The notes below the pieces were generated by a model. That model was not told the origin of the DNA. It did no database searches and saw nothing but the letters and a program-made list of their open reading frames with translations. Made by a program: the position numbers and the translations under genes. This document shows, piece by piece, positions 1-64,000 of a stretch of DNA of 64,000 nucleotides (the stretch's first letter is position 1; each line of letters opens with the position of its first letter). The stretch is from Sedimenticola sp. (GTDB lineage Bacteria; Pseudomonadota; Gammaproteobacteria; Chromatiales; Chromatiaceae): contig PKUO01000028.1 of the NCBI GenBank assembly GCA_002869585.1, positions 62,001-126,000 of the forward strand, given 5' to 3'.

Positions 1-2
1 AC

Positions 3-50
3 AGGCGCATTGACGACTACGGTAAAATCACCCTGCGCTATGACGATTGA
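3..50 (+). CDS. C-terminal end of an upstream gene (partial)
   Basis: The third frame is open from the window edge to a TGA at 48-50 and reads RRIDDYGKITLRYDD, an unremarkable hydrophilic tail. The gene itself lies outside the window, so the product cannot be named. The other two forward frames also give short open stretches, so the frame choice is a judgement. Confidence 0.3.
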   Translation, partial: RRIDDYGKITLRYDD

Positions 51-254
51 TCGGATGGTAAACTGACTGTAATTTCGGTCTTTCCTCTCAAATTAACCGA
101 CTGATGCACTTGGTTATTTAATGCCAGATCAAAATTTAGTAACATAGTCCTGTTAAGTCTCTACGACAGGCGAGCCACAGGAAATCTTGTGATCGACCCT
201 ATTAACGCTTACGAGCAGTAGCTCGCAGGCAATACTATTCCGGGTAAAACCAAA

Positions 255-542
255 ATGAATGATTCCAGTAAAGAACGAGAGATTCTCATGGTAATGCGCA
301 AGGTTCTGGGCAGTATCGTCAGAGACACCACACCCGCACCTGGTACACGACACAGTCTGTCAGACAATACCATACAGGATATTCGCATGTGTCTTGGCCT
401 GATCACCGCCCGTGAGCGTGAACTGGCCGATGCTGCGGGCGCAGTGATGGAAAAACCCTATTTTGTCGATGAACCGCGTTCCGAAAAAGTGGTGTCCATC
501 TCCAGCATCAAAAAAAGCGGCAAGGAAGAAACCAAAGAGTGA
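255..542 (+). CDS. small conserved hypothetical protein
   Basis: A 95-residue hydrophilic protein with no signal peptide, membrane segment or cysteine cluster. It has a basic helical N-terminus around MVMRKVLGSIVRD, a Pro-rich linker, a second helix ending in ARERELAD, and a Lys/Glu-rich tail. The ATG at 255 has little upstream purine signal; the ATG at 288 (before VMRKVL) is preceded by GAGAG at good spacing, so the true protein may be about 84 residues. I have seen similar small proteins in gammaproteobacteria but cannot give a function. It is followed by 150 bases before the MscS-like gene in which I see nothing. Confidence 0.6.
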   Translation: MNDSSKEREILMVMRKVLGSIVRDTTPAPGTRHSLSDNTIQDIRMCLGLITARERELADAAGAVMEKPYFVDEPRSEKVVSISSIKKSGKEETKE

Positions 543-692
543 GTATTCGAACAACGGATTGGCCGCCCAGGTTCGTGAAAAACAGTCCCTCTGCACCGCA
601 TGCAGCGGACAACGCATCTCCCGTAATCGTCATCAGCACTGCTGGCACCTTGATCGCTACGATGATTCTGCCCTAATATAGCTGCATCTGAG

Positions 693-2408
693 TTGGAAAA
701 TAAAAAAACAACCATGCCCATCCATAGTCTGAACAAGATGCCACATCAGCTCCTGAGCCTTTTGCTCGCTCTGTTAATTTTTCTGCCCTTGTGTGTCTCT
801 GCACAGGAAAACGGCAACCCGGATTCCACACCCCTGCCCGATAAAACAATAGACACGCTGAGTTCATTCAATGATCTGAAAATCGATCTTCAAAGCGATA
901 TCAAGGCACTAACCAAAGAACTCGCCGCCGCTCACTCCGAGGCTGAAAAGAACACCCTGAAACAACAACTGGAGAAGCTCGAGACGGATCTGGCTACCAC
1001 GCGTAAAAACTTCGAGAATATTGCAGCCGGCATCGATATCACCAGCCTGCGTGAGGCCGCCGAGGAGGAGTTCAATTTTCAGAAAGAGATCTTTGCACTG
1101 TTAAAGCCCGCGCTGGATGAAATGAAGGACATGACAGCGCATGTTCGGCAGAAATAAGACCTGAAAGAGAAAATCACCTACTACGAGGCGCGCCTACCCG
1201 TCATCGAGAAGGCACTGGCGAATATCGAGCAGTTGAACAGAGAAGGGAAAAACAAATCCCTGGTCAAATCGCTGCAAGACACTATCGAAGGTTGGAAAAA
1301 GCAACAGGCCTTCATGCAAAGCGAACTGCATGCCGCCCAACTGGAATTGGATAAACTGGTCTCCTCTGAAACATCTATCGCCGAGGCATCGCAGAGTTAT
1401 CTAAAGTCCTTTTTCCAGAAACGTGGCCTTTATTTGATCGAGGCCCTGCTGGTCGTGGCAGCTGTGGTCCTGCTGTCCCGGTTGAGCTACGCCGGGATGA
1501 GCAAGTATCTGCCGGGATTTCGTCGCCGCCACCGCAGTTTCCGCGTACGTCTGATCGAACTGATTCACCGGCTTCTCACAGTCCTGCTAATCGTACTCGG
1601 GCCCACCACGGTATTTTATCTGGTAGAGGACTGGGTGCTATTCAGCTTAAGCATTCTGCTGCTGATCGGCATCCTTTGGACACTGCGTCAGGCACTGCCC
1701 CGCTACTGGCATCAGATCCAGCTGTTCCTCAACATCGGCTCGGTACGGGAAGGTGAACGGGTAGTGTTTCAGGGTCTGCCGTGGAATGTGCAACAGATCA
1801 ATCTGTTCTGCACACTGGTCAACCCGGTCGCAAACCTGAAACAGCGGGTGCCGATCAATGACCTGGTGGACATGCGATCACGCCCATCGGAAAAGTCGGA
1901 GCCCTGGTTTCCCTGCAGACAGGATGACTGGGTGATCCTCAACGACGGCACTCGCGGGAAAGTGACCGGCATTTCACCGGAAATGGTCCAACTGGTTCAG
2001 CGTGGCGGGGCTATTCTGACCTATCAAACCAGTGATTTTCTCGCCAATTCCCCACAGAATCTCTCCCCCAGTTTCCGCCTTAAGGAGACTCTGGGAATCA
2101 GTTATGCATTACAGAAAGAGAGCACCAGCACCATCCCTGACATTCTGCATCAGTACATACTGAAAAGGATTGAACAGGAAGGTTATGCAGAACAGCTTGT
2201 CAATCTGCGGGTGGAATTCGCCCTGGCCAACAACTCGTCACTGGATCTGGTGGTCATGGCGGATTTCAAGGGAGAGCTGGGCGATCTCTACAATCGCCTG
2301 CGCCGCGCCATTCAGCGCTGGTGCGTGGATGCCTGTAGCGAAAATGGTTGGGAAATCCCCTTCCCGCAGATGACCCTGAGTGGATCATTGGTTAAACCCG
2401 GGCAATAA
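693..2408 (+). pseudogene. MscS-family mechanosensitive channel gene interrupted by one in-frame TAA
   Basis: The frame opens at ATG 693 with a signal peptide (LLSLLLALLIFLPLCVSA), runs through a long Glu/Lys/Leu coiled coil, meets TAA at 1155-1157 and then continues in the same frame for 417 codons to a stop at 2406-2408. The sequence just after the stop (DLKEKITYYEARLPVIEKAL) is the direct continuation of the coiled coil. Further on come two or three membrane segments (about residues 220-340 of the joined frame) and a MscS-like beta domain with basic and Pro/Gly-rich segments (about 345-570). Such proteins are inner-membrane tension-gated channels for osmotic relief. A TTG at 1233 could start a C-terminal product with the membrane part, but no good ribosome site precedes it. 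Either a recent nonsense mutation, a consensus error or readthrough. Confidence 0.75.
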
Positions 2409-2493
2409 ATAATTCTGGGGTTTATCCAGCCAGTGGCCCGTCAGATTCCTGATTTCTGACTGGCTATCTAACCCGAGTCGCGGAGATCAGAAA

Positions 2494-3195
2494 TTAAACA
2501 CCCAGATAACGCTCCTGAAGAGCCGTATCGCTCCTGAGCGCCTGACTATCACCGCTCCAGACCACCTGCCCCTTCTCCATGATGTAGTGCCGATCTGCCA
2601 GCTTCATCAGTGCATCCAGGTTTTTATCAATGACCAGGATCGCCTCACCGCGTGATTTGAGCGTCCTGATGCCGCGCCAGATCTCTTCGCGGATCAGCGG
2701 CGCCAACCCCTCTGTCGCCTCATCGAGAATCAGCACCTTGGGGTTGATCATCATTGCCCGACCGATAGCCAGCATCTGCTGCTCACCACCGGAGAGTTGA
2801 TTACCAAAATGGGTAATACGCTCCTTGAGTCGCGGGAATATGGCAAATACCCGGTCCAGGGTGTAGGGATCATCAGACTGGGAATAGTTTCCCGAGGTGG
2901 CGATCAGGTTCTCTCTGACGGTAAGATTCGGGAAGATCTGCCGCCCCTCAGGCACCAGCCCGATACCGAGCCGTGCAACGGCATAGCTGGGCAGGCTCTG
3001 GATTTTTTGACCCTCGAACAGCACCTCACCCTTTGTCACCTCGACCAACCCCATGATAGAGCGCACGGTGGTGGTCTTTCCCATGCCATTGCGCCCCAGC
3101 AGTGTCACCACCTCGCCCTGTTCGATTCCCAGGTTGACACCGAACAGCGCCTGACTGGAACCGTAGCAGGCCTCGACTCCACGCAGTTCAAGCAT
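2494..3195 (-). CDS. livF: branched-chain amino acid type ABC transporter ATPase (LivF-like)
   Basis: A 233-residue ABC ATPase, the usual LivF length. Walker A is GRNGMGKTT near residue 34, the signature LSGGEQQ near 138, and Walker B ends VLILDEATEGLAP near 160. It powers import through the LivHM membrane pair together with LivG. It is the last gene of the leftward five-gene operon and its start overlaps the LivG stop by 8 bases, so it is translationally coupled. The substrate cannot be read from this subunit. Downstream bases 2409-2493 hold only weak inverted repeats. Confidence 0.93.
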   Translation of the reverse strand: MLELRGVEACYGSSQALFGVNLGIEQGEVVTLLGRNGMGKTTTVRSIMGLVEVTKGEVLFEGQKIQSLPSYAVARLGIGLVPEGRQIFPNLTVRENLIATSGNYSQSDDPYTLDRVFAIFPRLKERITHFGNQLSGGEQQMLAIGRAMMINPKVLILDEATEGLAPLIREEIWRGIRTLKSRGEAILVIDKNLDALMKLADRHYIMEKGQVVWSGDSQALRSDTALQERYLGV

Positions 3196-3946
3196 CGATC
3201 ACCTCTTCACCGAGATAGGCCTGTCTGACCAGCGGATCGTTGCGAATCTGCTCGACCGTGCCGGAGGCGATCACCTCCCCATACACCAGCACGGTAATGC
3301 GATCCGCCAGGGAAAAGACCACATCCATATCGTGTTCAACCAGCAGGATCGACAAGTTGCCTTTCAGGCCCTGTATCAACTCTGCCAGTTTCACTGTCCC
3401 ACCCGGACCCATGCCCGCCATGGGCTCATCGAGCAGTATCAGCTTCGGTCTGGAAGCCAACGCCATGCCAACCTCAAGCTGGCGTTTTTCACCATGCGAG
3501 AGATTCGCCGCAGGCTCTGCTGCACGAGCCTCCAGACCGATGGTCTCTATTGCCTGCCGGGTGAGTTGTTTCAACGATGAATCCCTGGCGACATTCCGCC
3601 AGAAGCGGAAACTGTGTCCCTGGTGGGCCTGCACTGCCAGCCCCAGGTTCTCCTCAACGCTCAGGTGTTCAAAGACGGCGGTAATCTGGAATGAGCGTGC
3701 AAGACCCTTTCGAGCGCGCAGATGAACCGGTAAATGGGTTATCTCCTCGCCATCGAAAAAGATGCTGCCGGCATCCGGGGTAATCTCCCCGGTGAGTTGA
3801 TTAATGGCGGTAGTCTTGCCTGCGCCGTTTGGACCAATCAGCGCATGGATCTCACCCCTTGCCACCTCGAAGCTCAAATTGTTACTCGCTTCGACGGCAC
3901 CAAAGCGCTTGCAAAGGCCCTCTACCCTGAGAATGGAATCCAGCAC
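3188..3946 (-). CDS. livG: branched-chain amino acid type ABC transporter ATPase (LivG-like)
   Basis: A 252-residue ATPase. Walker A GPNGAGKTT lies near residue 38, signature LSHGEKRQLE near 150 and Walker B LILLDEPMAGMGP near 170. The SHGEK form of the signature and the GMGPGGT segment are characteristic of the LivG branch. It pairs with LivF as a heterodimer on the cytoplasmic face of LivHM. It sits 3 bases after the LivM stop and overlaps livF, consistent with one polycistronic message from the binding-protein promoter. Confidence 0.93.
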   Translation of the reverse strand: MLDSILRVEGLCKRFGAVEASNNLSFEVARGEIHALIGPNGAGKTTAINQLTGEITPDAGSIFFDGEEITHLPVHLRARKGLARSFQITAVFEHLSVEENLGLAVQAHQGHSFRFWRNVARDSSLKQLTRQAIETIGLEARAAEPAANLSHGEKRQLEVGMALASRPKLILLDEPMAGMGPGGTVKLAELIQGLKGNLSILLVEHDMDVVFSLADRITVLVYGEVIASGTVEQIRNDPLVRQAYLGEEVIDA

Positions 3947-3949
3947 CCC

Positions 3950-4936
3950 TTATCTCTCCCTGCCAATCAGCAGCCCATAGAGACCACCCCTGGTAAACAG
4001 CACCACCAGGATCAAAAAAGGCCCCAGGTAGACCATCCAGTGTTCGGTGAACATGGACAAAATCTCTTCCATGCTGAGCAGGGCAACGGCTCCCAGCACC
4101 GGACCGAACAGCGTGCCCATACCCCCCAGGAGCACCATCACCAGGATCTCGCCCGATTGCGTCCAGTGCATCAGACCCGGACTGACGAACTCTGACTGAT
4201 TGGCCATCAGTGCCCCGGCCAAACCCGCACCGGCGCCCGCGATGACAAAACAGGCCAGCTTATAACCGAATACCGCGTAACCGAGCGACTGCATCCGTTT
4301 CTCATTTTCACGAATCCCCTGGATGACACGACCAAAGCGGGAGTTGACCAGCCGATGGCAGAACAACAGAAACAGCAGCAAAAACGTCAGGCAGAGATAG
4401 TAGAAGTGGGTATCGTCGCCCAGGTCCAGAAGGGGAAGCTGGCTCCGGGAATAGAGACTCAAACCATCATCGCCCCCATACCCTTCCAGCGAGACATAAA
4501 AGTAGTAGAGCATCTGGGCGAACGCCAGGGTGATCATGATGAAATACATACCACTGGTACGAAGCGAGAAAAAACCGATGATCAGGGCAGCAAAGGCAGA
4601 GATCAGCAACGCCAGCGGCAAGGCCACCAGCAGCCGCTCTGACCCATCCATTTGAAAGGGCCAGGAGAATACCGGCGAGGCATCAAAGCTGGCTGAGGCC
4701 AGAATGCCGACCACATAGGCGCCGGTGCCGAAAAATGCGGCGTGGCCGAGGCTGACCATGCCACCGTAGCCGAGGATCAAGTAGAGACTGACAGCGGCTA
4801 TGGCATAGATCAGTATGCGGCTGCTGAGGGATATCAGATAGGGCTCGTCCAGGAGTTGCATGATCACCGGCAACGCCAGCAGCAGAATCAGGCATGTACT
4901 CAAAACAGCAATTTTACGGGTGAGAAAATTCTGCAT
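3950..4936 (-). CDS. livM: branched-chain amino acid type ABC transporter permease (LivM-like)
   Basis: About 328 residues with eight or more hydrophobic segments; the family-typical stretch YGGMVSLGHAAFFGTGAYVVG is at about residues 55-75 and the EAA-like region contains GIRENEKRMQSLGY. I place the start at ATG 4936 (MQNFLTRKIAV), 5 bases after the LivH stop. The frame is open 14 codons further upstream to 4978, but those codons lie inside livH and encode a Gly/Ala-rich tail atypical of the family. It forms the inner-membrane channel with LivH. Confidence 0.9.
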   Translation of the reverse strand: MQNFLTRKIAVLSTCLILLLALPVIMQLLDEPYLISLSSRILIYAIAAVSLYLILGYGGMVSLGHAAFFGTGAYVVGILASASFDASPVFSWPFQMDGSERLLVALPLALLISAFAALIIGFFSLRTSGMYFIMITLAFAQMLYYFYVSLEGYGGDDGLSLYSRSQLPLLDLGDDTHFYYLCLTFLLLFLLFCHRLVNSRFGRVIQGIRENEKRMQSLGYAVFGYKLACFVIAGAGAGLAGALMANQSEFVSPGLMHWTQSGEILVMVLLGGMGTLFGPVLGAVALLSMEEILSMFTEHWMVYLGPFLILVVLFTRGGLYGLLIGRER

Positions 4937-4941
4937 AGCGA

Positions 4942-5856
4942 TCAGGCCTGCGCCGGAAACAGTCCCTTCGGCTTCCATACCAGTATGGCAGCCATCAGGA
5001 TATAGATCGCCATCGAGGAGAGCGATGCCCCTACGCCATCTGCCTGTGCCGCGGGCAGTACCAGTCGGAACAGACCAGGCAGAAATGCCCGCCCCAGGGT
5101 GTCCACCATTCCCACCAGCAGCGCGGCTATCAGCGCACCGCGGATCGACCCGATGCCACCGATGACTATCACCACAAAGGTCAGGATCAATATGCTCTCT
5201 CCCATCCCGGACTCGACCGCAAGAATCGGCCCGGCCATCACACCCGCCAGACCGGCGAGCAGTGTTCCCAATCCGAAAACCAGGGTATATAGCAGTTTGA
5301 TATTCACCCCCAGCGCGGCAACCATCTCGCGATTACTGGAGCCCGCACGAATCTGCATTCCCAGCCGGGTGCGGGTGAACAGCAGATAGAGCAGAACCGC
5401 CACGGCTATACCCACGACAATGATCGCCAGCCGATAACTGGGGTAAGGCGCACCGGGTATCAGTTCAACCGTACCGGACAGCCACTCCGGGCCGTCCATA
5501 AACAGCGGCTGGCGGCCCCAGATAATCCGCGTCAATTCGTTGAAAAAGAGTATCAACCCGAAGGTGGCCAGTACCTGATCCAGATGATCGCGCTGATAGA
5601 GCCGTCTCAACACCAGGGCCTCGACCAGCATGCCTATCAGGGCGGATACCGGCAGCGCCGCCAACAGCCCCAGCATAAAGCTGCCCGTCTGCTGCATCAC
5701 CGTGGCGGCAACGTAGGCGCCGATCATATAGAAGGAGCCGTGCGCCAGGTTGATCACCTGCATGATGCCGAACACCAGCGTCAGCCCGGCCGACATCAAA
5801 AACAGCATGACACCAAGCTGCAGGCCATTGAGAATCTGTTCGATAAAAAGGAGCAT
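4942..5856 (-). CDS. livH: branched-chain amino acid type ABC transporter permease (LivH-like)
   Basis: A polytopic membrane protein of about 304 residues with the LivH hallmark GLTLVFGIMQVINLAHGSFYM near the N-terminus and an EAA-type loop (SSNREMVAALGVN). I choose ATG 5856 (MLLFIEQILNGLQ) over ATG 5883. The upstream ATG is buried in the right arm of a hairpin and has its purine run directly against the start codon. It follows the binding-protein gene by about 50 bases that contain the hairpin at 5869-5891. Confidence 0.88.
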   Translation of the reverse strand: MLLFIEQILNGLQLGVMLFLMSAGLTLVFGIMQVINLAHGSFYMIGAYVAATVMQQTGSFMLGLLAALPVSALIGMLVEALVLRRLYQRDHLDQVLATFGLILFFNELTRIIWGRQPLFMDGPEWLSGTVELIPGAPYPSYRLAIIVVGIAVAVLLYLLFTRTRLGMQIRAGSSNREMVAALGVNIKLLYTLVFGLGTLLAGLAGVMAGPILAVESGMGESILILTFVVIVIGGIGSIRGALIAALLVGMVDTLGRAFLPGLFRLVLPAAQADGVGASLSSMAIYILMAAILVWKPKGLFPAQA

Positions 5857-5868
5857 TGAAAGACCAGA

Positions 5869-5891
5869 GGCCGGAGACTGCATCTCCGGCC
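5869..5891 (-). terminator. perfect 9-bp hairpin between binding-protein and permease genes
   Basis: GGCCGGAGA at 5869-5877 pairs with TCTCCGGCC at 5883-5891 around a 5-base loop, just after the binding-protein stop (5906-5908) and before livH. There is no T tract, so it is more likely an mRNA-stabilising or attenuating stem than a full terminator. That would let the binding protein be made in excess over the permease. Confidence 0.7.
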
Positions 5892-5905
5892 CCTGAGCAG
5901 CTTAA

Positions 5906-7072
5906 TTACATCTTACATTCAGCGGCATAGGCATCGCCATGCCCGGTAAACACCTTCTTCAGGGTCTTGTTGGTCACCTTGCCCTCGGCATCTTTTACCA
6001 CTTCGCGCACATACAGGTCCTGAATCGGATGCTGGTTAGGACCAAATTTGAAATCACCGCGAACCGAAGCGAAATCGGCCTTTTTCAGTGCATCACGCAC
6101 CGCTTGCAGATTAGACAGGTCGCCATTGACCGATTTCAGGGCGCTGGCAATCAGACGTGCCGTGTCGTACCCCTGACTGGCGTAGAGGGTGGGAGTACGT
6201 CCATAGGTTTTTCTGAAATTGGTGACGAATGCCTGATTGGCCTGGTTATCGAGATCATGGGTCCATTGTGAGCCGTTCACCACCCCGAGAGCGGCATCAC
6301 CTACAGCGGCAAGCAGACGTTCATCGAACGAAAATGCCGGACCGAACACAGGGATGGTCTTATTCAGCTCGGCCTGAGAGTACTGCTTGAGAAAGTTGAT
6401 CCCCATGCCCCCGGGCAGGAAGAAGAACACCGAATCGGGCTTGGTGGCCCGCAGCGCGGCAAGTTCAGCTGCGTAATCGGCCTGACCCAGCTTCGTGTAG
6501 ACCTCACCGGCGATAGCGCCTTTATAGTATCGTTTGAAACCGGCCAGATGATCCTTGCCGGCAGGATAGTTGGGAGCGATCAGATAGACATTGTTATATC
6601 CTGCATCGGTTACGTACTGCCCGACCACCTCATCGAGGTTATCGTTCTGGTAGGAGACGGAAAAGTAGTTCGGGTGACAGTTTTTACCTGCAAGTTGCGA
6701 TGGCGCCGCATTAGCGCTCAGGTAGATGACATCTTCACGCAACACCTTGGGCACCACCGCCATGGCGACATTGGAGAAGACGATACCGGTCATCAGCTTG
6801 ACCCCGTCACTTTTCATGAATCGCTCGGCGATTTGCTTACCCTTGTCCGGTTTGCGTCCATCGTCATCCACCAGCAGTTCGACCGCGACACCACCCAGCT
6901 TGCCGCCCTCCTCGTCGATGGCCAGCTTGAATCCATCACGAATGTCCTCACCCAGATAACCCGCCTTGGTGGACAGGGTGGTCACCATCCCGATTTTCAC
7001 CGCATCAGCCGCCATAGCCTGACCGGCTAGCAGACCAATACCCAGCGCTAAAACCGCGAACGATCTTTTCAT
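5906..7072 (-). CDS. periplasmic binding protein of a Liv-type ABC transporter
   Basis: A 388-residue type I periplasmic binding protein (Peripla_BP_6/LivJK fold) with a clear signal peptide (MKRSFAVLALGIGLLAG, cleavage after AMA). Family features are the opening VKIGMVTTLST, a mid-protein YLIAPNYPAGKD segment and FGPAF. A good ribosome site (GGAGGG) precedes ATG 7072. It is first in a leftward operon with livHMGF. The ligand is not known: the LivK family also carries aromatic acids, amides and urea, and the sequence lacks anything I can tie to one of these. The promoter must lie in the 134 bases shared with the divergent antiporter gene. Confidence 0.9.
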   Translation of the reverse strand: MKRSFAVLALGIGLLAGQAMAADAVKIGMVTTLSTKAGYLGEDIRDGFKLAIDEEGGKLGGVAVELLVDDDGRKPDKGKQIAERFMKSDGVKLMTGIVFSNVAMAVVPKVLREDVIYLSANAAPSQLAGKNCHPNYFSVSYQNDNLDEVVGQYVTDAGYNNVYLIAPNYPAGKDHLAGFKRYYKGAIAGEVYTKLGQADYAAELAALRATKPDSVFFFLPGGMGINFLKQYSQAELNKTIPVFGPAFSFDERLLAAVGDAALGVVNGSQWTHDLDNQANQAFVTNFRKTYGRTPTLYASQGYDTARLIASALKSVNGDLSNLQAVRDALKKADFASVRGDFKFGPNQHPIQDLYVREVVKDAEGKVTNKTLKKVFTGHGDAYAAECKM

Positions 7073-7175
7073 TCTATTCCCTCCAGGGCGTATATTTGAA
7101 AAAAGGGATCATAGTAGCAAAGTCTGAATAAACACGCATTCGCCTGGTCATGCTAAAGTGTCCTGAAAAAACAAG

Positions 7176-7181
7176 TATAAT
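7176..7181 (+). promoter_or_regulatory. candidate -10 box for the antiporter gene
   Basis: A perfect TATAAT lies 25 bases before ATG 7207, which would give a short leader. The matching -35 position reads CTAAAG and is poor, so activator help or a different start is possible. Confidence 0.35.
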
Positions 7182-7206
7182 TCACTGATTTTACGGCAGT
7201 TCATCG

Positions 7207-9018
7207 ATGCACACTGAGATTCCAATTCTTTTAGCCGCGATCGGCGTTGTTGGCTTTGCCTGTCAATGGCTGGCCTGGCGCATGCACATACCCGCAATTC
7301 TGCCCCTGCTGCTGACCGGCATGCTGATTGGACCGGTTACCGGCATTCTCAATCCTGACCAGATATTCGGTGATCTCCTGGTTCCACTGGTCTCGTTGGC
7401 CGTCGCCGTGATTCTTTTTGAAGGCAGCCTCACCCTGAAATTCACTGAATTAAAGGGCCTGGAAACCGTGGTACGCCGACTGATCACCGTCGGTTCACTG
7501 ATCAGCGCCACTACCTCGACACTGGCAGCGCACTATCTGGTCGGATTTGCCTGGCCGATTGCCATTTTATTCGGTGCGCTGATGGTGGTTACCGGACCGA
7601 CTGTGATTATTCCGATGATCAGAACCGTGCGTCCAAAAGCATCCATCGCCCAGGTACTGCGCTGGGAAGGGATTGTGATCGACCCCCTGGGTGCGCTGTT
7701 CACCGTGCTGGTGTTCGATTTCGTGCTTACCCAGCACCTGAACGTAGGGAGCATGCTGCTGGAGTTCAGCACCATCGTCTCAGCCGGCGCTATCAGTGGC
7801 CTGCTCGCAGGGTGGCTCCTGGGCCAGGCACTGCGGCATCACTGGGTTCCTGAGTTCCTGCATAATGTGTTTGTCCTGAACACGGTCCTGGCCACCTTTG
7901 TCATCAGCAACAGCCTGGCCGATGAGGCCGGACTGCTGGCGGTCACGGTGATGGGCATAGTGCTGGCTAACATGCGCAATGTACCGGTCAGAGATATTCT
8001 CGATTTCAAGGAGACCCTCAGCATTCTCCTGATCTCCGCCCTCTTTATCCTGCTGGCGGCACGTATTGACCTTGCATCGTTTGCAATCCTCGGCTGGGGA
8101 GCACTGGGGGTATTCGCAATCCTGCAGTTCATCGGCCGTCCGTTGAAGGTGGCCCTCGCCACCTATGGATCGAACCTCAACTGGCGCGAGCGCGCGCTCA
8201 TCGCCTGGATTGGACCACGCGGCATAGTCGCAGCGGCAATCGCCGCTGTGTTCGCCCTGAAACTGGAAGAGGCCGGTGTCGAACAGGCCTCGCTGCTGGT
8301 CCCGCTCAGCTTCTCGATCATTATCGGCACAGTCGTTTTCCAAAGCGTCACCGCTGGTTGGTTAGCCCGAAAACTGGGTGTGGCCGAGCCCGCGCCAAAC
8401 GGTTTGCTGATCATCGGCGCCAACCCGCTTGCCCGGGAGATTGCCAAGGCCATGCAGCAGTTTGATCTGAATATTCTCCTGGCGGATGATAGTTGGGACA
8501 ATATCCGCAAGGCGCGTATGGAAGGTCTCAGCACCTACTATGGCAATCCGGTATCAGAGCATGCCGACCGAAACCTGGATCTGATCGGATTGGGAAAAAT
8601 GCTGGGACTATCACCCGATGAGCGACGCAATAGCCTGGCGGCGATCCGCTACCGCACTGAATTTGATGCTGAATCGGTTTACGTACTGCAGAGCACCCTG
8701 GAGGCATCAGAGTCAGAGAAACGCCGGATTACCGAGCACTATCGTGCACGTACACTATTTGGACAGGAGATCAGTTTCAGCAAGCTCTCCTCGCTGCTCA
8801 GCAAGGGTGGTGAAATTCGCGTCACCCGGCTGACCGAAAACTTCAACTTCAACACCCTGATCAACGAACTGGACAAGAAATTCATACCCATGTTCGCCAT
8901 CGATCCAAAAAAGCGCCTGCGGGTATTCTGTTCTGAGTCGAAAATCGAGCCCACCAAGGACTGGCATATTGTCGGCCTGAGCTATACCACCGAGCCCACC
9001 CAACAAACCAATTCATGA
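7207..9018 (+). CDS. cation:proton antiporter with C-terminal TrkA-N-like domain
   Basis: A 603-residue CPA1-type sodium/potassium-proton exchanger. The first roughly 390 residues contain about twelve hydrophobic segments, including the exchanger-typical AVILFEGSL and WIGPRGIVAAAI motifs. From about 398 a nucleotide-binding-like Rossmann segment follows (LLIIGANPLAREIAKA), as in RCK/TrkA-N regulated antiporters, then a further soluble region. It acts in the inner membrane in pH and ion homeostasis. It stands alone at the head of a rightward pair with the polyphosphate kinase 18 bases downstream. Confidence 0.9.
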   Translation: MHTEIPILLAAIGVVGFACQWLAWRMHIPAILPLLLTGMLIGPVTGILNPDQIFGDLLVPLVSLAVAVILFEGSLTLKFTELKGLETVVRRLITVGSLISATTSTLAAHYLVGFAWPIAILFGALMVVTGPTVIIPMIRTVRPKASIAQVLRWEGIVIDPLGALFTVLVFDFVLTQHLNVGSMLLEFSTIVSAGAISGLLAGWLLGQALRHHWVPEFLHNVFVLNTVLATFVISNSLADEAGLLAVTVMGIVLANMRNVPVRDILDFKETLSILLISALFILLAARIDLASFAILGWGALGVFAILQFIGRPLKVALATYGSNLNWRERALIAWIGPRGIVAAAIAAVFALKLEEAGVEQASLLVPLSFSIIIGTVVFQSVTAGWLARKLGVAEPAPNGLLIIGANPLAREIAKAMQQFDLNILLADDSWDNIRKARMEGLSTYYGNPVSEHADRNLDLIGLGKMLGLSPDERRNSLAAIRYRTEFDAESVYVLQSTLEASESEKRRITEHYRARTLFGQEISFSKLSSLLSKGGEIRVTRLTENFNFNTLINELDKKFIPMFAIDPKKRLRVFCSESKIEPTKDWHIVGLSYTTEPTQQTNS

Positions 9019-9036
9019 TCTGGAAGGATGACTGCA

Positions 9037-9909
9037 ATGCAAAAGCCCTATATCAGCCCCTACCTGGTTTCAACGGAAGGTGACTTCGACCTGAAAAAAA
9101 GCAGCACTCAACCGCCAGACGACGCCCCAGGCAAAAAGCAGTGCGGCAAACAACTAAAAAAGAACATCGAGAGACTCGACGAACTGCAACACCGCCTGTA
9201 CGCCGAAGACAGCCGGTCATTGCTGCTGATCTTTCAGGCCATGGACGCTGCAGGAAAAGACAGCACCATACGCGCCGTCATGAGCGGCATAAATCCCGCC
9301 GGTTGCCAGGTCTACTCATTCAAACAGCCCTCCAAGGAGGAACTGGACCACGACTTTCTCTGGCGCTCCGCCCGTTCACTCCCGGAAAGGGGCAGAATCG
9401 GCATCTTCAACCGCAGCTACTACGAAGAGACCTTGGTGGTCAGAGTTCATCCGGAATACCTGTCTGGCCAGAGAATCGCCATACCCGCCAATCTCGAAAA
9501 GCTCTGGAAACAGCGCTTTCGCGCCATCAATGAGAACGAGAGACATCTGGCAGAGAATGGCACGGTCATCCTGAAATTCTGGCTGAATGTCTCCAAAGAT
9601 GAACAGCGCAACCGGTTTATATCCCGTCTGGATGAACCTGAAAAGAACTGGAAATTTTCCGCCGCTGATGTTGAAGAGCGCAATCACTGGAACAGCTACA
9701 TGAATGCCTACCAGGAGACGTTGAAAAATACATCCAAACCCTGGGCACCCTGGTATGCCATCCCTGCTGACAACAAACCCTACATGCGCTGGCAGGTGGC
9801 AAAGATCATCCGAAAAACCCTTGAGCAGATGGCGCCGGAATATCCCAAAGTGGATGAAAAGGAAACAGAAAGATTCAGTGAAATGCGCAGACTATTGGAG
9901 AACAAATAA
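9037..9909 (+). CDS. polyphosphate kinase 2 family protein
   Basis: About 290 residues. PPK2 enzymes move phosphate between polyphosphate and nucleoside mono- or diphosphates. Walker A reads MDAAGKDST near residue 75 and Walker B region IGIFNRSYYEE near 125; the lid segment with conserved Arg follows. Single-domain length and these motifs fit the short PPK2 class. ATG 9037 is preferred because GGAAGG sits about 8 bases upstream, whereas it abuts the alternative ATG at 9028. Substrate preference (AMP or ADP, class I or III) cannot be settled by eye. Confidence 0.88.
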   Translation: MQKPYISPYLVSTEGDFDLKKSSTQPPDDAPGKKQCGKQLKKNIERLDELQHRLYAEDSRSLLLIFQAMDAAGKDSTIRAVMSGINPAGCQVYSFKQPSKEELDHDFLWRSARSLPERGRIGIFNRSYYEETLVVRVHPEYLSGQRIAIPANLEKLWKQRFRAINENERHLAENGTVILKFWLNVSKDEQRNRFISRLDEPEKNWKFSAADVEERNHWNSYMNAYQETLKNTSKPWAPWYAIPADNKPYMRWQVAKIIRKTLEQMAPEYPKVDEKETERFSEMRRLLENK

Positions 9910-9972
9910 GAATAAAGGACCGGGGTCACACATACCTGCGACTCCGAACCTGCCTGAACTCCACAGGCTGTG

Positions 9973-9988
9973 TTTGGCGTCCCCTAGG
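9973..9988. repeat. distal att-like repeat, copy of tRNA-Glu 3' end
   Basis: TTTGGCGTCCCCTAGG is identical to 11754-11769. The match stops exactly at both sides (9972 G versus 11753 A; 9989 A versus 11770 G). It lies 64 bases after the polyphosphate kinase stop and outside any gene. Confidence 0.75.
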
Positions 9989-9995
9989 ACGGCTT

Positions 9996-10901
9996 TTAAC
10001 GTACCCAATTGCCCGTTGCTCTCCACTGAGCGTCGAAGCGTCCACTTGCACTTAAAGCAGAGATGACCGGCTGCAAGAAGGCACCGATACCGGTAATGAC
10101 CTCTGCAAAATCAGCCGGTACATGCTCCTGCCCCAGCCGCTTGCGAAAAGCGGTCCATTGTCTGGTGTTCTGATCGATGAATATTTCGCTAAAGGCGGTA
10201 ACCGTCTCAGGTAGCACGGTACCCCGCTTATCCAGGGTAAGCCGAATTGCCTCGGCCAGATCAGCACCAACAAACTCGAATTGACAGGAGAGCAACCAGA
10301 TATCGTAGAAGTCTTTCATCCGGCTATTCAGTTCTCCCAGCCTGATCATCGCCTCCAACTTCTCGGCAATGGCGCTCTCCCGGCTATAGCAGAGCATTCT
10401 CGGGGCCGGAAAATCCAACAAGGTCGGCAGCTCGGTGAGAGTAGGTCCGGGATGGACTACATCACCGAAACCGACATCAATCTGCATCGACAAACGGGCT
10501 CCGTCCAAAGTACCGGCAAAGCGTACACGTACGCCCTCGTAGTCGGCATCCTCCTTGATCACCTCTCCTTTGATGGTGGATGGGTCGAATACCAGCCCAT
10601 CGTCCGACTCCACTGCGAGGATATCGACCACTTGCCTGCAGATATTGTCGACTTCATTGTTGGTCATCCCCAGCATGTCGATATCCATGGTGGGCCGGGT
10701 ATCCGGTGACTGCCAGGCCCTGAGCATCAGCGCACCCTTTAGGATGTAGCGCTCTGCATGGGGAGATTGAGTCAGACGATAGAGAAAACGCTCCATGGCG
10801 TAATACTGGAGCAACTCGGCAAACGGCCGTCTGTCCATAGCGGCCCGATTCTTCAACCGCTGCCTCACAGAAGCCCCAATATTTTTTTTATTCTCACTCA
10901 C
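9996..10901 (-). CDS. abiEii: AbiEii-type nucleotidyltransferase toxin
   Basis: A 301-residue protein of the AbiEii/AbiGii family, the toxin of type IV toxin-antitoxin and phage-abortive systems; known members are nucleotidyltransferases acting on tRNA. The NTase core shows YILKGALML followed by TRPTMDIDMLG, giving the acidic pair Asp73 and Asp75, and a later IDVGFGD strand that can supply the third carboxylate. The motif IAEKLEAMIRLGELNSRMKDFYD is the family's conserved lysine/aspartate helix (about residues 190-215). The start overlaps the antitoxin stop by 4 bases (ATGA). It lies in the tRNA-Glu islet. Confidence 0.92.
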   Translation of the reverse strand: MSENKKNIGASVRQRLKNRAAMDRRPFAELLQYYAMERFLYRLTQSPHAERYILKGALMLRAWQSPDTRPTMDIDMLGMTNNEVDNICRQVVDILAVESDDGLVFDPSTIKGEVIKEDADYEGVRVRFAGTLDGARLSMQIDVGFGDVVHPGPTLTELPTLLDFPAPRMLCYSRESAIAEKLEAMIRLGELNSRMKDFYDIWLLSCQFEFVGADLAEAIRLTLDKRGTVLPETVTAFSEIFIDQNTRQWTAFRKRLGQEHVPADFAEVITGIGAFLQPVISALSASGRFDAQWRATGNWVR

Positions 10902-11506
10902 AGACTGACCTCCAGATAGGCCCGCATGACCTTTTCCACCCGGCAGACACGTGCATACTTGATCAGCGCATCCCTGTTCACCTGCCTTTGGCTGCGGTAG
11001 AGCTTCAGCGCCTCCAGCACCACATCCATGCCTAGCTTATTCCGATACTTGAAACAGTCCGCCAGTGTCTTCTCAGGGCTATAGACCTGCACTGTGGTGC
11101 CATCGATCAGGTGTCGCTCAATGCCTGCTTGAAAAGCATCTTCCGAGAACTTGTAGGCTTGCACCGGTGGATAATCAAGAGACGGCATACGGGCGTTGCG
11201 AGACACCGCGACGGAGACGGCATGTGGAATCTGTGTAGTCATCTCATGGAACGAGAGCGCCGAAATGAGACAGACTACGGACTTGGGGAAGCGCAGACTA
11301 ACCGTCACCAGATCGGGCTGACTGATTGGCGGCAGTTCCACCAATCGATATATCCCCCTGGAAACCCGCTCAAGAACGCCGCTGTCTCGCATCTTATAGA
11401 GGGTGTAGCGAGAGATCCCGTAACGGAGTGCCTCGCTCATGCGCAGCTGTCCTCCGTGCTCGCGGAAGATCATCTCGGGCGATGTTTTGTACCCATGAAC
11501 AGACAT
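10898..11506 (-). CDS. abiEi: AbiEi-type antitoxin and autorepressor
   Basis: A 202-residue protein with an N-terminal winged helix-turn-helix (about residues 15-60, including LRYGISRYTLYKMRDSGVL and RGIYRL) and the AbiEi C-terminal region (SPEKTLADCFKYRNKLG, about 145-165). AbiEi proteins neutralise AbiEii and repress their own operon through inverted repeats. Here a 16-bp inverted repeat covers the start codon at 11506, matching that model. The gene leads the two-gene leftward operon. Confidence 0.92.
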   Translation of the reverse strand: MSVHGYKTSPEMIFREHGGQLRMSEALRYGISRYTLYKMRDSGVLERVSRGIYRLVELPPISQPDLVTVSLRFPKSVVCLISALSFHEMTTQIPHAVSVAVSRNARMPSLDYPPVQAYKFSEDAFQAGIERHLIDGTTVQVYSPEKTLADCFKYRNKLGMDVVLEALKLYRSQRQVNRDALIKYARVCRVEKVMRAYLEVSL

Positions 11507-11544
11507 TTTGTCACCATATATTATCTAGTGGTGACAATATGTCT
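11501..11544 (-). promoter_or_regulatory. AbiE operator: 16-bp inverted repeat over the abiEi start
   Basis: The left arm 11501-11516 and right arm 11529-11544 are reverse complements at 15 of 16 positions, with core TTGTCACCA/TGGTGACAA, around a 12-base AT-rich centre. The arm includes the abiEi ATG. A possible promoter on the minus strand (TTGATT, 17 bases, TATTGT) would place its -10 box in the right arm, so binding would block transcription. Confidence 0.75.
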
Positions 11545-11722
11545 GCTTTAGGTAGAAATCAAGCAGATTTGAGAAAACACCTTCTGTAAAGGTGCCCTTT
11601 CCTCACATGACAGACTTGAGGCTTCAAGGATAATCTGGAAGTGGGTGATCCGGAGCGCAACAAAGCCATCCTACGCAGCTTAATCGAAACAACGACACTG
11701 GATGGAGATACTTTGGAAATAA

Positions 11723-11750
11723 ACCCCAGTTATAAGAATGTAACTGGGGT
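11723..11750 (-). terminator. intrinsic terminator of tRNA-Glu
   Basis: ACCCCAGTTA (11723-11732) pairs perfectly with TAACTGGGGT (11741-11750) around 8 bases; on the minus strand the stem is followed by TTTATTT. It begins 6 bases beyond the tRNA 3' end. Confidence 0.7.
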
Positions 11751-11753
11751 ACA

Positions 11754-11769
11754 TTTGGCGTCCCCTAGG
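11754..11769. repeat. tRNA-proximal att-like repeat
   Basis: Identical to 9973-9988; comprises the terminal T-arm/acceptor bases and CCA of tRNA-Glu plus two adjacent bases. It marks the likely integration point of the AbiE islet. Confidence 0.75.
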
Positions 11770-11831
11770 GGAGTCGAACCCCTGTTACCGCCGTGAAAGG
11801 GCGGTGTCCTAGGCCTCTAGACGAAGGGGAC
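11756..11831 (-). tRNA. tRNA-Glu (anticodon TTC)
   Basis: The minus strand folds into a 76-base cloverleaf: acceptor GTCCCCT/AGGGGAC, D arm with CTAGAGGCCTAGG, anticodon stem CCGCC/GGCGG around CTTTCAC (anticodon at 11795-11797), T arm with GGTTCGACTCC, and encoded CCA. It remains intact although it abuts the integrated islet. Confidence 0.97.
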
Positions 11832-12166
11832 TAGCAGTCAATAAAGCAGATGATCTGTTTAATGAGGCGCGGATGTTAAAAGAATCGCCCCTATTTGTCC
11901 ACATGTCCCAAAAATACCAGGAATCAACCGGATGGATGGATTGATCACCCTTTCCATGTGTACAAGGGAGAAATTTGTAAATTTTTGCAATATCAAGGTG
12001 TTTTGACTACTTTGGAGTAAATCGAGTACGCCCGATACGGGATCTTCTGGTGATTACCGGTGCTATGATGATTTCACATCCCATCAATTTTTTATGCTTA
12101 TGACTAATATTTTCTGAATCTATGCCGATACGTTTATAAATCTGAATTCCTAGACCACGGACAATA
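11832..12166. other. intergenic region between tRNA-Glu and the c-di-GMP protein gene
   Basis: This 335-base gap must hold the leftward tRNA promoter and the rightward promoter of the next gene. It is AT-rich around 11930-12010. I see no convincing -35/-10 pair, no repeat and no coding frame of quality. Confidence 0.5.
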
Positions 12167-15100
12167 ATGGACAGACGAGCACACCCGCGTACAACCACAG
12201 ATCATGGAGCAGTCTTAAGTTGTCTTGGACTACCCGCTCTAAAGTGTCAGATCAGGGATTTTTCTGTAGGCGGTTTGTTCCTGCAACTCGACCAGGCATC
12301 CATCAAGGATCTTCTGGCAAAAACCGACAGTAAGGCCATTCGCGGGCAGAACGGAGTCGTATCGCTCTCTCTGGAAAACAATAAATTCAATGATATACAG
12401 ATAGTTGCTGCTCATTTATGCGATAGTGGGTTGGGCGTTGCTTTCAGGAACCACGATCAGGCACTGTTGAAATATCTGGTCAATTCAACCCGACAACGCA
12501 AACAGGGGACTGCCCCACGGAAGACTCCGGGCAACAGCTGGAAACCAGGGGATCAAGCCGCTGCGGCCCAGATGCTGCAGGCGCTGCAACAGCTGACTGA
12601 AGAGTACGTTACCAGACGCTACGGAGACTTCATCAGAATCGCTGCAGATGATCTGTTGAATGCCGCCGACTCGGCCCGTTCCAACAAGGATCAGACAGAT
12701 CTGCTGTTCGCCTCATCCCGGCTTGGGAAGGACCATGCTGGTCTGTTGAAGTTGCTCATCCAGACAATCAACACCAAATTCTCGGGGATGACCAACCCCG
12801 GAGAGGGGCATAAAACTGGCGTGGATGAGCTGGATCTCGTCGATCAGGAGGAGTTTGACGAATGGATTGTCATTATTGGCATTGCCCGAAAATTCGACGA
12901 CAAACTGCTCGCCACGATCAGCCGTTTCGAACGCATTCTGAACGACATAACCGAGCGTGATCTGGGTAACGAGGAGAGTCCGTTCTCACCCTATAGCCTG
13001 CTTTGGTCATTCAAGGAGGCGCTTGAACCACTGGGTTTTGCCAAGGTAGCGAAAGTAGAGTTGTATAAGGCCTATCAGGCAGCAATACTTGCACATCTCC
13101 CAGAACTCTTAGAACAGATCAACCAGACCTTCCTGAACAAAGGCATTCAGGAGAGTGCCAGTTACAAGCCCGTTTCGAGACCCAAAACCAACTCTCACGC
13201 TTTACCGCAAACCGATATCGACCAGGCTGCCGATGAGATAGCACGGGTACATCAGAAAGAGGATATTATCGGTGCTTTATCGTCCCTCTCCCCCCACTCT
13301 ACTGTTTCACCCCTAAACCAGTTAAGACGAAATTTCCGGCCGAAAGCAGGAACCCATCGTGGCATTACAGCCAACGAGGAACAGGTGCTGCAACTGCTCG
13401 AATCGATGCCCGCCCAGCAGTATCAGTCGATAGCTGAGCGTATCAAGGAGTTGATAGCCAGCGAAAGCGGGGGCTCTGCTGACGATATTGTCTTCGATGA
13501 TGCCACCAGAAACAGCATCGAGACCACCGAGTCACTTGTCTCATCGATTGAGCAGGATGAATTTGTTGGCCGCGAATTGAGGTCCTTCATCGCTGATCTT
13601 GAAATCCCCCTGATCAAGGAATCTCTCGCCCATCCGATGTTGTTGAACGACCCGGATCATCCCGGCAGAAAGTTGCTGCAAATCGCTGGTGATCTCGCAC
13701 CGTTTATATCCAGTGGGCAGAATGATGCCAGTAACCAGCCTCTGCTCGAATCCCTGAATCAGATCAAGAATCTGATGAAAAAAAAGGGGCATACCGATCT
13801 TCCGGTCATCGAAAAGCGCATGGAGACCCTGCTCAAACTGCAAAAACAGCAGTTTGACGAAAATATCTCCCTGGTATTGCGCAGCGCCCAACTGGAAGAG
13901 ACCCGGCAGCGCGCGCAGACCTTCGTTCTGCAATTTCTTGAAAATGAACTCACCCCTGATCCTGTGCCCTCTGTCATAGAGAATCTTCTGCAACTGGGCT
14001 GGGCCGGACTGCTCGCCAAAACGGCCACTACGAAGAGTAAACAGAGCAAGGCATGGAAGGGTTACTCCGGGGTTTTCAATCAGTTGAAAAGTGCCTTTGT
14101 GGCTAGCGCCAAGACAACTCCCCTGCCACCGGCCGAGGTCGAGCATTTAACGGATAATCTCTCCAGCGGCTTTCAGGAATACCCGGTCTTCAGCGACAAA
14201 TCCAATACCTTCATAGCTCAGTTGAGCGAGGCATTAACAGCAGAATCTGACAGCTATCCGGCTTTGGCCGACTCCCAGGTTGTTTTTTCGCGCGAAACAC
14301 TGATCCCATTTCTGCCCGATTATGATCCAGAGAGCGAAACCACTGAACAGATAGTCGCCCCGCCCGATCTGGCGCCCTGGATAGACCAGGCGAAAAATAT
14401 CAAAATTGGCGACTGGATCGTCGAGCATATCCGGCAGGACCAGACCAAACTCCTGAATCTTGGCTGGAAATCGACAAATTCTCACCGCTTCGTGTTTGTC
14501 GATGGCGGTGGCCACAAGGCCCTGGACATTCCCCTGGTGGAGTTTGCCCAGGCGTTGAAAGAGCGCCGTTATTCACTGCTGGAAAATGGCCAGTTACCCC
14601 TGGTAGACCGGGCGGTCCACCGCTTGTTACAGCAGACCTTTGACCAGTTCCGAAGCGAAAGTGACAAAGACGAGTTGACCGGTCTTCTCAGCCGTAAGGC
14701 CTTCCAGCGACTGTTGAGCGATGCCCTGGCAAAGACCCGGCGCGAGGAGCAACAGCATGTATTCATCACTGTGGATATCGATCAGTTCAAAATGGTCAAC
14801 GACATCTGCGGCATCGAAGGGGGCGACGGGCTGCTGATCGCCGTTGCCGGCCTGCTCAATACCTACTCGCCGCGTGATGCCCAACTGGCGCGAGTCGGTG
14901 ATGACGAGTTTGGAATCCTGATCAACAACTGCCCAATCCAGCGCGGCTACGAAATTGCCGAACGTCAACGTCTGGCCATAGAGTCCTTCAAATACAACTG
15001 GGATGATACCGCCCTCTCGATCACCTCCAGTGTTGGAGTGGTGCGGGTGGACAACACCATCACCTCGATTACGGACCTCATCAATGCCTCGGTTGCCGCC

Positions 15101-15967
15101 TGCAACCTGGCGCGCCAGGAGGGGAGAAACTGCACGCGCATCTACCAGCCTACCGCGGAGGAATACACCAGCCGGCAGAAGTTGATCAAATCCGTCCCGG
15201 TAATTGAGAAGGCGATTGAAAAAGACCACCTCAAGCTGTTTGGCCAGCTGATTACGCCGATAGCCAAAGATAGCCAGGAGAAGGATCACTACGAGATTCT
15301 ACTGCGTGTCTATGATGAGGATGACAACCTGACCAATCCGGTTCAGTTTATTCAGGCTGCGGAACAGTTTGATCGTATGCGCATTGTCGACCGTTGGGTG
15401 ATAAACAGCGTCTTTGCCTGGATGAACAAACACCACGCGCAACTGCCGAATAACGAGTGTTTCAGTGTTAACATTTCCGCGCAGACGTTTACCGACCAGG
15501 GGTTTTCAGAATTCATTCACAAGAAGTTCAGCGAGGTCGCCTTCCCCGCCGAGAGGATCGCCTTCGAAATCACCGAAACCGCTTTTGTATCAAATATGGA
15601 ACGGGTAAAAAGCATTATCAATGAAATCAAGACCCATGGTTGCCAGTTCTACCTCGATGATTTCGGTTCGGGCTACTCCTCCTACTCTTATCTGAAAGAA
15701 TTTCCTGTCGATGTGGTGAAAATCGACGGTATTTTCGTCAAGGATATGCTGACTGAAAAATCCAGCTATGCGATGGTCAAGTCAATTACAGAAGTCGCAC
15801 ACTTCATGGACAAAAAAGTAGTGGCGGAGTTTGTCAGCTCCGTGGAAATACTGAATGCACTGCAACACATAGGCGTGGATTTTGCGCAGGGTTATGCGGT
15901 CGGCAAGCCCTGTGATATCAACGAGCTGATCATAGGCAATAGCCCCTCGATGCAGGCCGCCAGGTAA
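12167..15967 (+). CDS. PilZ - DUF1631 - GGDEF - EAL protein
   Basis: A 1266-residue cytoplasmic multidomain protein. Residues 1-110 form a PilZ domain with the c-di-GMP-binding RRAHPR at the N-terminus and DFSVGG near 35. About 120-780 is a long helical region matching DUF1631 in style. A GGDEF domain starts near 834 (DELTGLLSRKAF) but its signature is GDDEF near 910, so cyclase activity is doubtful. An EAL domain (about 1010-1255) keeps EILLR, the Asn of NISAQ, EITET, LDDFGSGYSS, VVKID and AQGYAVGKP, so phosphodiesterase activity is plausible, though the usual AEGVE loop reads AEFVSS. Known relatives act in c-di-GMP control of surface behaviour. It is a lone gene, 52 bases before the LysR gene. 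Confidence 0.88.
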   Translation: MDRRAHPRTTTDHGAVLSCLGLPALKCQIRDFSVGGLFLQLDQASIKDLLAKTDSKAIRGQNGVVSLSLENNKFNDIQIVAAHLCDSGLGVAFRNHDQALLKYLVNSTRQRKQGTAPRKTPGNSWKPGDQAAAAQMLQALQQLTEEYVTRRYGDFIRIAADDLLNAADSARSNKDQTDLLFASSRLGKDHAGLLKLLIQTINTKFSGMTNPGEGHKTGVDELDLVDQEEFDEWIVIIGIARKFDDKLLATISRFERILNDITERDLGNEESPFSPYSLLWSFKEALEPLGFAKVAKVELYKAYQAAILAHLPELLEQINQTFLNKGIQESASYKPVSRPKTNSHALPQTDIDQAADEIARVHQKEDIIGALSSLSPHSTVSPLNQLRRNFRPKAGTHRGITANEEQVLQLLESMPAQQYQSIAERIKELIASESGGSADDIVFDDATRNSIETTESLVSSIEQDEFVGRELRSFIADLEIPLIKESLAHPMLLNDPDHPGRKLLQIAGDLAPFISSGQNDASNQPLLESLNQIKNLMKKKGHTDLPVIEKRMETLLKLQKQQFDENISLVLRSAQLEETRQRAQTFVLQFLENELTPDPVPSVIENLLQLGWAGLLAKTATTKSKQSKAWKGYSGVFNQLKSAFVASAKTTPLPPAEVEHLTDNLSSGFQEYPVFSDKSNTFIAQLSEALTAESDSYPALADSQVVFSRETLIPFLPDYDPESETTEQIVAPPDLAPWIDQAKNIKIGDWIVEHIRQDQTKLLNLGWKSTNSHRFVFVDGGGHKALDIPLVEFAQALKERRYSLLENGQLPLVDRAVHRLLQQTFDQFRSESDKDELTGLLSRKAFQRLLSDALAKTRREEQQHVFITVDIDQFKMVNDICGIEGGDGLLIAVAGLLNTYSPRDAQLARVGDDEFGILINNCPIQRGYEIAERQRLAIESFKYNWDDTALSITSSVGVVRVDNTITSITDLINASVAACNLARQEGRNCTRIYQPTAEEYTSRQKLIKSVPVIEKAIEKDHLKLFGQLITPIAKDSQEKDHYEILLRVYDEDDNLTNPVQFIQAAEQFDRMRIVDRWVINSVFAWMNKHHAQLPNNECFSVNISAQTFTDQGFSEFIHKKFSEVAFPAERIAFEITETAFVSNMERVKSIINEIKTHGCQFYLDDFGSGYSSYSYLKEFPVDVVKIDGIFVKDMLTEKSSYAMVKSITEVAHFMDKKVVAEFVSSVEILNALQHIGVDFAQGYAVGKPCDINELIIGNSPSMQAAR

Positions 15968-16019
15968 CATAACCTCTCCGCTGTGCTAATCTGTAACCGT
16001 CTGACTTTCAGGTGGCGCT

Positions 16020-16904
16020 ATGATTGATCTGAATGACATGCTGATCTTCGTCAAGGTGGTTGATTCCGGGTCGTTTTCCGGCGCGGCCCAGGCGATCGGC
16101 ATACCCAAGTCCACCATGAGTCGGCGCATCAGCAATCTGGAGACCCAGCTCGGAATCAGGTTGCTGCAGCGAACCACCCGCTCACTGAAACTCACAGAAC
16201 TGGGGGCGGTGTTTCACGAACGCTGCAAACGCGTACTCGCCGAGGCCGAAGACGCGGAACGGGCGATATCCGAGAATCAGCAGGACCCCCAGGGGCTGCT
16301 TCGAATCTCAGCCCCAGTTGAAACAGGTATCAGCCTACTCGGCCATCTGATCGCCGAGTATATGAAAACCTATCCGAAAATCCGCGTGGAACTGGATCTC
16401 TCCAACCGCTTCATCGACCTCATTGAAGAGGGTTATGACCTGGCCATACGCGCCGGAAAACTGGAAGACTCAAGCCTGATCGCACGTCGCCTGGGGACAG
16501 GTGTCCAGGTTGTCTGCGCCAGCCCGGACTATCTTAAGGCGATGGGAGAACCACAGACTCCCCAGGAACTGAAACGGCACGACACCCTCCTTTACAACAC
16601 CCATGCACGACGATTCACCTATGCCTTCAGCAAGGAAAAAGCCAAATCCAGCGTGACCCTCATCCCCAGGTTCACCACCAATAACCACTTCACCCTGAGG
16701 GATGCCGCCATCTCTTCCCTGGGCATCGCCATCATGCCGAGCGTGATTTGCCGACAACAACTTGATGCGGGAACTCTCAAGGCCATCCTCATTGATTGGA
16801 AGCTCAAGGATGACGGTATCTATGCCCTCTATCCTTCCCCCCGCCACCTCACACCCAAGGTGAAGAGTTTTATTGATTTCCTGGTCGTACACTTTCAAGC
16901 CTGA
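16020..16904 (+). CDS. LysR-family transcriptional regulator
   Basis: A 294-residue LysR regulator: N-terminal winged helix-turn-helix (VVDSGSFSGAAQAIGIPKSTMSRRI, residues about 12-36 in two pieces) and a C-terminal periplasmic-binding-like sensor domain. AGGTGG precedes the ATG by 6 bases. It lies in the same direction upstream of pirin, cytochrome b561 and YceI genes; this grouping recurs in proteobacteria, so it is the likely regulator of that operon. The effector is unknown. Confidence 0.9.
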   Translation: MIDLNDMLIFVKVVDSGSFSGAAQAIGIPKSTMSRRISNLETQLGIRLLQRTTRSLKLTELGAVFHERCKRVLAEAEDAERAISENQQDPQGLLRISAPVETGISLLGHLIAEYMKTYPKIRVELDLSNRFIDLIEEGYDLAIRAGKLEDSSLIARRLGTGVQVVCASPDYLKAMGEPQTPQELKRHDTLLYNTHARRFTYAFSKEKAKSSVTLIPRFTTNNHFTLRDAAISSLGIAIMPSVICRQQLDAGTLKAILIDWKLKDDGIYALYPSPRHLTPKVKSFIDFLVVHFQA

Positions 16905-16917
16905 CCCTAAGAAACTG

Positions 16918-16931
16918 TTCCATTTATGGAA
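16918..16931. promoter_or_regulatory. candidate operator upstream of the pirin operon
   Basis: TTCCATTTATGGAA is an interrupted palindrome (TTCCAT/ATGGAA) 136 bases before the pirin start and 14 bases after the LysR stop. Size and T-N-A spacing fit a LysR-type site, but this is inferred from position only. Confidence 0.4.
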
Positions 16932-17066
16932 TAGTAATTGCCATTTCTAATATCTAGTCCCATTAATATCCATAATGTAAGCTATATATTGTCTGATCAA
17001 TAATCATTCTCATTATGATTTGAGCCCAATGTTGTCAGTCAACCAATGCGCAACCGAAGGTAAACC

Positions 17067-17963
17067 ATGAAACAGTCACAAACAGCCAAACCGACTACAC
17101 CCCTGCAGCGCGGCATAACCCGCATCGCGAACGGACAGCCGACACAGGATGGCGCTGGCGTGGATCTGGTGCGCTACCTCCCCTTCCCGGCCAGCGTGCA
17201 ACTCGATCCGTTTCTGCTGCTCGATGTGATTAAATCCGATCGGCCTGAACAGTACATCGCCGGATTCCCACCACATCCCCATCGTGGCTTCGAAACCGTT
17301 ACCTACCTGCTTGCCGGACGGGTGCGACACAGGGACAGTGCGGGTCATGCAGGCGTACTGAAATCGGGTGGCGTCCAGTGGATGACCGCAGGACGTGGTA
17401 TCGAGCACTCTGAAATCCCGGAGCAGGAATCGGGCCTGCTGTTCGGCTTCCAGCTCTGGATCAATCTTCCTGCCGCGCAGAAGATGCAGGCGCCACACTA
17501 TCAGGAGTTCGAACCCGAACAGATCCCTGTGGAACAGCGTTCAGCTGGACAGAGCATCCGTGTCATTGCCGGTACCACCAGCGAGGGAACCACTGGCCCC
17601 GTGACTGGCATCAGCGCCGCACCTCTCTTTTTCGATGTCCAACTGGCAAAAGATGAGCACTACCAGGAACAGATCAATACAGGCTACACCGCCTTTCTTT
17701 ACATTATCGAGGGTGAAATCAGCATCCAGGGCGAATTCGAACACAGAACCCTGATGGGTAACCAACTGGCCGTCCTTGGGGAGGGTGAAACATTGGCGTT
17801 AAAGTCGCTGACCTCAACCCGTTTTCTCGTGATCGCCGGTGAGCCGATCAATGAACCGATTGCACGGCACGGTCCCTTCGTCATGAATACCCAGGAACAG
17901 CTGGTGCAGGCCTACAAGGATTATGAATCCGGCGCCTTTGGCCATGTCGAGGAAGCGCGCTGA
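17067..17963 (+). CDS. pirin family protein
   Basis: A 298-residue bicupin. The N-terminal cupin carries the metal-binding pattern PPHPHRGFETVTY (about residues 70-82) and HRDSAGH, with later GGVQWMTAGRGIEHSE containing the further His/Glu ligands. Pirins are iron-binding proteins; some have quercetinase activity and others act as redox-responsive cofactors. It heads an operon with cytochrome b561, whose start lies one base after the pirin stop. Confidence 0.93.
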   Translation: MKQSQTAKPTTPLQRGITRIANGQPTQDGAGVDLVRYLPFPASVQLDPFLLLDVIKSDRPEQYIAGFPPHPHRGFETVTYLLAGRVRHRDSAGHAGVLKSGGVQWMTAGRGIEHSEIPEQESGLLFGFQLWINLPAAQKMQAPHYQEFEPEQIPVEQRSAGQSIRVIAGTTSEGTTGPVTGISAAPLFFDVQLAKDEHYQEQINTGYTAFLYIIEGEISIQGEFEHRTLMGNQLAVLGEGETLALKSLTSTRFLVIAGEPINEPIARHGPFVMNTQEQLVQAYKDYESGAFGHVEEAR

Positions 17964-17964
17964 T

Positions 17965-18534
17965 ATGCAATGGCGAAACAGCGCTGATAACTGGGGACTG
18001 ATCAGCATCGCTCTGCATTGGCTGGTGGCTGTTGCCGTGATCGGCATGTTCGCTCTGGGGCTTTGGATGACGGAGCTGAGCTACTATGACAGCTGGTATC
18101 GCACTGCGCCACATCTGCATAAAAGCATCGGAATCCTTTTGTGCCTGGCGGTGTTGCTCCGCATCGCCTGGCGACTGATCGACAGCAAGCCGGCGGAGAT
18201 CCCGGAGCACATCGAGTTGGAGAAGCGAGCCGCGCGTATCGTGCACGCCCTGCTTTACCTGCTGTTGATCGCCCTATTCATCAGCGGTTACCTGATATCC
18301 ACCGCCGATGGCAGGCCGATCGATGTGTTCAACTGGTTTGCCATACCGGCAACCCTTAAAGATGTGCCCAATCAGGAGGATATTGCCGGCACAGTGCATT
18401 ATGCCCTTGCTATCAGTCTGATCTCGCTGGTCACACTGCATGCATTGGGCGCACTGAAGCACCACCTCATCGACAAGGATCAGACCTTGTCCCGGATGAC
18501 CGGCAGGACCAGACACAACCGAGTCCAGCAGTAA
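17965..18534 (+). CDS. cytochrome b561 family protein
   Basis: About 189 residues with four membrane helices. Candidate haem-ligating histidines sit in IALHWLVAV (helix 1), APHLHKSIG (helix 2) and HALGALKHHLID (helix 4). ATG 17965 directly follows the pirin stop and has GAGGAAG about 9 bases upstream; the frame is open 14 codons further into pirin but those residues are not membrane-type. These proteins move electrons from quinol to periplasmic or bound acceptors such as YceI-associated quinones. Confidence 0.9.
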   Translation: MQWRNSADNWGLISIALHWLVAVAVIGMFALGLWMTELSYYDSWYRTAPHLHKSIGILLCLAVLLRIAWRLIDSKPAEIPEHIELEKRAARIVHALLYLLLIALFISGYLISTADGRPIDVFNWFAIPATLKDVPNQEDIAGTVHYALAISLISLVTLHALGALKHHLIDKDQTLSRMTGRTRHNRVQQ

Positions 18535-18570
18535 TCAATCACCCCATAGACACAACATAAAGGATTTACC

Positions 18571-19149
18571 ATGCTAAGAAAAATTCTGATCGGCTTCAGC
18601 ACAATCGGCCTGCTATCACTCGCCAACCCGGTGCTCGCGGAAGACTATCTCATCGACACCAAAGGCGCCCATGCCTTTATCCAGTTCAAGATCGCTCATT
18701 TGGGTTACAGCTGGGTTCTCGGGCGCTTTAATGAGTTTTCCGGGACATTCAGCTACGATGAGAAATCACCTGAATCATCCAAGGTCGCGGTGACCATCAA
18801 TACCGCCAGCATCGACAGTAACCACGCCGAGCGCGACAAGCACCTGCGCAGTGATGATTTTCTCGATGTTGAGAAATTTCCCCAGGCCAGCTTTTCCAGC
18901 ACAAGCTATCAGTCCACAGGGGATGGCAAGGCTGTGCTGACCGGCGACCTGACACTGCACGGCGTGACCCGCCCGGTAACAATCGATGTCAATGAGATCG
19001 CAGCCGGCGATGATCCCTGGGGCGGCTATCGCAGAGGTTTTGATGGCACCACCAGGATCGCCCTGAAGGATTATGGAATAGACTTCAACCTTGGACCAGC
19101 CTCGCAGGAGGTTGAGTTGTTCCTGTCGGTCGAGGGTATCAGACAGTAG
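18571..19149 (+). CDS. YceI family periplasmic lipid-binding protein
   Basis: A 192-residue protein with a signal peptide ending VLA before EDYLID, then the YceI beta-barrel fold with the conserved GRFNEFSGTF, SIDSNHAERDKHLRSDDFLD and FDGTTRIALKDYGI segments. YceI proteins bind isoprenoid quinones or similar lipids in the periplasm. The pairing with cytochrome b561 is a recurrent one and suggests quinone redox chemistry. An efficient stem-loop follows at 19162. Confidence 0.94.
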   Translation: MLRKILIGFSTIGLLSLANPVLAEDYLIDTKGAHAFIQFKIAHLGYSWVLGRFNEFSGTFSYDEKSPESSKVAVTINTASIDSNHAERDKHLRSDDFLDVEKFPQASFSSTSYQSTGDGKAVLTGDLTLHGVTRPVTIDVNEIAAGDDPWGGYRRGFDGTTRIALKDYGIDFNLGPASQEVELFLSVEGIRQ

Positions 19150-19161
19150 TTTTGCGGAACT

Positions 19162-19191
19162 CCGGGAGCCGCGCAAAGGAGCGGCTCCCGG
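19162..19191. terminator. strong stem-loop between convergent yceI and a small gene
   Basis: CCGGGAGCCGC (19162-19172) pairs perfectly with GCGGCTCCCGG (19181-19191) around 8 bases. There is no long T run. Its place between convergent stops suggests a shared transcription end. Confidence 0.7.
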
Positions 19192-19198
19192 CAATCAT

Positions 19199-19456
19199 TC
19201 ACTCTGATTTAAGCGCCGCAACCACCTGATCATAGACCGCGCGTATCGTATCCAGATCCTGACTACGAATCGACTTCCCAAGGGCATTGAGTCGATCAAT
19301 CAGCGCATGATCATCCTGGATCGACAACAGATGACGCTTCAGCACAACCGCGGCATCATCCAGCGCTATGCCTGAAATCACGCCGGGTTTGGTGAGGTAG
19401 GACTCCCCGCAATTGATGAATGACGAAACAGGATCTTTTTCCTTCTCCAGGCTCAT
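19199..19456 (-). CDS. small hypothetical protein
   Basis: An 85-residue acidic, helical soluble protein. It has no signal peptide and a single cysteine in FINCGESYLTKPG. I do not recognise the family. It is convergent with yceI and upstream of nothing on its strand; its promoter would lie in the 172 bases shared with the divergent protease gene. Confidence 0.55.
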   Translation of the reverse strand: MSLEKEKDPVSSFINCGESYLTKPGVISGIALDDAAVVLKRHLLSIQDDHALIDRLNALGKSIRSQDLDTIRAVYDQVVAALKSE

Positions 19457-19628
19457 CTTGTAGAACTCCGTAGAATATTTTCAGTGAAATCGATAATACC
19501 CCAATCGGCAACGCATCGGGGTATATTGTGGCATTTGAATAGGTCCAGATGCAGGCTATCCCGGAAACTCTTACACCCGCCTCTGGTCGTATAGGTGTTA
19601 CCCAACAACGATTTTACAGGTAAGCAGG

Positions 19629-21014
19629 ATGTCGAGAAGATACACATCAACGCCCCTTTTCTGGACCATACTGGCCCCGATCATACTCTTTCTGTTCCTC
19701 TCTGCGTCCAGCACGCTGCTGCTGGCAAAGGCGCCACCGCCGACAAACAGTCTGGCCCCAATGCTTGAAGGGGTTTTACCGGCGGTAGTCAATATTTCCA
19801 CCAAGAAACTGCTGAGACGCCGTCACCATCCGTTACAGGACGATCCTTTTTTCAGGCATTTTTTCAACCTGCGCGATCCGGGAGAGGAGAGCCAGAAGCG
19901 CAGCAGCCTGGGCTCGGGGGTAATCATTGATGCCGAACTGGGTTACGTGCTGACCAACCATCATGTCATTGATGGCGCGGACGAAATCACCATCACCCTG
20001 CGGGATAGGCGTAAATACAATGCCCAGATCATCGGCCAGGACCCGGAAGTGGATCTGGCGCTGCTCCAAATCGATGCCGAGGCGCTCACCGCACTCAAGC
20101 TGGCCGATTCTGGTGAACTGCGTGTCGGTGATTTCGTGGTCGCCATTGGCAACCCCTTTGGCCTGGGCCAGACCGTCACCTACGGCATTGTCAGCGCTCT
20201 TGGGCGCACTGGCCTGGGTATTGAAGGCTATGAGAACTTCATCCAGACCGACGCTTCCATAAACCCCGGCAATTCCGGTGGAGCGCTGGTCAACATGGAG
20301 GGTGATCTGGTAGGTATCAATACCGCAATTGTCGGTCCCAATGGAGGCAATGTCGGCATCGGCTTTGCCATTCCCAGCAACATGACCCAGGCGATTATCC
20401 GGCACCTGGTCAAGTATGGCGAAATCCGGCGCGGTCACATAGGAATAGTCATGCAGGATCTGACACCGGAACTGGCCAACGCCTTTGGACTGGGACAACA
20501 GGAGGGAGCCGTGGTTTCCCAGGTTTTTCCCAACTCGCCGGCCAGCGAGGATGGGATCAGATCCGGAGATATCATTACCCGCCTGAACGACGAAATTGTA
20601 AGCAGTTCAAGCCAACTGAGAAACGCCCTCGGCCTGTTGACCATTGGCGAAAGGGTTGAACTCGGCATAGTCAGGGAGGGTAAGCCGTTACGCATCATCA
20701 CCCGAATCGGGGACCCCGATGAGAATCTGGTCCAGGGTAGCGAGATCAGTCCCTATCTGGCCGGCGCAGGTTTGGCCCCGATAGCCAGCAATCACCCCCT
20801 GGCGGGAAAAATCGAAGGGGTTGAAGTGGTTAAAGTGGAAGGCAACAGTCGCGCCCATGGCGCAGGAATCCGTGCTGGCGATATCATCGTTTCCATCAAC
20901 CGAATGCCGGTAACGCATCTGGAACAGCTGAAACAGGCCGCCAGCCTGAACCCCAATGCCCTGAGCATGAACATTCGCCGGGGTAACAGCACACTGTTTA
21001 TCTCACTGCGCTGA
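19629..21014 (+). CDS. degQ: Do-family (DegQ/DegP-like) periplasmic serine protease
   Basis: A 461-residue HtrA protease. An N-terminal hydrophobic segment (FWTILAPIILFLFLS) acts as signal or anchor. The trypsin-like domain holds the triad His112 (TNHHVI), Asp142 (EVDLALL) and Ser216 (PGNSGGA). Two PDZ domains follow at about 270-360 and 375-455. It degrades or refolds damaged envelope proteins. Length and two PDZ domains fit DegQ/DegP rather than DegS. It is monocistronic with a terminator at 21022. Confidence 0.93.
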   Translation: MSRRYTSTPLFWTILAPIILFLFLSASSTLLLAKAPPPTNSLAPMLEGVLPAVVNISTKKLLRRRHHPLQDDPFFRHFFNLRDPGEESQKRSSLGSGVIIDAELGYVLTNHHVIDGADEITITLRDRRKYNAQIIGQDPEVDLALLQIDAEALTALKLADSGELRVGDFVVAIGNPFGLGQTVTYGIVSALGRTGLGIEGYENFIQTDASINPGNSGGALVNMEGDLVGINTAIVGPNGGNVGIGFAIPSNMTQAIIRHLVKYGEIRRGHIGIVMQDLTPELANAFGLGQQEGAVVSQVFPNSPASEDGIRSGDIITRLNDEIVSSSSQLRNALGLLTIGERVELGIVREGKPLRIITRIGDPDENLVQGSEISPYLAGAGLAPIASNHPLAGKIEGVEVVKVEGNSRAHGAGIRAGDIIVSINRMPVTHLEQLKQAASLNPNALSMNIRRGNSTLFISLR

Positions 21015-21021
21015 AAAAGTA

Positions 21022-21042
21022 CGGCGGACATATTGTCCGCCG
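21022..21042 (+). terminator. stem-loop after the Do protease gene
   Basis: CGGCGGACA (21022-21030) and TGTCCGCCG (21034-21042) form a perfect 9-bp stem with a 3-base loop, 8 bases beyond the stop. No T tract follows. Confidence 0.65.
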
Positions 21043-21115
21043 GAACCCTGAAAATACGCAGGTTCTATAGTTCAGAGGAGGATAAACAACACAAAACACA
21101 AACGCGCGATGATCG

Positions 21116-21307
21116 TTAACGGGCGATGACAGTGCCCATAGGCGCTTTATTCTCAGGCTTCGAAGTGAATTTCAGCGCCGTGAACAGTTTCCGCAGCAAG
21201 GCGGTGAAAACCCTGGCCCGCTCTACCCGCGCTCTGGCGATATAGTAGTCGATATCCAGCTCACCAAACTCATTCCGGACAAACTCGCCCTCAGCTTCAA
21301 TTTTCAC
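21116..21307 (-). CDS. small basic protein, RSP_7527-like
   Basis: About 63 residues. The C-terminal half has the pattern DIDYYIARARVERARVFTAL, resembling the short RSP_7527/DUF-type proteins of proteobacteria. I place the start at GTG 21307, which has GGGAG six bases upstream; an in-frame ATG at 21331 would add MIYFWELK and has no ribosome site. Function unknown. The 177 bases before the next gene are AT-rich and hold no visible gene. Confidence 0.55.
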   Translation of the reverse strand: MKIEAEGEFVRNEFGELDIDYYIARARVERARVFTALLRKLFTALKFTSKPENKAPMGTVIAR

Positions 21308-21508
21308 CTTTAACTCCCAAAAATATATCATCTATAATCAACCGATCAGCAATACAAGCGAAACATCCAAAGCACCATAGATATTTGATGTTTCCCTTGT
21401 ATTATCGACGCATTGCCTCTGCGTTAGGGATATACTAGGTTTCACAGAAGAAATTGACAAACGATCGTTTCTCACTTAATTGATGAATATATTTCACCTA
21501 AAAAAGAG

Positions 21509-22414
21509 ATGGCCGTAAGATCTCTACCACCGCTAAATGCACTGCGTAGCTTTGAGGCGGCCGCACGCCATGGCAGCTTTAATCAAGCCGCCGAAGAGCT
21601 GTTTGTCACCCCGTCTGCAATCAGCCACCAGATAAAATCTCTGGAGGGGTTTCTAAAGATTAAACTCTTCCGGCGTGAAAAACGCCGGGTAGGGCTTACT
21701 TCTGCAGGTGAAAAATACCTGAACGCCATTGAACATGCCCTGGATGAGATCGATATGGCCACCCGTCGCCTTATCGCCACACCGAACGCCAGTGCGGTCA
21801 ATCTCAGTGTTGCGCCGGCATTTCTGACTCGCTGGCTTGTTCCGCATATCGGACAGTTCCAACAGCTCTATCCGGATGTGGAACTGAGACTGAGCGCCGC
21901 CAATACCCGTATCGACTTCCATCACTCGGATACGGACATGGCAATTTATTACGGCTATGACGATTGGGATGACATGGAGAGCTATTTCCTCCGTAACGCA
22001 AGATTAATGCCGGTCTGCAGTCCGCGACTGATGGACGGCGAACAGGCGTTGCAAACCCCCGCCGATCTCTGCGATCAGACCCTGATCCATGTCTCAAACC
22101 GCCTGGACGAGTGGGAATCGATGCTCAACAAGCTGGGCATCAATTCGTCATCCTCCGGCAAGGGGCTGACCTTTTCCAGCACGTCCTTGGCAATCGGAGC
22201 CGCAATCGAAGGACTGGGCGTGGCGCTGGCCGATGTTGATCTGATTGTAAAAGAACTTAAGTATGGTGAACTGGTCACACCCTTTGACATAAGGCTCGAT
22301 ACCAAAAAGGCGTTTCATCTAGTCTATGAAAAAAATCGTCCGCTGACCTATGGCATGAAGTCTTTTTTCGACTGGATCACCGGCAGCATACAAAAAACAA
22401 CTGAAACTGAGTGA
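21509..22414 (+). CDS. GcvA-like LysR-family transcriptional regulator
   Basis: A 301-residue LysR protein whose N-terminus (LPPLNALRSFEAAARHGSF and the VTPSAISHQIKSLE recognition helix) belongs to the GcvA/AmpR-like branch. The sensor domain follows from about residue 92. GcvA itself controls the glycine cleavage system, but no gcv genes are nearby, so the target is open. It is 10 bases upstream of a thioredoxin-like gene and may be cotranscribed with it. Confidence 0.88.
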   Translation: MAVRSLPPLNALRSFEAAARHGSFNQAAEELFVTPSAISHQIKSLEGFLKIKLFRREKRRVGLTSAGEKYLNAIEHALDEIDMATRRLIATPNASAVNLSVAPAFLTRWLVPHIGQFQQLYPDVELRLSAANTRIDFHHSDTDMAIYYGYDDWDDMESYFLRNARLMPVCSPRLMDGEQALQTPADLCDQTLIHVSNRLDEWESMLNKLGINSSSSGKGLTFSSTSLAIGAAIEGLGVALADVDLIVKELKYGELVTPFDIRLDTKKAFHLVYEKNRPLTYGMKSFFDWITGSIQKTTETE

Positions 22415-22424
22415 GGTACTGGGC

Positions 22425-22811
22425 ATGTCCGAGATAGGTGTAGTGGTATTGGTTCTGATTACCTTGTTTGTGCTGTTTCAGCTGAATATGGTGCGTCAGG
22501 CGAAAAAACAGATCGGTGAAATAGCACCGGATATTCCTGCTCAAGACCCAAGCTCATCGGACCAACCCACGCTACTCTACTTCCACAGTCCGAATTGCGG
22601 CCCCTGCCGCAGTATGTCGCCAATGATCGACGCACTGAAAACAGAGTTTTCCAACATTCACAGCATTGACGTATCACAGGATCTGGCAACCGCCCAACAG
22701 TACAACGTTCGCGCAACCCCCACCCTTGTGTTGGTGAAGGACGGCAAGATCAGCGATGTATTGCTCGGTCAGAAGTCCGCCGAGAAAATCCGGTCACTGC
22801 TGGTGCCTTAA
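22425..22811 (+). CDS. membrane-anchored thioredoxin
   Basis: A 128-residue protein with one N-terminal membrane helix (IGVVVLVLITLFVLFQL) and a thioredoxin domain with active site NCGPCRS near residue 60 and cis-Pro in RATPTLV. CGPC is the reducing thioredoxin signature. The orientation of the domain cannot be fixed, but the short N-terminus suggests a periplasmic or cytosol-facing anchored reductase. It follows the LysR gene by 10 bases. Confidence 0.88.
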   Translation: MSEIGVVVLVLITLFVLFQLNMVRQAKKQIGEIAPDIPAQDPSSSDQPTLLYFHSPNCGPCRSMSPMIDALKTEFSNIHSIDVSQDLATAQQYNVRATPTLVLVKDGKISDVLLGQKSAEKIRSLLVP

Positions 22812-22934
22812 CCTACAAGCACGCCTATCGAATCGATTATTGTTCTGTGGCAGTACAATAGCGTCCCTGATGGTGTATAAAAGTAGTAAGGATTTGATTC
22901 TGCACCACAAAGATGCCCGTCAGAAGGTCCCTGT

Positions 22935-25319
22935 ATGGTAAAACCGCTTGAAATTTCATCCCTTTATCACGCCTGTGATCTCAGCGGTCTGGCCTTTGAA
23001 ACCACTGCAGAACTTGCACCACTTTCCGAAACCATCGGCCAGGAACGCGCTCTTGAAGCCATCAACTTCGGGGTTAACATGTTCCATGAAGGCTTCAACC
23101 TTTATGTCATGGGCAGTCCGGGTCTGGGTAGACATACTGTTATTCGCCACGCCCTGGAAAAGGAGGCCAGCAACAGAGAGCAGCCTTCCGACTGGTGTTA
23201 CGTAGCCAACTTCGAACACCCCCATTGCCCGCAATATCTGGAAATACCTGCCGGTATGGCCCGGCGGTTGCGCCGCGACATGGGGCAACTGATCGATGAT
23301 CTGCTGAACGCCATTCCTGCGGCTTTCCAGGGGGATGAATATCAGCGCCGGCTCACCGAAATACAGGACGAATTCAAGGAAAAAGAGGAGAGCAATTCAC
23401 GCAAGCTGGGTACGGATTCGGCAAAAAAAGGGATAGCGCTGATAAGGGACCCTACCGGATTTACCCTGGCCCCGCTCAAGGACGGCAAGGTCCTGTCACC
23501 GGATGAGTTCAGTGATCTTCCGGATCAGGAACGCAAGCGCATGGAAAACGCCATCGAGGAGATCAAGAAGCAGCTCAAGGAGACCATCAGCCAGGTCTCC
23601 AAATGGCATCGGGAAATGCACCAGAAAATCCGGGCGCTGGACGGTGAAACCATGGAGCTGACCATCCATCAGTTTATCTCCGAGCTGATCGAGCATTACC
23701 GCGCCTACCCGAAAGTAACCCACTATATTCAGGAGGCCAAGCAGGACTTCATTGAAAATGTCGATCAGTTCCGGCAACTCGATCCCACCGAGATCTCCGG
23801 CCCCGCGATTGAACTGCCGCAATTCAATCGCTACAAGGTGAATATCCTGGTGGACAATATCGAAACCAAAGGGGCTCCGATTGTCTTCGAGGACAATCCT
23901 ACTTACCAGAACCTGATCGGCAGAATCGAGCACATCGCCCGCATGGGAACCCTGCTCACCGACTTTACCCTGATCAAATCAGGCGCTCTGCACAAAGCCA
24001 TTGGCGGCTATCTGATACTGGATGCCGAAAAGGTGCTGAGCAATCCCTTCGCCTGGGAGGGGTTGAAAAGAACGCTGAGGGCACGGGAGATCAGGATAGA
24101 ATCCATCGAACGTCAGCTCAGCCTCGGCAGCACTATCTCCCTGGAACCCCAGCCGATACCGATCAACCTCAAGGTCGTTCTGGTAGGTACACGCCTGCTC
24201 TATCACCTGCTGAAAGCCTACGACCCGGAATTTTCATTGCAATTCAAGGTGACCGCCGATTTCGCCGAAGAGATGCATCGCGAAGACGGGAATGAGCAAC
24301 TGTTCGCCCGCCTGATCGCCACCCTGCAGCAACGCGAAGAGCTCAAGAGCATCAGCCGGACAGGCGTGGAACGTATTATCGAGCACTCGGCGCGAACCAC
24401 CTGGGATGGTCAGAAGATGTCCCTGCACATGGGTAGTCTGATTGATCTTCTGCAGGAGGCTAATTACTGTGCAACCCGCGCAGACTCGGCGGTGATCCGA
24501 AAAGAGGACATACAGGCGGCCATTCAGGCCCAGGAGTACCGCGCCAGCCAGCTCCAGGAGCAACTCAGGGATCAGATCATCAACGGCACCCTCAAGATAG
24601 ACACCGATGGCGTGCAGCTCGCCCAGATCAACGGTCTCAGCGTGATCCAGATCGGTGACTATGCCTTCGGCGCCCCATCGAAAATCAGCGCAACGGCGCG
24701 CATTGGCAGCGGTCAGTTGATCGATATCGAGCGGGAAATCGATCAGGGCGGCACCCTGCACTCCAAGGGGGTGCTGATCCTCACCTCCTATCTGGGTGAA
24801 CGTTACGCCAAGCATCAGCCGTTATCGGTCAGCGCCAGCCTGGTGTTCGAACAGACCTACGGCATGGTCGATGGCGACAGCGCCTCCGCCGCGGAACTCT
24901 GCGCCCTGCTCTCCGCCCTCGGAGACCTTCCCATCAATCAGGCCTTTGCGATCACCGGTTCGATCAACCAGCATGGACAGGTTCAGGCCATCGGCGGGGT
25001 CAATCAGAAAATTGAGGGGTTTTTCGATATCTGCGATGCCCGCGGGCTCACGGGTGAACAGAGTGTCATCATCCCCAGCGCCAACATCAAGGATCTGATG
25101 CTGAAACAGCAGGTGCTTGAGGCTGTCGAGGCCTATAAATTCAGGATCATCGCAGTCGACCATGTCGAGCAGGCGATGGAACTGCTGTGCGACCTGCCCG
25201 CCGGAATACCCGACGCCAACGGCCTGTTTCCGGAAAACAGCATCAACGGTCATATCCAGTACCGGCTGGCTGAGTGGACAACGCTGCGTCTGCACTATTC
25301 CGGCCAGATTCAGGAGTAG
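22935..25319 (+). CDS. Lon-related ATP-dependent protease (AAA_32/LonC-like)
   Basis: A 794-residue protein. The N-terminal AAA-like part has a Walker A variant GSPGLGRHT near residue 60, where Arg stands in place of the usual Lys, a form I recall as typical of this family. A long coiled coil covers about 120-260. The C-terminal Lon proteolytic domain has catalytic Ser in DGDSASAAEL near 650 and Lys in IGGVNQKIEGF near 690. It lacks the LonA N-terminal domain. It probably handles stress-damaged proteins in the cytoplasm; substrates unknown. Confidence 0.9.
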   Translation: MVKPLEISSLYHACDLSGLAFETTAELAPLSETIGQERALEAINFGVNMFHEGFNLYVMGSPGLGRHTVIRHALEKEASNREQPSDWCYVANFEHPHCPQYLEIPAGMARRLRRDMGQLIDDLLNAIPAAFQGDEYQRRLTEIQDEFKEKEESNSRKLGTDSAKKGIALIRDPTGFTLAPLKDGKVLSPDEFSDLPDQERKRMENAIEEIKKQLKETISQVSKWHREMHQKIRALDGETMELTIHQFISELIEHYRAYPKVTHYIQEAKQDFIENVDQFRQLDPTEISGPAIELPQFNRYKVNILVDNIETKGAPIVFEDNPTYQNLIGRIEHIARMGTLLTDFTLIKSGALHKAIGGYLILDAEKVLSNPFAWEGLKRTLRAREIRIESIERQLSLGSTISLEPQPIPINLKVVLVGTRLLYHLLKAYDPEFSLQFKVTADFAEEMHREDGNEQLFARLIATLQQREELKSISRTGVERIIEHSARTTWDGQKMSLHMGSLIDLLQEANYCATRADSAVIRKEDIQAAIQAQEYRASQLQEQLRDQIINGTLKIDTDGVQLAQINGLSVIQIGDYAFGAPSKISATARIGSGQLIDIEREIDQGGTLHSKGVLILTSYLGERYAKHQPLSVSASLVFEQTYGMVDGDSASAAELCALLSALGDLPINQAFAITGSINQHGQVQAIGGVNQKIEGFFDICDARGLTGEQSVIIPSANIKDLMLKQQVLEAVEAYKFRIIAVDHVEQAMELLCDLPAGIPDANGLFPENSINGHIQYRLAEWTTLRLHYSGQIQE

Positions 25320-25499
25320 AACGCCAGCCCTTGCGCCAACCAGGGCTCTTCGGAACATACCCTGGATTGAGCAAATCCGGGAAATAACTGTCATACCCAG
25401 GAGTGCACGATATAGCGGAAAACCGGTATAGGTCTGCCGACTCGAAACCACTAATATCAGTGCCGATAAATAGAATCAGCCATCTGGAGGATAAGGCGT

Positions 25500-26528
25500 A
25501 TGAAACGGATAAGGCTCACCAGCATAGTGTTTGCACTGCTTGCATTGTTCTTCTCCATGCAGGCGCAGAGCGCTGCGCAGTCAACCGGAGCGATTACCGG
25601 CGGTAAATTATCGGAACACCCCGACTGGTTCAAGGAGAGTTTTCTCGACATAGCCGCCGATGTCGATGAGGCCGCAGAATCAGGCAAGCATGTTATCCTA
25701 TTCATGCATCTCAACGGTTGTCCCTACTGCTACAAGATGGCGGAAGAGAACTTCAAGAACGCCCCCTACACCGATTTCATCAAAGAGAACTTTGATGTCA
25801 TCGCCATCAACATCAAAGGCGACCGTGAAATCGCCTTCGACGAGAACACCACGGTTAGCGAAAAAGAGCTCGCCAGCATGCTCAAGGTCCGCTATACCCC
25901 AACTGTCATTTTTCTGGATAACGAGAACAAACAGGTTGCACGCGTCAACGGCTATCGATCTGTACCAGCATTCAAGCAGGTATTGGATTATGTCCAGGAG
26001 AAGGCATACGCAACAACCACCCTGGCCGCCTTTATCGCCGACCGGCAGCAACCGGCGACCTATACTTTCAGGGAACATAGCCAGTTCCAGAACCTGACCA
26101 ATCTGCATCAGATCACTGACAAGCCGCTGGCGGTGATTTTCGAAGACAGCGGCTGCGACGCCTGTGATGCCCTGCATGACGGTCACTTCAGCAATCCCGA
26201 GATCAATGAGGTGCTGAAGAATTTTACCGTCGTGCGACTCGATGCCCTTTCCTCTGACCCGATCGTCGATACTGAAGGCAGCAGTACGACTCCCAAGGCG
26301 TTCGCCGAAAAACTGGGGTTGACCTACCGTCCCGGTATCGTCCTGTTCGACCAGGGTAAGGAGATCTGGCGTATCGATGGCCTGCTCTACACCTTTCATT
26401 TCACCGAAGTGCTGCGTTATGTGGGAGAACGCCATTATCAGCAGTACCCGGACAACTTCTATGATTATCTCGACGTTAAAACCAACGAGATACTCAACAG
26501 CGGAAAAGATATCGACCTGTCCAAGTAA
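25500..26528 (+). CDS. periplasmic protein with two thioredoxin folds (SoxW-like)
   Basis: A 342-residue exported protein with a signal peptide ending in AQSA. The first thioredoxin fold has active site GCPYC near residue 76 and cis-Pro in RYTPTVIF near 138. A second fold near 205-310 has GCDAC and RPGIVLF. Similar single-fold proteins (SoxW, DsbE-like) reduce cysteines of periplasmic partners in sulfur oxidisers. The tandem arrangement may form an internal relay. It is alone and ends in a strong terminator. Confidence 0.82.
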   Translation: MKRIRLTSIVFALLALFFSMQAQSAAQSTGAITGGKLSEHPDWFKESFLDIAADVDEAAESGKHVILFMHLNGCPYCYKMAEENFKNAPYTDFIKENFDVIAINIKGDREIAFDENTTVSEKELASMLKVRYTPTVIFLDNENKQVARVNGYRSVPAFKQVLDYVQEKAYATTTLAAFIADRQQPATYTFREHSQFQNLTNLHQITDKPLAVIFEDSGCDACDALHDGHFSNPEINEVLKNFTVVRLDALSSDPIVDTEGSSTTPKAFAEKLGLTYRPGIVLFDQGKEIWRIDGLLYTFHFTEVLRYVGERHYQQYPDNFYDYLDVKTNEILNSGKDIDLSK

Positions 26529-26544
26529 ACAGCCTGCCTACATC

Positions 26545-26570
26545 GGCCCTGCCGCCTTCCCGGCAGGGCC
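26545..26570 (+). terminator. stem-loop after the tandem thioredoxin gene
   Basis: GGCCCTGCCG (26545-26554) and CGGCAGGGCC (26561-26570) form a perfect 10-bp stem with a 6-base loop, 16 bases after the stop. No T tract. Confidence 0.7.
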
Positions 26571-26835
26571 AGATGCAAATAGCTGCCCAGCTGCACGGTA
26601 AAAACCGCACGTGCTTTGCCCTAAATCATACCAATGCCCAGTTCCCCCAAAATTTATCGCTTAAAATGGTATATTTAACAGGATTGAAACTGAGCGACTG
26701 ATGACGTCATCGGCATCGGCTGATACCATTGCCGCCGTTTCAGTGTTGCGCGTTTTCGTCTGAAAACAGTTAGAGGAACATGGGCCAGCGCCGTTAGCGC
26801 TTTTCTTGTAATACCTGTTTTGGATACCAAGTGAT
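26571..26835. promoter_or_regulatory. leader region of the carboxynorspermidine operon with a 12-bp palindrome
   Basis: GATGACGTCATC at 26700-26711 is a perfect palindrome and a candidate operator. Nearer the gene, AGCGC/GCGCT (about 26789-26803) followed by TTTTCTT makes a short leader hairpin. No clear -35/-10 pair was found. Confidence 0.35.
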
Positions 26836-28050
<1,215 letters not shown>

Positions 28051-28059
28051 GACCTGACC

Positions 28060-28087
28060 GGGTCGGAGTCGGCAATGACTCCGACCC
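28060..28087 (+). terminator. 11-bp hairpin between the two polyamine genes
   Basis: GGGTCGGAGTC (28060-28070) and GACTCCGACCC (28077-28087) pair perfectly around GGCAAT and are followed by TTT. The decarboxylase starts 31 bases further on, so this probably attenuates rather than ends transcription. Confidence 0.7.
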
Positions 28088-28118
28088 TTTGCAAACTCGA
28101 ACTCTTTGAGCAGCCCCT

Positions 28119-29252
28119 ATGCCCGAACTCGACATCACTCAAGTTCCCACCCCCTGTTATGTGCTGGAAGAGGCGAAACTGCGCGCCAACCTGGCGATTA
28201 TGGATCGCGTACAACGGGAATCCGGAGGCAATATCATCCTGGCTCTGAAAGGCTATGCCATGTGGAGCACCTTCCCGATTATCCGGGAGGTGTTGCAGGG
28301 CTGCACTGCCAGTTCCCTGAACGAGGCACTGCTGGCGTCAGAGGAGTTTGGCCGGGAGGTGCATATTTACTCCCCGGCCTATACCGATGCCGAGTTTCCG
28401 AAACTGCTGGAGTTGGGTGACCATCTGATCTTCAACTCATTCTCCCAGTGGCAGCGTTTCCGTGGGCAAGCGCTGGCCGCGGGGATCTCCTGCGGCATTC
28501 GCCTCAATCCTCAAGTCTGCGAAGTCGAAGTGGACATGTACAACCCCTGCGGCACCACCTCGCGACTTGGTGTCACACCGCAAGAGTTCCGACCCGATCA
28601 ACTGGACGGCATCGAGGGCCTGCACTTTCACGCCTTGTGCGAATGCAGCGCGGAGAGCCTGGAGCGAACCCTGATCGCCTTCGAGGCCAGTTTTGGTGAA
28701 TGGATCCCGCAGATGAAGTGGATCAACTTTGGCGGCGGTCACCTGATGACCCGTGAAGGCTACAATGTCGATCTTCTGATCCGCCTGATCAAGGATTTCA
28801 GGGAGCGTTATGGCGTCAAGGTCTATCTGGAACCCGGCGGCGCGGTGGGCTGGCGCACTGGCCCGCTGGTCGCCTCGGTGCTGGATATCGTTCGCAACAA
28901 CATGGACATCGCCATCCTCGACACCTCCGCTGCGGCCCACATGCCGGATGTCCTGGAGATGCCTTATAGACCGATGGTAACCGGCTCGGGTCAGGCGGGC
29001 GAAAAGGCCCATACCTATCGCCTGGGTGGCAACACCTGTCTGGCCGGAGATGTAATTGGAGATTACTCGTTCGACCAGCCGTTACAGGTGGGTGATCGCA
29101 TCGTGCTGGAAGATATGATCCATTATACCTTTGTGAAAAACACCACGTTCAACGGCGTCAATCTGCCATCCCTGGCAATCTGGACCAAAGAGGGTGAGCT
29201 GAAGATGGTTCGCACCTTTGGCTACGAGGATTTCAAAAACCGGCTGTCATAA
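28119..29252 (+). CDS. nspC: carboxynorspermidine decarboxylase
   Basis: A 377-residue PLP enzyme of the alanine-racemase fold (type III). The PLP lysine is in ILALKGYAMWS near residue 44; FHALCECS near 170, NFGGGHLMT near 205 and the late YTFVKNTTFNGV segment match NspC. It removes CO2 from carboxy(nor)spermidine to give norspermidine or spermidine. The upstream synthase completes the route that replaces S-adenosylmethionine-based spermidine synthesis. Confidence 0.93.
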   Translation: MPELDITQVPTPCYVLEEAKLRANLAIMDRVQRESGGNIILALKGYAMWSTFPIIREVLQGCTASSLNEALLASEEFGREVHIYSPAYTDAEFPKLLELGDHLIFNSFSQWQRFRGQALAAGISCGIRLNPQVCEVEVDMYNPCGTTSRLGVTPQEFRPDQLDGIEGLHFHALCECSAESLERTLIAFEASFGEWIPQMKWINFGGGHLMTREGYNVDLLIRLIKDFRERYGVKVYLEPGGAVGWRTGPLVASVLDIVRNNMDIAILDTSAAAHMPDVLEMPYRPMVTGSGQAGEKAHTYRLGGNTCLAGDVIGDYSFDQPLQVGDRIVLEDMIHYTFVKNTTFNGVNLPSLAIWTKEGELKMVRTFGYEDFKNRLS

Positions 29253-29261
29253 TGCACTGCC

Positions 29262-29291
29262 GCCGGAGCCACACCATCGCGGGGCTCCGGC
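29262..29291. terminator. stem-loop between convergent nspC and the channel gene
   Basis: GCCGGAGCC (29262-29270) pairs with GGCTCCGGC (29283-29291) across 12 bases, in the 54-base gap between two converging stops. It can serve both directions. Confidence 0.65.
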
Positions 29292-29306
29292 AAGTGGATT
29301 TCACCA

Positions 29307-30266
29307 TCAGTCTTCCGGCAGACATATCCCCTTGATGGATATCGCCTTTGCTGTTTTGTAGAGCAGCATCACCACCACCAGACTCACCAGACTCAGTAGA
29401 ACCCAGGAGAGTGCGGCAAATGCGGGGATACCGTTACTGCTGTACATGACCAGAGTTGCAATGGTTATGGCCGCCAGTGGGAAGGAATAGGCCCACCAGG
29501 AGAGAAAGAACTGGATTTTCACGAAACGCCGTAACTGCGTGAGCAGCAACAGTGTCAGAAACAGGCCGATATAGTAGAGGACCCGAGCGAAGGCATCGAT
29601 GTCACCGGTCAGTTTCACATAGGCTACAAATCCGACCGCAGGCGGTGCTATGAGAATAAAGAAAGTCGGCATCAGCTTTGCCGGCAATGGATTATGGAAG
29701 AAAACCCGGTTCATGATGATGGTCAGCAGCACCAGCCAGAACACCATACCGATACTGAAGAAGAACCAGGAGATCTCGAAATACCCCAACCCGGTACCCG
29801 AGATAGGCACCAGCACGTTACCCACCACCGGGATGAACCAGGCCGGATTGCTGTGCTGAATTTGGTAGTGCTCGTGGTGAATCCAGGCATTCATGACGTA
29901 GAGCGTGAAGACCAGTTGCAACACCGAGCCAACCATCCATAGCATCAGGGCCAGCTCGTGGGATATATTCAGAAAGACCACCGACAGCAGTATCAGGCTG
30001 ATCGAGATTGCCGCGAAAAAATTCAGTTTTACCGGATGATTCAGCTCCTTGATCACCTCATCCCTGAATGTAACCAGCTTGGTCAGGTACATCGCCAGAA
30101 TCAGAACAAAGACCAGGGAGACTATGAGCGTCAATGCCCCGCTCATGTTGAAACCCAGTTGGAGCACATGTTGAGCCTTTTCCCAAGCTATGGTCAGACC
30201 CGCCAAGCCCATGACAATGGCGAAGAATGAGATGGGAAAATGCTGAATACGACTGCTGTTATCCAT
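29307..30266 (-). CDS. SLAC1/TehA-type anion channel or exporter
   Basis: A 319-residue integral membrane protein with ten predicted helices. The start (FPISFFAIVMGLAGLTIAWEKA) is typical of the TDT/SLAC1 family, whose members include the tellurite-resistance TehA and plant anion channels. The central WFIPVVGNVLVP segment is the family's pore-lining motif. It lies 109 bases after the diheme cytochrome gene on the same strand, so they may be coexpressed. Substrate not known. Confidence 0.87.
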   Translation of the reverse strand: MDNSSRIQHFPISFFAIVMGLAGLTIAWEKAQHVLQLGFNMSGALTLIVSLVFVLILAMYLTKLVTFRDEVIKELNHPVKLNFFAAISISLILLSVVFLNISHELALMLWMVGSVLQLVFTLYVMNAWIHHEHYQIQHSNPAWFIPVVGNVLVPISGTGLGYFEISWFFFSIGMVFWLVLLTIIMNRVFFHNPLPAKLMPTFFILIAPPAVGFVAYVKLTGDIDAFARVLYYIGLFLTLLLLTQLRRFVKIQFFLSWWAYSFPLAAITIATLVMYSSNGIPAFAALSWVLLSLVSLVVVMLLYKTAKAISIKGICLPED

Positions 30267-30375
30267 AATTATCCTAAATAATCAGTGATATATCGACCCG
30301 AAAAGGCAATATATTAGAACTCATTAATATAGACGATTATTATAGGAGTGTATAGAAACGCCACAATGATAACTG

Positions 30376-30936
30376 TCAATCCTCGTAGCGCCCATAACCG
30401 GGTATCACTACCTCATCCTCTTTGAATGACCCCTCGGATGCCTTGCTATGACAGGCAGCGCAATTGCTGAATGAGACCACTTCTGGATTGCCTGCAACCA
30501 TCTGCGGTGTCAACTCATCATGCTTCCTGATGAAATAGTGGGTTTCAGTAATACGCAATGGCGCCGGGTTATTGCCAAGGCCCTGCATGATTTTGTTGGA
30601 ATACTCAAAGTTGCTGCGCACCGCCGAGTTATTCAACAGATAGTTGTATAAGGTACCGCGAACACTCTTCGACAGTTCGACATTTTCGCCGAAATGGCTG
30701 TGCATGGAACCCATCAGTTTTTCCCAGGATTGTGGTGGTAGAAATCCCGGCGGATAGGCGAAGTGACAACTGCCACACTCTTGCAGATAGGTTTCGTTAT
30801 CGACTGGGGCAATACCGGCACGGGTCGTTTCATTCCATTTTAAATCCTCGCCACGCTCCCGATCTGCGGTTGCATTGGCAACAACACCCATACTCAGAAA
30901 TACTCCCAGGGAAATGACTTTGACTATGCTTTTCAT
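30376..30936 (-). CDS. diheme cytochrome c (DHC family)
   Basis: A 186-residue exported protein with a signal peptide (FLSMGVVANA). Two haem-binding CXXCH motifs, CGSCH near residue 54 and CAACH near 160, bracket an alpha-helical domain with MHSHFGENVELS, as in the DHC family. It accepts or passes electrons in the periplasm. DHC of other bacteria partners with sphaeroides haem protein, which is not seen here. It lies upstream of the SLAC1-type gene. Confidence 0.9.
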   Translation of the reverse strand: MKSIVKVISLGVFLSMGVVANATADRERGEDLKWNETTRAGIAPVDNETYLQECGSCHFAYPPGFLPPQSWEKLMGSMHSHFGENVELSKSVRGTLYNYLLNNSAVRSNFEYSNKIMQGLGNNPAPLRITETHYFIRKHDELTPQMVAGNPEVVSFSNCAACHSKASEGSFKEDEVVIPGYGRYED

Positions 30937-31141
30937 ATGCGTTCTCGGTTGGGGACTGTATCGATTTTAAATAAGTTTGAGACTGTGTAAATCACAATCT
31001 CAACCGGATGATAGATGAGCAATATGAATCAAAACTGAAAAATACCCGTCTATCCAGAGTGGGCTGCAACGGCTATCATGATCCCCGGGGATTGGCCCGA
31101 GCAGTCACTGCAAAAAACCACTATGCCGGGTTGCACATAAT

Positions 31142-32395
31142 TTGAACATCACACCGACACTTGCACAGCGACTGCTGCTGATTCTATTTCCCTTTGCCTT
31201 TGGCTACTACCTCTCCTACCTGGTGCGGGTAGTGAATGCTGTGCTTGCGCCTGATCTGGTGAGAGATCTGTCGCTCTCGCCGGAAACCCTTGGACTGCTG
31301 ACGGCCACCTATTTCATCACTTTCGCCGCCACACAGATCCCTCTGGGAATCCTGCTTGACCGTTATGGTCCACGCAAGATTGAAGCAGGTTTGTTGCTGT
31401 TTGCCGCCCTGGGTTCCGTGATTTTCGCCTATGGTGACAGCCTTGGCGATTTGATTATTGGCAGAGGCCTGATCGGTCTTGGTGTCTCCGCCTGCCTGAT
31501 GGCGGCTTTTAAATCCTTTACCCAATGGTTCAAACCCCAGCGTTTACCCCTGATCAACGGGTTGATCATGGCTGCCGGGGGATTAGGCGCGCTGACCGCG
31601 ACTGCACCGGTTCAGTTTGCCCTGTCCTACACTGACTGGCGCGGCGTTTTTCTGGTTCTGGCTGTGCTTATCCTGCTTTGTGCACTGATGATCTATCTGC
31701 TTGTGCCTGATCACCCAGAGACAGGCAAAGGTGAATCCCTGCAAACCCAGATGAAAGAGATGAAATCAATCTTCAGCGATGGTTTCTTCTGGAGCATCGC
31801 GCCATTGACCATGTTGTCACAGGCCTCCTTCATCTCCATTCAGAGCCTCTGGGCTGGTCCCTGGTTACGGGATATTGGCGGACTGTCACGAGCAGACGCA
31901 GCCGATACACTCCTATTAATAGCAAGTTCGATGATTGCCGGGTTTCTGACCCTGGGAACTCTGGCAGAACGGCTGTCGCATATCGGGATCAAGCCAGTGG
32001 TGGTTTCCGGCATCGGCATGCTGATATTCATCATGATCCAGGGAGCCATCATTTTGGAACCAGCACAATCCTGGGTTACGCCGATCTGGATGGCATTCGG
32101 TTTTTTCGGCACCACCGGTATTGTTCAATACGCCGTGTTGTCCCAGCATTATCCGAGAAATCTCTCGGGACGGGTGAATACGGCCATCAACCTGCTGGTG
32201 TTTATTACCGCCTTCACGCTTCAGTGGCTGATTGGAAAGATCATCGACCTATGGCCGCTGGTTGGAGCTGATCACTACTCACCTGAAGGGTACCAGTTGG
32301 CATTCGGTATAGTATTTGCGTTGCAGCTCACTGCCTTCTTCTGGTTGATTTTCGCTTACAAAAAACATCACCGTGCAATCACAGAGCCTGTATAG
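31142..32395 (+). CDS. major facilitator superfamily transporter
   Basis: About 417 residues with twelve membrane helices and the MFS loop signature ILLDRYGPRKIE between helices 2 and 3. The N-terminus resembles nitrate/nitrite and sugar-acid carriers but the substrate is not readable. The start is a TTG at 31142; no ATG lies at a fitting place upstream, and the purine signal is weak, so the start is uncertain. Monocistronic, upstream of the sulfur globule genes by 213 bases. Confidence 0.87.
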   Translation: MNITPTLAQRLLLILFPFAFGYYLSYLVRVVNAVLAPDLVRDLSLSPETLGLLTATYFITFAATQIPLGILLDRYGPRKIEAGLLLFAALGSVIFAYGDSLGDLIIGRGLIGLGVSACLMAAFKSFTQWFKPQRLPLINGLIMAAGGLGALTATAPVQFALSYTDWRGVFLVLAVLILLCALMIYLLVPDHPETGKGESLQTQMKEMKSIFSDGFFWSIAPLTMLSQASFISIQSLWAGPWLRDIGGLSRADAADTLLLIASSMIAGFLTLGTLAERLSHIGIKPVVVSGIGMLIFIMIQGAIILEPAQSWVTPIWMAFGFFGTTGIVQYAVLSQHYPRNLSGRVNTAINLLVFITAFTLQWLIGKIIDLWPLVGADHYSPEGYQLAFGIVFALQLTAFFWLIFAYKKHHRAITEPV

Positions 32396-32502
32396 TCGAC
32401 ATTGATTCACATCCGTTGCACTAGTTTTAAACCTACACGCCGTTAATAAGGCATCCCTACACCGGGTAAAATCACAATTGTAAAAATAGTTTAAAATAAA
32501 GA

Positions 32503-32531
32503 TTGACTATTTTAGTAATTGCTTATATTCT
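32503..32531 (+). promoter_or_regulatory. sigma70-type promoter of the sulfur globule gene
   Basis: TTGACT (32503-32508), 17 bases, TATTCT (32526-32531). The transcript would start near 32538 and give a leader of about 70 bases ahead of a GGAG ribosome site. It is the best promoter match in the window. Confidence 0.75.
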
Positions 32532-32608
32532 TTACCTCAATGAAGGCACAGCGGTAACAGCTTTCACACACCAGACGATTAATAGATAAAACGATTTGGA
32601 GATTTATA

Positions 32609-32965
32609 ATGAAAACAATTGCTAAAGCTGCTGCTATCGCTGCAATGATTGCTGTTTCCGGTTCTGCCTCTGCATGGTGGGGCGGTGGTCCTTGGAATGG
32701 TAACAGCATGGGTGATGGTTTCGGCGACGGTTCTGGCGACTTCAGCATGGGTTTCAGCGGTCGTAGCAGTGCTTATGGTCGTGGTAACGGCTATGGTAAT
32801 GGCTATGGTTACGGCAACCCTTACTACGGTGGTTATGGCGCGCCTTACGGCTATGGCGCACCTTATGGTGGTGGTTATGGCGCACCTTATGGCGCTCCTT
32901 ACGGTGCCCCATATGGCTACCCAGCTCCAGCAGCCCCTCAGGCTCCTGCTGCACCAGCCAAGTAA
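32609..32965 (+). CDS. sulfur globule protein (Sgp/CV1-like)
   Basis: A 118-residue exported structural protein: signal peptide ending ASA, then [19 protein letters not shown] and a low-complexity tail of GYG, APYG and Pro/Ala repeats. Composition and the WWGG/FGDG pattern match the sulfur globule envelope proteins of purple sulfur bacteria, which coat periplasmic elemental sulfur deposits. It has a good promoter and GGAG ribosome site, as expected of an abundant protein. A second, shorter relative follows. Confidence 0.85.
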
Positions 32966-33111
32966 GCTAAACGCTTATTGACTCGCCAGGGATGGTCATT
33001 GCACAAGGATGTGCACAACCCAAAGACACGAAGCGCCTGATAACCTCCTTCATTTTTTCGCAGGCTGTTAACCAAAGCCCTTTCGATAAAACTTTCTCAG
33101 GCGTTACCCAG

Positions 33112-33453
33112 ATGAATCCCTCGAAAATCCTTGCAAGTCTACTGTTGCTCACTGCCTCAATGCACGGGCATGCCTGGTGGGGTGGTCCGTGGACCGGCAT
33201 GGGTGATTCCTGGATGGATGGCGAGGCCTCTTTCAGCATCAGACTTAACAGCCATTCTGATTTTTCCCATCAGGGCTACCGCAACCAACAGCCTTACTAC
33301 GGTTATGCCACTGCTTATCCAATGGAAAAAACTCCCGTGACCCTCAGCGGTAGCGAGTTACAGGCACATGCCAGAAGCCAGATAGAGGCAATGCGAAGAT
33401 CGATAGAAGCCCAGCGTAAACTGACTGAACAGTTTGCGGCCTCTCATCGATAG
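33112..33453 (+). CDS. second sulfur-globule-like exported protein
   Basis: A 113-residue protein with signal peptide ending in HGHA followed by WWGGPWTGMGDSWMDGEASFSI, closely echoing the mature N-terminus of the upstream protein. It has fewer repeats and instead a Tyr-rich middle (QQPYYGYATAY) and a helical, Arg/Glu-rich tail (SQIEAMRRSIEAQRKL). The ATG at 33112 is preferred to 32992 because the signal peptide begins there. Its stop overlaps the convergent permease gene by 10 bases. Probably a globule-associated protein. Confidence 0.75.
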   Translation: MNPSKILASLLLLTASMHGHAWWGGPWTGMGDSWMDGEASFSIRLNSHSDFSHQGYRNQQPYYGYATAYPMEKTPVTLSGSELQAHARSQIEAMRRSIEAQRKLTEQFAASHR

Positions 33454-34202
33454 GCCATATGGCGGTTTAGATAGCGCTCGGTAATCCGGAACAGATAAGT
33501 CAGGATAAAAGCCATTGCAAAATACAGCACGGCGGCATATCCGAAAATCTCAAGATCGTAGGACCGTGAGAATATAGTCCGGGTCTGTCCCATCAAATCC
33601 ATCACTGTAATCGTACTGGTCAGCGCACTGGCCTTCAGCATCAGAATCACTTCATTACCATAGGCCGGCCAGGCAATTCGAAATGCCTGGGGAAGAATAA
33701 TTCGCCTGTATAGCAGTGATCCGGACATTCCCGCTGCACGTCCTGCCTCGATCTGACCCTGGGGTACGCTGACTATCCCCCCTCTGAGAATTTCCGCGAC
33801 ATAGGCTGATGTGTTGATCGACAACACAATTATTCCCATCCACCAGCTGTCACGCAGATAGGGCCATAGAAAACTCTCCCGAAAAACCTCAAACTGACCG
33901 AGTCCGTAATAAAAGAGGAACAGTTGCACCAGCAGCGGCGTACCGCGAAATACATAGATGTAGATATAGGCCGGAACCGAAAACAGCCTGTTACTGGATA
34001 CCCTGGCCAGCGCCATCGGCACTGCGATAATCAGCCCGATCAGGCAACAGAGAACGAGTATCTCGATCGTGGTGAAGGTGCCCTGCACGAAACGCGGGCA
34101 GTAATCGGCAAACCCCTGGGGTGTCACCGGGCCGATGACCTGGCAGACCGCCTCTGATACTTGATACTTTGCCTCGAAATAGGTCAGGTCAAATCCAAGC
34201 AT
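33444..34202 (-). CDS. polar amino acid ABC transporter permease (HisM/ArtM-like)
   Basis: A 252-residue inner-membrane permease with about five helices and the EAA loop EAGRAAGMSGSLLYRRIILPQA (about residues 160-180, shown in part). It forms a heteropair with the preceding permease. It is last in a leftward operon of ATPase, binding protein and two permeases, and starts 2 bases after the HisQ-like stop. The unusual periplasmic insert near the N-terminus contains QGFADYCPRFVQ with one cysteine, alongside an earlier one. Confidence 0.9.
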   Translation of the reverse strand: MLGFDLTYFEAKYQVSEAVCQVIGPVTPQGFADYCPRFVQGTFTTIEILVLCCLIGLIIAVPMALARVSSNRLFSVPAYIYIYVFRGTPLLVQLFLFYYGLGQFEVFRESFLWPYLRDSWWMGIIVLSINTSAYVAEILRGGIVSVPQGQIEAGRAAGMSGSLLYRRIILPQAFRIAWPAYGNEVILMLKASALTSTITVMDLMGQTRTIFSRSYDLEIFGYAAVLYFAMAFILTYLFRITERYLNRHMAYR

Positions 34203-34204
34203 GC

Positions 34205-34927
34205 TCAGACCCGCCGCACGCCGCGGTTTGCACGGAGCTCCATTCGGTGTCTGCCATAATCAGAGACGATAGTGAACAGCAGATAGATCAGCGCGGCAGC
34301 GAGATAGAACATAAAGGGTTCCCGCGTGGTTTCACCGGCAATGTTGGACTGCCTGAGCAGTTCATCCAGAGCAATCACCGAGACCAGGGAGGTATCCTTG
34401 AGCAGAACCATCCACAGATTACCCAACCCGGGAATGGCGTAGCGCCACATCTGCGGCATTCTGATACGCCAGAAGGCCCCCATGGGTGTCATGCCACAGG
34501 CGAGCGCGGCCTCGATCTGTCCATAGGGTACGGCCAGGTAGGCCCCCCGGAACACCTCTGAGGCATAGGCGCCAAAGATAAGGCTTAATGCCAGAACACC
34601 GGCAACAAACTTATTGATTTCAAACAGACCATCGTAGTTAAGCCAGTTACCTAAACTGATCATCAGCTGATCTGAACCGAAAAACACCAAAAGGATGATC
34701 AGGAATTCCGGTATGCCCCGGATGATATTGGTATAGGTGGATGCGAGTGCCTTCAACAACCAGGAGTGGGAAATCTTCGCACCCGCCGTGGCCAGCCCCA
34801 GAACAAGACCGATTGCCAGGGAAACCAGGGCAATCTCAATGGTTAACAACGCACCGCGCAACAACTCGTCGCCCCAGCCCGCATCGCCAAGGCTCAACAG
34901 CGTCAGTACGGACTCTTCCGGCGTCAC
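34205..34927 (-). CDS. polar amino acid ABC transporter permease (HisQ/ArtQ-like)
   Basis: A 240-residue permease with the EAA loop IEAALACGMTPMGAFWRIRMP near residue 145 and family-typical RGIPEFLIILL near 70. It associates with the HisM-like subunit and the ATPase. Preceded by a terminator-like hairpin at 34961-34986, so its expression is likely lower than that of the binding protein. Confidence 0.9.
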   Translation of the reverse strand: MTPEESVLTLLSLGDAGWGDELLRGALLTIEIALVSLAIGLVLGLATAGAKISHSWLLKALASTYTNIIRGIPEFLIILLVFFGSDQLMISLGNWLNYDGLFEINKFVAGVLALSLIFGAYASEVFRGAYLAVPYGQIEAALACGMTPMGAFWRIRMPQMWRYAIPGLGNLWMVLLKDTSLVSVIALDELLRQSNIAGETTREPFMFYLAAALIYLLFTIVSDYGRHRMELRANRGVRRV

Positions 34928-34960
34928 ATCAGAACCCTGCGTTGATCACCCACTGAAAAA

Positions 34961-34986
34961 GCAAGCGCCACACGGCTGGCGCTTGC
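34961..34986 (-). terminator. attenuating terminator after the amino acid binding-protein gene
   Basis: GCAAGCGCCA (34961-34970) pairs perfectly with TGGCGCTTGC (34977-34986), 6-base loop; on the minus strand TTTTT follows at 34956-34960. It lies between the binding protein (stop at 35003) and the permease start (34927). Confidence 0.8.
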
Positions 34987-35002
34987 CTGCAGTGCAATGG
35001 CA

Positions 35003-35746
35003 TCAATAGATATCAAACGGAAAATACTTGGCATTGATTTCTGCGTAGGCGCCATTCTCTCTGATTGCCAGAATTGCAGCGCTAAGGGCATCTCGCAGTT
35101 GAGCATCATCCTTGCGAACTGCGATACCAATCTGGTCATTGATATCGATCTTGTCGCCGACATACTCGTAATCGGCATTCTCTTTCAACCAGTCAAACAG
35201 CGGATAAGCATCAGACAGTATGGCGTCGATGCGGCCCGACTGCATATCTGCGTAGGCAGCTGTTTGCTTGTCATAGAGTTTCACCTGGACCTTGCCCGCC
35301 AGATTATCCTCAAGCCATTGACCGGCGATAGTGGCGCGCTGGGCGCCGACCGCTTTACCCGTCATATCTTCCGCGCCACTGATGCCGCTACCTTTTTTTG
35401 CACCAAAACGCAGATAGTTGGAATAGTAGCGTCCGGTAAAATCGACTTTTTTCAGCCGCTCCTCGGTAATCGACATACTGGCTATAATCGCATCATATTT
35501 ATTGGCCAGCAGTGCTGGAATAATGCCGTCCCAGTCTTGAGAGACGATGGTGCAATCCGCCTGCATCTGTTTACACAGCGCCTTGGCGATATCCACATCG
35601 AAACCAATCAATTCGCCAGAGGCATCTTTCATGTTAAAGGGAGGATAGGCGCCCTCGGTTGCAATACGGATTTTCATACCCTCAGCAGCGGCTGTCCCGA
35701 CCATGGCAACTGCGAGAATAAAGGACATAATTGTTTTCTTAAACAT
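35003..35746 (-). CDS. periplasmic lysine/arginine/ornithine-type binding protein
   Basis: A 247-residue class II binding protein with a signal peptide ending in AAA. Its YPPFNM, GFDVDIAKALC and IIASMSITEERLKKVDFT segments match the ArgT/HisJ/ArtJ branch. An Asp and Arg in these motifs bind the amino acid backbone in the family. It lies between the ATPase gene and the two permease genes of one leftward operon. Confidence 0.9.
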   Translation of the reverse strand: MFKKTIMSFILAVAMVGTAAAEGMKIRIATEGAYPPFNMKDASGELIGFDVDIAKALCKQMQADCTIVSQDWDGIIPALLANKYDAIIASMSITEERLKKVDFTGRYYSNYLRFGAKKGSGISGAEDMTGKAVGAQRATIAGQWLEDNLAGKVQVKLYDKQTAAYADMQSGRIDAILSDAYPLFDWLKENADYEYVGDKIDINDQIGIAVRKDDAQLRDALSAAILAIRENGAYAEINAKYFPFDIY

Positions 35747-35788
35747 TACACTGTTCCTTTTATTTGCTGGTTGATTTTCATTGATAGC

Positions 35789-36562
35789 TCAGAGATTGCT
35801 TGCTAGAAACTCACGAAAGCGCGAAGAGGTCGGGTTTGTAAAGACATCTTTTGGACTCCCCTCCTCCTCCACTTTCCCCTGATGAAGAAAAATGACCCTA
35901 TCCGACACCTCTCTGGCAAACCCCATTTCGTGGGTGACAACAATCATTGTACGCCCTTCATCGGCAAGTTTGCGCATCACCCGCAACACCTCGCCAACCA
36001 GTTCAGGGTCGAGTGCGGAGGTGGGTTCATCAAACAGCATCACCTCAGGCTGCATCGCCAGCGCCCGGGCGATCGCAGCACGTTGCTGCTGCCCGCCTGA
36101 CAACTGGTTGGGAAATTCATTGCGCTTATCACTCAGACCCACCTTTTCCAGAAGTTCCTCTGCAACCTCTATCGCCTCGCGCTTGGAATGTTTGAGCACA
36201 TGCACCGGGGCTTCTATGAGATTTTCGAGTATAGTCATGTGCGTCCAGAGGTTGAAATTCTGGAACACCATACCCAGGCTGCTGCGAATGCGTGACACCT
36301 GTCTTTTATCGACCGGGACCAGCGTGCCGCCGCGCTCGCGCTGCATTTTTATCTTTTCACCGTGAACAAAGACCTCACCGGAATCCGGGGTTTCCAGAAG
36401 ATTGATACAACGCAGAAAGGTACTCTTGCCAGATCCACTGCTGCCCAGTAACGCAATCACATCGCCGTCGTTTGCCGTCAGTGAAACACCCTTGAGTACA
36501 TCCGTCTGACCGAAGGATTTGTGGATATCATGGGCCACCAATGCGGCAACGGAATCAGGCAT
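35789..36562 (-). CDS. polar amino acid ABC transporter ATPase (HisP-like)
   Basis: A 257-residue ATPase with Walker [10 protein letters not shown] (about residue 38), signature LSGGQQQR (about 160) and Walker [14 protein letters not shown] (about 180). It matches HisP/GlnQ-type energising subunits. It is first in the leftward operon, so the operon promoter lies in 36563-36897. Basic amino acids are the likely substrates because the binding protein is ArgT-like. Confidence 0.92.
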
Positions 36563-36897
36563 ATGTTTTTCTCATATCGGGTCATTTCGATCGGGAGGAT
36601 ACAAACTCTATAAGATTGTCATAGAAACGCCATCACATCAAGGAAAGGAGCGCTTGAGCCGAGGGACTTAACCAACGCAGGCCGAGGTCGTTATTGGCCT
36701 GGTACTATATCTAAGAATCTCTATCTCACTGGATACTGGAAACCTCTATAATATGGGGATTGGTTAGGATCAACCCCGTCCGTGGGAGCGGCTTTAGCCG
36801 CGATAATAGAACGTAAAGTTAATATCAAGACACTAACAACCATGCTGTATGTGTACAATATGCACCACATCGGCCGCCAGAATTTCAGGTAACCATC
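36563..36897. other. intergenic region with one REP-like palindrome and a -10 box
   Basis: The 335-base divergent gap holds GTGGGAGCGGCTTTAGCCGC at about 36782-36801, which resembles REP elements of gammaproteobacteria but is the only copy I found here. TATAAT at 36747-36752 may serve the rightward peroxidase operon, though its -35 is poor. CAGGCC/GGCCTG near 36677-36703 forms a weaker stem. No gene is visible. Confidence 0.45.
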
Positions 36898-37479
36898 ATG
36901 TCACTTGCGCAAAAGATATCCTCAAGCCTCAGCGCCCTGCTCGGATTGGCAGGGGCATGGTTGATGCCGGTCCAGACTGCGATGGGCGAAAACGCCATTA
37001 TCTGTTCGGATCAGAAAGTCTACGAAAAGCGCCGCCTGGCCGGTGATCAGACCGATAATCTTTGCGAGGTTTACAAAGGCAAGGTCGTTCTGGTTGTCAA
37101 TACCGCCAGCAAATGCGCTTTCACACCGCAATATGACGGTCTGGAAAAGCTATACCGGGATTACTCGGAAAAAGGTCTTGTGGTGATCGGTTTCCCATCC
37201 AACGACTTCGGCAACCAGGAACCGGGTACGGAAAAAACTATTCAGGATTTCTGCCGCCTGACCTATGGGGTGGAATTTCCCATGTACACCAAGACAGTCG
37301 TCAAGGGTGAACAGGCAGATCCCTTCTACAAGGCGCTGGCTGCAGCATCCGGCCAGGCACCCAAGTGGAACTTCCATAAATATCTGCTAAGCCGGGACGG
37401 CAGACTGGTGGGCAGTTTCTCAAGCTTTGTTAAACCCCAGAGCGATGAGCTGGTCAGAGCCATAGAAGCAGCGCTTTGA
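36898..37479 (+). CDS. exported glutathione/thiol peroxidase (GPx family)
   Basis: A 193-residue protein. An N-terminal hydrophobic stretch (LSALLGLAGAWLMPVQTAMG) suggests export. The peroxidatic Cys is in VNTASKCAFTPQY near residue 66, with Gln in GFPSNDFGNQEPG and the family motif KWNFHKYLL near 160. The Cys is encoded by TGC, so this is not a selenoprotein. It reduces peroxides with thiol donors. It starts a rightward run with photolyase 16 bases downstream. Confidence 0.9.
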   Translation: MSLAQKISSSLSALLGLAGAWLMPVQTAMGENAIICSDQKVYEKRRLAGDQTDNLCEVYKGKVVLVVNTASKCAFTPQYDGLEKLYRDYSEKGLVVIGFPSNDFGNQEPGTEKTIQDFCRLTYGVEFPMYTKTVVKGEQADPFYKALAAASGQAPKWNFHKYLLSRDGRLVGSFSSFVKPQSDELVRAIEAAL

Positions 37480-37495
37480 AGGGACTGGGCCGGCC

Positions 37496-38941
37496 ATGAA
37501 AACCGCTATCGTCTGGTTCAGACGTGATCTCAGGACTGCCGATAATCCGGCACTCTGCAAAGCACTGGAAAGATGCGAAAGGGTGATCCCTCTCTACATT
37601 CACTCCCCGGATGAAGAGGCCCCCTGGCAACCTGGCGAGGCGAGCAACTGGTGGCTTCATCACAGCCTGCAGTCACTCGACCGCGATCTGCAGCGCCTTG
37701 GATCGAAACTGATCGTCAGGCAGGGTTCTAGCAAACAGATCCTGGAATCTCTTGCCCACCAGAGCGGTGCCGAGGAGATACACTGGAACCGGCTCTACGA
37801 GCCGGTAGTTATCGCCCGTGACAGCGCGATAAAAAGTCATCTGCGCTCTGCAGGTTTCCACTGCCAGTCACACAATGCGGCGCTGTTATTCGAACCCTGG
37901 GAAATACTCACCAAAACCGCCACTCCCTACAAGGTGTTCACTGCGTTCTGGAAGGCATGCCAGGCAAAACGGCATATTCCACAACCCTGCCCTGCACCCA
38001 CAGCCCTACCCCCAGTTGATCTTTCACTAAACGAGGCGGGCATTGATAATCTCGACCTTCTGCCAAAAATTCCCTGGCATGGGAAGCTTAGTGCCTACTG
38101 GAAACCCGGCGAGGCCAGCGCCCAAAACACTCTCATGCTGTTCATTCGGGAAGGCATTCATAGTTACGAGTCTGACCGGGACATCCCTGAAAAACCCGGC
38201 ACCTCGCATCTCTCGCCCCACCTGCACTTTGGAGAGATCGGGCCGCGACAAATCCAATGGGCATTGTTTCACAATATGCACGACGACTGGATGAAACAGG
38301 AACCGAACCTGTTTCGCTTTCTGGCGGAAATCGGCTGGCGTGAATTTGCCCATCACCTCCTGTATCATTTCCCGCACACCACCGAGCAACCACTCAACAG
38401 GCGATTTCAGTGGATGACATGGGACAACTCTGATCAGGCGATGCTAAATCTGGAAAGCTGGAAACAGGGCAAGACCGGGATACCGATTGTCGATGCCGGC
38501 ATGCGAGAATTATGGGAAACAGGCATGATGCACAACCGCGTGCGCATGATCGTGGCCTCTCTGCTTTGTAAAAATCTGGCCATTCACTGGCATCAAGGCG
38601 CCCGCTGGTTCTGGAATACATTGCTCGACGCCGATCTGGCCAGCAATACCCTCGGCTGTCAGTGGACAGCTGGAAGTGGCGCGGATGCGGCACCCTATTT
38701 TCGTATCTTCAACCCGGTCAGACAGGGGGAGCGTTTTGATCCACAAGGCATTTATATCCGTCGCTGGATTCCTGAGCTGGCTCATCTCGCCAACAGACAC
38801 ATCCATACACCCTGGCTGAGCGACATGGCAGCAGATTATCCCGACCCTATCGTCGATCTCGGCGTTAGTCGAAAACAGGCCCTGGAACGTTGGGATATAC
38901 TACGTGCCATTCCACCCGCGGCAATAACACCAGAAGCATGA
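37496..38941 (+). CDS. phr: deoxyribodipyrimidine photolyase
   Basis: A 481-residue flavoprotein of the photolyase/cryptochrome family: N-terminal antenna domain (TAIVWFRRDLRTADNPAL) and C-terminal FAD domain with FLAEIGWREFAHHLL, NTLLDADLASNTLGCQWTAG and the ending PVRQGERFDPQGIYIRRW. It repairs cyclobutane pyrimidine dimers with light. It overlaps the YbaN gene by 4 bases. In E. coli phr is likewise next to ybgA, a DUF1722 gene, as here. Confidence 0.93.
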   Translation: MKTAIVWFRRDLRTADNPALCKALERCERVIPLYIHSPDEEAPWQPGEASNWWLHHSLQSLDRDLQRLGSKLIVRQGSSKQILESLAHQSGAEEIHWNRLYEPVVIARDSAIKSHLRSAGFHCQSHNAALLFEPWEILTKTATPYKVFTAFWKACQAKRHIPQPCPAPTALPPVDLSLNEAGIDNLDLLPKIPWHGKLSAYWKPGEASAQNTLMLFIREGIHSYESDRDIPEKPGTSHLSPHLHFGEIGPRQIQWALFHNMHDDWMKQEPNLFRFLAEIGWREFAHHLLYHFPHTTEQPLNRRFQWMTWDNSDQAMLNLESWKQGKTGIPIVDAGMRELWETGMMHNRVRMIVASLLCKNLAIHWHQGARWFWNTLLDADLASNTLGCQWTAGSGADAAPYFRIFNPVRQGERFDPQGIYIRRWIPELAHLANRHIHTPWLSDMAADYPDPIVDLGVSRKQALERWDILRAIPPAAITPEA

Positions 38942-39342
38942 AACAGCGAGTCAAACAAGGTGTACTGATTTTACTTGGCTGGTCAGCCCTGCTGGCGGGA
39001 CTGACCGGTATACTCTTGCCCCTGATCCCGACTACCCCATTTCTGCTTCTCTCGGCCTATTTCTTTTCACGCAGTTCACCGCGTCTGCATGCCTGGCTGT
39101 TGAATCAGAAGACTTTTGGCCCGATCATCAGGCAGTGGCGCAGTTCAGGGACAATCGAGCGAAGTGTGAAAATACGGGCCATCTTTCTGGTTGTTCTCAG
39201 CTTTACCCTCAGTCTTGTACTGGCGCCCATCGGTATCGCCGGAAAGGGTCTGTTACTCAGCCTCGGTATCGCTCTCTGCTATTTTCTGGTATCGCTGCCC
39301 GAAACCAAACCTGAACTACAACCCGTTGAAGATAACAGTTAG
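38938..39342 (+). CDS. YbaN family inner-membrane protein (DUF454)
   Basis: A 134-residue protein with three hydrophobic segments, starting KQGVLILLGWSALLAGLTGI and containing LIPTTPFLLLSAYFFSRSSP and GPIIRQWRSSGTI, the DUF454 signature. The ATG at 38938 overlaps the photolyase stop (ATGA), so it is translationally coupled. Role unknown; likely envelope or stress associated by context. Confidence 0.88.
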   Translation: MKQRVKQGVLILLGWSALLAGLTGILLPLIPTTPFLLLSAYFFSRSSPRLHAWLLNQKTFGPIIRQWRSSGTIERSVKIRAIFLVVLSFTLSLVLAPIGIAGKGLLLSLGIALCYFLVSLPETKPELQPVEDNS

Positions 39343-39351
39343 ACGGCTGTC

Positions 39352-40308
39352 ATGACCTCAAATCACAAAGTGCCCGTTGGAATCAGTTCATGTCTGCTCG
39401 GACAAAAGGTCCGTTATGATGGCGGGCACAAGCGGGATAGATTCATAACCGATGAGTTGAGTGCATATCTCGATTTCCTGCCAATATGCCCGGAAACTGC
39501 CATTGGGCTGGCCACCCCACGACCACCGGTCAGGCTGGTAGGCCCACCTGATCATCCCCGGGCGCTGGGGGTCAATGACCGCTCGCTGGATGTAACCTCC
39601 CGGCTGGAAGAGTTCGCCTACAGTCAAACCAGAAAACTCGACCAGATCAGCGGTTATATCCTGAAAAAGGACTCCCCAAGCTGCGGTATGGAACGCGTCA
39701 AGGTCTACCCGGTCAGCGGCAATATGGCAGAACGGAAAGGCTCGGGAATCTTTGCCCGAATACTTATGAACCAGCACCCGCTTCTGCCTATTGAAGAGGA
39801 AGGCCGATTGAACGATGCCGTACTGCGCGAGAATTTCATCAATCGTGTTTATGTGTATAACCGCTGGCAGCGATTGACCCGCAATGGTATTACCCCATCC
39901 CAACTGATCGAATTCCACTCACAACATAAATACCTGGTGATGGCTCACTCCCAGGCTGGATACAAACGCATGGGCCAGTTGCTCTCCAACCTGCCCAAGG
40001 AGCGGATGGAGTTGATTTCACAGGCCTATATTCTGGAACTGATGACCACCCTGAAACGCAGCGTGAGTCGAAAACGTCATGTCAATGTATTACAACACAT
40101 CATGGGCTATCTCAAACGCAGCATAGGCAAAGAAGACAAGGTTGAATTAATCGACAGTGTTGAAGCCTATCGCCGTGGCGAAATACCACTGATTGTGCCG
40201 ATCACACTGTTGCGGCACTATTTCCGTCTGCATCCCGATCCCTATATGCAGCAACAGGTCTACCTGCAACCCCACCCCGAAAAATTGGGACTGCGCAACG
40301 CGCTCTGA
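39352..40308 (+). CDS. DUF523-DUF1722 protein (YbgA-like)
   Basis: A 318-residue protein with a DUF523 domain at 1-150 (GISSCLLGQKVRYDGGHK, KKDSPSCGM, giving two conserved cysteines) and a DUF1722 domain at about 190-300 (KYLVMAHSQAGYKRMG). Recent work on DUF523 homologues concerns tRNA thiolation-type chemistry, but I cannot assign it firmly. It is the fourth gene of the gpx-phr-ybaN run and converges with the amylosucrase gene 12 bases away. Confidence 0.88.
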   Translation: MTSNHKVPVGISSCLLGQKVRYDGGHKRDRFITDELSAYLDFLPICPETAIGLATPRPPVRLVGPPDHPRALGVNDRSLDVTSRLEEFAYSQTRKLDQISGYILKKDSPSCGMERVKVYPVSGNMAERKGSGIFARILMNQHPLLPIEEEGRLNDAVLRENFINRVYVYNRWQRLTRNGITPSQLIEFHSQHKYLVMAHSQAGYKRMGQLLSNLPKERMELISQAYILELMTTLKRSVSRKRHVNVLQHIMGYLKRSIGKEDKVELIDSVEAYRRGEIPLIVPITLLRHYFRLHPDPYMQQQVYLQPHPEKLGLRNAL

Positions 40309-40320
40309 TCGTATCCACTT

Positions 40321-42282
40321 TCAGGCGTTGCGATGGTTGTCAGTCAACCAGTAAAAATGCAAAGGCGGTATGATCAGCTGGTTCTTGAACAGTGCCGGAC
40401 TCTCCCCCGAATAGAGATCCATAATCACGCCATGACGGGACAAGCCACCCATATTCAATTCATCAAGGTTGAGATGCTGTGGTGAGCTATCGAAATTCGC
40501 CACAACCAGCACACTGCCGTGGTTATAGTTAAAGCGTGAAAAGACAAACAGGTGCGGATTGGCGACCGTCAGCAGTTCACGATTATTGAAATCAGCAAAT
40601 GCCGGGATCTCCTTACGTACGGAAATCATCTTCTTGAGTCCACTGAACAGGCGGCATTCCACGGTATTGGGCTGTTTGCGCTTTTCTGCCTTTTCCCAGT
40701 CAATCTTTGGTCGGTGCGCCCAGCGTGTATCATTCGCCTTACTTTCATCCTCCAGATAGCGCGTATCGTTAATCGTGCCGATTTCATCCCCATAATAGAT
40801 CAGAGGAATACCGCCAAAGGAGAGAATCAGGCTGTGCAGTAGCAGAATCAGGTTTTCCGCATGGTGAATCCGTTCTGAGTCCCCTGCCTCCAGCGCGCTT
40901 TCCAGACCGACCAGCGAGGCCAGTGACCCTGATATCCGCGCATCACCGGTCTTGTTGTTGCGACCAAAGGGCAGACCGCGCGCCGGCGAATCTTCATAGG
41001 CACCGGTGAAGAAATCGATCAAAAACTGACGGTGGAGTTTGGGTTGATAGCCTACTGCAAATATATCCTGATCATCGAATCCAAGACCAATATCGTCATG
41101 ACAGCGGATATAGTTGAGCCAGGTCGCCCTATCGAGTTTGTCTGGCAGGCTCTTCAGTCCCTGATTCAACAGTTTGGCATTCTTGGTCGCCACGGCATCC
41201 CACAGCAATGCCATATAGGTGGCGTTATAGGCAATCTCACACTCCTTGGCGATCACCGCATCCTCACCGAAATACTTGATGATCTCGACCGGCGCGACAA
41301 TGGCTTCTGCGATAAACAGTACTCCCGGTGCACTAACCTGACAACAATCCTTCAACAGTTGCAGAATAAGATGGGCTTCACGTTCATTTTGGCAGGTACT
41401 GCCAATTTTCTTCCAGAGAAAGGCGACCGCATCCAGTCGAATGATGTCGGCACCCTGATTCGCCCAAAACAGGATGATGTCCAACATCTCAATGAACACC
41501 TCGGGATTGCTGTAATTCAGATCCCATTGGTAGTCATTGAAGACGGTCATCACCCACTTGCCCATCTCTTCATCCCAGGTGAAGTTCCCGGGTGAGGTCT
41601 CCGGGAAAATCTCCGGCATGGTCTCTTCGAACATGTCCGGTACTTCACGATTTTCAAAGATATAATAATAGTCCTGATAGCGCTTATCCCCCTGGCGCGC
41701 CCTGCTCGCCCACTCATGCTCGTCGGAGGTGTGGTTGACGACAACATCGAGCACGATCAGTATTTCGCGCTTTCTCAGCTCTTCTATCAGCGATTCGAGA
41801 TCTGCCATAGTACCCAATCGGCTTTCAATCTCTCGAAAATCGCTGACCGCGTAGCCACCATCGCTTTTAGACTTGGGGCATTTCAGCATTGGCATCAGGT
41901 GCAGGATGTTGACGCCAAGTTCCTGAAAATATGGAACCCTGGTCCTTAGATCCGGCAAATTCTCGGCGAATCCATCGCTGTAGAGCGCCATACCAACCCA
42001 CTGCTGGCTCAAAAACCAATTGTGATTTTTTTCCCGCTCCAGATCGCTTTTCCGGTTGATCTCCGGGCGATGTATATATTGCCTGGCCATACGCTCAACA
42101 AGATTCTGCATTTGTTGTCGCATATCTTCCCGGTCGCCATATAGTAGGTGAAACAGGCAATAGATGGAGTAGAAATTTGCCCCCAGGCGGGTGAAAAAAT
42201 GGCGCAGATCCTCTCTTTCCAGTTCAGGACTCAGATCCGCAAGAATTTCATTGAGCAGGGAGTGTGAAATCTGTTCGTACAT
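40321..42282 (-). CDS. ams: amylosucrase (GH13)
   Basis: A 653-residue alpha-amylase family enzyme that uses sucrose to lengthen alpha-1,4-glucan and releases fructose. GH13 regions are DVVVNHT near residue 195, IIRLDAVAF with nucleophile Asp near 283, AEAI with acid/base Glu near 323 and RCHDDIG near 395. The N-terminal helical part (about 1-95) and overall length match amylosucrases rather than trehalose synthases. It is last in the leftward sps-spp-fruK-ams operon, the order known from halophilic methylotrophs. Confidence 0.9.
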   Translation of the reverse strand: MYEQISHSLLNEILADLSPELEREDLRHFFTRLGANFYSIYCLFHLLYGDREDMRQQMQNLVERMARQYIHRPEINRKSDLEREKNHNWFLSQQWVGMALYSDGFAENLPDLRTRVPYFQELGVNILHLMPMLKCPKSKSDGGYAVSDFREIESRLGTMADLESLIEELRKREILIVLDVVVNHTSDEHEWASRARQGDKRYQDYYYIFENREVPDMFEETMPEIFPETSPGNFTWDEEMGKWVMTVFNDYQWDLNYSNPEVFIEMLDIILFWANQGADIIRLDAVAFLWKKIGSTCQNEREAHLILQLLKDCCQVSAPGVLFIAEAIVAPVEIIKYFGEDAVIAKECEIAYNATYMALLWDAVATKNAKLLNQGLKSLPDKLDRATWLNYIRCHDDIGLGFDDQDIFAVGYQPKLHRQFLIDFFTGAYEDSPARGLPFGRNNKTGDARISGSLASLVGLESALEAGDSERIHHAENLILLLHSLILSFGGIPLIYYGDEIGTINDTRYLEDESKANDTRWAHRPKIDWEKAEKRKQPNTVECRLFSGLKKMISVRKEIPAFADFNNRELLTVANPHLFVFSRFNYNHGSVLVVANFDSSPQHLNLDELNMGGLSRHGVIMDLYSGESPALFKNQLIIPPLHFYWLTDNHRNA

Positions 42283-42305
42283 TGTTTATTACTTTTTGAT
42301 AATCG

Positions 42306-43196
42306 CTAGATAGCTGCTGTCCAGCCATTGGTAAATTGACGATAGAAGTCTATGTCACTGACTGTGGCACCGCGCACTCCGACAATGGCGCTGGCAAAGT
42401 GTTGCGCCCGCCGCAGACAGGTTTCAATCGGCCAGTTCAGCAACTGTCCGTATAACAGTACCGAGCTGAATGCATCCCCTGCTCCTACTGTATCCACCAC
42501 ATGGGTAGTTGTTTCCGGTTCAACATGGATGATATCACCTGTAGCGCCATAGACATCTGCCCCGGCTTTACCACGGGTAAGAATCAGTAAACGGGCGTTA
42601 TATTTTTTCAATAAATCCGGCACTGCATGGCCGTCTGTATCCTTGTGCCCGGTAATCTGTAGCAGTTCATCTTCATTCAACTTGATCATATCCGCATCGT
42701 GCAATATCGCTTCGATCAACTCCATAGACCACCAGGGATCACGCAGATTTATGTCCACAAATGACAATCCGGCAAGGTCGCGGCGTATTCCCTGCAGCGT
42801 TTCACGGGAAACTTCATGGCGTAGCGCTAGGCTGCCATGATATAGAAAACTATCCTGTTGCATGGTCGGTAGCCCATCGGAATCGATGAAGTCGTAGGCG
42901 CGCTCCTTGACGATGTCATAAGACGGCTCGCCATTGGTGAAACTGACATCTACCGTGCCTGTAGGATGGGTAGCATCGAATTGCAGTCCCGAGGTGTCCA
43001 TCCCCCAGGCGGTCATTGCCTCCTGAATATTTTTTCCCAATTGATCATTGCCCACTCGGGAAATCAAGAGGGGGGATGCGCCAAACGCCTGCAGATGCCA
43101 GGCAACGTTGAACGGCGCCCCGCCGAGCACCACACTGCCATCGGGAAAGTGATCGTACAAAACCTCGCCAAAAATGATCGGCCGCGGGTTTGACAT
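42306..43196 (-). CDS. fruK: fructokinase (PfkB family)
   Basis: A 296-residue PfkB sugar kinase. The N-terminal GGAPFNVAWHLQ motif and the C-terminal VDTVGAGDAFSSVLLYG anion hole with catalytic Asp define it. It phosphorylates the fructose released by amylosucrase or sucrose cleavage. The start is set at ATG 43196, 9 bases after a GAGGAG ribosome site; an in-frame ATG at 43217 lies inside the preceding gene. The gap to spp is 5 bases. Confidence 0.9.
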   Translation of the reverse strand: MSNPRPIIFGEVLYDHFPDGSVVLGGAPFNVAWHLQAFGASPLLISRVGNDQLGKNIQEAMTAWGMDTSGLQFDATHPTGTVDVSFTNGEPSYDIVKERAYDFIDSDGLPTMQQDSFLYHGSLALRHEVSRETLQGIRRDLAGLSFVDINLRDPWWSMELIEAILHDADMIKLNEDELLQITGHKDTDGHAVPDLLKKYNARLLILTRGKAGADVYGATGDIIHVEPETTTHVVDTVGAGDAFSSVLLYGQLLNWPIETCLRRAQHFASAIVGVRGATVSDIDFYRQFTNGWTAAI

Positions 43197-43201
43197 TGAC
43201 T

Positions 43202-44044
43202 CTACTCCTCTACCCATTGTTTCAGTGCAGGCATGTAATGGATAACACCCTCAATGATTCCCGCGCTGTAGTTACCGTTCATTCCCGCATAGCTGCCATT
43301 GGCCAAGTACAGCGTCTCGCTCAGATCATTCTGATTAACCTGGTTGACGGCCTCAGCCCTGACCTCATCGCTCGCATTGGCAACCAGGATTGCATGAATC
43401 GGACTGACCAGAACCGGCAGGTCATTTCCGCTGTCACCGGCAAACAGTGTATTTTCCATTGTGAATCCATTCTGTTCAATCAGGAATTCAATCGCATGCC
43501 GTTTTGTCGCATTGACCGGCAATACATCCAGCAGCCCAATCGCGGAAGGCTCATCGATACTCCAGATCAAGCTCGCCTCGATATTCAGTGCGAGAAACCT
43601 GCGCCTGATTTCCGACTCCAGTGCATCACGGTCGGTATGTAGAGGCACATAGTAACTAAGTTTAAAGCGGTTCTGTTTACTCTGCTCCTGCAATCGCAGT
43701 GGTGTCAGATCGCTGAGCAGTTTTTTTAGATCCTGATGGTTCTTACCTGCCCAGCCTTCGGCTATCTCCGCTTCCCACTGCGACCAGTGCGTCCAGGTAT
43801 TCTCCTTGATCTGATACACCGTCGAACCCACATCAGCAATCGCATAGTCCGGAACAGGCAACTGGTAATACTCGATGGCCTCTTCAATCAGAACACGATG
43901 GCGTCCGGTCACATAGGCCAGCATCACTTCCGGTCTGCTCACCAACTTTCTGAACAACTGCCTTGCGCCGGGTGACTCCGGCTGGGCGCCGTTGGGTATC
44001 AAGGTTCTATACAGGTCCGTGCAGAGGAGTAATCTGCTATTCAT
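43202..44044 (-). CDS. spp: sucrose-phosphate phosphatase-like HAD protein with altered motif I
   Basis: A 280-residue HAD protein of the sucrose-phosphatase fold. Motif III lysine is in VNATKRHA near residue 190 and motif IV GDSGND near 210 is intact. Motif I should read DXDXT but reads DLYRTL: nucleophile Asp10 is present while the second Asp, the general acid/base, is Tyr12 (codon TAT). This predicts impaired phosphatase activity. The start overlaps the sps stop by 4 bases. It normally turns sucrose-6-phosphate into sucrose after sps. Confidence 0.85.
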   Translation of the reverse strand: MNSRLLLCTDLYRTLIPNGAQPESPGARQLFRKLVSRPEVMLAYVTGRHRVLIEEAIEYYQLPVPDYAIADVGSTVYQIKENTWTHWSQWEAEIAEGWAGKNHQDLKKLLSDLTPLRLQEQSKQNRFKLSYYVPLHTDRDALESEIRRRFLALNIEASLIWSIDEPSAIGLLDVLPVNATKRHAIEFLIEQNGFTMENTLFAGDSGNDLPVLVSPIHAILVANASDEVRAEAVNQVNQNDLSETLYLANGSYAGMNGNYSAGIIEGVIHYMPALKQWVEE

Positions 44045-46209
44045 GGTCGAGGCGCCCCACAGGATTGCAGAAAATCATAATAGTCGATGGCCTCGATGAT
44101 CCCGTCAGCATAGGGCCTTCCTGCAAAATAGATTTTTTCGATATCCGTCAACTCCGATAACTCCTCTTCATGGCGATTGGCAACAACCACCGCCAGTGTA
44201 TTTCCGCGCATCATGTCCTCATCACCCCCTGATCCGCCGGCAGCAAGAATATGCTCCAGGGGTACATCCCATTGATCACTGAACCAGCGCAACGCCTGTC
44301 CTTTCGATGCACGAATGGGGACGATGTCGAGAAACTGGCCAAATGCGAATGTGACATTGGCTGTCTGGTCATGTTGATGCAGCAGCCTGGTTATTTCATT
44401 AACATCCGGGGCAATGGATGGATCGATGTAGTAACTGATTTTGAAACTGCTCTGCTCTGACTTGGGCTGAAGCCGCAACCCCGGGATCTCCTCCAGAAGA
44501 CCGCTGATTACTTTCGGGTTCCAGAGGTGACTGATATGAGTACTCCATGCGGTGTCACGGGTGAGGTTGGGCGCATAGTAAATCTCAGTGCCCTGGCTGG
44601 TAATCAGCACATCGGGCTGGGTAATTGAAAAGCGCTTGAGCATCGACAGGGCCGAGTCCAACCGTCTGCCCGTGGCTATACCAAAGGAGACACAGCGCCT
44701 GTTTGTCCTGACAAGCTCGATAAAGCGCTGCAATGCCTCACGATCACCCAACAGACTCTGATCGAGATCGGTGAATATCGCACGGTCATGATAGAGCATT
44801 GGACGGCGTTTCAAACACATCCTCGCTGGTGGCTCAACCTCACTGATGATCGGGTGCAGTAATGACAGGTATTTTTCCGCATGAGCGGACCAGGCATAGT
44901 GTTTTCGAACGCCTTTTATACCGTTCTCTGAAAGCCTGTTCCAGGTTTCATGCTCGGCAAGAATTCGCCCGAGTGTCTCGGAGATTGCCTGTTTATCCAG
45001 CGGGTCTATCAGGTAGCCGTTCTCGCAATTCCGGATTATATCCACCGGCCCGCCATCTTCGGTGGCCACGATAGGCAAGCCGGAAGCGGCGGCCTCGATC
45101 AGCGTCAGGCCAAAAGGCTCAGTCAGGGCAGGGTTGACAAACACCCCCTTGGATAAGGCCGCCAGCCGATAGAGGGTGGGTACATCATCGGCTTTATGAT
45201 GTTTCGGGTAGGCAATCCGCCCATACAGATCATATTGATCGATGGTGAGCAGAATGTCCTGTAGCACCTCCTGCGCACCGCTCTCCATATCCCGTATATC
45301 ATCACGATTACCGGCAATGATCACCAGGTTGGCCTGTTCCTGAAGTTTTGCGTTCTCACCGTAGGCTGCTACCAGGGCCGAAATGTTTTTACGTTGATCG
45401 GGTCGTGACAGCGCTAGAATCAGCGGCTTTTCGGGCTCCCGGAGAAAACGCATCACCTCTTGGGCAATATCGCTTTTTCGCTCGGTGCCTTCGGGTGGAA
45501 AAAAGCGGGTCAGATCGGTGCCAGGTGGGACCACGCGCATTTTCGTGGGTTGATAATGATCGTAAAGGCCGTATTGCTCCTCGATCTCCTGATTGGTGCT
45601 GGTTATCACCAGATTGGCGAGACCTAGGGTCGCCTCCTCGGCTTCAATCCGGCGTGAGATTTTATAACGTTGTTCTATATCTGTTCGTTTCAGGCCGCTG
45701 GCCAATAGGCGTCTACGCTTGCTTCGGCCCAGGGAGTGTCCAGTGTGCACCAGAGGGATACCCAAGCGATTAGACAGGCTCGTACCCACATAGCCTGCGT
45801 CGGCATAGTGACTGTGAATGACATCCGGCAACTTCTGCTGCGCGTTGATATGGGCCAGGGCGTTATCGGCAAAGACATCCAGGTCATCCCAAAGATCTTC
45901 CTTGAAAAGATAACCGTTTTCACCACAAGCGATACGCACTATCCGGGCCTTGCCTGAAAGAGGCTCCCCAGGCTTTGCATAGTCCGCGCTGACCTGCGGA
46001 TCAATAACCAAGCGGGTCAGTAGATCTACACGCTCAACATCGGGATGTTCACCCAGTGCCTTTGCCAGTTCGACGACATACTTCGTCTGACCGCCCGTAT
46101 CGGCATCACGACCCAACTCCAAATCCTTCCCTCGTATCAAACCGTGGATGCTTATCAGAACAAGATAGATACCACCTTTTGACAATGCATTATCTGTATT
46201 CATAGGCAC
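44041..46209 (-). CDS. sps: sucrose-phosphate synthase with C-terminal HAD domain
   Basis: A 722-residue protein. Residues about 15-450 are a GT4 glycosyltransferase (DTGGQTKYVVELA, HSHYADAGYVG, HTGHSLGRSKRRRL, EPFGLTLIEAAASGLP) that joins NDP-glucose and fructose-6-phosphate. Residues about 475-715 are a HAD phosphatase-like domain with FTDLDQSLLGD (both motif I Asp present), SKGQALRW and GGSGGDED. The start is a GTG at 46209 with GGAG 7 bases upstream; ATG 46203 is an alternative. It leads the operon and its HAD domain may back up the altered phosphatase. Confidence 0.92.
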   Translation of the reverse strand: MPMNTDNALSKGGIYLVLISIHGLIRGKDLELGRDADTGGQTKYVVELAKALGEHPDVERVDLLTRLVIDPQVSADYAKPGEPLSGKARIVRIACGENGYLFKEDLWDDLDVFADNALAHINAQQKLPDVIHSHYADAGYVGTSLSNRLGIPLVHTGHSLGRSKRRRLLASGLKRTDIEQRYKISRRIEAEEATLGLANLVITSTNQEIEEQYGLYDHYQPTKMRVVPPGTDLTRFFPPEGTERKSDIAQEVMRFLREPEKPLILALSRPDQRKNISALVAAYGENAKLQEQANLVIIAGNRDDIRDMESGAQEVLQDILLTIDQYDLYGRIAYPKHHKADDVPTLYRLAALSKGVFVNPALTEPFGLTLIEAAASGLPIVATEDGGPVDIIRNCENGYLIDPLDKQAISETLGRILAEHETWNRLSENGIKGVRKHYAWSAHAEKYLSLLHPIISEVEPPARMCLKRRPMLYHDRAIFTDLDQSLLGDREALQRFIELVRTNRRCVSFGIATGRRLDSALSMLKRFSITQPDVLITSQGTEIYYAPNLTRDTAWSTHISHLWNPKVISGLLEEIPGLRLQPKSEQSSFKISYYIDPSIAPDVNEITRLLHQHDQTANVTFAFGQFLDIVPIRASKGQALRWFSDQWDVPLEHILAAGGSGGDEDMMRGNTLAVVVANRHEEELSELTDIEKIYFAGRPYADGIIEAIDYYDFLQSCGAPRP

Positions 46210-46617
46210 ACCCGATCTCCTTCACTCGATGCAATGCTGGAATGTGGATACTCTACTCCTTGAAGCCTGGAAGAAAATGGTAAATGTAAAATAATGACGA
46301 AAAACCAAGGTCATGTGGCATTATTTGTTTCATTGCATTTTATTCGTACACGAATTATATTTAAAGTCCTGTTATGAAATAATAACCATGAAATACAATA
46401 ATATCTCTTATTATTATTATATTAATCATGATGTTATATATTTTTTAGGAATATAAAAGAAATTCATATTTTATACCGTTAACTAATTAATCAATATCAA
46501 TTTATTGGCATTCTTTGCTCTGTTCATAAATATAGACAGATGCGTGATGACAGACAGAATGCCTTGCTGAGCAGATATGTTTTAAAACAACCATGCATCT
46601 TCAATCCGAGGTAATGT
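46210..46617. other. AT-rich divergent control region between sucrose operon and MarR gene
   Basis: These 408 bases are strongly AT-rich, with alternating ATTATTATTA-type runs near 46395-46440. They must drive sps leftward and the regulator rightward. A weak rightward candidate is TTGGCA (46505), 16 bases, TAAATA (46527). I see no gene and no RNA fold I would defend. Confidence 0.5.
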
Positions 46618-47163
46618 GTGTCGAACGATTCTGATATATGTGATGAAGTCCTGATCTCCCTTCGCCGGGTTATGCGGGCGGTAGACATTCACTCCCGGAG
46701 CCTGATCAGCACCCATAGCCTGACTGGACCACAGGCTTTAATTCTCAAGGAGATCAGCAAGGCTCATGTTCTCACCGCTGGCGAAATCGCTAAACGGGTA
46801 ACCTTGAGTCAAGCCACCATTACCGACATCATTAACCGTCTAGAAAAGCGTGAACTGGTTACCAAGAGCAGAAGTGACGGGGACCGCAGAAAGATACACA
46901 TCAGTGCGACACCCAAGGCAATCGTTTTGCTGCAAAAGTCTCCCCCGCTACTCCAGGAACGTTTTGTTTCAAGGTTCAAGAATCTCCAGGCCTGGGAACA
47001 GTCGCAGTTGCTTTCATCTCTGCAGCGTATTGCTGAGATGATGGATGCCGATAATCTTGACCTGACAACTCCCCTCACCAACCAGATTACCCCTGCAGAC
47101 GAATGCAAAACTCCGGATGAATCCCTCGACAGCGATCAACCGAAGACCACTGGCAGTAAATGA
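46618..47163 (+). CDS. MarR-family regulator, EctR-like
   Basis: A 181-residue MarR protein starting at GTG 46618, with GAGG six bases upstream. The winged helix-turn-helix (LTAGEIAKRVTLSQATITDII and the DGDRRKIHI wing) lies at about 60-110. The N-terminus DEVLISLRRVMRAVDIHSR resembles EctR1, the MarR regulator of osmolyte genes in methylotrophs. It sits between the sucrose operon and proXWV on opposite sides, suggesting it answers to osmotic state. Its tail is Asp/Glu/Pro-rich. Confidence 0.85.
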   Translation: MSNDSDICDEVLISLRRVMRAVDIHSRSLISTHSLTGPQALILKEISKAHVLTAGEIAKRVTLSQATITDIINRLEKRELVTKSRSDGDRRKIHISATPKAIVLLQKSPPLLQERFVSRFKNLQAWEQSQLLSSLQRIAEMMDADNLDLTTPLTNQITPADECKTPDESLDSDQPKTTGSK

Positions 47164-47641
47164 CCGGATCGCATTTCCCAGGCAATGAACTTCCTGTTTC
47201 GAATAATATCCATAGTAATCTAATCATTATTATCCATCACATTTTTTGATTGGCGATGTTTATCCAAAAAACCATTCATTCTTTAGCGTATATCTGCGGA
47301 GAACCCTAAATCTGATCAATCAACTACATTACTCAGCAGCATAATACCATCCAGTGCGCATACCTAAACCAATTGTTACTATTTGTTTTTATTAATTATA
47401 ATCTCTTTTCTTGTTCCCGCTATGTTTTCCAGAGGGTGAATTCCAAGCGCGACGGATAACAATAGAACAATGATCGTTAATTCCATCATGCGTTTCTTTT
47501 TGCCCCGTAATTGGACATGATCAGTATCTTTTTGTTAGGCTAAATAAGCTACGTATACTAAGTTTTTGAATTTCGCCTCTGGATCGGAGATTACATAGGT
47601 TTCCGAACCGCGAGAGATTGACAGCAAAAGTCGGAGAAAAT
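47164..47641. other. control region upstream of proX
   Basis: A 478-base gap, AT-rich in 47200-47410, containing no gene of quality. It ends with the promoter at 47532-47559. An earlier stretch near 47400-47520 holds no recognisable repeat. Confidence 0.5.
47532..47559 (+). promoter_or_regulatory. sigma70-type promoter of proXWV
   Basis: TTGTTA (47532-47537), 16 bases, TATACT (47554-47559), giving a leader of about 75 bases before ATG 47642. The spacing of 16 and fair boxes are compatible with osmotic tuning. Confidence 0.5.
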
Positions 47642-48643
47642 ATGAAAATATTACTAAGCGCCGGAGTAATTTTGGCCAGTTCGTTTACCTCGGTATATGC
47701 AGCCAATGAATGTGGCAAAGTTACCATCGCAGATATGAACTGGAGTTCTGCCGAACTCATCGCGAATGTAGACCGGTTCATCCTTGAGCACGGCTATGGA
47801 TGCCAGGCTGAACTCGTTCCTGGCGACACCATGCCGACCGGAACCTCGATGATTGAAAAAGGCGAGCCTGATATTGCACCCGAGCTCTGGAGCAACTCCT
47901 TCAAAGACGCATTGGAGAAAGGCGTGGCTGAAAAACGCCTGAGAATTGCCGGCAAGTCTCTGGCCGATGGTGGTGAAGAGGGTTTCTGGGTACCCCAGTA
48001 TCTGGTGGACAAGAATCCCGAACTTGCAACCATCGACGGTATCAAGGCCAACGCAAAGATGTTCAAGCATCCTGAAAACCCGGATAAATCCGCATTCATG
48101 GGTTGTCCGGCCGGATGGAACTGCCAGATTACCAGCGGTAACCTGTTCAAGGCCCTGAAACTTGCCGATTCCGGTTTCGAACTGATTGACCCAGGTTCAG
48201 GCGCCGGGCTGGCAGGTGCTATTGCCAAATCCTACGAACGTCAGGAACCCTGGTTTGGTTACTACTGGGCGCCGACCGCAGTGCTCGGTAAATACAAGAT
48301 GGTCAAGGTTGACTTCAATTCAGGCACTGATGAGAAGCACTATGTTGACTGTATCAGCATAGAGGGCTGTGAAAATCCAAAGGTCACCATGTATCCACCC
48401 TCACCAGTACACACGGTCACGACCGAGGCTTTCGCCACGCGGGCGCCTGAGGCTTATGCCTATCTTGCCAAACGCGCCTTCAAAAATGACCAGATGAACC
48501 AGTTACTGGCATGGATGGAGGATAACCAGGCTGATGGAGACATCGCCATGGAGCACTTTCTGAAGTCCTACGAAGCAGACTGGACACCCTGGGTATCCAA
48601 GGAAGTTGCTGACAAAGTCAAAAAAGCTCTTAGCAAAATCTAA
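47642..48643 (+). CDS. proX: glycine betaine/quaternary amine binding protein (ProX-like)
   Basis: A 333-residue OpuAC-type binding protein with a signal peptide ending in YAA (SFTSVYA). Start at ATG 47642 has GGAG five bases upstream. Aromatic residues in PEPDIAPELWS, GFWVPQYL and YWAPTAVLGKY may form the quaternary-amine box. Two pairs of cysteines (NECG/GYGCQ and GCPAGWNC) suggest disulfides. First gene of the proXWV import operon. Confidence 0.9.
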   Translation: MKILLSAGVILASSFTSVYAANECGKVTIADMNWSSAELIANVDRFILEHGYGCQAELVPGDTMPTGTSMIEKGEPDIAPELWSNSFKDALEKGVAEKRLRIAGKSLADGGEEGFWVPQYLVDKNPELATIDGIKANAKMFKHPENPDKSAFMGCPAGWNCQITSGNLFKALKLADSGFELIDPGSGAGLAGAIAKSYERQEPWFGYYWAPTAVLGKYKMVKVDFNSGTDEKHYVDCISIEGCENPKVTMYPPSPVHTVTTEAFATRAPEAYAYLAKRAFKNDQMNQLLAWMEDNQADGDIAMEHFLKSYEADWTPWVSKEVADKVKKALSKI

Positions 48644-48657
48644 CCACTTAGATTTAC

Positions 48658-48696
48658 CGGCTTATTATTCCGACACTCGGTCGGAATAGTAAGCCG
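48658..48696 (+). terminator. 17-bp stem-loop between proX and proW
   Basis: Arms 48658-48674 and 48680-48696 pair over 17 bp with one G-U, loop ACTCG, and TGTTTTAAG follows. It starts 14 bases after the proX stop and 77 bases before proW. A strong attenuator that would raise binding protein over permease. Confidence 0.8.
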
Positions 48697-48772
48697 TGTT
48701 TTAAGAGCAGCATATCCCGGGAGTAGTTGTAATAATCCCCTGGATTTATCCTTCCCGTACAGGTAAAAACCC

Positions 48773-49672
48773 ATGGCTGAAAATTCCTGGCTCACCGAAT
48801 TCCCGGCAATGGATCGAACAGATCTGTTGGCCATCCGCAAAACACTGGATAGCGGTTTTCGCGATTTCTCACGATCCTATGGCGACGCCATCGAGTCCTT
48901 TTTCGATCCGCTGCTGAACTTGCTGGTCTTGATTGAACAACTGCTGATCCAATCACCCTGGTGGGTGATCATTCTAGCCGTCGCCGGACTCTCCTTTGCG
49001 GCAAGCCGCTCAATCAAACTGACGATTGGTGTAATAGTCGCCTTTATGCTGATTGGCTATTTCGGCATGTGGGATAACGCCATGCGCACCATGGGGATCA
49101 TTACCGTCTCCACACTGCTTTCCATAACGATTGGCGTACCCATCGGTATATTGATGTCCAGTTCAAACAGGGCGCAATCCATCGTCACACCGATACTCGA
49201 TATCATGCAGACCATGCCAGCGTTCGTATATCTGATTCCGGTGGTGATGTTGCTGGGTATCGGCAAGGTTCCTGGCGTGATCGCCGTGGTGATTTACGCC
49301 ATTCCTCCGGTGATCCGACTGACCAACCTGGGCATCCGCCTGGTAGACAAAGAGGTGCTGGAAGCGGCAACCGCCTATGGCGCAAATCGCATGCAACGAC
49401 TCTGGGGAGTACAGCTTCCGCTCGCAATGCCAACCATTATGGCGGGTATCAACCAGACCATCATGATGGCACTGGCCATGGTGGTGATAGCATCGATGAT
49501 CGGCGTCAAGGGACTGGGACAGCCCGTATTGAAGTCAATCACCAATCAGTACTTCACCATGGGTCTGTTTAACGGACTCGCCATTGTAGCCCTGGCCATT
49601 ATCTTTGATCGGGTATCCCAGGCCTATGCGAAGCGTTCACAGAAACATCTGCAGGGTATACAAAATGACTGA
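48773..49672 (+). CDS. proW: glycine betaine ABC transporter permease (ProW-like)
   Basis: A 299-residue permease with about six helices, the EAA-like loop EVLEAATAYGANRMQRLWGVQLP near residue 210 (in two parts) and ISITIGVPIGILMS near 120. It forms the channel dimer energised by ProV. It overlaps proV by 8 bases. The long cytoplasmic N-terminus (about 45 residues) is usual for ProW-like proteins. Confidence 0.92.
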   Translation: MAENSWLTEFPAMDRTDLLAIRKTLDSGFRDFSRSYGDAIESFFDPLLNLLVLIEQLLIQSPWWVIILAVAGLSFAASRSIKLTIGVIVAFMLIGYFGMWDNAMRTMGIITVSTLLSITIGVPIGILMSSSNRAQSIVTPILDIMQTMPAFVYLIPVVMLLGIGKVPGVIAVVIYAIPPVIRLTNLGIRLVDKEVLEAATAYGANRMQRLWGVQLPLAMPTIMAGINQTIMMALAMVVIASMIGVKGLGQPVLKSITNQYFTMGLFNGLAIVALAIIFDRVSQAYAKRSQKHLQGIQND

Positions 49673-50891
49673 TCCGTTTATCCAGGTAAAAGGTCTCTAT
49701 AAGATTTTTGGTGAAGATCCCGAATCTGCCCTGCCCCATATCGCCGAGGGCAAGAGTAAAAACGAGATTCTTGCAGAAACAGGTCACACGATCGGGCTCA
49801 AGGATATCAATCTCACCATAGAGAAAGGCAAGTTGTTTGTGGTTATGGGCTTGTCCGGTTGCGGAAAGTCCACGCTAATCCGACATTTCAATCGCCTGAT
49901 TGACCCGACCAAAGGCCAGATCATAGTCGATGGCGTCGATGTTGTTCAGCTCTCCCAAAAAGAGCTCGAATCCTTTCGTTGTCACAAGATATCGATGGTC
50001 TTCCAGCATTTTGGTCTGATGCCCCACCGCACGGTACTTGAAAATGTGGCCTATGGACTGGCCGTACAAAAGGTGAATAAGGAGATACGTTACGAGAAGG
50101 CCCATCACTGGTTGGAGACAGTGGGTCTGAAAGGCTACGAATCACTCTATCCATCACAGCTTTCAGGCGGGCAGCAGCAACGCGTCGGTCTGGCGCGAGC
50201 GCTCTGTACCGATGCTGATATTCTCCTGATGGATGAGGCCTTCTCAGCCCTGGATCCATTGATTCGCAGCGAGATGCAGGATCAGTTGATTGAACTTCAG
50301 GAAAAACTCCATAAAACCATCATTTTCATTACCCACGACCTGGACGAAGCTCTGCGTCTCGGGGACCGCATCGCCATCCTGAAAGATGGTGAGTTGGTCC
50401 AGGAAGGGGCTCCCGAGGATATTCTGCTGAATCCTGTGAACGACTATGTCGAAGCCTTTGTCCGGGATGTCAACCGGGCACGCGCATTGACGGTTGAAAC
50501 AGTCATGAAACCACCCGTCTGGCGAATTACAGCAAACACCATCGCAGAGGCCTTATCGCAAATGCGCAAACAGCCCGGCGACTATGGTTACTATGTCAAT
50601 GACGATGGCTATCAGGGTGTGATTACCCAGGAAAAACTGGAAGCAGCGGCAAAGAAAAACGGCTCAGGCGTGATCTGCGAAAAGGTGATCGAAGAACTCA
50701 GCCCTGTATCCCCAGATTCGCTCCTCGAATCGGTTCTGCCGGAAACGCTTGATTCTGAGTACCCCTTGCCTGTCGTTGATGAACAGGGCGAACTATGCGG
50801 CGAGTTGTCACGCGCCTCTCTCGCCAAGGCATTGGTAGATACCGGTGGCGATGAATCAGAAGAGTCTACGGGTACCCGTCCTTCCACATGA
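49665..50891 (+). CDS. proV: glycine betaine ABC transporter ATPase (ProV-like)
   Basis: A 408-residue ATPase with Walker A GLSGCGKST (about 60), signature LSGGQQQR (about 168) and Walker B ILLMDEAFSALDP (about 188), followed by a C-terminal pair of CBS-type segments from about 285 (VETVMKPPVWRI), which sense ionic strength in homologues such as OpuA. The start ATG 49665 overlaps proW by 8 bases. It is the last gene and is followed by a terminator. Confidence 0.92.
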   Translation: MTDPFIQVKGLYKIFGEDPESALPHIAEGKSKNEILAETGHTIGLKDINLTIEKGKLFVVMGLSGCGKSTLIRHFNRLIDPTKGQIIVDGVDVVQLSQKELESFRCHKISMVFQHFGLMPHRTVLENVAYGLAVQKVNKEIRYEKAHHWLETVGLKGYESLYPSQLSGGQQQRVGLARALCTDADILLMDEAFSALDPLIRSEMQDQLIELQEKLHKTIIFITHDLDEALRLGDRIAILKDGELVQEGAPEDILLNPVNDYVEAFVRDVNRARALTVETVMKPPVWRITANTIAEALSQMRKQPGDYGYYVNDDGYQGVITQEKLEAAAKKNGSGVICEKVIEELSPVSPDSLLESVLPETLDSEYPLPVVDEQGELCGELSRASLAKALVDTGGDESEESTGTRPST

Positions 50892-50905
50892 AATAGAAAG
50901 AGGTC

Positions 50906-50940
50906 TGTGGAGTCATGTTATCTTGGCTCCACACCTTTTT
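50906..50940 (+). terminator. intrinsic terminator of proXWV
   Basis: TGTGGAGTCA (50906-50915) pairs with TGGCTCCACA (50924-50933), one G-U, loop of 8, and TTTTT at 50936-50940. Confidence 0.8.
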
Positions 50941-51403
50941 GGTCAGATGCGGCGTCCGCAGTAAACACCTCGGAATCTGGGTGCAATGCATACCTGGCAA
51001 ACCAGAAGCCGGTCGTTGTCACCAGTCGATTACCTTCCGTATCTGCAGCATGGGCACTACGCGCCTCTTCGTTCCAATAAACAGAAAATCGCTTACTGCC
51101 AACTCTGTCTTGGAAAATACTTTGACCGTTCTAACTTAATGCCAGAAACGGATAGGCCTTGTGTAAACCACCGATCACAAACCCCATTACTGCGCTCTCG
51201 GATGACAGGTATTCGGCAGCCTGTTGGACTAGCATCCCGCTGATTTCTCATAACCTGCGTATGGGCTTTTATTGTAGCTATTGTCGAGCGCCACTGCGGG
51301 AGATGAGTTGAGCTATATCATCTATTCTCCATATTCCACTTTGTCAATATAGAAGACAATACTAATATACTGTTTTATATGCAGCAGGTAAGAGGCTGAG
51401 CTG
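50941..51403. other. intergenic region before the fumarate reductase operon
   Basis: These 463 bases contain an 85-codon open frame (50986-51243, MHTWQTRSRSLSPVD) whose composition does not look like its neighbours and which has no ribosome site; I leave it uncalled. The fumarate reductase promoter is at 51341-51368. Confidence 0.45.
51341..51368 (+). promoter_or_regulatory. sigma70-type promoter of frdCAB
   Basis: TTGTCA (51341-51346), 16 bases, TAATAT (51363-51368), leader about 30 bases. TTGTC/GACAA (51341-51345 and 51355-51359) also form an inverted repeat over the spacer, a possible repressor site. I see no exact FNR box. Confidence 0.55.
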
Positions 51404-52141
51404 ATGAAAATGATGATAACCAAGCATCCATCCGCATGGCCTGCCCGTTTCGACCTGATGCAGAGCGCCACCGGGCTCTTTCTGGCCCTGTTCATGTGGC
51501 TGCACATGTTTTTTGTTTCATCCATCCTGCTGGGCAAGGATGCCATGTGGACCGTTGCCCGTTTCTTTGAAGGCTACTTTTTTTTCGGCACCAATTTTCC
51601 GCTTCTAGTTTCTGGTTTTGTTGCCCTGATATTCTCGCTGATTATCATTCATTCCGCCCTCGCCCTGCGTAAATTCCCAGCCAACTGGAAGCAATACAGC
51701 CGGTTCTGGCAGCACATGCGCAGCATGAGGCATGCCGACACCACACTCTGGCTGGTGCAGGTGGTAACTGGTTTCATCATGTTTTTTCTGGCCTCTGTCC
51801 ATCTCTATGTCATGTTGAGCCGGCCTGAATTGATCGGCCCCTATGCCTCGGCTGACCGTGTCTGGAGCCTGCGCATGTGGCCGCTCTATTTGCTATTGCT
51901 GTTTGCCGTCGAATTGCATGGCGCTGTGGGACTTTATCGTCTGGCCATCAAATGGGGCTGGTTTGACCGGGGCGATCCCCAATCCACGCGGCGTCGCCTG
52001 AAAACTGCGAAATGGATCATGAGCATCTTTTTCCTGGTTCTCGGACTTGCAACCCTCGCCGCCTACATCAAGATCGGTATCGACCACTCAGCCAACGTGG
52101 GTGAGTTGTACACCCCCTCCTGGATGGAGGTGCAGCAATGA
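51404..52141 (+). CDS. frdC: fumarate reductase/succinate dehydrogenase cytochrome b subunit
   Basis: A 245-residue membrane protein with five helices, as in the single-subunit, di-haem Wolinella-type FrdC. Candidate haem ligands are in [25 protein letters not shown] and [12 protein letters not shown]. It anchors FrdAB to the membrane and exchanges electrons with the quinone pool. The start of FrdA overlaps its stop by 4 bases. GAGG lies upstream of ATG 51404. Confidence 0.9.
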
Positions 52142-54108
52142 AGCTGATCTATACCGATGTACTGGTGATCGGTGGTGGACTGGCGGGCATGCGTACCGCG
52201 ATTGGCGTAAAGCGCCGTGGACTCGACACCCTCGTGTTATCACTGGTGCCAGCAAAACGTTCACATTCGGTGGCTGCACAAGGCGGCATGCAGGCCAGCC
52301 TCGCCAACTGCGTCAAGGCGGCTGGGGATAACGAAGACATCCACTTTCAGGATACGGTGCGCGGGAGCGACTGGGGCTGTGATCAACAGGTTGCCCGTAT
52401 GTTTACGCATATGGCGCCCAAGGCGGTTCGTGAACTGGCAGCCTGGGGCGTGCCCTGGAATCGCGTAAGGAAAGGCGAACATGAGGTCGTCATCAATGGA
52501 CAACGTGTCACTCTCACCGCACCGGCCAAGGCCCATGGTCTGATTACAGCCCGTGATTTTGGCGGCACCAAGAAATGGCGTACCTGTTATACATCCGACG
52601 GCACTGGACACGCCATGCTCTATACCCTGGGAGACCAGGCCGTTGCCGCTTCAATTCCGGTTGAAGAGCGCAAGGAGGCGATGGCACTGATCCATGACCA
52701 GGGCCGTTGCTACGGTGCGGTTGTCAGGGATCTGATCAGTGGTGAGCTCAGCGCCTATCTGGCCAAAGCCACTGTCATGGCTACCGGTGGATATGGGCGC
52801 ATCTATGGCGTTTCCACCAATGCCATCATCAACGAAGGTATAGGCCAGGCGCTGGCCCTGGAAACCGGCGTGGCGCGTCTGGCCAACATGGAAGCGGTAC
52901 AGTTTCATCCGACTGCAATCGTACCTGCCGGCATCCTGGTAACCGAAGGCTGCCGTGGCGATGGCGGCCTGCTACGCGACAAGGATGGTCATCGCTTCAT
53001 GCCAGATTATGAGCCGGACAAGAAAGAGCTGGCCTCCCGCGATGTGGTCTCCCGCCGCATGGCTGAACACATGCGAAAGGGAAAAGGCGTTGCCAGTCCC
53101 TACGGTGATCATCTCTGGCTGGACATCACCGTTCTCGGCGAAGCGCACATCAATAAAAACCTGCGAGAAGTCAAAGATATCTGCCAATACTTCCTTGGCA
53201 TAGACCCCTCCAAGGAGTGGATACCGGTACGCCCTACCCAGCACTACTCCATGGGCGGCATACGTACCGACTATCGGGGAGAGAGCCCCTGGCTCAGTGG
53301 GTTGTTTGCCTGCGGCGAGGTCGCCTGCTGGGATATGCATGGCTTCAACCGGCTCGGCGGAAACTCGGTAGCTGAAACCGTGGTCTCCGGTATGCTGGTG
53401 TCGGAATACATTGCTGATTTCTGTCAGAAACCGGAAAACGACCTGACCGTATCAACCCATCTCGCAGCCGAATTTCTGCAGCGTGAAACGGACAAACTCA
53501 AGCGATTGTTTACGTCTAGTGGTGATGAAAACGCCGTTGCAATCCGCAAACGCATGGAACAGATTCTGATGGAGAAGGTCGGCCTGTTCAGAAACGGTGA
53601 ACATCTCCGTGAAGCAGTCGAGGAGCTTCAACAGCTATTGATACGCAGCCGACAGATATCGGTCGCCTCACAGGCCCAGGGCGCCAACCCGGAGCTGGTT
53701 CTGGCCTATCGTCTGCCCCGCATGCTGAAAATCGCCATTGGTATTGCCTTGGGCGCGTTGCAGCGCACAGAAAGCCGAGGTGCACACTATCGCGAAGACC
53801 ACCCCGAAAGAAATGATCGCGACTGGCTGAACCGCACACTCTGCCACTGGAACAGTGAGGACGATACCCTGCCTGTGCTCGACTATGAACCGTTGGATGT
53901 AAACACGATGGAACTGCCACCGGGATTTAGAGGCTATGGGACGAAAAATATCATTGAACATCCCGCAACTGAGGCACGACAGACTCAGGTCGACCGGATC
54001 ACAGAAGCTGCACCATCCGACTTGAATGAACAGCTGATGCCATTTCGACACCTGTTGCCGGAAAAATATCGGGGCGATAATGAGCGACTGGAAGATTCGA
54101 ATCCATGA
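52138..54108 (+). CDS. frdA: fumarate reductase/succinate dehydrogenase flavoprotein subunit
   Basis: A 656-residue flavoprotein. It opens with the FAD-binding [15 protein letters not shown]; the covalent FAD His is likely in [15 protein letters not shown] near residue 44; catalytic residues lie in [20 protein letters not shown] and [10 protein letters not shown] (about 345). It interconverts fumarate and succinate. The overlap with both neighbours and the Wolinella-like FrdC point to a menaquinone-linked or bidirectional enzyme. Confidence 0.93.
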
Positions 54109-54824
54109 AAAGAACTCTAAACTTCAATATCTTCCGCTATAACCCTCAGGATCCCGCAAGCCATCCACACATGGAGGCCTACACCCTGCAAGAGACCGCA
54201 GGGATGACGCTGTTCATTGCCCTGAATCAGATTCGTGAACTACAGGCACCCTCTCTGGCGTTTGATTTTGTCTGCCGCGCAGGGGTTTGTGGCAGTTGCA
54301 GCATGCTGATAAACGGGCGTCCTCGTCTCGCCTGCAGAACCCTGACCGAATCACTGCCAGACACAATCACACTACTGCCGTTACCCACATTTGAACTGAT
54401 TGCCGATCTCTCCGTAAACAGCGGCAAGTGGATGCGCGCAATGAGTGAACGTCTGGAGACCTGGGTGCATTCAGTAGAAGAAACCGACCTGGACCGGATC
54501 GAGCTACCCATGGACCCGGACCTTGCCGAGCACATTTATGAACTGGACCGCTGCATCGAGTGCGGTTGCTGTGTCACCGCCTGCGGGACGGCACAGATGC
54601 GCGAGGATTTCATCGGCGCTGTCGGTATCAATAAAATCGCCCGTTTCAAGGCCGATCCGCGCGATCAGCGCAATGACCAGGACTACTACGCCGTGGTGGG
54701 CGATGATGATGGCGTATTCGGCTGCATGAGTCTGCTGGGTTGCCAGGATGTCTGCCCGAAGGAACTCTCACTGCAAACCCAGATCGCCTATATTCGCCGG
54801 AAGATGGCTTTTGCCGGTCTTTGA
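54105..54824 (+). CDS. frdB: fumarate reductase/succinate dehydrogenase iron-sulfur subunit
   Basis: A 239-residue protein with the [2Fe-2S] motif [21 protein letters not shown] near residue 58 (spread over about 21 residues), the [4Fe-4S] motif [11 protein letters not shown] near 150 and [3Fe-4S] cysteines in [11 protein letters not shown] near 205. It wires electrons between FrdA flavin and FrdC haems. It ends the frdCAB operon. Confidence 0.93.
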
Positions 54825-54947
54825 AACCCTACCTTGACGATCGGGGGATCTAAATCAAACCGACTCCATTTCCCGACGACGATAGTTGAACCGAGCACAG
54901 GCAGATCGTCTATTATGGATCTGCTGAACTTCGGACAGGACAATATC

Positions 54948-56021
54948 ATGAGAATTGAAGAAGACATCAAACTGGATTACTCGGATGTTCTGCTGAAACC
55001 CAAACGCAGTACACTCACCTCGCGCAAGGATGTCATTCTGGAACGGACCTTCTCTTTCTATCATTCGAAGAAATCCTGGTGCGGCATTCCGATCATGACC
55101 GCCAATATGGCCAGTTGCGGCACCTTCGAGATGGCAAAAGTGCTTGCTCCGCATAAGATCATCACGACCTTCCATAAATACTACACTCTTGAGGATTACA
55201 AACTCTTTTTCCAGGATTTCCACAATCCCGATTATGTCGCTTACACCCTGGGCATCCGGGATCAGGATTTCCAGCAACTTCAGGAGATGATCGACAACAA
55301 CCTGATCAGGCACTTCTCTTTCATCTGCCTGGACGTCCCCAATGGATATCTTGAACGCTTCCTGCACTTCGTAAGAGAGGTGCGTCGTCTCTGCCCTGAG
55401 CACATCATTGTCGCCGGCAACGTGGTGTCCAACGAAATGACCGAAGAGATCATTCTTAACGGCGCCGATATCGTCAAAGTGGGCATAGGACCAGGTTCAG
55501 CCTGCACCACCCGGCGCATGACCGGTGTCGGCTATCCCCAGCTCAGCGCCGTCATAGAATGCGCCGATGCCGCGCATGGCCTCTCCAATGATCAAGGTTA
55601 TGGGTTGATCATCGCCGATGGTGGACTGAACAACCCGGGAGATATCAGCAAAGCCTTAGGTGGCGGTGCAGATTTCGCCATGTCCGGCTCACAGTTCTCA
55701 GGCTATGAACAGTCCGGCGGCCAGACTGTCGAAAAGAACGGCAAACTCTACAAGGAGTATTTCGGGTCTTCCTCGAACAAGGCAATGAAAGAGTTTTACG
55801 GCAACAAGGACACCCATCGTGCTTCAGAGGGACGCTATATACTGATCCCACACAAAGGGGATATAGAGGATTTTCTCCAGGATCTTTTTGGTTCATTGCG
55901 CAGCACCGCCACCTATATCGGCGCAAAAAAGATCAAGGAGTTTCCCAAACGGGCTACCTTTGTCCGCGTTAACCGCCAGTTGAACACCATCTACGAGACA
56001 TTTGAAGTGGGTGACAGCTAA
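54948..56021 (+). CDS. guaC: GMP reductase
   Basis: About 357 residues of the IMPDH/GMPR barrel. Features are DYSDVLLKPKRST near residue 10, GPGSACTTRRMTGVG near 180 with the catalytic Cys, and IIADGGLNNPGDI near 220. The Cys loop and a missing CBS pair mark GMP reductase, which converts GMP to IMP with NADPH. ATG 54948 gives the canonical MRIEEDIKLDYSD start; upstream in-frame ATGs at 54834 and 54915 lack ribosome sites. Confidence 0.93.
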   Translation: MRIEEDIKLDYSDVLLKPKRSTLTSRKDVILERTFSFYHSKKSWCGIPIMTANMASCGTFEMAKVLAPHKIITTFHKYYTLEDYKLFFQDFHNPDYVAYTLGIRDQDFQQLQEMIDNNLIRHFSFICLDVPNGYLERFLHFVREVRRLCPEHIIVAGNVVSNEMTEEIILNGADIVKVGIGPGSACTTRRMTGVGYPQLSAVIECADAAHGLSNDQGYGLIIADGGLNNPGDISKALGGGADFAMSGSQFSGYEQSGGQTVEKNGKLYKEYFGSSSNKAMKEFYGNKDTHRASEGRYILIPHKGDIEDFLQDLFGSLRSTATYIGAKKIKEFPKRATFVRVNRQLNTIYETFEVGDS

Positions 56022-56026
56022 TCACT

Positions 56027-56218
56027 TCAGGCCAGAGTAGACAGTTTTTCGCGCAGAATCGCTATCAGTCGATCGGCATCACGCATTAACTCAGGGTCGA
56101 GCACCTCATAGAGGTATTCCAGATCATCCAGCATTTTCTCGGCCTCTCTTCGGGTTTCGAGTTGGTCGAGTTTTCCAGCGGCCATCTGCATATAGCGGAA
56201 TGGATCTACACCTTGCAT
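56027..56218 (-). CDS. small helical hypothetical protein
   Basis: About 63 residues, mostly helical and acidic (KLDQLETRREAEKMLDDLEYLYEVLD, in part). The ATG at 56218 overlaps the stop of the methyltransferase gene and GGAGAG lies upstream, so it is the second gene of that leftward pair. No family recognised. It converges with guaC across 5 bases. Confidence 0.6.
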   Translation of the reverse strand: MQGVDPFRYMQMAAGKLDQLETRREAEKMLDDLEYLYEVLDPELMRDADRLIAILREKLSTLA

Positions 56219-57498
56219 TATCTCTTCTCTCCCCAAACCGCATGCACCGGGTCTGACAGATGCAGCCGTCTGGCGTATTTGTCGTCTTGCGGTCGTGGCA
56301 GTCCGCGCAGGGACCAGGTTTCCAGGTTGTCATACCCGCCTGCCTTGAGAAAGTATTCCAGAACCAGTTCGGGCCGTTCGAACTCGTGGATGTCCTGCCA
56401 GATTTTCACAACCTTGGGTGGAAACCAGCGGTTGGAAAAGGTCAGGATGAAGCGTCCACCCGGCTTTAATACCCGATTGACCTCGGTGAATATCTCTACC
56501 GGACGGGTCAGATACTCAACCGATACCGTGCAGATAACGGCATCGAAATGGTTATCGGAGAATGGCAGTTGTGGATTGCGGTTCAGATCATGCACCAGGG
56601 AAGCGGTGAGGCGTGGATTGGCATCGAGTTCATCCTGGTTCATCCCCAAGCCTGTCATACTGCTCAAATTATGTGACCCAGGCAGATGGGATTTCCAACT
56701 GGACATAAGATCAAGCACATCAGCTCCCTGGGGAACAAGCCGTCCGTACAACCGTTCTATCTGCCGTGTTGCAGTCTGATCCAGATGATCGACCATGCGT
56801 GACATCGTATAAAAATAGCCATCGGCATCTTCCGCGATACGACTGAAGGGTGTGTCGGACCAAAAATCGGTTGGCTTATTATTCCAACGCGCCTGCATAC
56901 CGGGTCCGTTGGTGGAAAGTAGCTCAACTATATCCTGGCAGGCGCCACCGTGCTCGTCACCAGATCCCCAGATATCAAGAATTTCCGCGCTCAAGGCGAT
57001 GTCGTATGCGGCCAATGGATGATTGAGGTCAACGGTCAACAGCTCCGAACATTTTGCCAGACGAAACGGTGACATATCCTCAGGAAAGATACCCCGCGTG
57101 CCGGCAATGAACCCCTTGGGGTAAAAGCGTCCCGCCCTGGGTTCAGTTACTACGCCCTTCCTATAAGCCCGATTGAACAGATGATCCTTGATTGCCAGAC
57201 ACTCCGCCTCCCTATAGTTCTCCAGTAATGTCCCTGCCCTGAAGTCATGGCTGGCACTATAGCCAACTGGCTTATCCATTACCTGGGCTTCGAGTTCCGC
57301 GGGAAAGATATCTCGCCAGAGATTTAGATTTTGTACAACACGTGAATCGGTATGTCGGGCATTGTCACTCTGCCATTGGAGATCGAAACGCATTGCACAC
57401 ATGCTGTGCCTGCTGGTTCGTTCCTGCTTGTGTGCCGATTGATCATCGGTTGTTTCAATCAGAATCGCCTCCGGTGGATCAAACAGATTGTCACTCAT
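56218..57498 (-). CDS. class I methyltransferase fused to a SlyD/FKBP-like domain
   Basis: A 426-residue protein. The C-terminal half (about 245-410) is a Rossmann methyltransferase with motif I VLDLMSSWKSHLP, then NPQLPFSDNHFDAVICTVSVEYL and VLKPGGRFILTFS. The N-terminal part holds FYPKGFIAGTRGIFPEDMSPF and TVDLNHPLAAYDIALSAEILDIW, matching the end of SlyD FKBP domains (TVDGNHPFAGKNLNFDLEIVEV in the adjacent gene, in part). A genuine SlyD lies divergently 168 bases away. The methyl acceptor is unknown. Confidence 0.82.
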   Translation of the reverse strand: MSDNLFDPPEAILIETTDDQSAHKQERTSRHSMCAMRFDLQWQSDNARHTDSRVVQNLNLWRDIFPAELEAQVMDKPVGYSASHDFRAGTLLENYREAECLAIKDHLFNRAYRKGVVTEPRAGRFYPKGFIAGTRGIFPEDMSPFRLAKCSELLTVDLNHPLAAYDIALSAEILDIWGSGDEHGGACQDIVELLSTNGPGMQARWNNKPTDFWSDTPFSRIAEDADGYFYTMSRMVDHLDQTATRQIERLYGRLVPQGADVLDLMSSWKSHLPGSHNLSSMTGLGMNQDELDANPRLTASLVHDLNRNPQLPFSDNHFDAVICTVSVEYLTRPVEIFTEVNRVLKPGGRFILTFSNRWFPPKVVKIWQDIHEFERPELVLEYFLKAGGYDNLETWSLRGLPRPQDDKYARRLHLSDPVHAVWGEKR

Positions 57499-57665
57499 CG
57501 TTGCCGCTCCCTAACTGCCGGATTTTCTGCTTGTAAATGAGGACTAAATATTCAGTAATATAGTTCCCCAGAACATTTAATCACACTTTCTGCGGTCGAC
57601 TAAGAGGTTACTTGGTGTTTAAATATCAGGAATTTCAACCCGGTACCCTCTTAGGACAGAAATCG

Positions 57666-58157
57666 ATGCAAATTTCCAAATACAAGGCTGTTGTCGTCAA
57701 TTATGTGGCACGTGACGACAGTGGAAACATTCTAGACAGTTCAGATGCCGATGGCCCAATCCGCTATATACACGGTACGGAGGACCTGATTCCGGGGTTG
57801 GAAGCAGCGCTCGAAGGCCACAGCGCCGGCGAGAAATTGAGTATACGTGTCGCCATGGAGGATGCCTATGGTGATCGGGATGAAAGCCTGATCGAAGAGG
57901 TGCCTATTGCAAATTTTCCAGGGATCGACTCAATTGAACCGGGCATGAAATTTCAAACAGACATGGACGACGATGTACCCTATATCGTCACCGTCACCAA
58001 GGTGACAAAAAAACATGTGACGGTGGATGGCAACCATCCCTTTGCCGGAAAAAACCTGAATTTCGATCTGGAAATCGTCGAAGTGCGCGAAGCCAGTTCA
58101 TCAGAAATCGAGCATGGCCACGTCCACACCGACGATTCACATCATCATATCCACTGA
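57666..58157 (+). CDS. slyD: FKBP-type peptidyl-prolyl isomerase, SlyD
   Basis: About 163 residues. An FKBP domain with an insert-in-flap arrangement (IANFPGIDSIEPGMKFQ near 87, TVDGNHPFAGKNLNFD near 125) and a short His-rich tail (EHGHVHTDDSHHHIH), which in E. coli SlyD binds nickel. ATG 57666 follows AGGAC; the frame is open 18 codons upstream but those residues are not family-like. It is a folding helper and metallochaperone. Divergent from the methyltransferase. Confidence 0.9.
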   Translation: MQISKYKAVVVNYVARDDSGNILDSSDADGPIRYIHGTEDLIPGLEAALEGHSAGEKLSIRVAMEDAYGDRDESLIEEVPIANFPGIDSIEPGMKFQTDMDDDVPYIVTVTKVTKKHVTVDGNHPFAGKNLNFDLEIVEVREASSSEIEHGHVHTDDSHHHIH

Positions 58158-58167
58158 GAAAGGCCGA

Positions 58168-59631
58168 TCAGGCACTCTCCGGCACCTCGGAGAGCGTCCT
58201 GACCAACAGTTGCCAGAATCGCCGTACCGACGGCACATGCACACACTCATCCGGTGAGTGTGGAAAGCGTATGGTCGGGCCAAACGAGATCATGTCCCAG
58301 TCCGGATAGTTGGCGCCCAGAATACCGCACTCAAGACCAGCATGAATCCCCCCCACCTCGGCCTCCTCATTGAAGCAATACTGGTAAGCTTCCTTGACCC
58401 TGCCCAGTATGGGTGACTCGATATTGGGCTTCCACCCCGGATAGCCACCATCGATGGTCGATACCGCGCCAATCAGATCGAACAATCCTTTGATGGTCAG
58501 GCACAGTTCCTCTTTCGCGCTTTCAACCGAGCTTCGCACCAGGTTGAGGATCTCGATTTCATGATCCAGGGTCCTGACAACCGCCAGGTTGTTGGAAGTC
58601 TCCACCATACCAGGCATCACATCGCTCATGCGCATCACCCCATGGGGACAGGCGCAGAGTGCATCGATGAGACGCCCTTGGGTTTCGAGGTCGATCAATC
58701 CTTCTGGCAGATCGGCAGGTCCGATGGTTACGGTCAGGCCAGCTTCCACCTGTTGCAATTCACCTTTGATTTCGGCCTGGAAGGCATCGACAAACAGTAC
58801 CAACTCAGGGGCCAGTTGTTCGGAAACGCACACAGTCGCAAAGGCCTCGCGGGGAATGGCATTTCGCATATTTCCACCCTGCACCTTCGCCAGCCTTACG
58901 CCAAAGCGCTCAACGGCTACTCTCAACAAGCGAAACATCAGCTTGTTGGCATTGCCACGTCCGCGGTGAATATCCACCCCTGAGTGCCCGCCCTTGAGGC
59001 CGGAGATAGCGATTTGGCAGCAAACCATATCGGACTCAACATGCTCGCTCCGATAGGCCAGACTGGTGTTGACGTTCGCCCCGCCGGCACAGCATATCGA
59101 CAGTACGCCTTCATCCTCCGAATCCATATTGAGCAGGATATTGCCCTGGAGCATACCGGGCTTCAGCCCCATTGCCCCGGTCATTCCATCTTCTTCATTA
59201 CTGGTGAATAACGCCTCGATCGGACCGTGCCTGATGTCCTTCGATTCGAGAACGGCAAGCGCCGCTGCCACACCTATGCCGTTATCCGCTCCCAGTGTGG
59301 TATTGACCGATTTCACCCAATCATCCTCGATCACCGTCTTGATCGGGTCTTTGGTGAAGTCATGGCTGATGCCGCTATTGACCTGTGGGACCATGTCCAG
59401 ATGCCCTTGCAGAATCACTCCCGCCCGCTGTTCCATGCCTTTGGTCGCCGGCTTACGGATAATCACATTGCCGTGTTCATCCCTGATCACCTCGAGGCCC
59501 CATTGTTCACCGAGTCCGATCACATGGTTCTGCACCGCCTGTTCGTGATGTGAAGGTCTGGGGATCTGGGTCAGTTGATAAAAATTCCCCCAGAGTGATT
59601 TGGGTTCCAGTTCGGCAATAGTTCGATTCAT
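58168..59631 (-). CDS. pepD: aminoacyl-histidine dipeptidase (PepD, M20 family)
   Basis: A 487-residue M20 metallopeptidase with HLDMVPQ near residue 80 (zinc His and Asp), GADNGIGVA near 118 and the GLKGGHSGVDIH dimerisation segment near 215. Length and these motifs match PepD, which cleaves carnosine-like dipeptides in the cytoplasm. It converges with slyD, 10 bases apart; an inverted repeat near 58172-58191 lies inside its 3' end. Confidence 0.92.
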   Translation of the reverse strand: MNRTIAELEPKSLWGNFYQLTQIPRPSHHEQAVQNHVIGLGEQWGLEVIRDEHGNVIIRKPATKGMEQRAGVILQGHLDMVPQVNSGISHDFTKDPIKTVIEDDWVKSVNTTLGADNGIGVAAALAVLESKDIRHGPIEALFTSNEEDGMTGAMGLKPGMLQGNILLNMDSEDEGVLSICCAGGANVNTSLAYRSEHVESDMVCCQIAISGLKGGHSGVDIHRGRGNANKLMFRLLRVAVERFGVRLAKVQGGNMRNAIPREAFATVCVSEQLAPELVLFVDAFQAEIKGELQQVEAGLTVTIGPADLPEGLIDLETQGRLIDALCACPHGVMRMSDVMPGMVETSNNLAVVRTLDHEIEILNLVRSSVESAKEELCLTIKGLFDLIGAVSTIDGGYPGWKPNIESPILGRVKEAYQYCFNEEAEVGGIHAGLECGILGANYPDWDMISFGPTIRFPHSPDECVHVPSVRRFWQLLVRTLSEVPESA

Positions 59632-59809
59632 TGGCTAGCATCCACACATATCTGAAACTGTCATATTCATTTGCTAGATTATGTTGCATCTGAACTGTCA
59701 GATATATAGGCAGTCGAACAGAAAACAACCGGAAACCGCTCGCCGCCCGGTCCCAAACAAAGGGACAATTCCGTGCTAGAGTGTTGTGTAATATATGTTG
59801 GAGTAAGCC

Positions 59810-60328
59810 ATGAAAGCCGTTCTCACCCTACTTTTTCTGACCTCGACCTTGCTGAGCGCAGCAGGTTGTTCCGACAATCAACAGTCGCAAGTTGATCAGC
59901 CCCAGCCACCGCAGGAAATCACTTCTGATACGCCTGCTGAACAGCCCTTGCGCGAAAACACCCCCGAACCCGAAACAGCGGGGCCTGACAGTCCCGTGCC
60001 GGAACAGGCAGGACTCACTGAAGAGATCATCGACAAGAGCAGGGAACTGGGCGCAGGCGCCGCCGAGAAATCGACACAACTCTATGAATCGGCGAAAGAA
60101 AAAGGCTCTGAGCTTGGCGAAAGCATAAAGCAGGAATCCAAAGAGATCTGGGACAAGACCAAGGAAGCGACCAAGGATACTGTAGAAAAGTCCAAGGAGT
60201 TGGGGGCCGCGGCAGTAGACAAGTCCAAACAGATCTACGAAGAGGCGAAAGAAAAGACCCAGCAACTGTATGACGAGACCACCAAACCCCAGGCTGAACA
60301 GTCTCCTGCTGAAGTCAAAGAGATCTGA
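59810..60328 (+). CDS. LEA-like lipoprotein with amphipathic repeats
   Basis: A 172-residue exported protein with a hydrophobic N-terminus and lipobox ending AAGC at residue 20, then a Pro/Glu/Gln-rich linker. From about 65 it has 11-residue-like repeats rich in Lys, Glu, Ala and Thr (SKELGAAAVDKSKQIYEEA and similar) resembling group 3 late embryogenesis abundant proteins, which protect membranes and proteins in water stress. It is upstream of a metallophosphoesterase by 2 bases. Function is inferred from composition. Confidence 0.75.
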   Translation: MKAVLTLLFLTSTLLSAAGCSDNQQSQVDQPQPPQEITSDTPAEQPLRENTPEPETAGPDSPVPEQAGLTEEIIDKSRELGAGAAEKSTQLYESAKEKGSELGESIKQESKEIWDKTKEATKDTVEKSKELGAAAVDKSKQIYEEAKEKTQQLYDETTKPQAEQSPAEVKEI

Positions 60329-60330
60329 CC

Positions 60331-61164
60331 ATGAAGGTTGCCGTATTCTCCGATGTGCAGGGCAATATTGCCGCCCTCGAAGTCGTCGTAGCCGATATCG
60401 AGAAATGGCAACCGGACTTGGTGATTCTGAATGGCGACCTGATCAATCGCGGACCCAAAAACCGCGAATGCCTGCGCCTGTTCAACGAAAAAGCCGATAC
60501 CCAGGGCTGGCTGCCGGTCAGGGGTAATCACGAGGATTTCGTCCTCCATTGTGCAGAGAATCGGCCCAAAAGTGCGGGTGAAGCCGAATTACGACGCTTC
60601 GCTGACTGGACCACCCAACAGTTAGGCGCGGATGTCTATAGCATGGTGAGTTGGCCTGATCACCTCAGCCTGCATGGCCCGCAGAGCGATCGCTGGCTGC
60701 ATGTCACCCACGGCACCCTGGCAGGCAACCGGGATGGCATCTCCCCCAGCGTGCCGGACGACCATTTACATGGGAAAATCCCGGACGATATCGACCTGTT
60801 CATCACTGCCCACACCCACAAGGCATTGCAACGGGTCTTCGAAAACAAGCGCATCCTCAATGTCGGCTCGGTCGGCTCACCGTTTGACGGTGATGTGCGC
60901 GCCTCCTATGCACGTCTGCTGTTCAGTAATGATCACTGGCAGAGTGAAATAATCCGCCTTGAATACTATCGCGAACAGATGGCCAGGGATTGTATTGAGA
61001 GCGGTTTCCTGAGCGAGGCCGGCCCCCTCGCAAGTGTCATCTACCGGGAGTGGGAACAGGCCGCGCTGCTCATGCCATTCTGGAACAGGAAATACAGGAA
61101 GGCGGTTCAGAGCGGTGAGATAACCCTGGAAGATGCTGTCAATGAGTTTCTACAAACACTCTGA
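60331..61164 (+). CDS. metallophosphoesterase
   Basis: A 277-residue calcineurin-like phosphoesterase. Metal ligands are visible in FSDVQGN (Gln where His is usual in DXH), GDLINRGP near residue 37, GNHED near 68, THGT near 135 and TAHTHKA near 160. Gln in the first motif is known in this family. Substrate not known. It follows the LEA-like gene by 2 bases, so they share a transcript, and converges with the S41 gene. Confidence 0.85.
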   Translation: MKVAVFSDVQGNIAALEVVVADIEKWQPDLVILNGDLINRGPKNRECLRLFNEKADTQGWLPVRGNHEDFVLHCAENRPKSAGEAELRRFADWTTQQLGADVYSMVSWPDHLSLHGPQSDRWLHVTHGTLAGNRDGISPSVPDDHLHGKIPDDIDLFITAHTHKALQRVFENKRILNVGSVGSPFDGDVRASYARLLFSNDHWQSEIIRLEYYREQMARDCIESGFLSEAGPLASVIYREWEQAALLMPFWNRKYRKAVQSGEITLEDAVNEFLQTL

Positions 61165-61178
61165 ACAGAGGCTTCCAG

Positions 61179-62261
61179 TTATTGAGACTCTTGGTGAATG
61201 CGTTGCAGCAACAGTCGGCTGTCGAATAGTTCCTCAGCGGCGAGTGTCAGATCCGGCTCTAACCCGACACCCTGGCATTTAACGCCCCCTGGCAGAACCA
61301 TTTCCAGATTGGTGTAACGTAACCGTTAACCGTCTGATAACCGGTTGTCGGTCTGAGAGACACACTTCCCATAACTGCGCATCCCTACCAGCCTGGCGCG
61401 ACCATGGGCCTGTAGAATTCCGGCAAATATCTCACCGGCACTGGCCGTATTGCCACTGATCAGAATGGTCAAAGGATTGGCGATTTTATTGGTATCTGGA
61501 GAGGAATAGCGCTGGCTGATACCCGATCGATCCAAAGCCGTCGCCAGTTCCTGCCCGGCAGGCAGAAACAGTGCCGCGGTATTCATCGCCTCGTACAGGT
61601 CACCCCCCTGACATTCCCGCAGATCCAGCAGCAAAGGTATCTCACCCGTCACCGCTGCGAGCAGGGATTGCAGGAACACTCTGGTCTCTGAACTGACAAA
61701 ACTGCGCAGGCGGTAAACCATCTGTCCCTCGATGGTCACCTGTTCAATCGATCGAGGACGATAGGTTTCCAGTGGCAGTGACAACACCTCGGGCGCATCA
61801 CAATTACCTCGGCAGATTTCCAACCGTAAAATCTGCCCATCACTACCACCCAGTAGCTGCACGACATCAGCCAGTGGCTTCCCTTCAACGGCTTGTCCTT
61901 CGACAGAAAGCAGCTTGACCCGATCCACTACCCCCGCCCGCATCAGCGGGCCATCGGCGTATGGCATCAGCCAGAGACCAGCAGCAGTTGCGTAGAGTTC
62001 GGCGCCAATGCCCGCGGGCCGTTCATTGGCAGACGTGGAATTACTGGCATCCATCAACACAGCCCAGCTGTCTATCTGTTGCAGACCGGAGTTGATATTC
62101 CCTGGCTCCAGTGCGTTGAGCAATGTCGCATCGGGCTCGTTCAGGGCATGCTCTTTCAGGACATCTCGAATCTCACCCAGTACAGCAGAATCCACGCCCA
62201 TAGCCGGCATGGTCCAGATCAGCCCGGCGAAGGCGATCTGCAACAAGGCAAGGCCCTTCAC
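61179..62261 (-). pseudogene. S41 (C-terminal processing) protease gene interrupted by one in-frame TAA
   Basis: The first 311 codons carry a signal peptide, a PDZ-like region and the S41 core with catalytic Ser in SGNTASAGEIFAG and Lys in SYGKCVSQTD. TAA at 61326-61328 then interrupts, and the same frame continues for 48 codons as RLRYTNLEMVLPGG...GLEPDL to a TAA at 61179-61181. That downstream stretch is what S41 proteases normally have after the catalytic Lys, so the natural product is about 360 residues. The start overlaps the upstream gene's full-length stop (ATGA). Confidence 0.78.
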
Positions 62262-62821
62262 TGAGCGAGCATCAGGGTCAGATTGAGCAGCTCTTCATAC
62301 TCCTTTTGCAATGCCAAACGCTGCGCCTCCAACTGTTGGCGACGGGTATCGACACCCACACCGGAACCTTCCAGTGCATCCGCACTACCGACTCCACCGC
62401 CCTCGAGCGCATCCAGGGCGCTGCCCTGTTTTTACAGCTGTCCCTTGAGTTCACGGAGACGCTTATCAAGCTCGGCTACGCGTTTATCGGATGTCCCCTG
62501 CTCTTTACTCAGCGCCGCCAGTTTCTTCTCCAGGGCCTTCACATCCTTATTGAGTGACGCCAGTTTGCGCTGCTCCTCGTCGAGAAGTTTCTGGCGTTGC
62601 TGTTTTTGCGCATCAAGCCCGGTGGTCTCCTGCTTCAGATCATCCTGTACGGCCCGCAGTCGCGCCAGATTATCCTCCCGATCCCTGACACGCCGCTCAT
62701 ACGCACCGCTGGACAGCCCTTGCACACCGCTGACAAAACCACCTTCCCTGGGATCATCGGTGGTCGCACAGGCGCTGACCAGGCAGGCGGAACCCAACAC
62801 CAGAACCAGTTTCATATTCAT
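62258..62821 (-). pseudogene. coiled-coil lipoprotein gene interrupted by one in-frame TAA
   Basis: A lipoprotein (lipobox LVSAC) with a heptad coiled coil from about 50 (DDLKQETTGLDAQKQQRQKL). TAA at 62432-62434 ends it after 129 residues, but the frame runs on as KQGSALDALEGGGVGSADAL and QLEAQRLALQKEYEELLNL to a TGA at 62258-62260 that overlaps the ATG of the S41 gene. Its own start overlaps the previous gene's stop (ATGA). The couplings at both ends support the long frame as the ancestral gene. Confidence 0.78.
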
Positions 62822-63507
62822 ACGGATAACCTCTCGTTGATCTGGGCGATCTGTTCGCTATCCTTGCGCAGTTGCTCGATCTGAACACGCAGGTCACCGT
62901 TCTCCTTCTCCAGCTTGCTCAGATAGGGATCCTGCGCCTTACGCACCTTGCGCTCCTCTGCAAGAATCTCAGAGTTGATCTCGTACTCCTTCTGCAGTGT
63001 CTCTTCAAACTCATTGTTTTTGGCAAGCTTCTCTTCAAGCTGGGATTTTTTCGCCGCTAATTGGGCCTTGTTCGCCTTCCCGGCACGGTACTTCGACTGC
63101 AGGGCCTTGGTCTCTTTATCAAGGACTACAATCTCCTTGCGCAAACGTTCATGGTGCGCCCTTGCGGTATCGTTGAATTCCGCGGTTCGCGCAATTTCCG
63201 CATCGAGAAACTCCTCGGTGGTGGCGTACTCCTGTTTGCGCTTGGCGACCTCACTACCCACGGCGTAACCCACGCCGGCACCCACCAATGCGCCTATTGC
63301 CGCACCTTGTTTATCCCCGGCCGCCAAGCCAATCAATCCGCCGAGAATCGCGCCAAACACGGCCCCTTCAGTCTTGGTCCGGTCGGTGTCAGACTGCGGC
63401 GACCCACCCGAATCATCTGTATCATTCATCGGTTGGTTGCTGACACAACCTGCAAGCAGGCTGCCCACCAGCATTACCGGTACTGCTTTTTTTACAAAGG
63501 TCTTCAT
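62818..63507 (-). CDS. glycine-zipper coiled-coil lipoprotein
   Basis: A 229-residue lipoprotein with lipobox LLAGC near residue 22, an Asp/Ser-rich linker, a glycine zipper hairpin (GAVFGAILGGLIGLAAG and GAAIGALVGAGVGYAVG, about 50-85) that can insert into membrane, and a long coiled coil to the end (RKVRKAQDPYLSKLEKENGD). Such proteins tether outer membrane, peptidoglycan or complexes. It is coupled to the next gene by ATGA and follows the partial gene by about 10 bases. Confidence 0.8.
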   Translation of the reverse strand: MKTFVKKAVPVMLVGSLLAGCVSNQPMNDTDDSGGSPQSDTDRTKTEGAVFGAILGGLIGLAAGDKQGAAIGALVGAGVGYAVGSEVAKRKQEYATTEEFLDAEIARTAEFNDTARAHHERLRKEIVVLDKETKALQSKYRAGKANKAQLAAKKSQLEEKLAKNNEFEETLQKEYEINSEILAEERKVRKAQDPYLSKLEKENGDLRVQIEQLRKDSEQIAQINERLSV

Positions 63508-63517
63508 ACTTCACCTC

Positions 63518-64000
63518 TCATTCATTGAATGCATTGAACACGCTATTGAACTCTTCGAGCCAGCCTTCGGTTTCCACAGCCCGGTTTTCGTTATATTTCT
63601 GAATATGCTGATCCAGCATCGCCAGCACCCGCGCTTCTCTGGTAGATAGCGTCTTTTCACGCATGATCTTAAATGCGTGGTCCCTGAATTCGCCTTGATA
63701 ATCACCAATCAAAGCCACTTTTTCCAGATATGCCTTGTACTGTTCCTCGGCTGCTGATTTGTTCTCATCCAGGGATTTCTGCACGGCATCCACCTGCGAC
63801 TGGTAACGGGTCGACATCGACAGCAGTTTTGTAGCCGATGCCATGGCTGTTTTCAGGGTTGCCCGTTTGCTCACCAGAACGCTCAGATTGGTGCCGTTGC
63901 GCGAGGCGTCCTGCAGCAGACTGCGGGCGCTGTCACGCTGGGCCTGGTCGAGGCGACCGCGTGCCGTATCGACATAACTCTGGATCGCCTGTACCTGCTC
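63518..64000 (-). CDS. coiled-coil protein, partial at window edge
   Basis: The last 160 codons of a soluble, strongly helical protein (EQVQAIQSYVDTARGRLDQA at the edge, DENKSAAEEQYKAYLEKVAL, ending FNSVFNAFNE). The GTG at 63872-63874 is probably an internal codon because open helical sequence continues to the window end. It is upstream of the lipoprotein pair and the S41 gene in one leftward cluster. The remainder lies outside the window; no family recognised. Confidence 0.75.
   Translation of the reverse strand, partial: EQVQAIQSYVDTARGRLDQAQRDSARSLLQDASRNGTNLSVLVSKRATLKTAMASATKLLSMSTRYQSQVDAVQKSLDENKSAAEEQYKAYLEKVALIGDYQGEFRDHAFKIMREKTLSTREARVLAMLDQHIQKYNENRAVETEGWLEEFNSVFNAFNE

Follow-up and report, generated by a model that had tools for sequence, protein, structure and literature searches.

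The window, a 64,000-nucleotide stretch of a Sedimenticola genome, contains a short unit in which a two-gene AbiE operon lies between an intact tRNA-Glu gene and a second, displaced copy of the 3' end of that tRNA (Table 1). The abiEi gene is upstream of abiEii and overlaps it by 4 bp, and both frames are open. AbiEii scores 151 bits against PF08843 (cut-off 22.5), has a solved homologue in chain B of 9hlo, and conserves the T-x-D-I-D and K-D-F-Y-D motifs. AbiEi scores 50.8 bits against PF13338 (cut-off 25) and has solved homologues in 6y8q and chain A of 9hlo. Judged by its domains and gene order, this pair is an AbiE type IV toxin-antitoxin (TA) system, sharing with described AbiE type IV systems and MenAT the abiEi-abiEii order, both Pfam domains and the operator palindrome (PMC7725324, PMC10435456). 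Because the MenT relatives of the toxin extend tRNA acceptor stems (PMC10435456) and the Serratia AbiE toxin affects tRNA levels (PMC7725324), the AbiEii cargo, by analogy, probably acts on tRNAs.

Table 1. Features of the AbiE unit and its borders, in positions of the window.
Feature	Position	Strand	Basis or remark
Distal copy of tRNA-Glu 3' end (att-type repeat)	9973..9988		Repeat search
Conserved inner distal end	9989..10006		Includes abiEii stop codon
abiEii, 301 aa, nucleotidyltransferase toxin of AbiEii family	9996..10901	-	PF08843 E 6.7e-44; PADLOC AbiEii
abiEi, 202 aa, winged-helix antitoxin/repressor	10898..11506	-	PF13338 E 1.8e-13; PADLOC
17-bp inverted repeat over abiEi start, probable AbiEi operator	11500..11545		Inverted-repeat search
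Filler between operator and terminator	11546..11716		Does not align with G016; contains most of the "recombinase-like" ORF
Terminator hairpin, tRNA-proximal end of unit	11723..11750	-	Only in G000 (this genome) and G016, among 210 genomes
tRNA-proximal repeat copy (3' end of tRNA-Glu)	11754..11769		Repeat search
tRNA-Glu(ttc), intact, probable integration target	11756..11831	-	tRNA detection

Borders and interior of the unit

The borders are two copies of TTTGGCGTCCCCTAGG, a 16-bp perfect direct repeat with a spacing of 1781 bp, and the tRNA-proximal copy includes the last 14 nt of the tRNA, with its CCA. The original prediction of a perfect repeat of the tRNA end around a TA pair is confirmed, as both copies are present with intact abiEi and abiEii between them. 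No further copy of the repeat was found in the window with up to three mismatches allowed, and the distal copy is the sole displaced tRNA-Glu end in this genome. The tRNA-Glu gene itself stands alone, beside a PilZ-DUF1631-GGDEF-EAL gene. Among 210 family genomes, the 15-mer TGGCGTCCCCTAGGH, which marks the displaced copy, occurs in two, both times beside AbiE; the same pattern read backwards, which served as a control, occurs about a dozen times in this set, always in other genomes.

The only genes between the repeats are abiEi and abiEii, with no integration or transfer genes, and a Pfam search found no integrase on the contig of this unit or on that of its counterpart in G016, described below. 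A recombinase-like scrap (about 11618-11740) had also been proposed inside the unit, and we found no support for this claim: neither the ORF at 11641-11796 nor its extension matched anything in Pfam, PHROGs, PDB or plasmids, the best PDB match being a designed protein at E 0.13. The best match among 96 family genomes had E = 0.2, and we dropped 11618-11740 as a candidate recombinase remnant. The equivalent place in G016 holds an unrelated remnant of an ISL3 transposase.

A second copy of the unit and its empty site

The genome of Candidatus Sedimenticola endophacoides (G016) contains the same AbiE pair, and the same tRNA-Glu end stands on either side of it. There the insertion lies in a tRNA-Ala/tRNA-Glu operon beside glnS (a gene named from its sequence); the tRNA-Ala/tRNA-Glu pair of the window genome is located elsewhere and is unoccupied. 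Common to the inner ends of both units are the terminator behind the tRNA and a distal GGGTANGTTAAAAGC. Read outward on the minus strand, the inner distal end is GGGTACGTTAAAAGCCGT followed by the repeat in the window, and GGGTAGGTTAAAAGCTT followed by the repeat in G016. Nucleotide identity between the two genomes is 87.9% over 1523 bp of AbiE as opposed to 73.1% in the glnS region, and on this comparison the AbiE unit has most likely moved laterally. The G016 copy is degraded, with a stop codon interrupting the abiEii frame, an insertion of about 0.5 kb near the operator, and the ISL3 remnant. Part of this insertion (L005:3020-3545) recurs at another place on the contig as an exact 300-bp copy. 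About 177 bp that follow the abiEii stop in G016 are missing from the unit in the window.

The original prediction held that an empty site in close relatives should carry a single repeat copy. For G016 this is what we found. A strong terminator, the native one of this tRNA, stands just outside its distal repeat, and in its unoccupied relatives the native tRNA terminator lies directly behind the tRNA. When the G016 flanks are joined at the repeat, they match one such relative, G004, through the junction (query 660-976), where tRNA-Glu leads straight into a native-type terminator. For the window the expectation stood in part. In G001, which belongs to the same genus, the right flank is the same and the tRNA-Glu has a single repeat copy with a native terminator, but an AraC-type gene takes the place of PPK2 on the left. 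On the strand of the tRNA, no clear native terminator was seen in the outer left flank of the window unit, and the neighbouring PPK2 gene is not conserved, so for this copy the empty site is half supported. A second tRNA-Glu of G001 (L034:10405-10516) is followed by a terminator shaped like that of the window unit, and the contig ends there.

AbiE pairs at displaced tRNA ends in other bacteria

AbiEi homologues also led us to Chlorobiaceae loci in which repeats of 22-43 bp reproduce the end of tRNA-Val(GAC), with internal copies between stacked units. The cassettes are about 2-4 kb long, have a common distal arm and a proximal terminator-plus-arm, and carry several distinct AbiEi/AbiEii pairs that exceed the PF08843 cut-off. 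Tandem tRNA-Val(GAC) cassettes with shared arms and varied cargo, in one case a Fic-domain gene, are visible at L163, L166, L167, L171, L176, L178, L180 and L184. Across 81 family genomes, a displaced tRNA-Val end lies 98-334 bp downstream of 23 of the 150 AbiEii genes listed, always on the same strand and with 0.07 expected, a count from a query that was itself taken from an AbiE cassette and so favours such cassettes.

A Pfam integrase search of the array genomes G240, G259, G261, G282, G288 and G293 found none inside the AbiE cassettes, and reading the ORF lists of the small cassettes in G231-G234 likewise turned up no integrase. In G261 a short integrase fragment follows one displaced tRNA end. 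The same search placed related tyrosine integrases directly behind tRNA-Val in two other genomes of the family, G264 and G242 (ORFs of 393 and 386 aa; L181:6806-7984 and L185:6896-8053), and we regard these as candidate helpers for the integrase-less cassettes.

The association extends to other lineages. Around 56 AbiEi loci we counted 19 orphan tRNA T-arms outside tRNA genes, about half of them in members of the Chlorobiaceae arrays, versus 4.0 in shuffles. A class-wide search of Gammaproteobacteria then compared 29 AbiEii loci, with 1.5-kb flanks, with 30 PemK loci drawn from the same genomes. Orphan tRNA 3' ends, whose tRNA identities were assigned by reading the sequence, occur at five AbiEii loci (L208, L211, L213, L217 and L227), and shuffled AbiEii loci yielded a mean of 1.06 orphan fragments. 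Two more cases have repeats on both sides of the pair: at L207 AbiE has 24 bp of a tRNA-Arg-like half repeated on either side, and at L218, in a third family, an AbiE pair lies between an intact tRNA-Ala/tRNA-Glu operon and a 17-bp repeat of the tRNA-Glu end. The AbiEii of the L218 pair shows 40% identity to that of the window. In all, displaced tRNA ends mark 7/29 AbiEii loci and 0/30 PemK loci (Fisher p = 0.0046, relatedness ignored), although the like-for-like contrast is 5/29 versus 0/30 because L207 and L218 came from a repeat scan of the AbiEii set alone. Beyond the Sedimenticola and Chlorobiaceae cases the orientation of AbiE varies, and L218 is reversed.

Long direct repeats unrelated to tRNA around other AbiE loci were left out of the count because they have mixed causes. 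The repeats at L087:6803-7022 and 9106-9305 are matches to group II intron ends, and those at L060:7258-7648 and 9616-10006 are a 391-bp, 99.5% identical duplication of part of a neighbouring gene, with no tRNA; both candidates were rejected. The tRNA-Lys at L058 has no second copy on the contig examined. At L069:6062-6871 and L111:1624-2468, small gene pairs that by eye resemble an acetyltransferase TA system adjoin displaced tRNA ends in the neighbourhood of AbiE.

Origin and mobility of the unit

We propose that positions 9973-11769 are probably a non-autonomous, att-flanked AbiE type IV TA cassette that was integrated site-specifically by a recombinase probably supplied in trans. The original prediction of a tRNA-integrated unit of minimal size agrees with what we observe, namely tRNA-end copies at both borders, no integrase and a length of 1.8 kb. 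The copy in another genus and at another locus in G016, the arrangement at L218 and the Chlorobiaceae arrays support the idea that this is a repeatedly mobile kind of unit. Hypothetically, a circular form carrying abiEi-abiEii, the operator and the terminator would recombine within the last 16 bp of tRNA-Glu(UUC). After integration the tRNA would remain intact with the terminator of the element now acting behind it, and the far border would be marked by the displaced 16-bp end. As the Chlorobiaceae tRNA-Val arrays suggest, a larger element sharing the attachment site may supply the tyrosine recombinase. The integrated AbiE pair would promote its own retention, since AbiEi would repress the operon while AbiEii, probably a tRNA nucleotidyltransferase, would become harmful if the cassette is lost; AbiEii perhaps acts on phage infection as well. 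We found no helper recombinase for tRNA-Glu, and a search of viral contigs for a helper with the same ends matched neither the distal arm nor the terminator.

The main alternative is a decayed island, a classical CIME, in which a larger element with its own integrase shrank to AbiE and its att sites and nothing was mobilised in trans. Decay of IMEs and ICEs to CIMEs is well documented (PMC5704250), and the stretch between operator and terminator, the usual place of an integrase, differs between the two copies, being filler in the window and an ISL3 remnant plus insertion in G016. Given this difference in the tRNA-proximal filler, each copy may have lost, independently, an ancestral integrase once located there. 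However, no integrase remnant was detected, the two copies, at different loci in two genera, have in common only AbiE and both inner ends, and the integrase-less cassettes of Chlorobiaceae recur over several genomes and array positions. Mobilisation in trans fits these observations best, and we consider decay in place unlikely, if still a serious contender. We give far less weight to the idea that the unit spread without a site-specific recombinase, through homologous recombination of tRNA-Glu genes or their flanks: tRNA-Glu genes are nearly identical across genomes and repeat arrays can recombine, but in three cases the repeats comprise no more than 16-17 bp of the tRNA 3' end, the flanks differ, and the Chlorobiaceae cassette arms are conserved in the manner of attachment sites. 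Finally, 16 bp is short, yet a chance repeat next to an ordinary chromosomal AbiE pair is barely credible when TGGCGTCCCCTAGGH is expected within a given 2.5-kb stretch at about 7e-6 per genome, both genomes with the displaced copy have it at AbiE, and the terminator is confined to the same two of 210 genomes.

A non-autonomous cassette of this type resembles several known systems without coinciding with any of them. Like a CIME, it has attL and attR flanks and no integration or transfer genes (PMC5704250, PMC3146451); it differs in its length of 1.8 kb and its single TA pair. No remnant of ICE or IME ancestry was found in the unit, whose filler is unlike that of G016, and unlike an IME or ICE it has no integrase of its own. 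In Dehalococcoides, an integration module is missing from 15 ssrA islands, which lie in tandem with others (PMC3146451). The additive flexible genomic islands of Alteromonas (PMC4119200) and Methylophilaceae (PMC10872708) likewise use a conserved tRNA as a repeated target for cassettes and have tRNA 3'-end repeats as borders, but they carry metabolic or resistance cargo of up to 110 kb, whereas the units described here are single small AbiE pairs. The presence of several cassettes at one tRNA, a trait of additive islands, is absent from the window, with its one unit, and present in the Chlorobiaceae tRNA-Val arrays. Integrons also hold cassette arrays, often with TA pairs (PMC4119200); the likeness is limited to the Chlorobiaceae arrays and is one of analogy, as our unit has no integrase between its repeats and its site is a tRNA 3' end.

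We found no papers linking AbiE to displaced tRNA ends in the open-access library searched. Our results suggest that AbiE pairs are often carried, as very small passengers, by recombination systems that target tRNA genes. More tentatively, and with rather more doubt than confidence, we speculate that AbiE pairs may be a widespread class of non-autonomous, tRNA-anchored TA cassettes, single units of about 2-4 kb that have terminal arms and are bordered by tRNA 3' ends, which would be mobilised in trans by the tRNA-specific integrases of neighbouring islands and stack at a tRNA gene in an integron-like manner, their toxin targeting tRNA acceptor ends, the very part on which the cassette lands. 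A search rule follows, in that displaced tRNA 3' ends can reveal small mobile units missed by island finders that require an integrase. The proposal also makes the testable prediction that a tRNA-specific integrase supplied in trans would excise the cassette, and the Chlorobiaceae tRNA-Val arrays combine cassettes and candidate helpers in one system. It offers a concrete answer to how small TA or defence pairs that lack a recombinase may spread, namely by being carried at tRNA attachment sites as minimal passengers.
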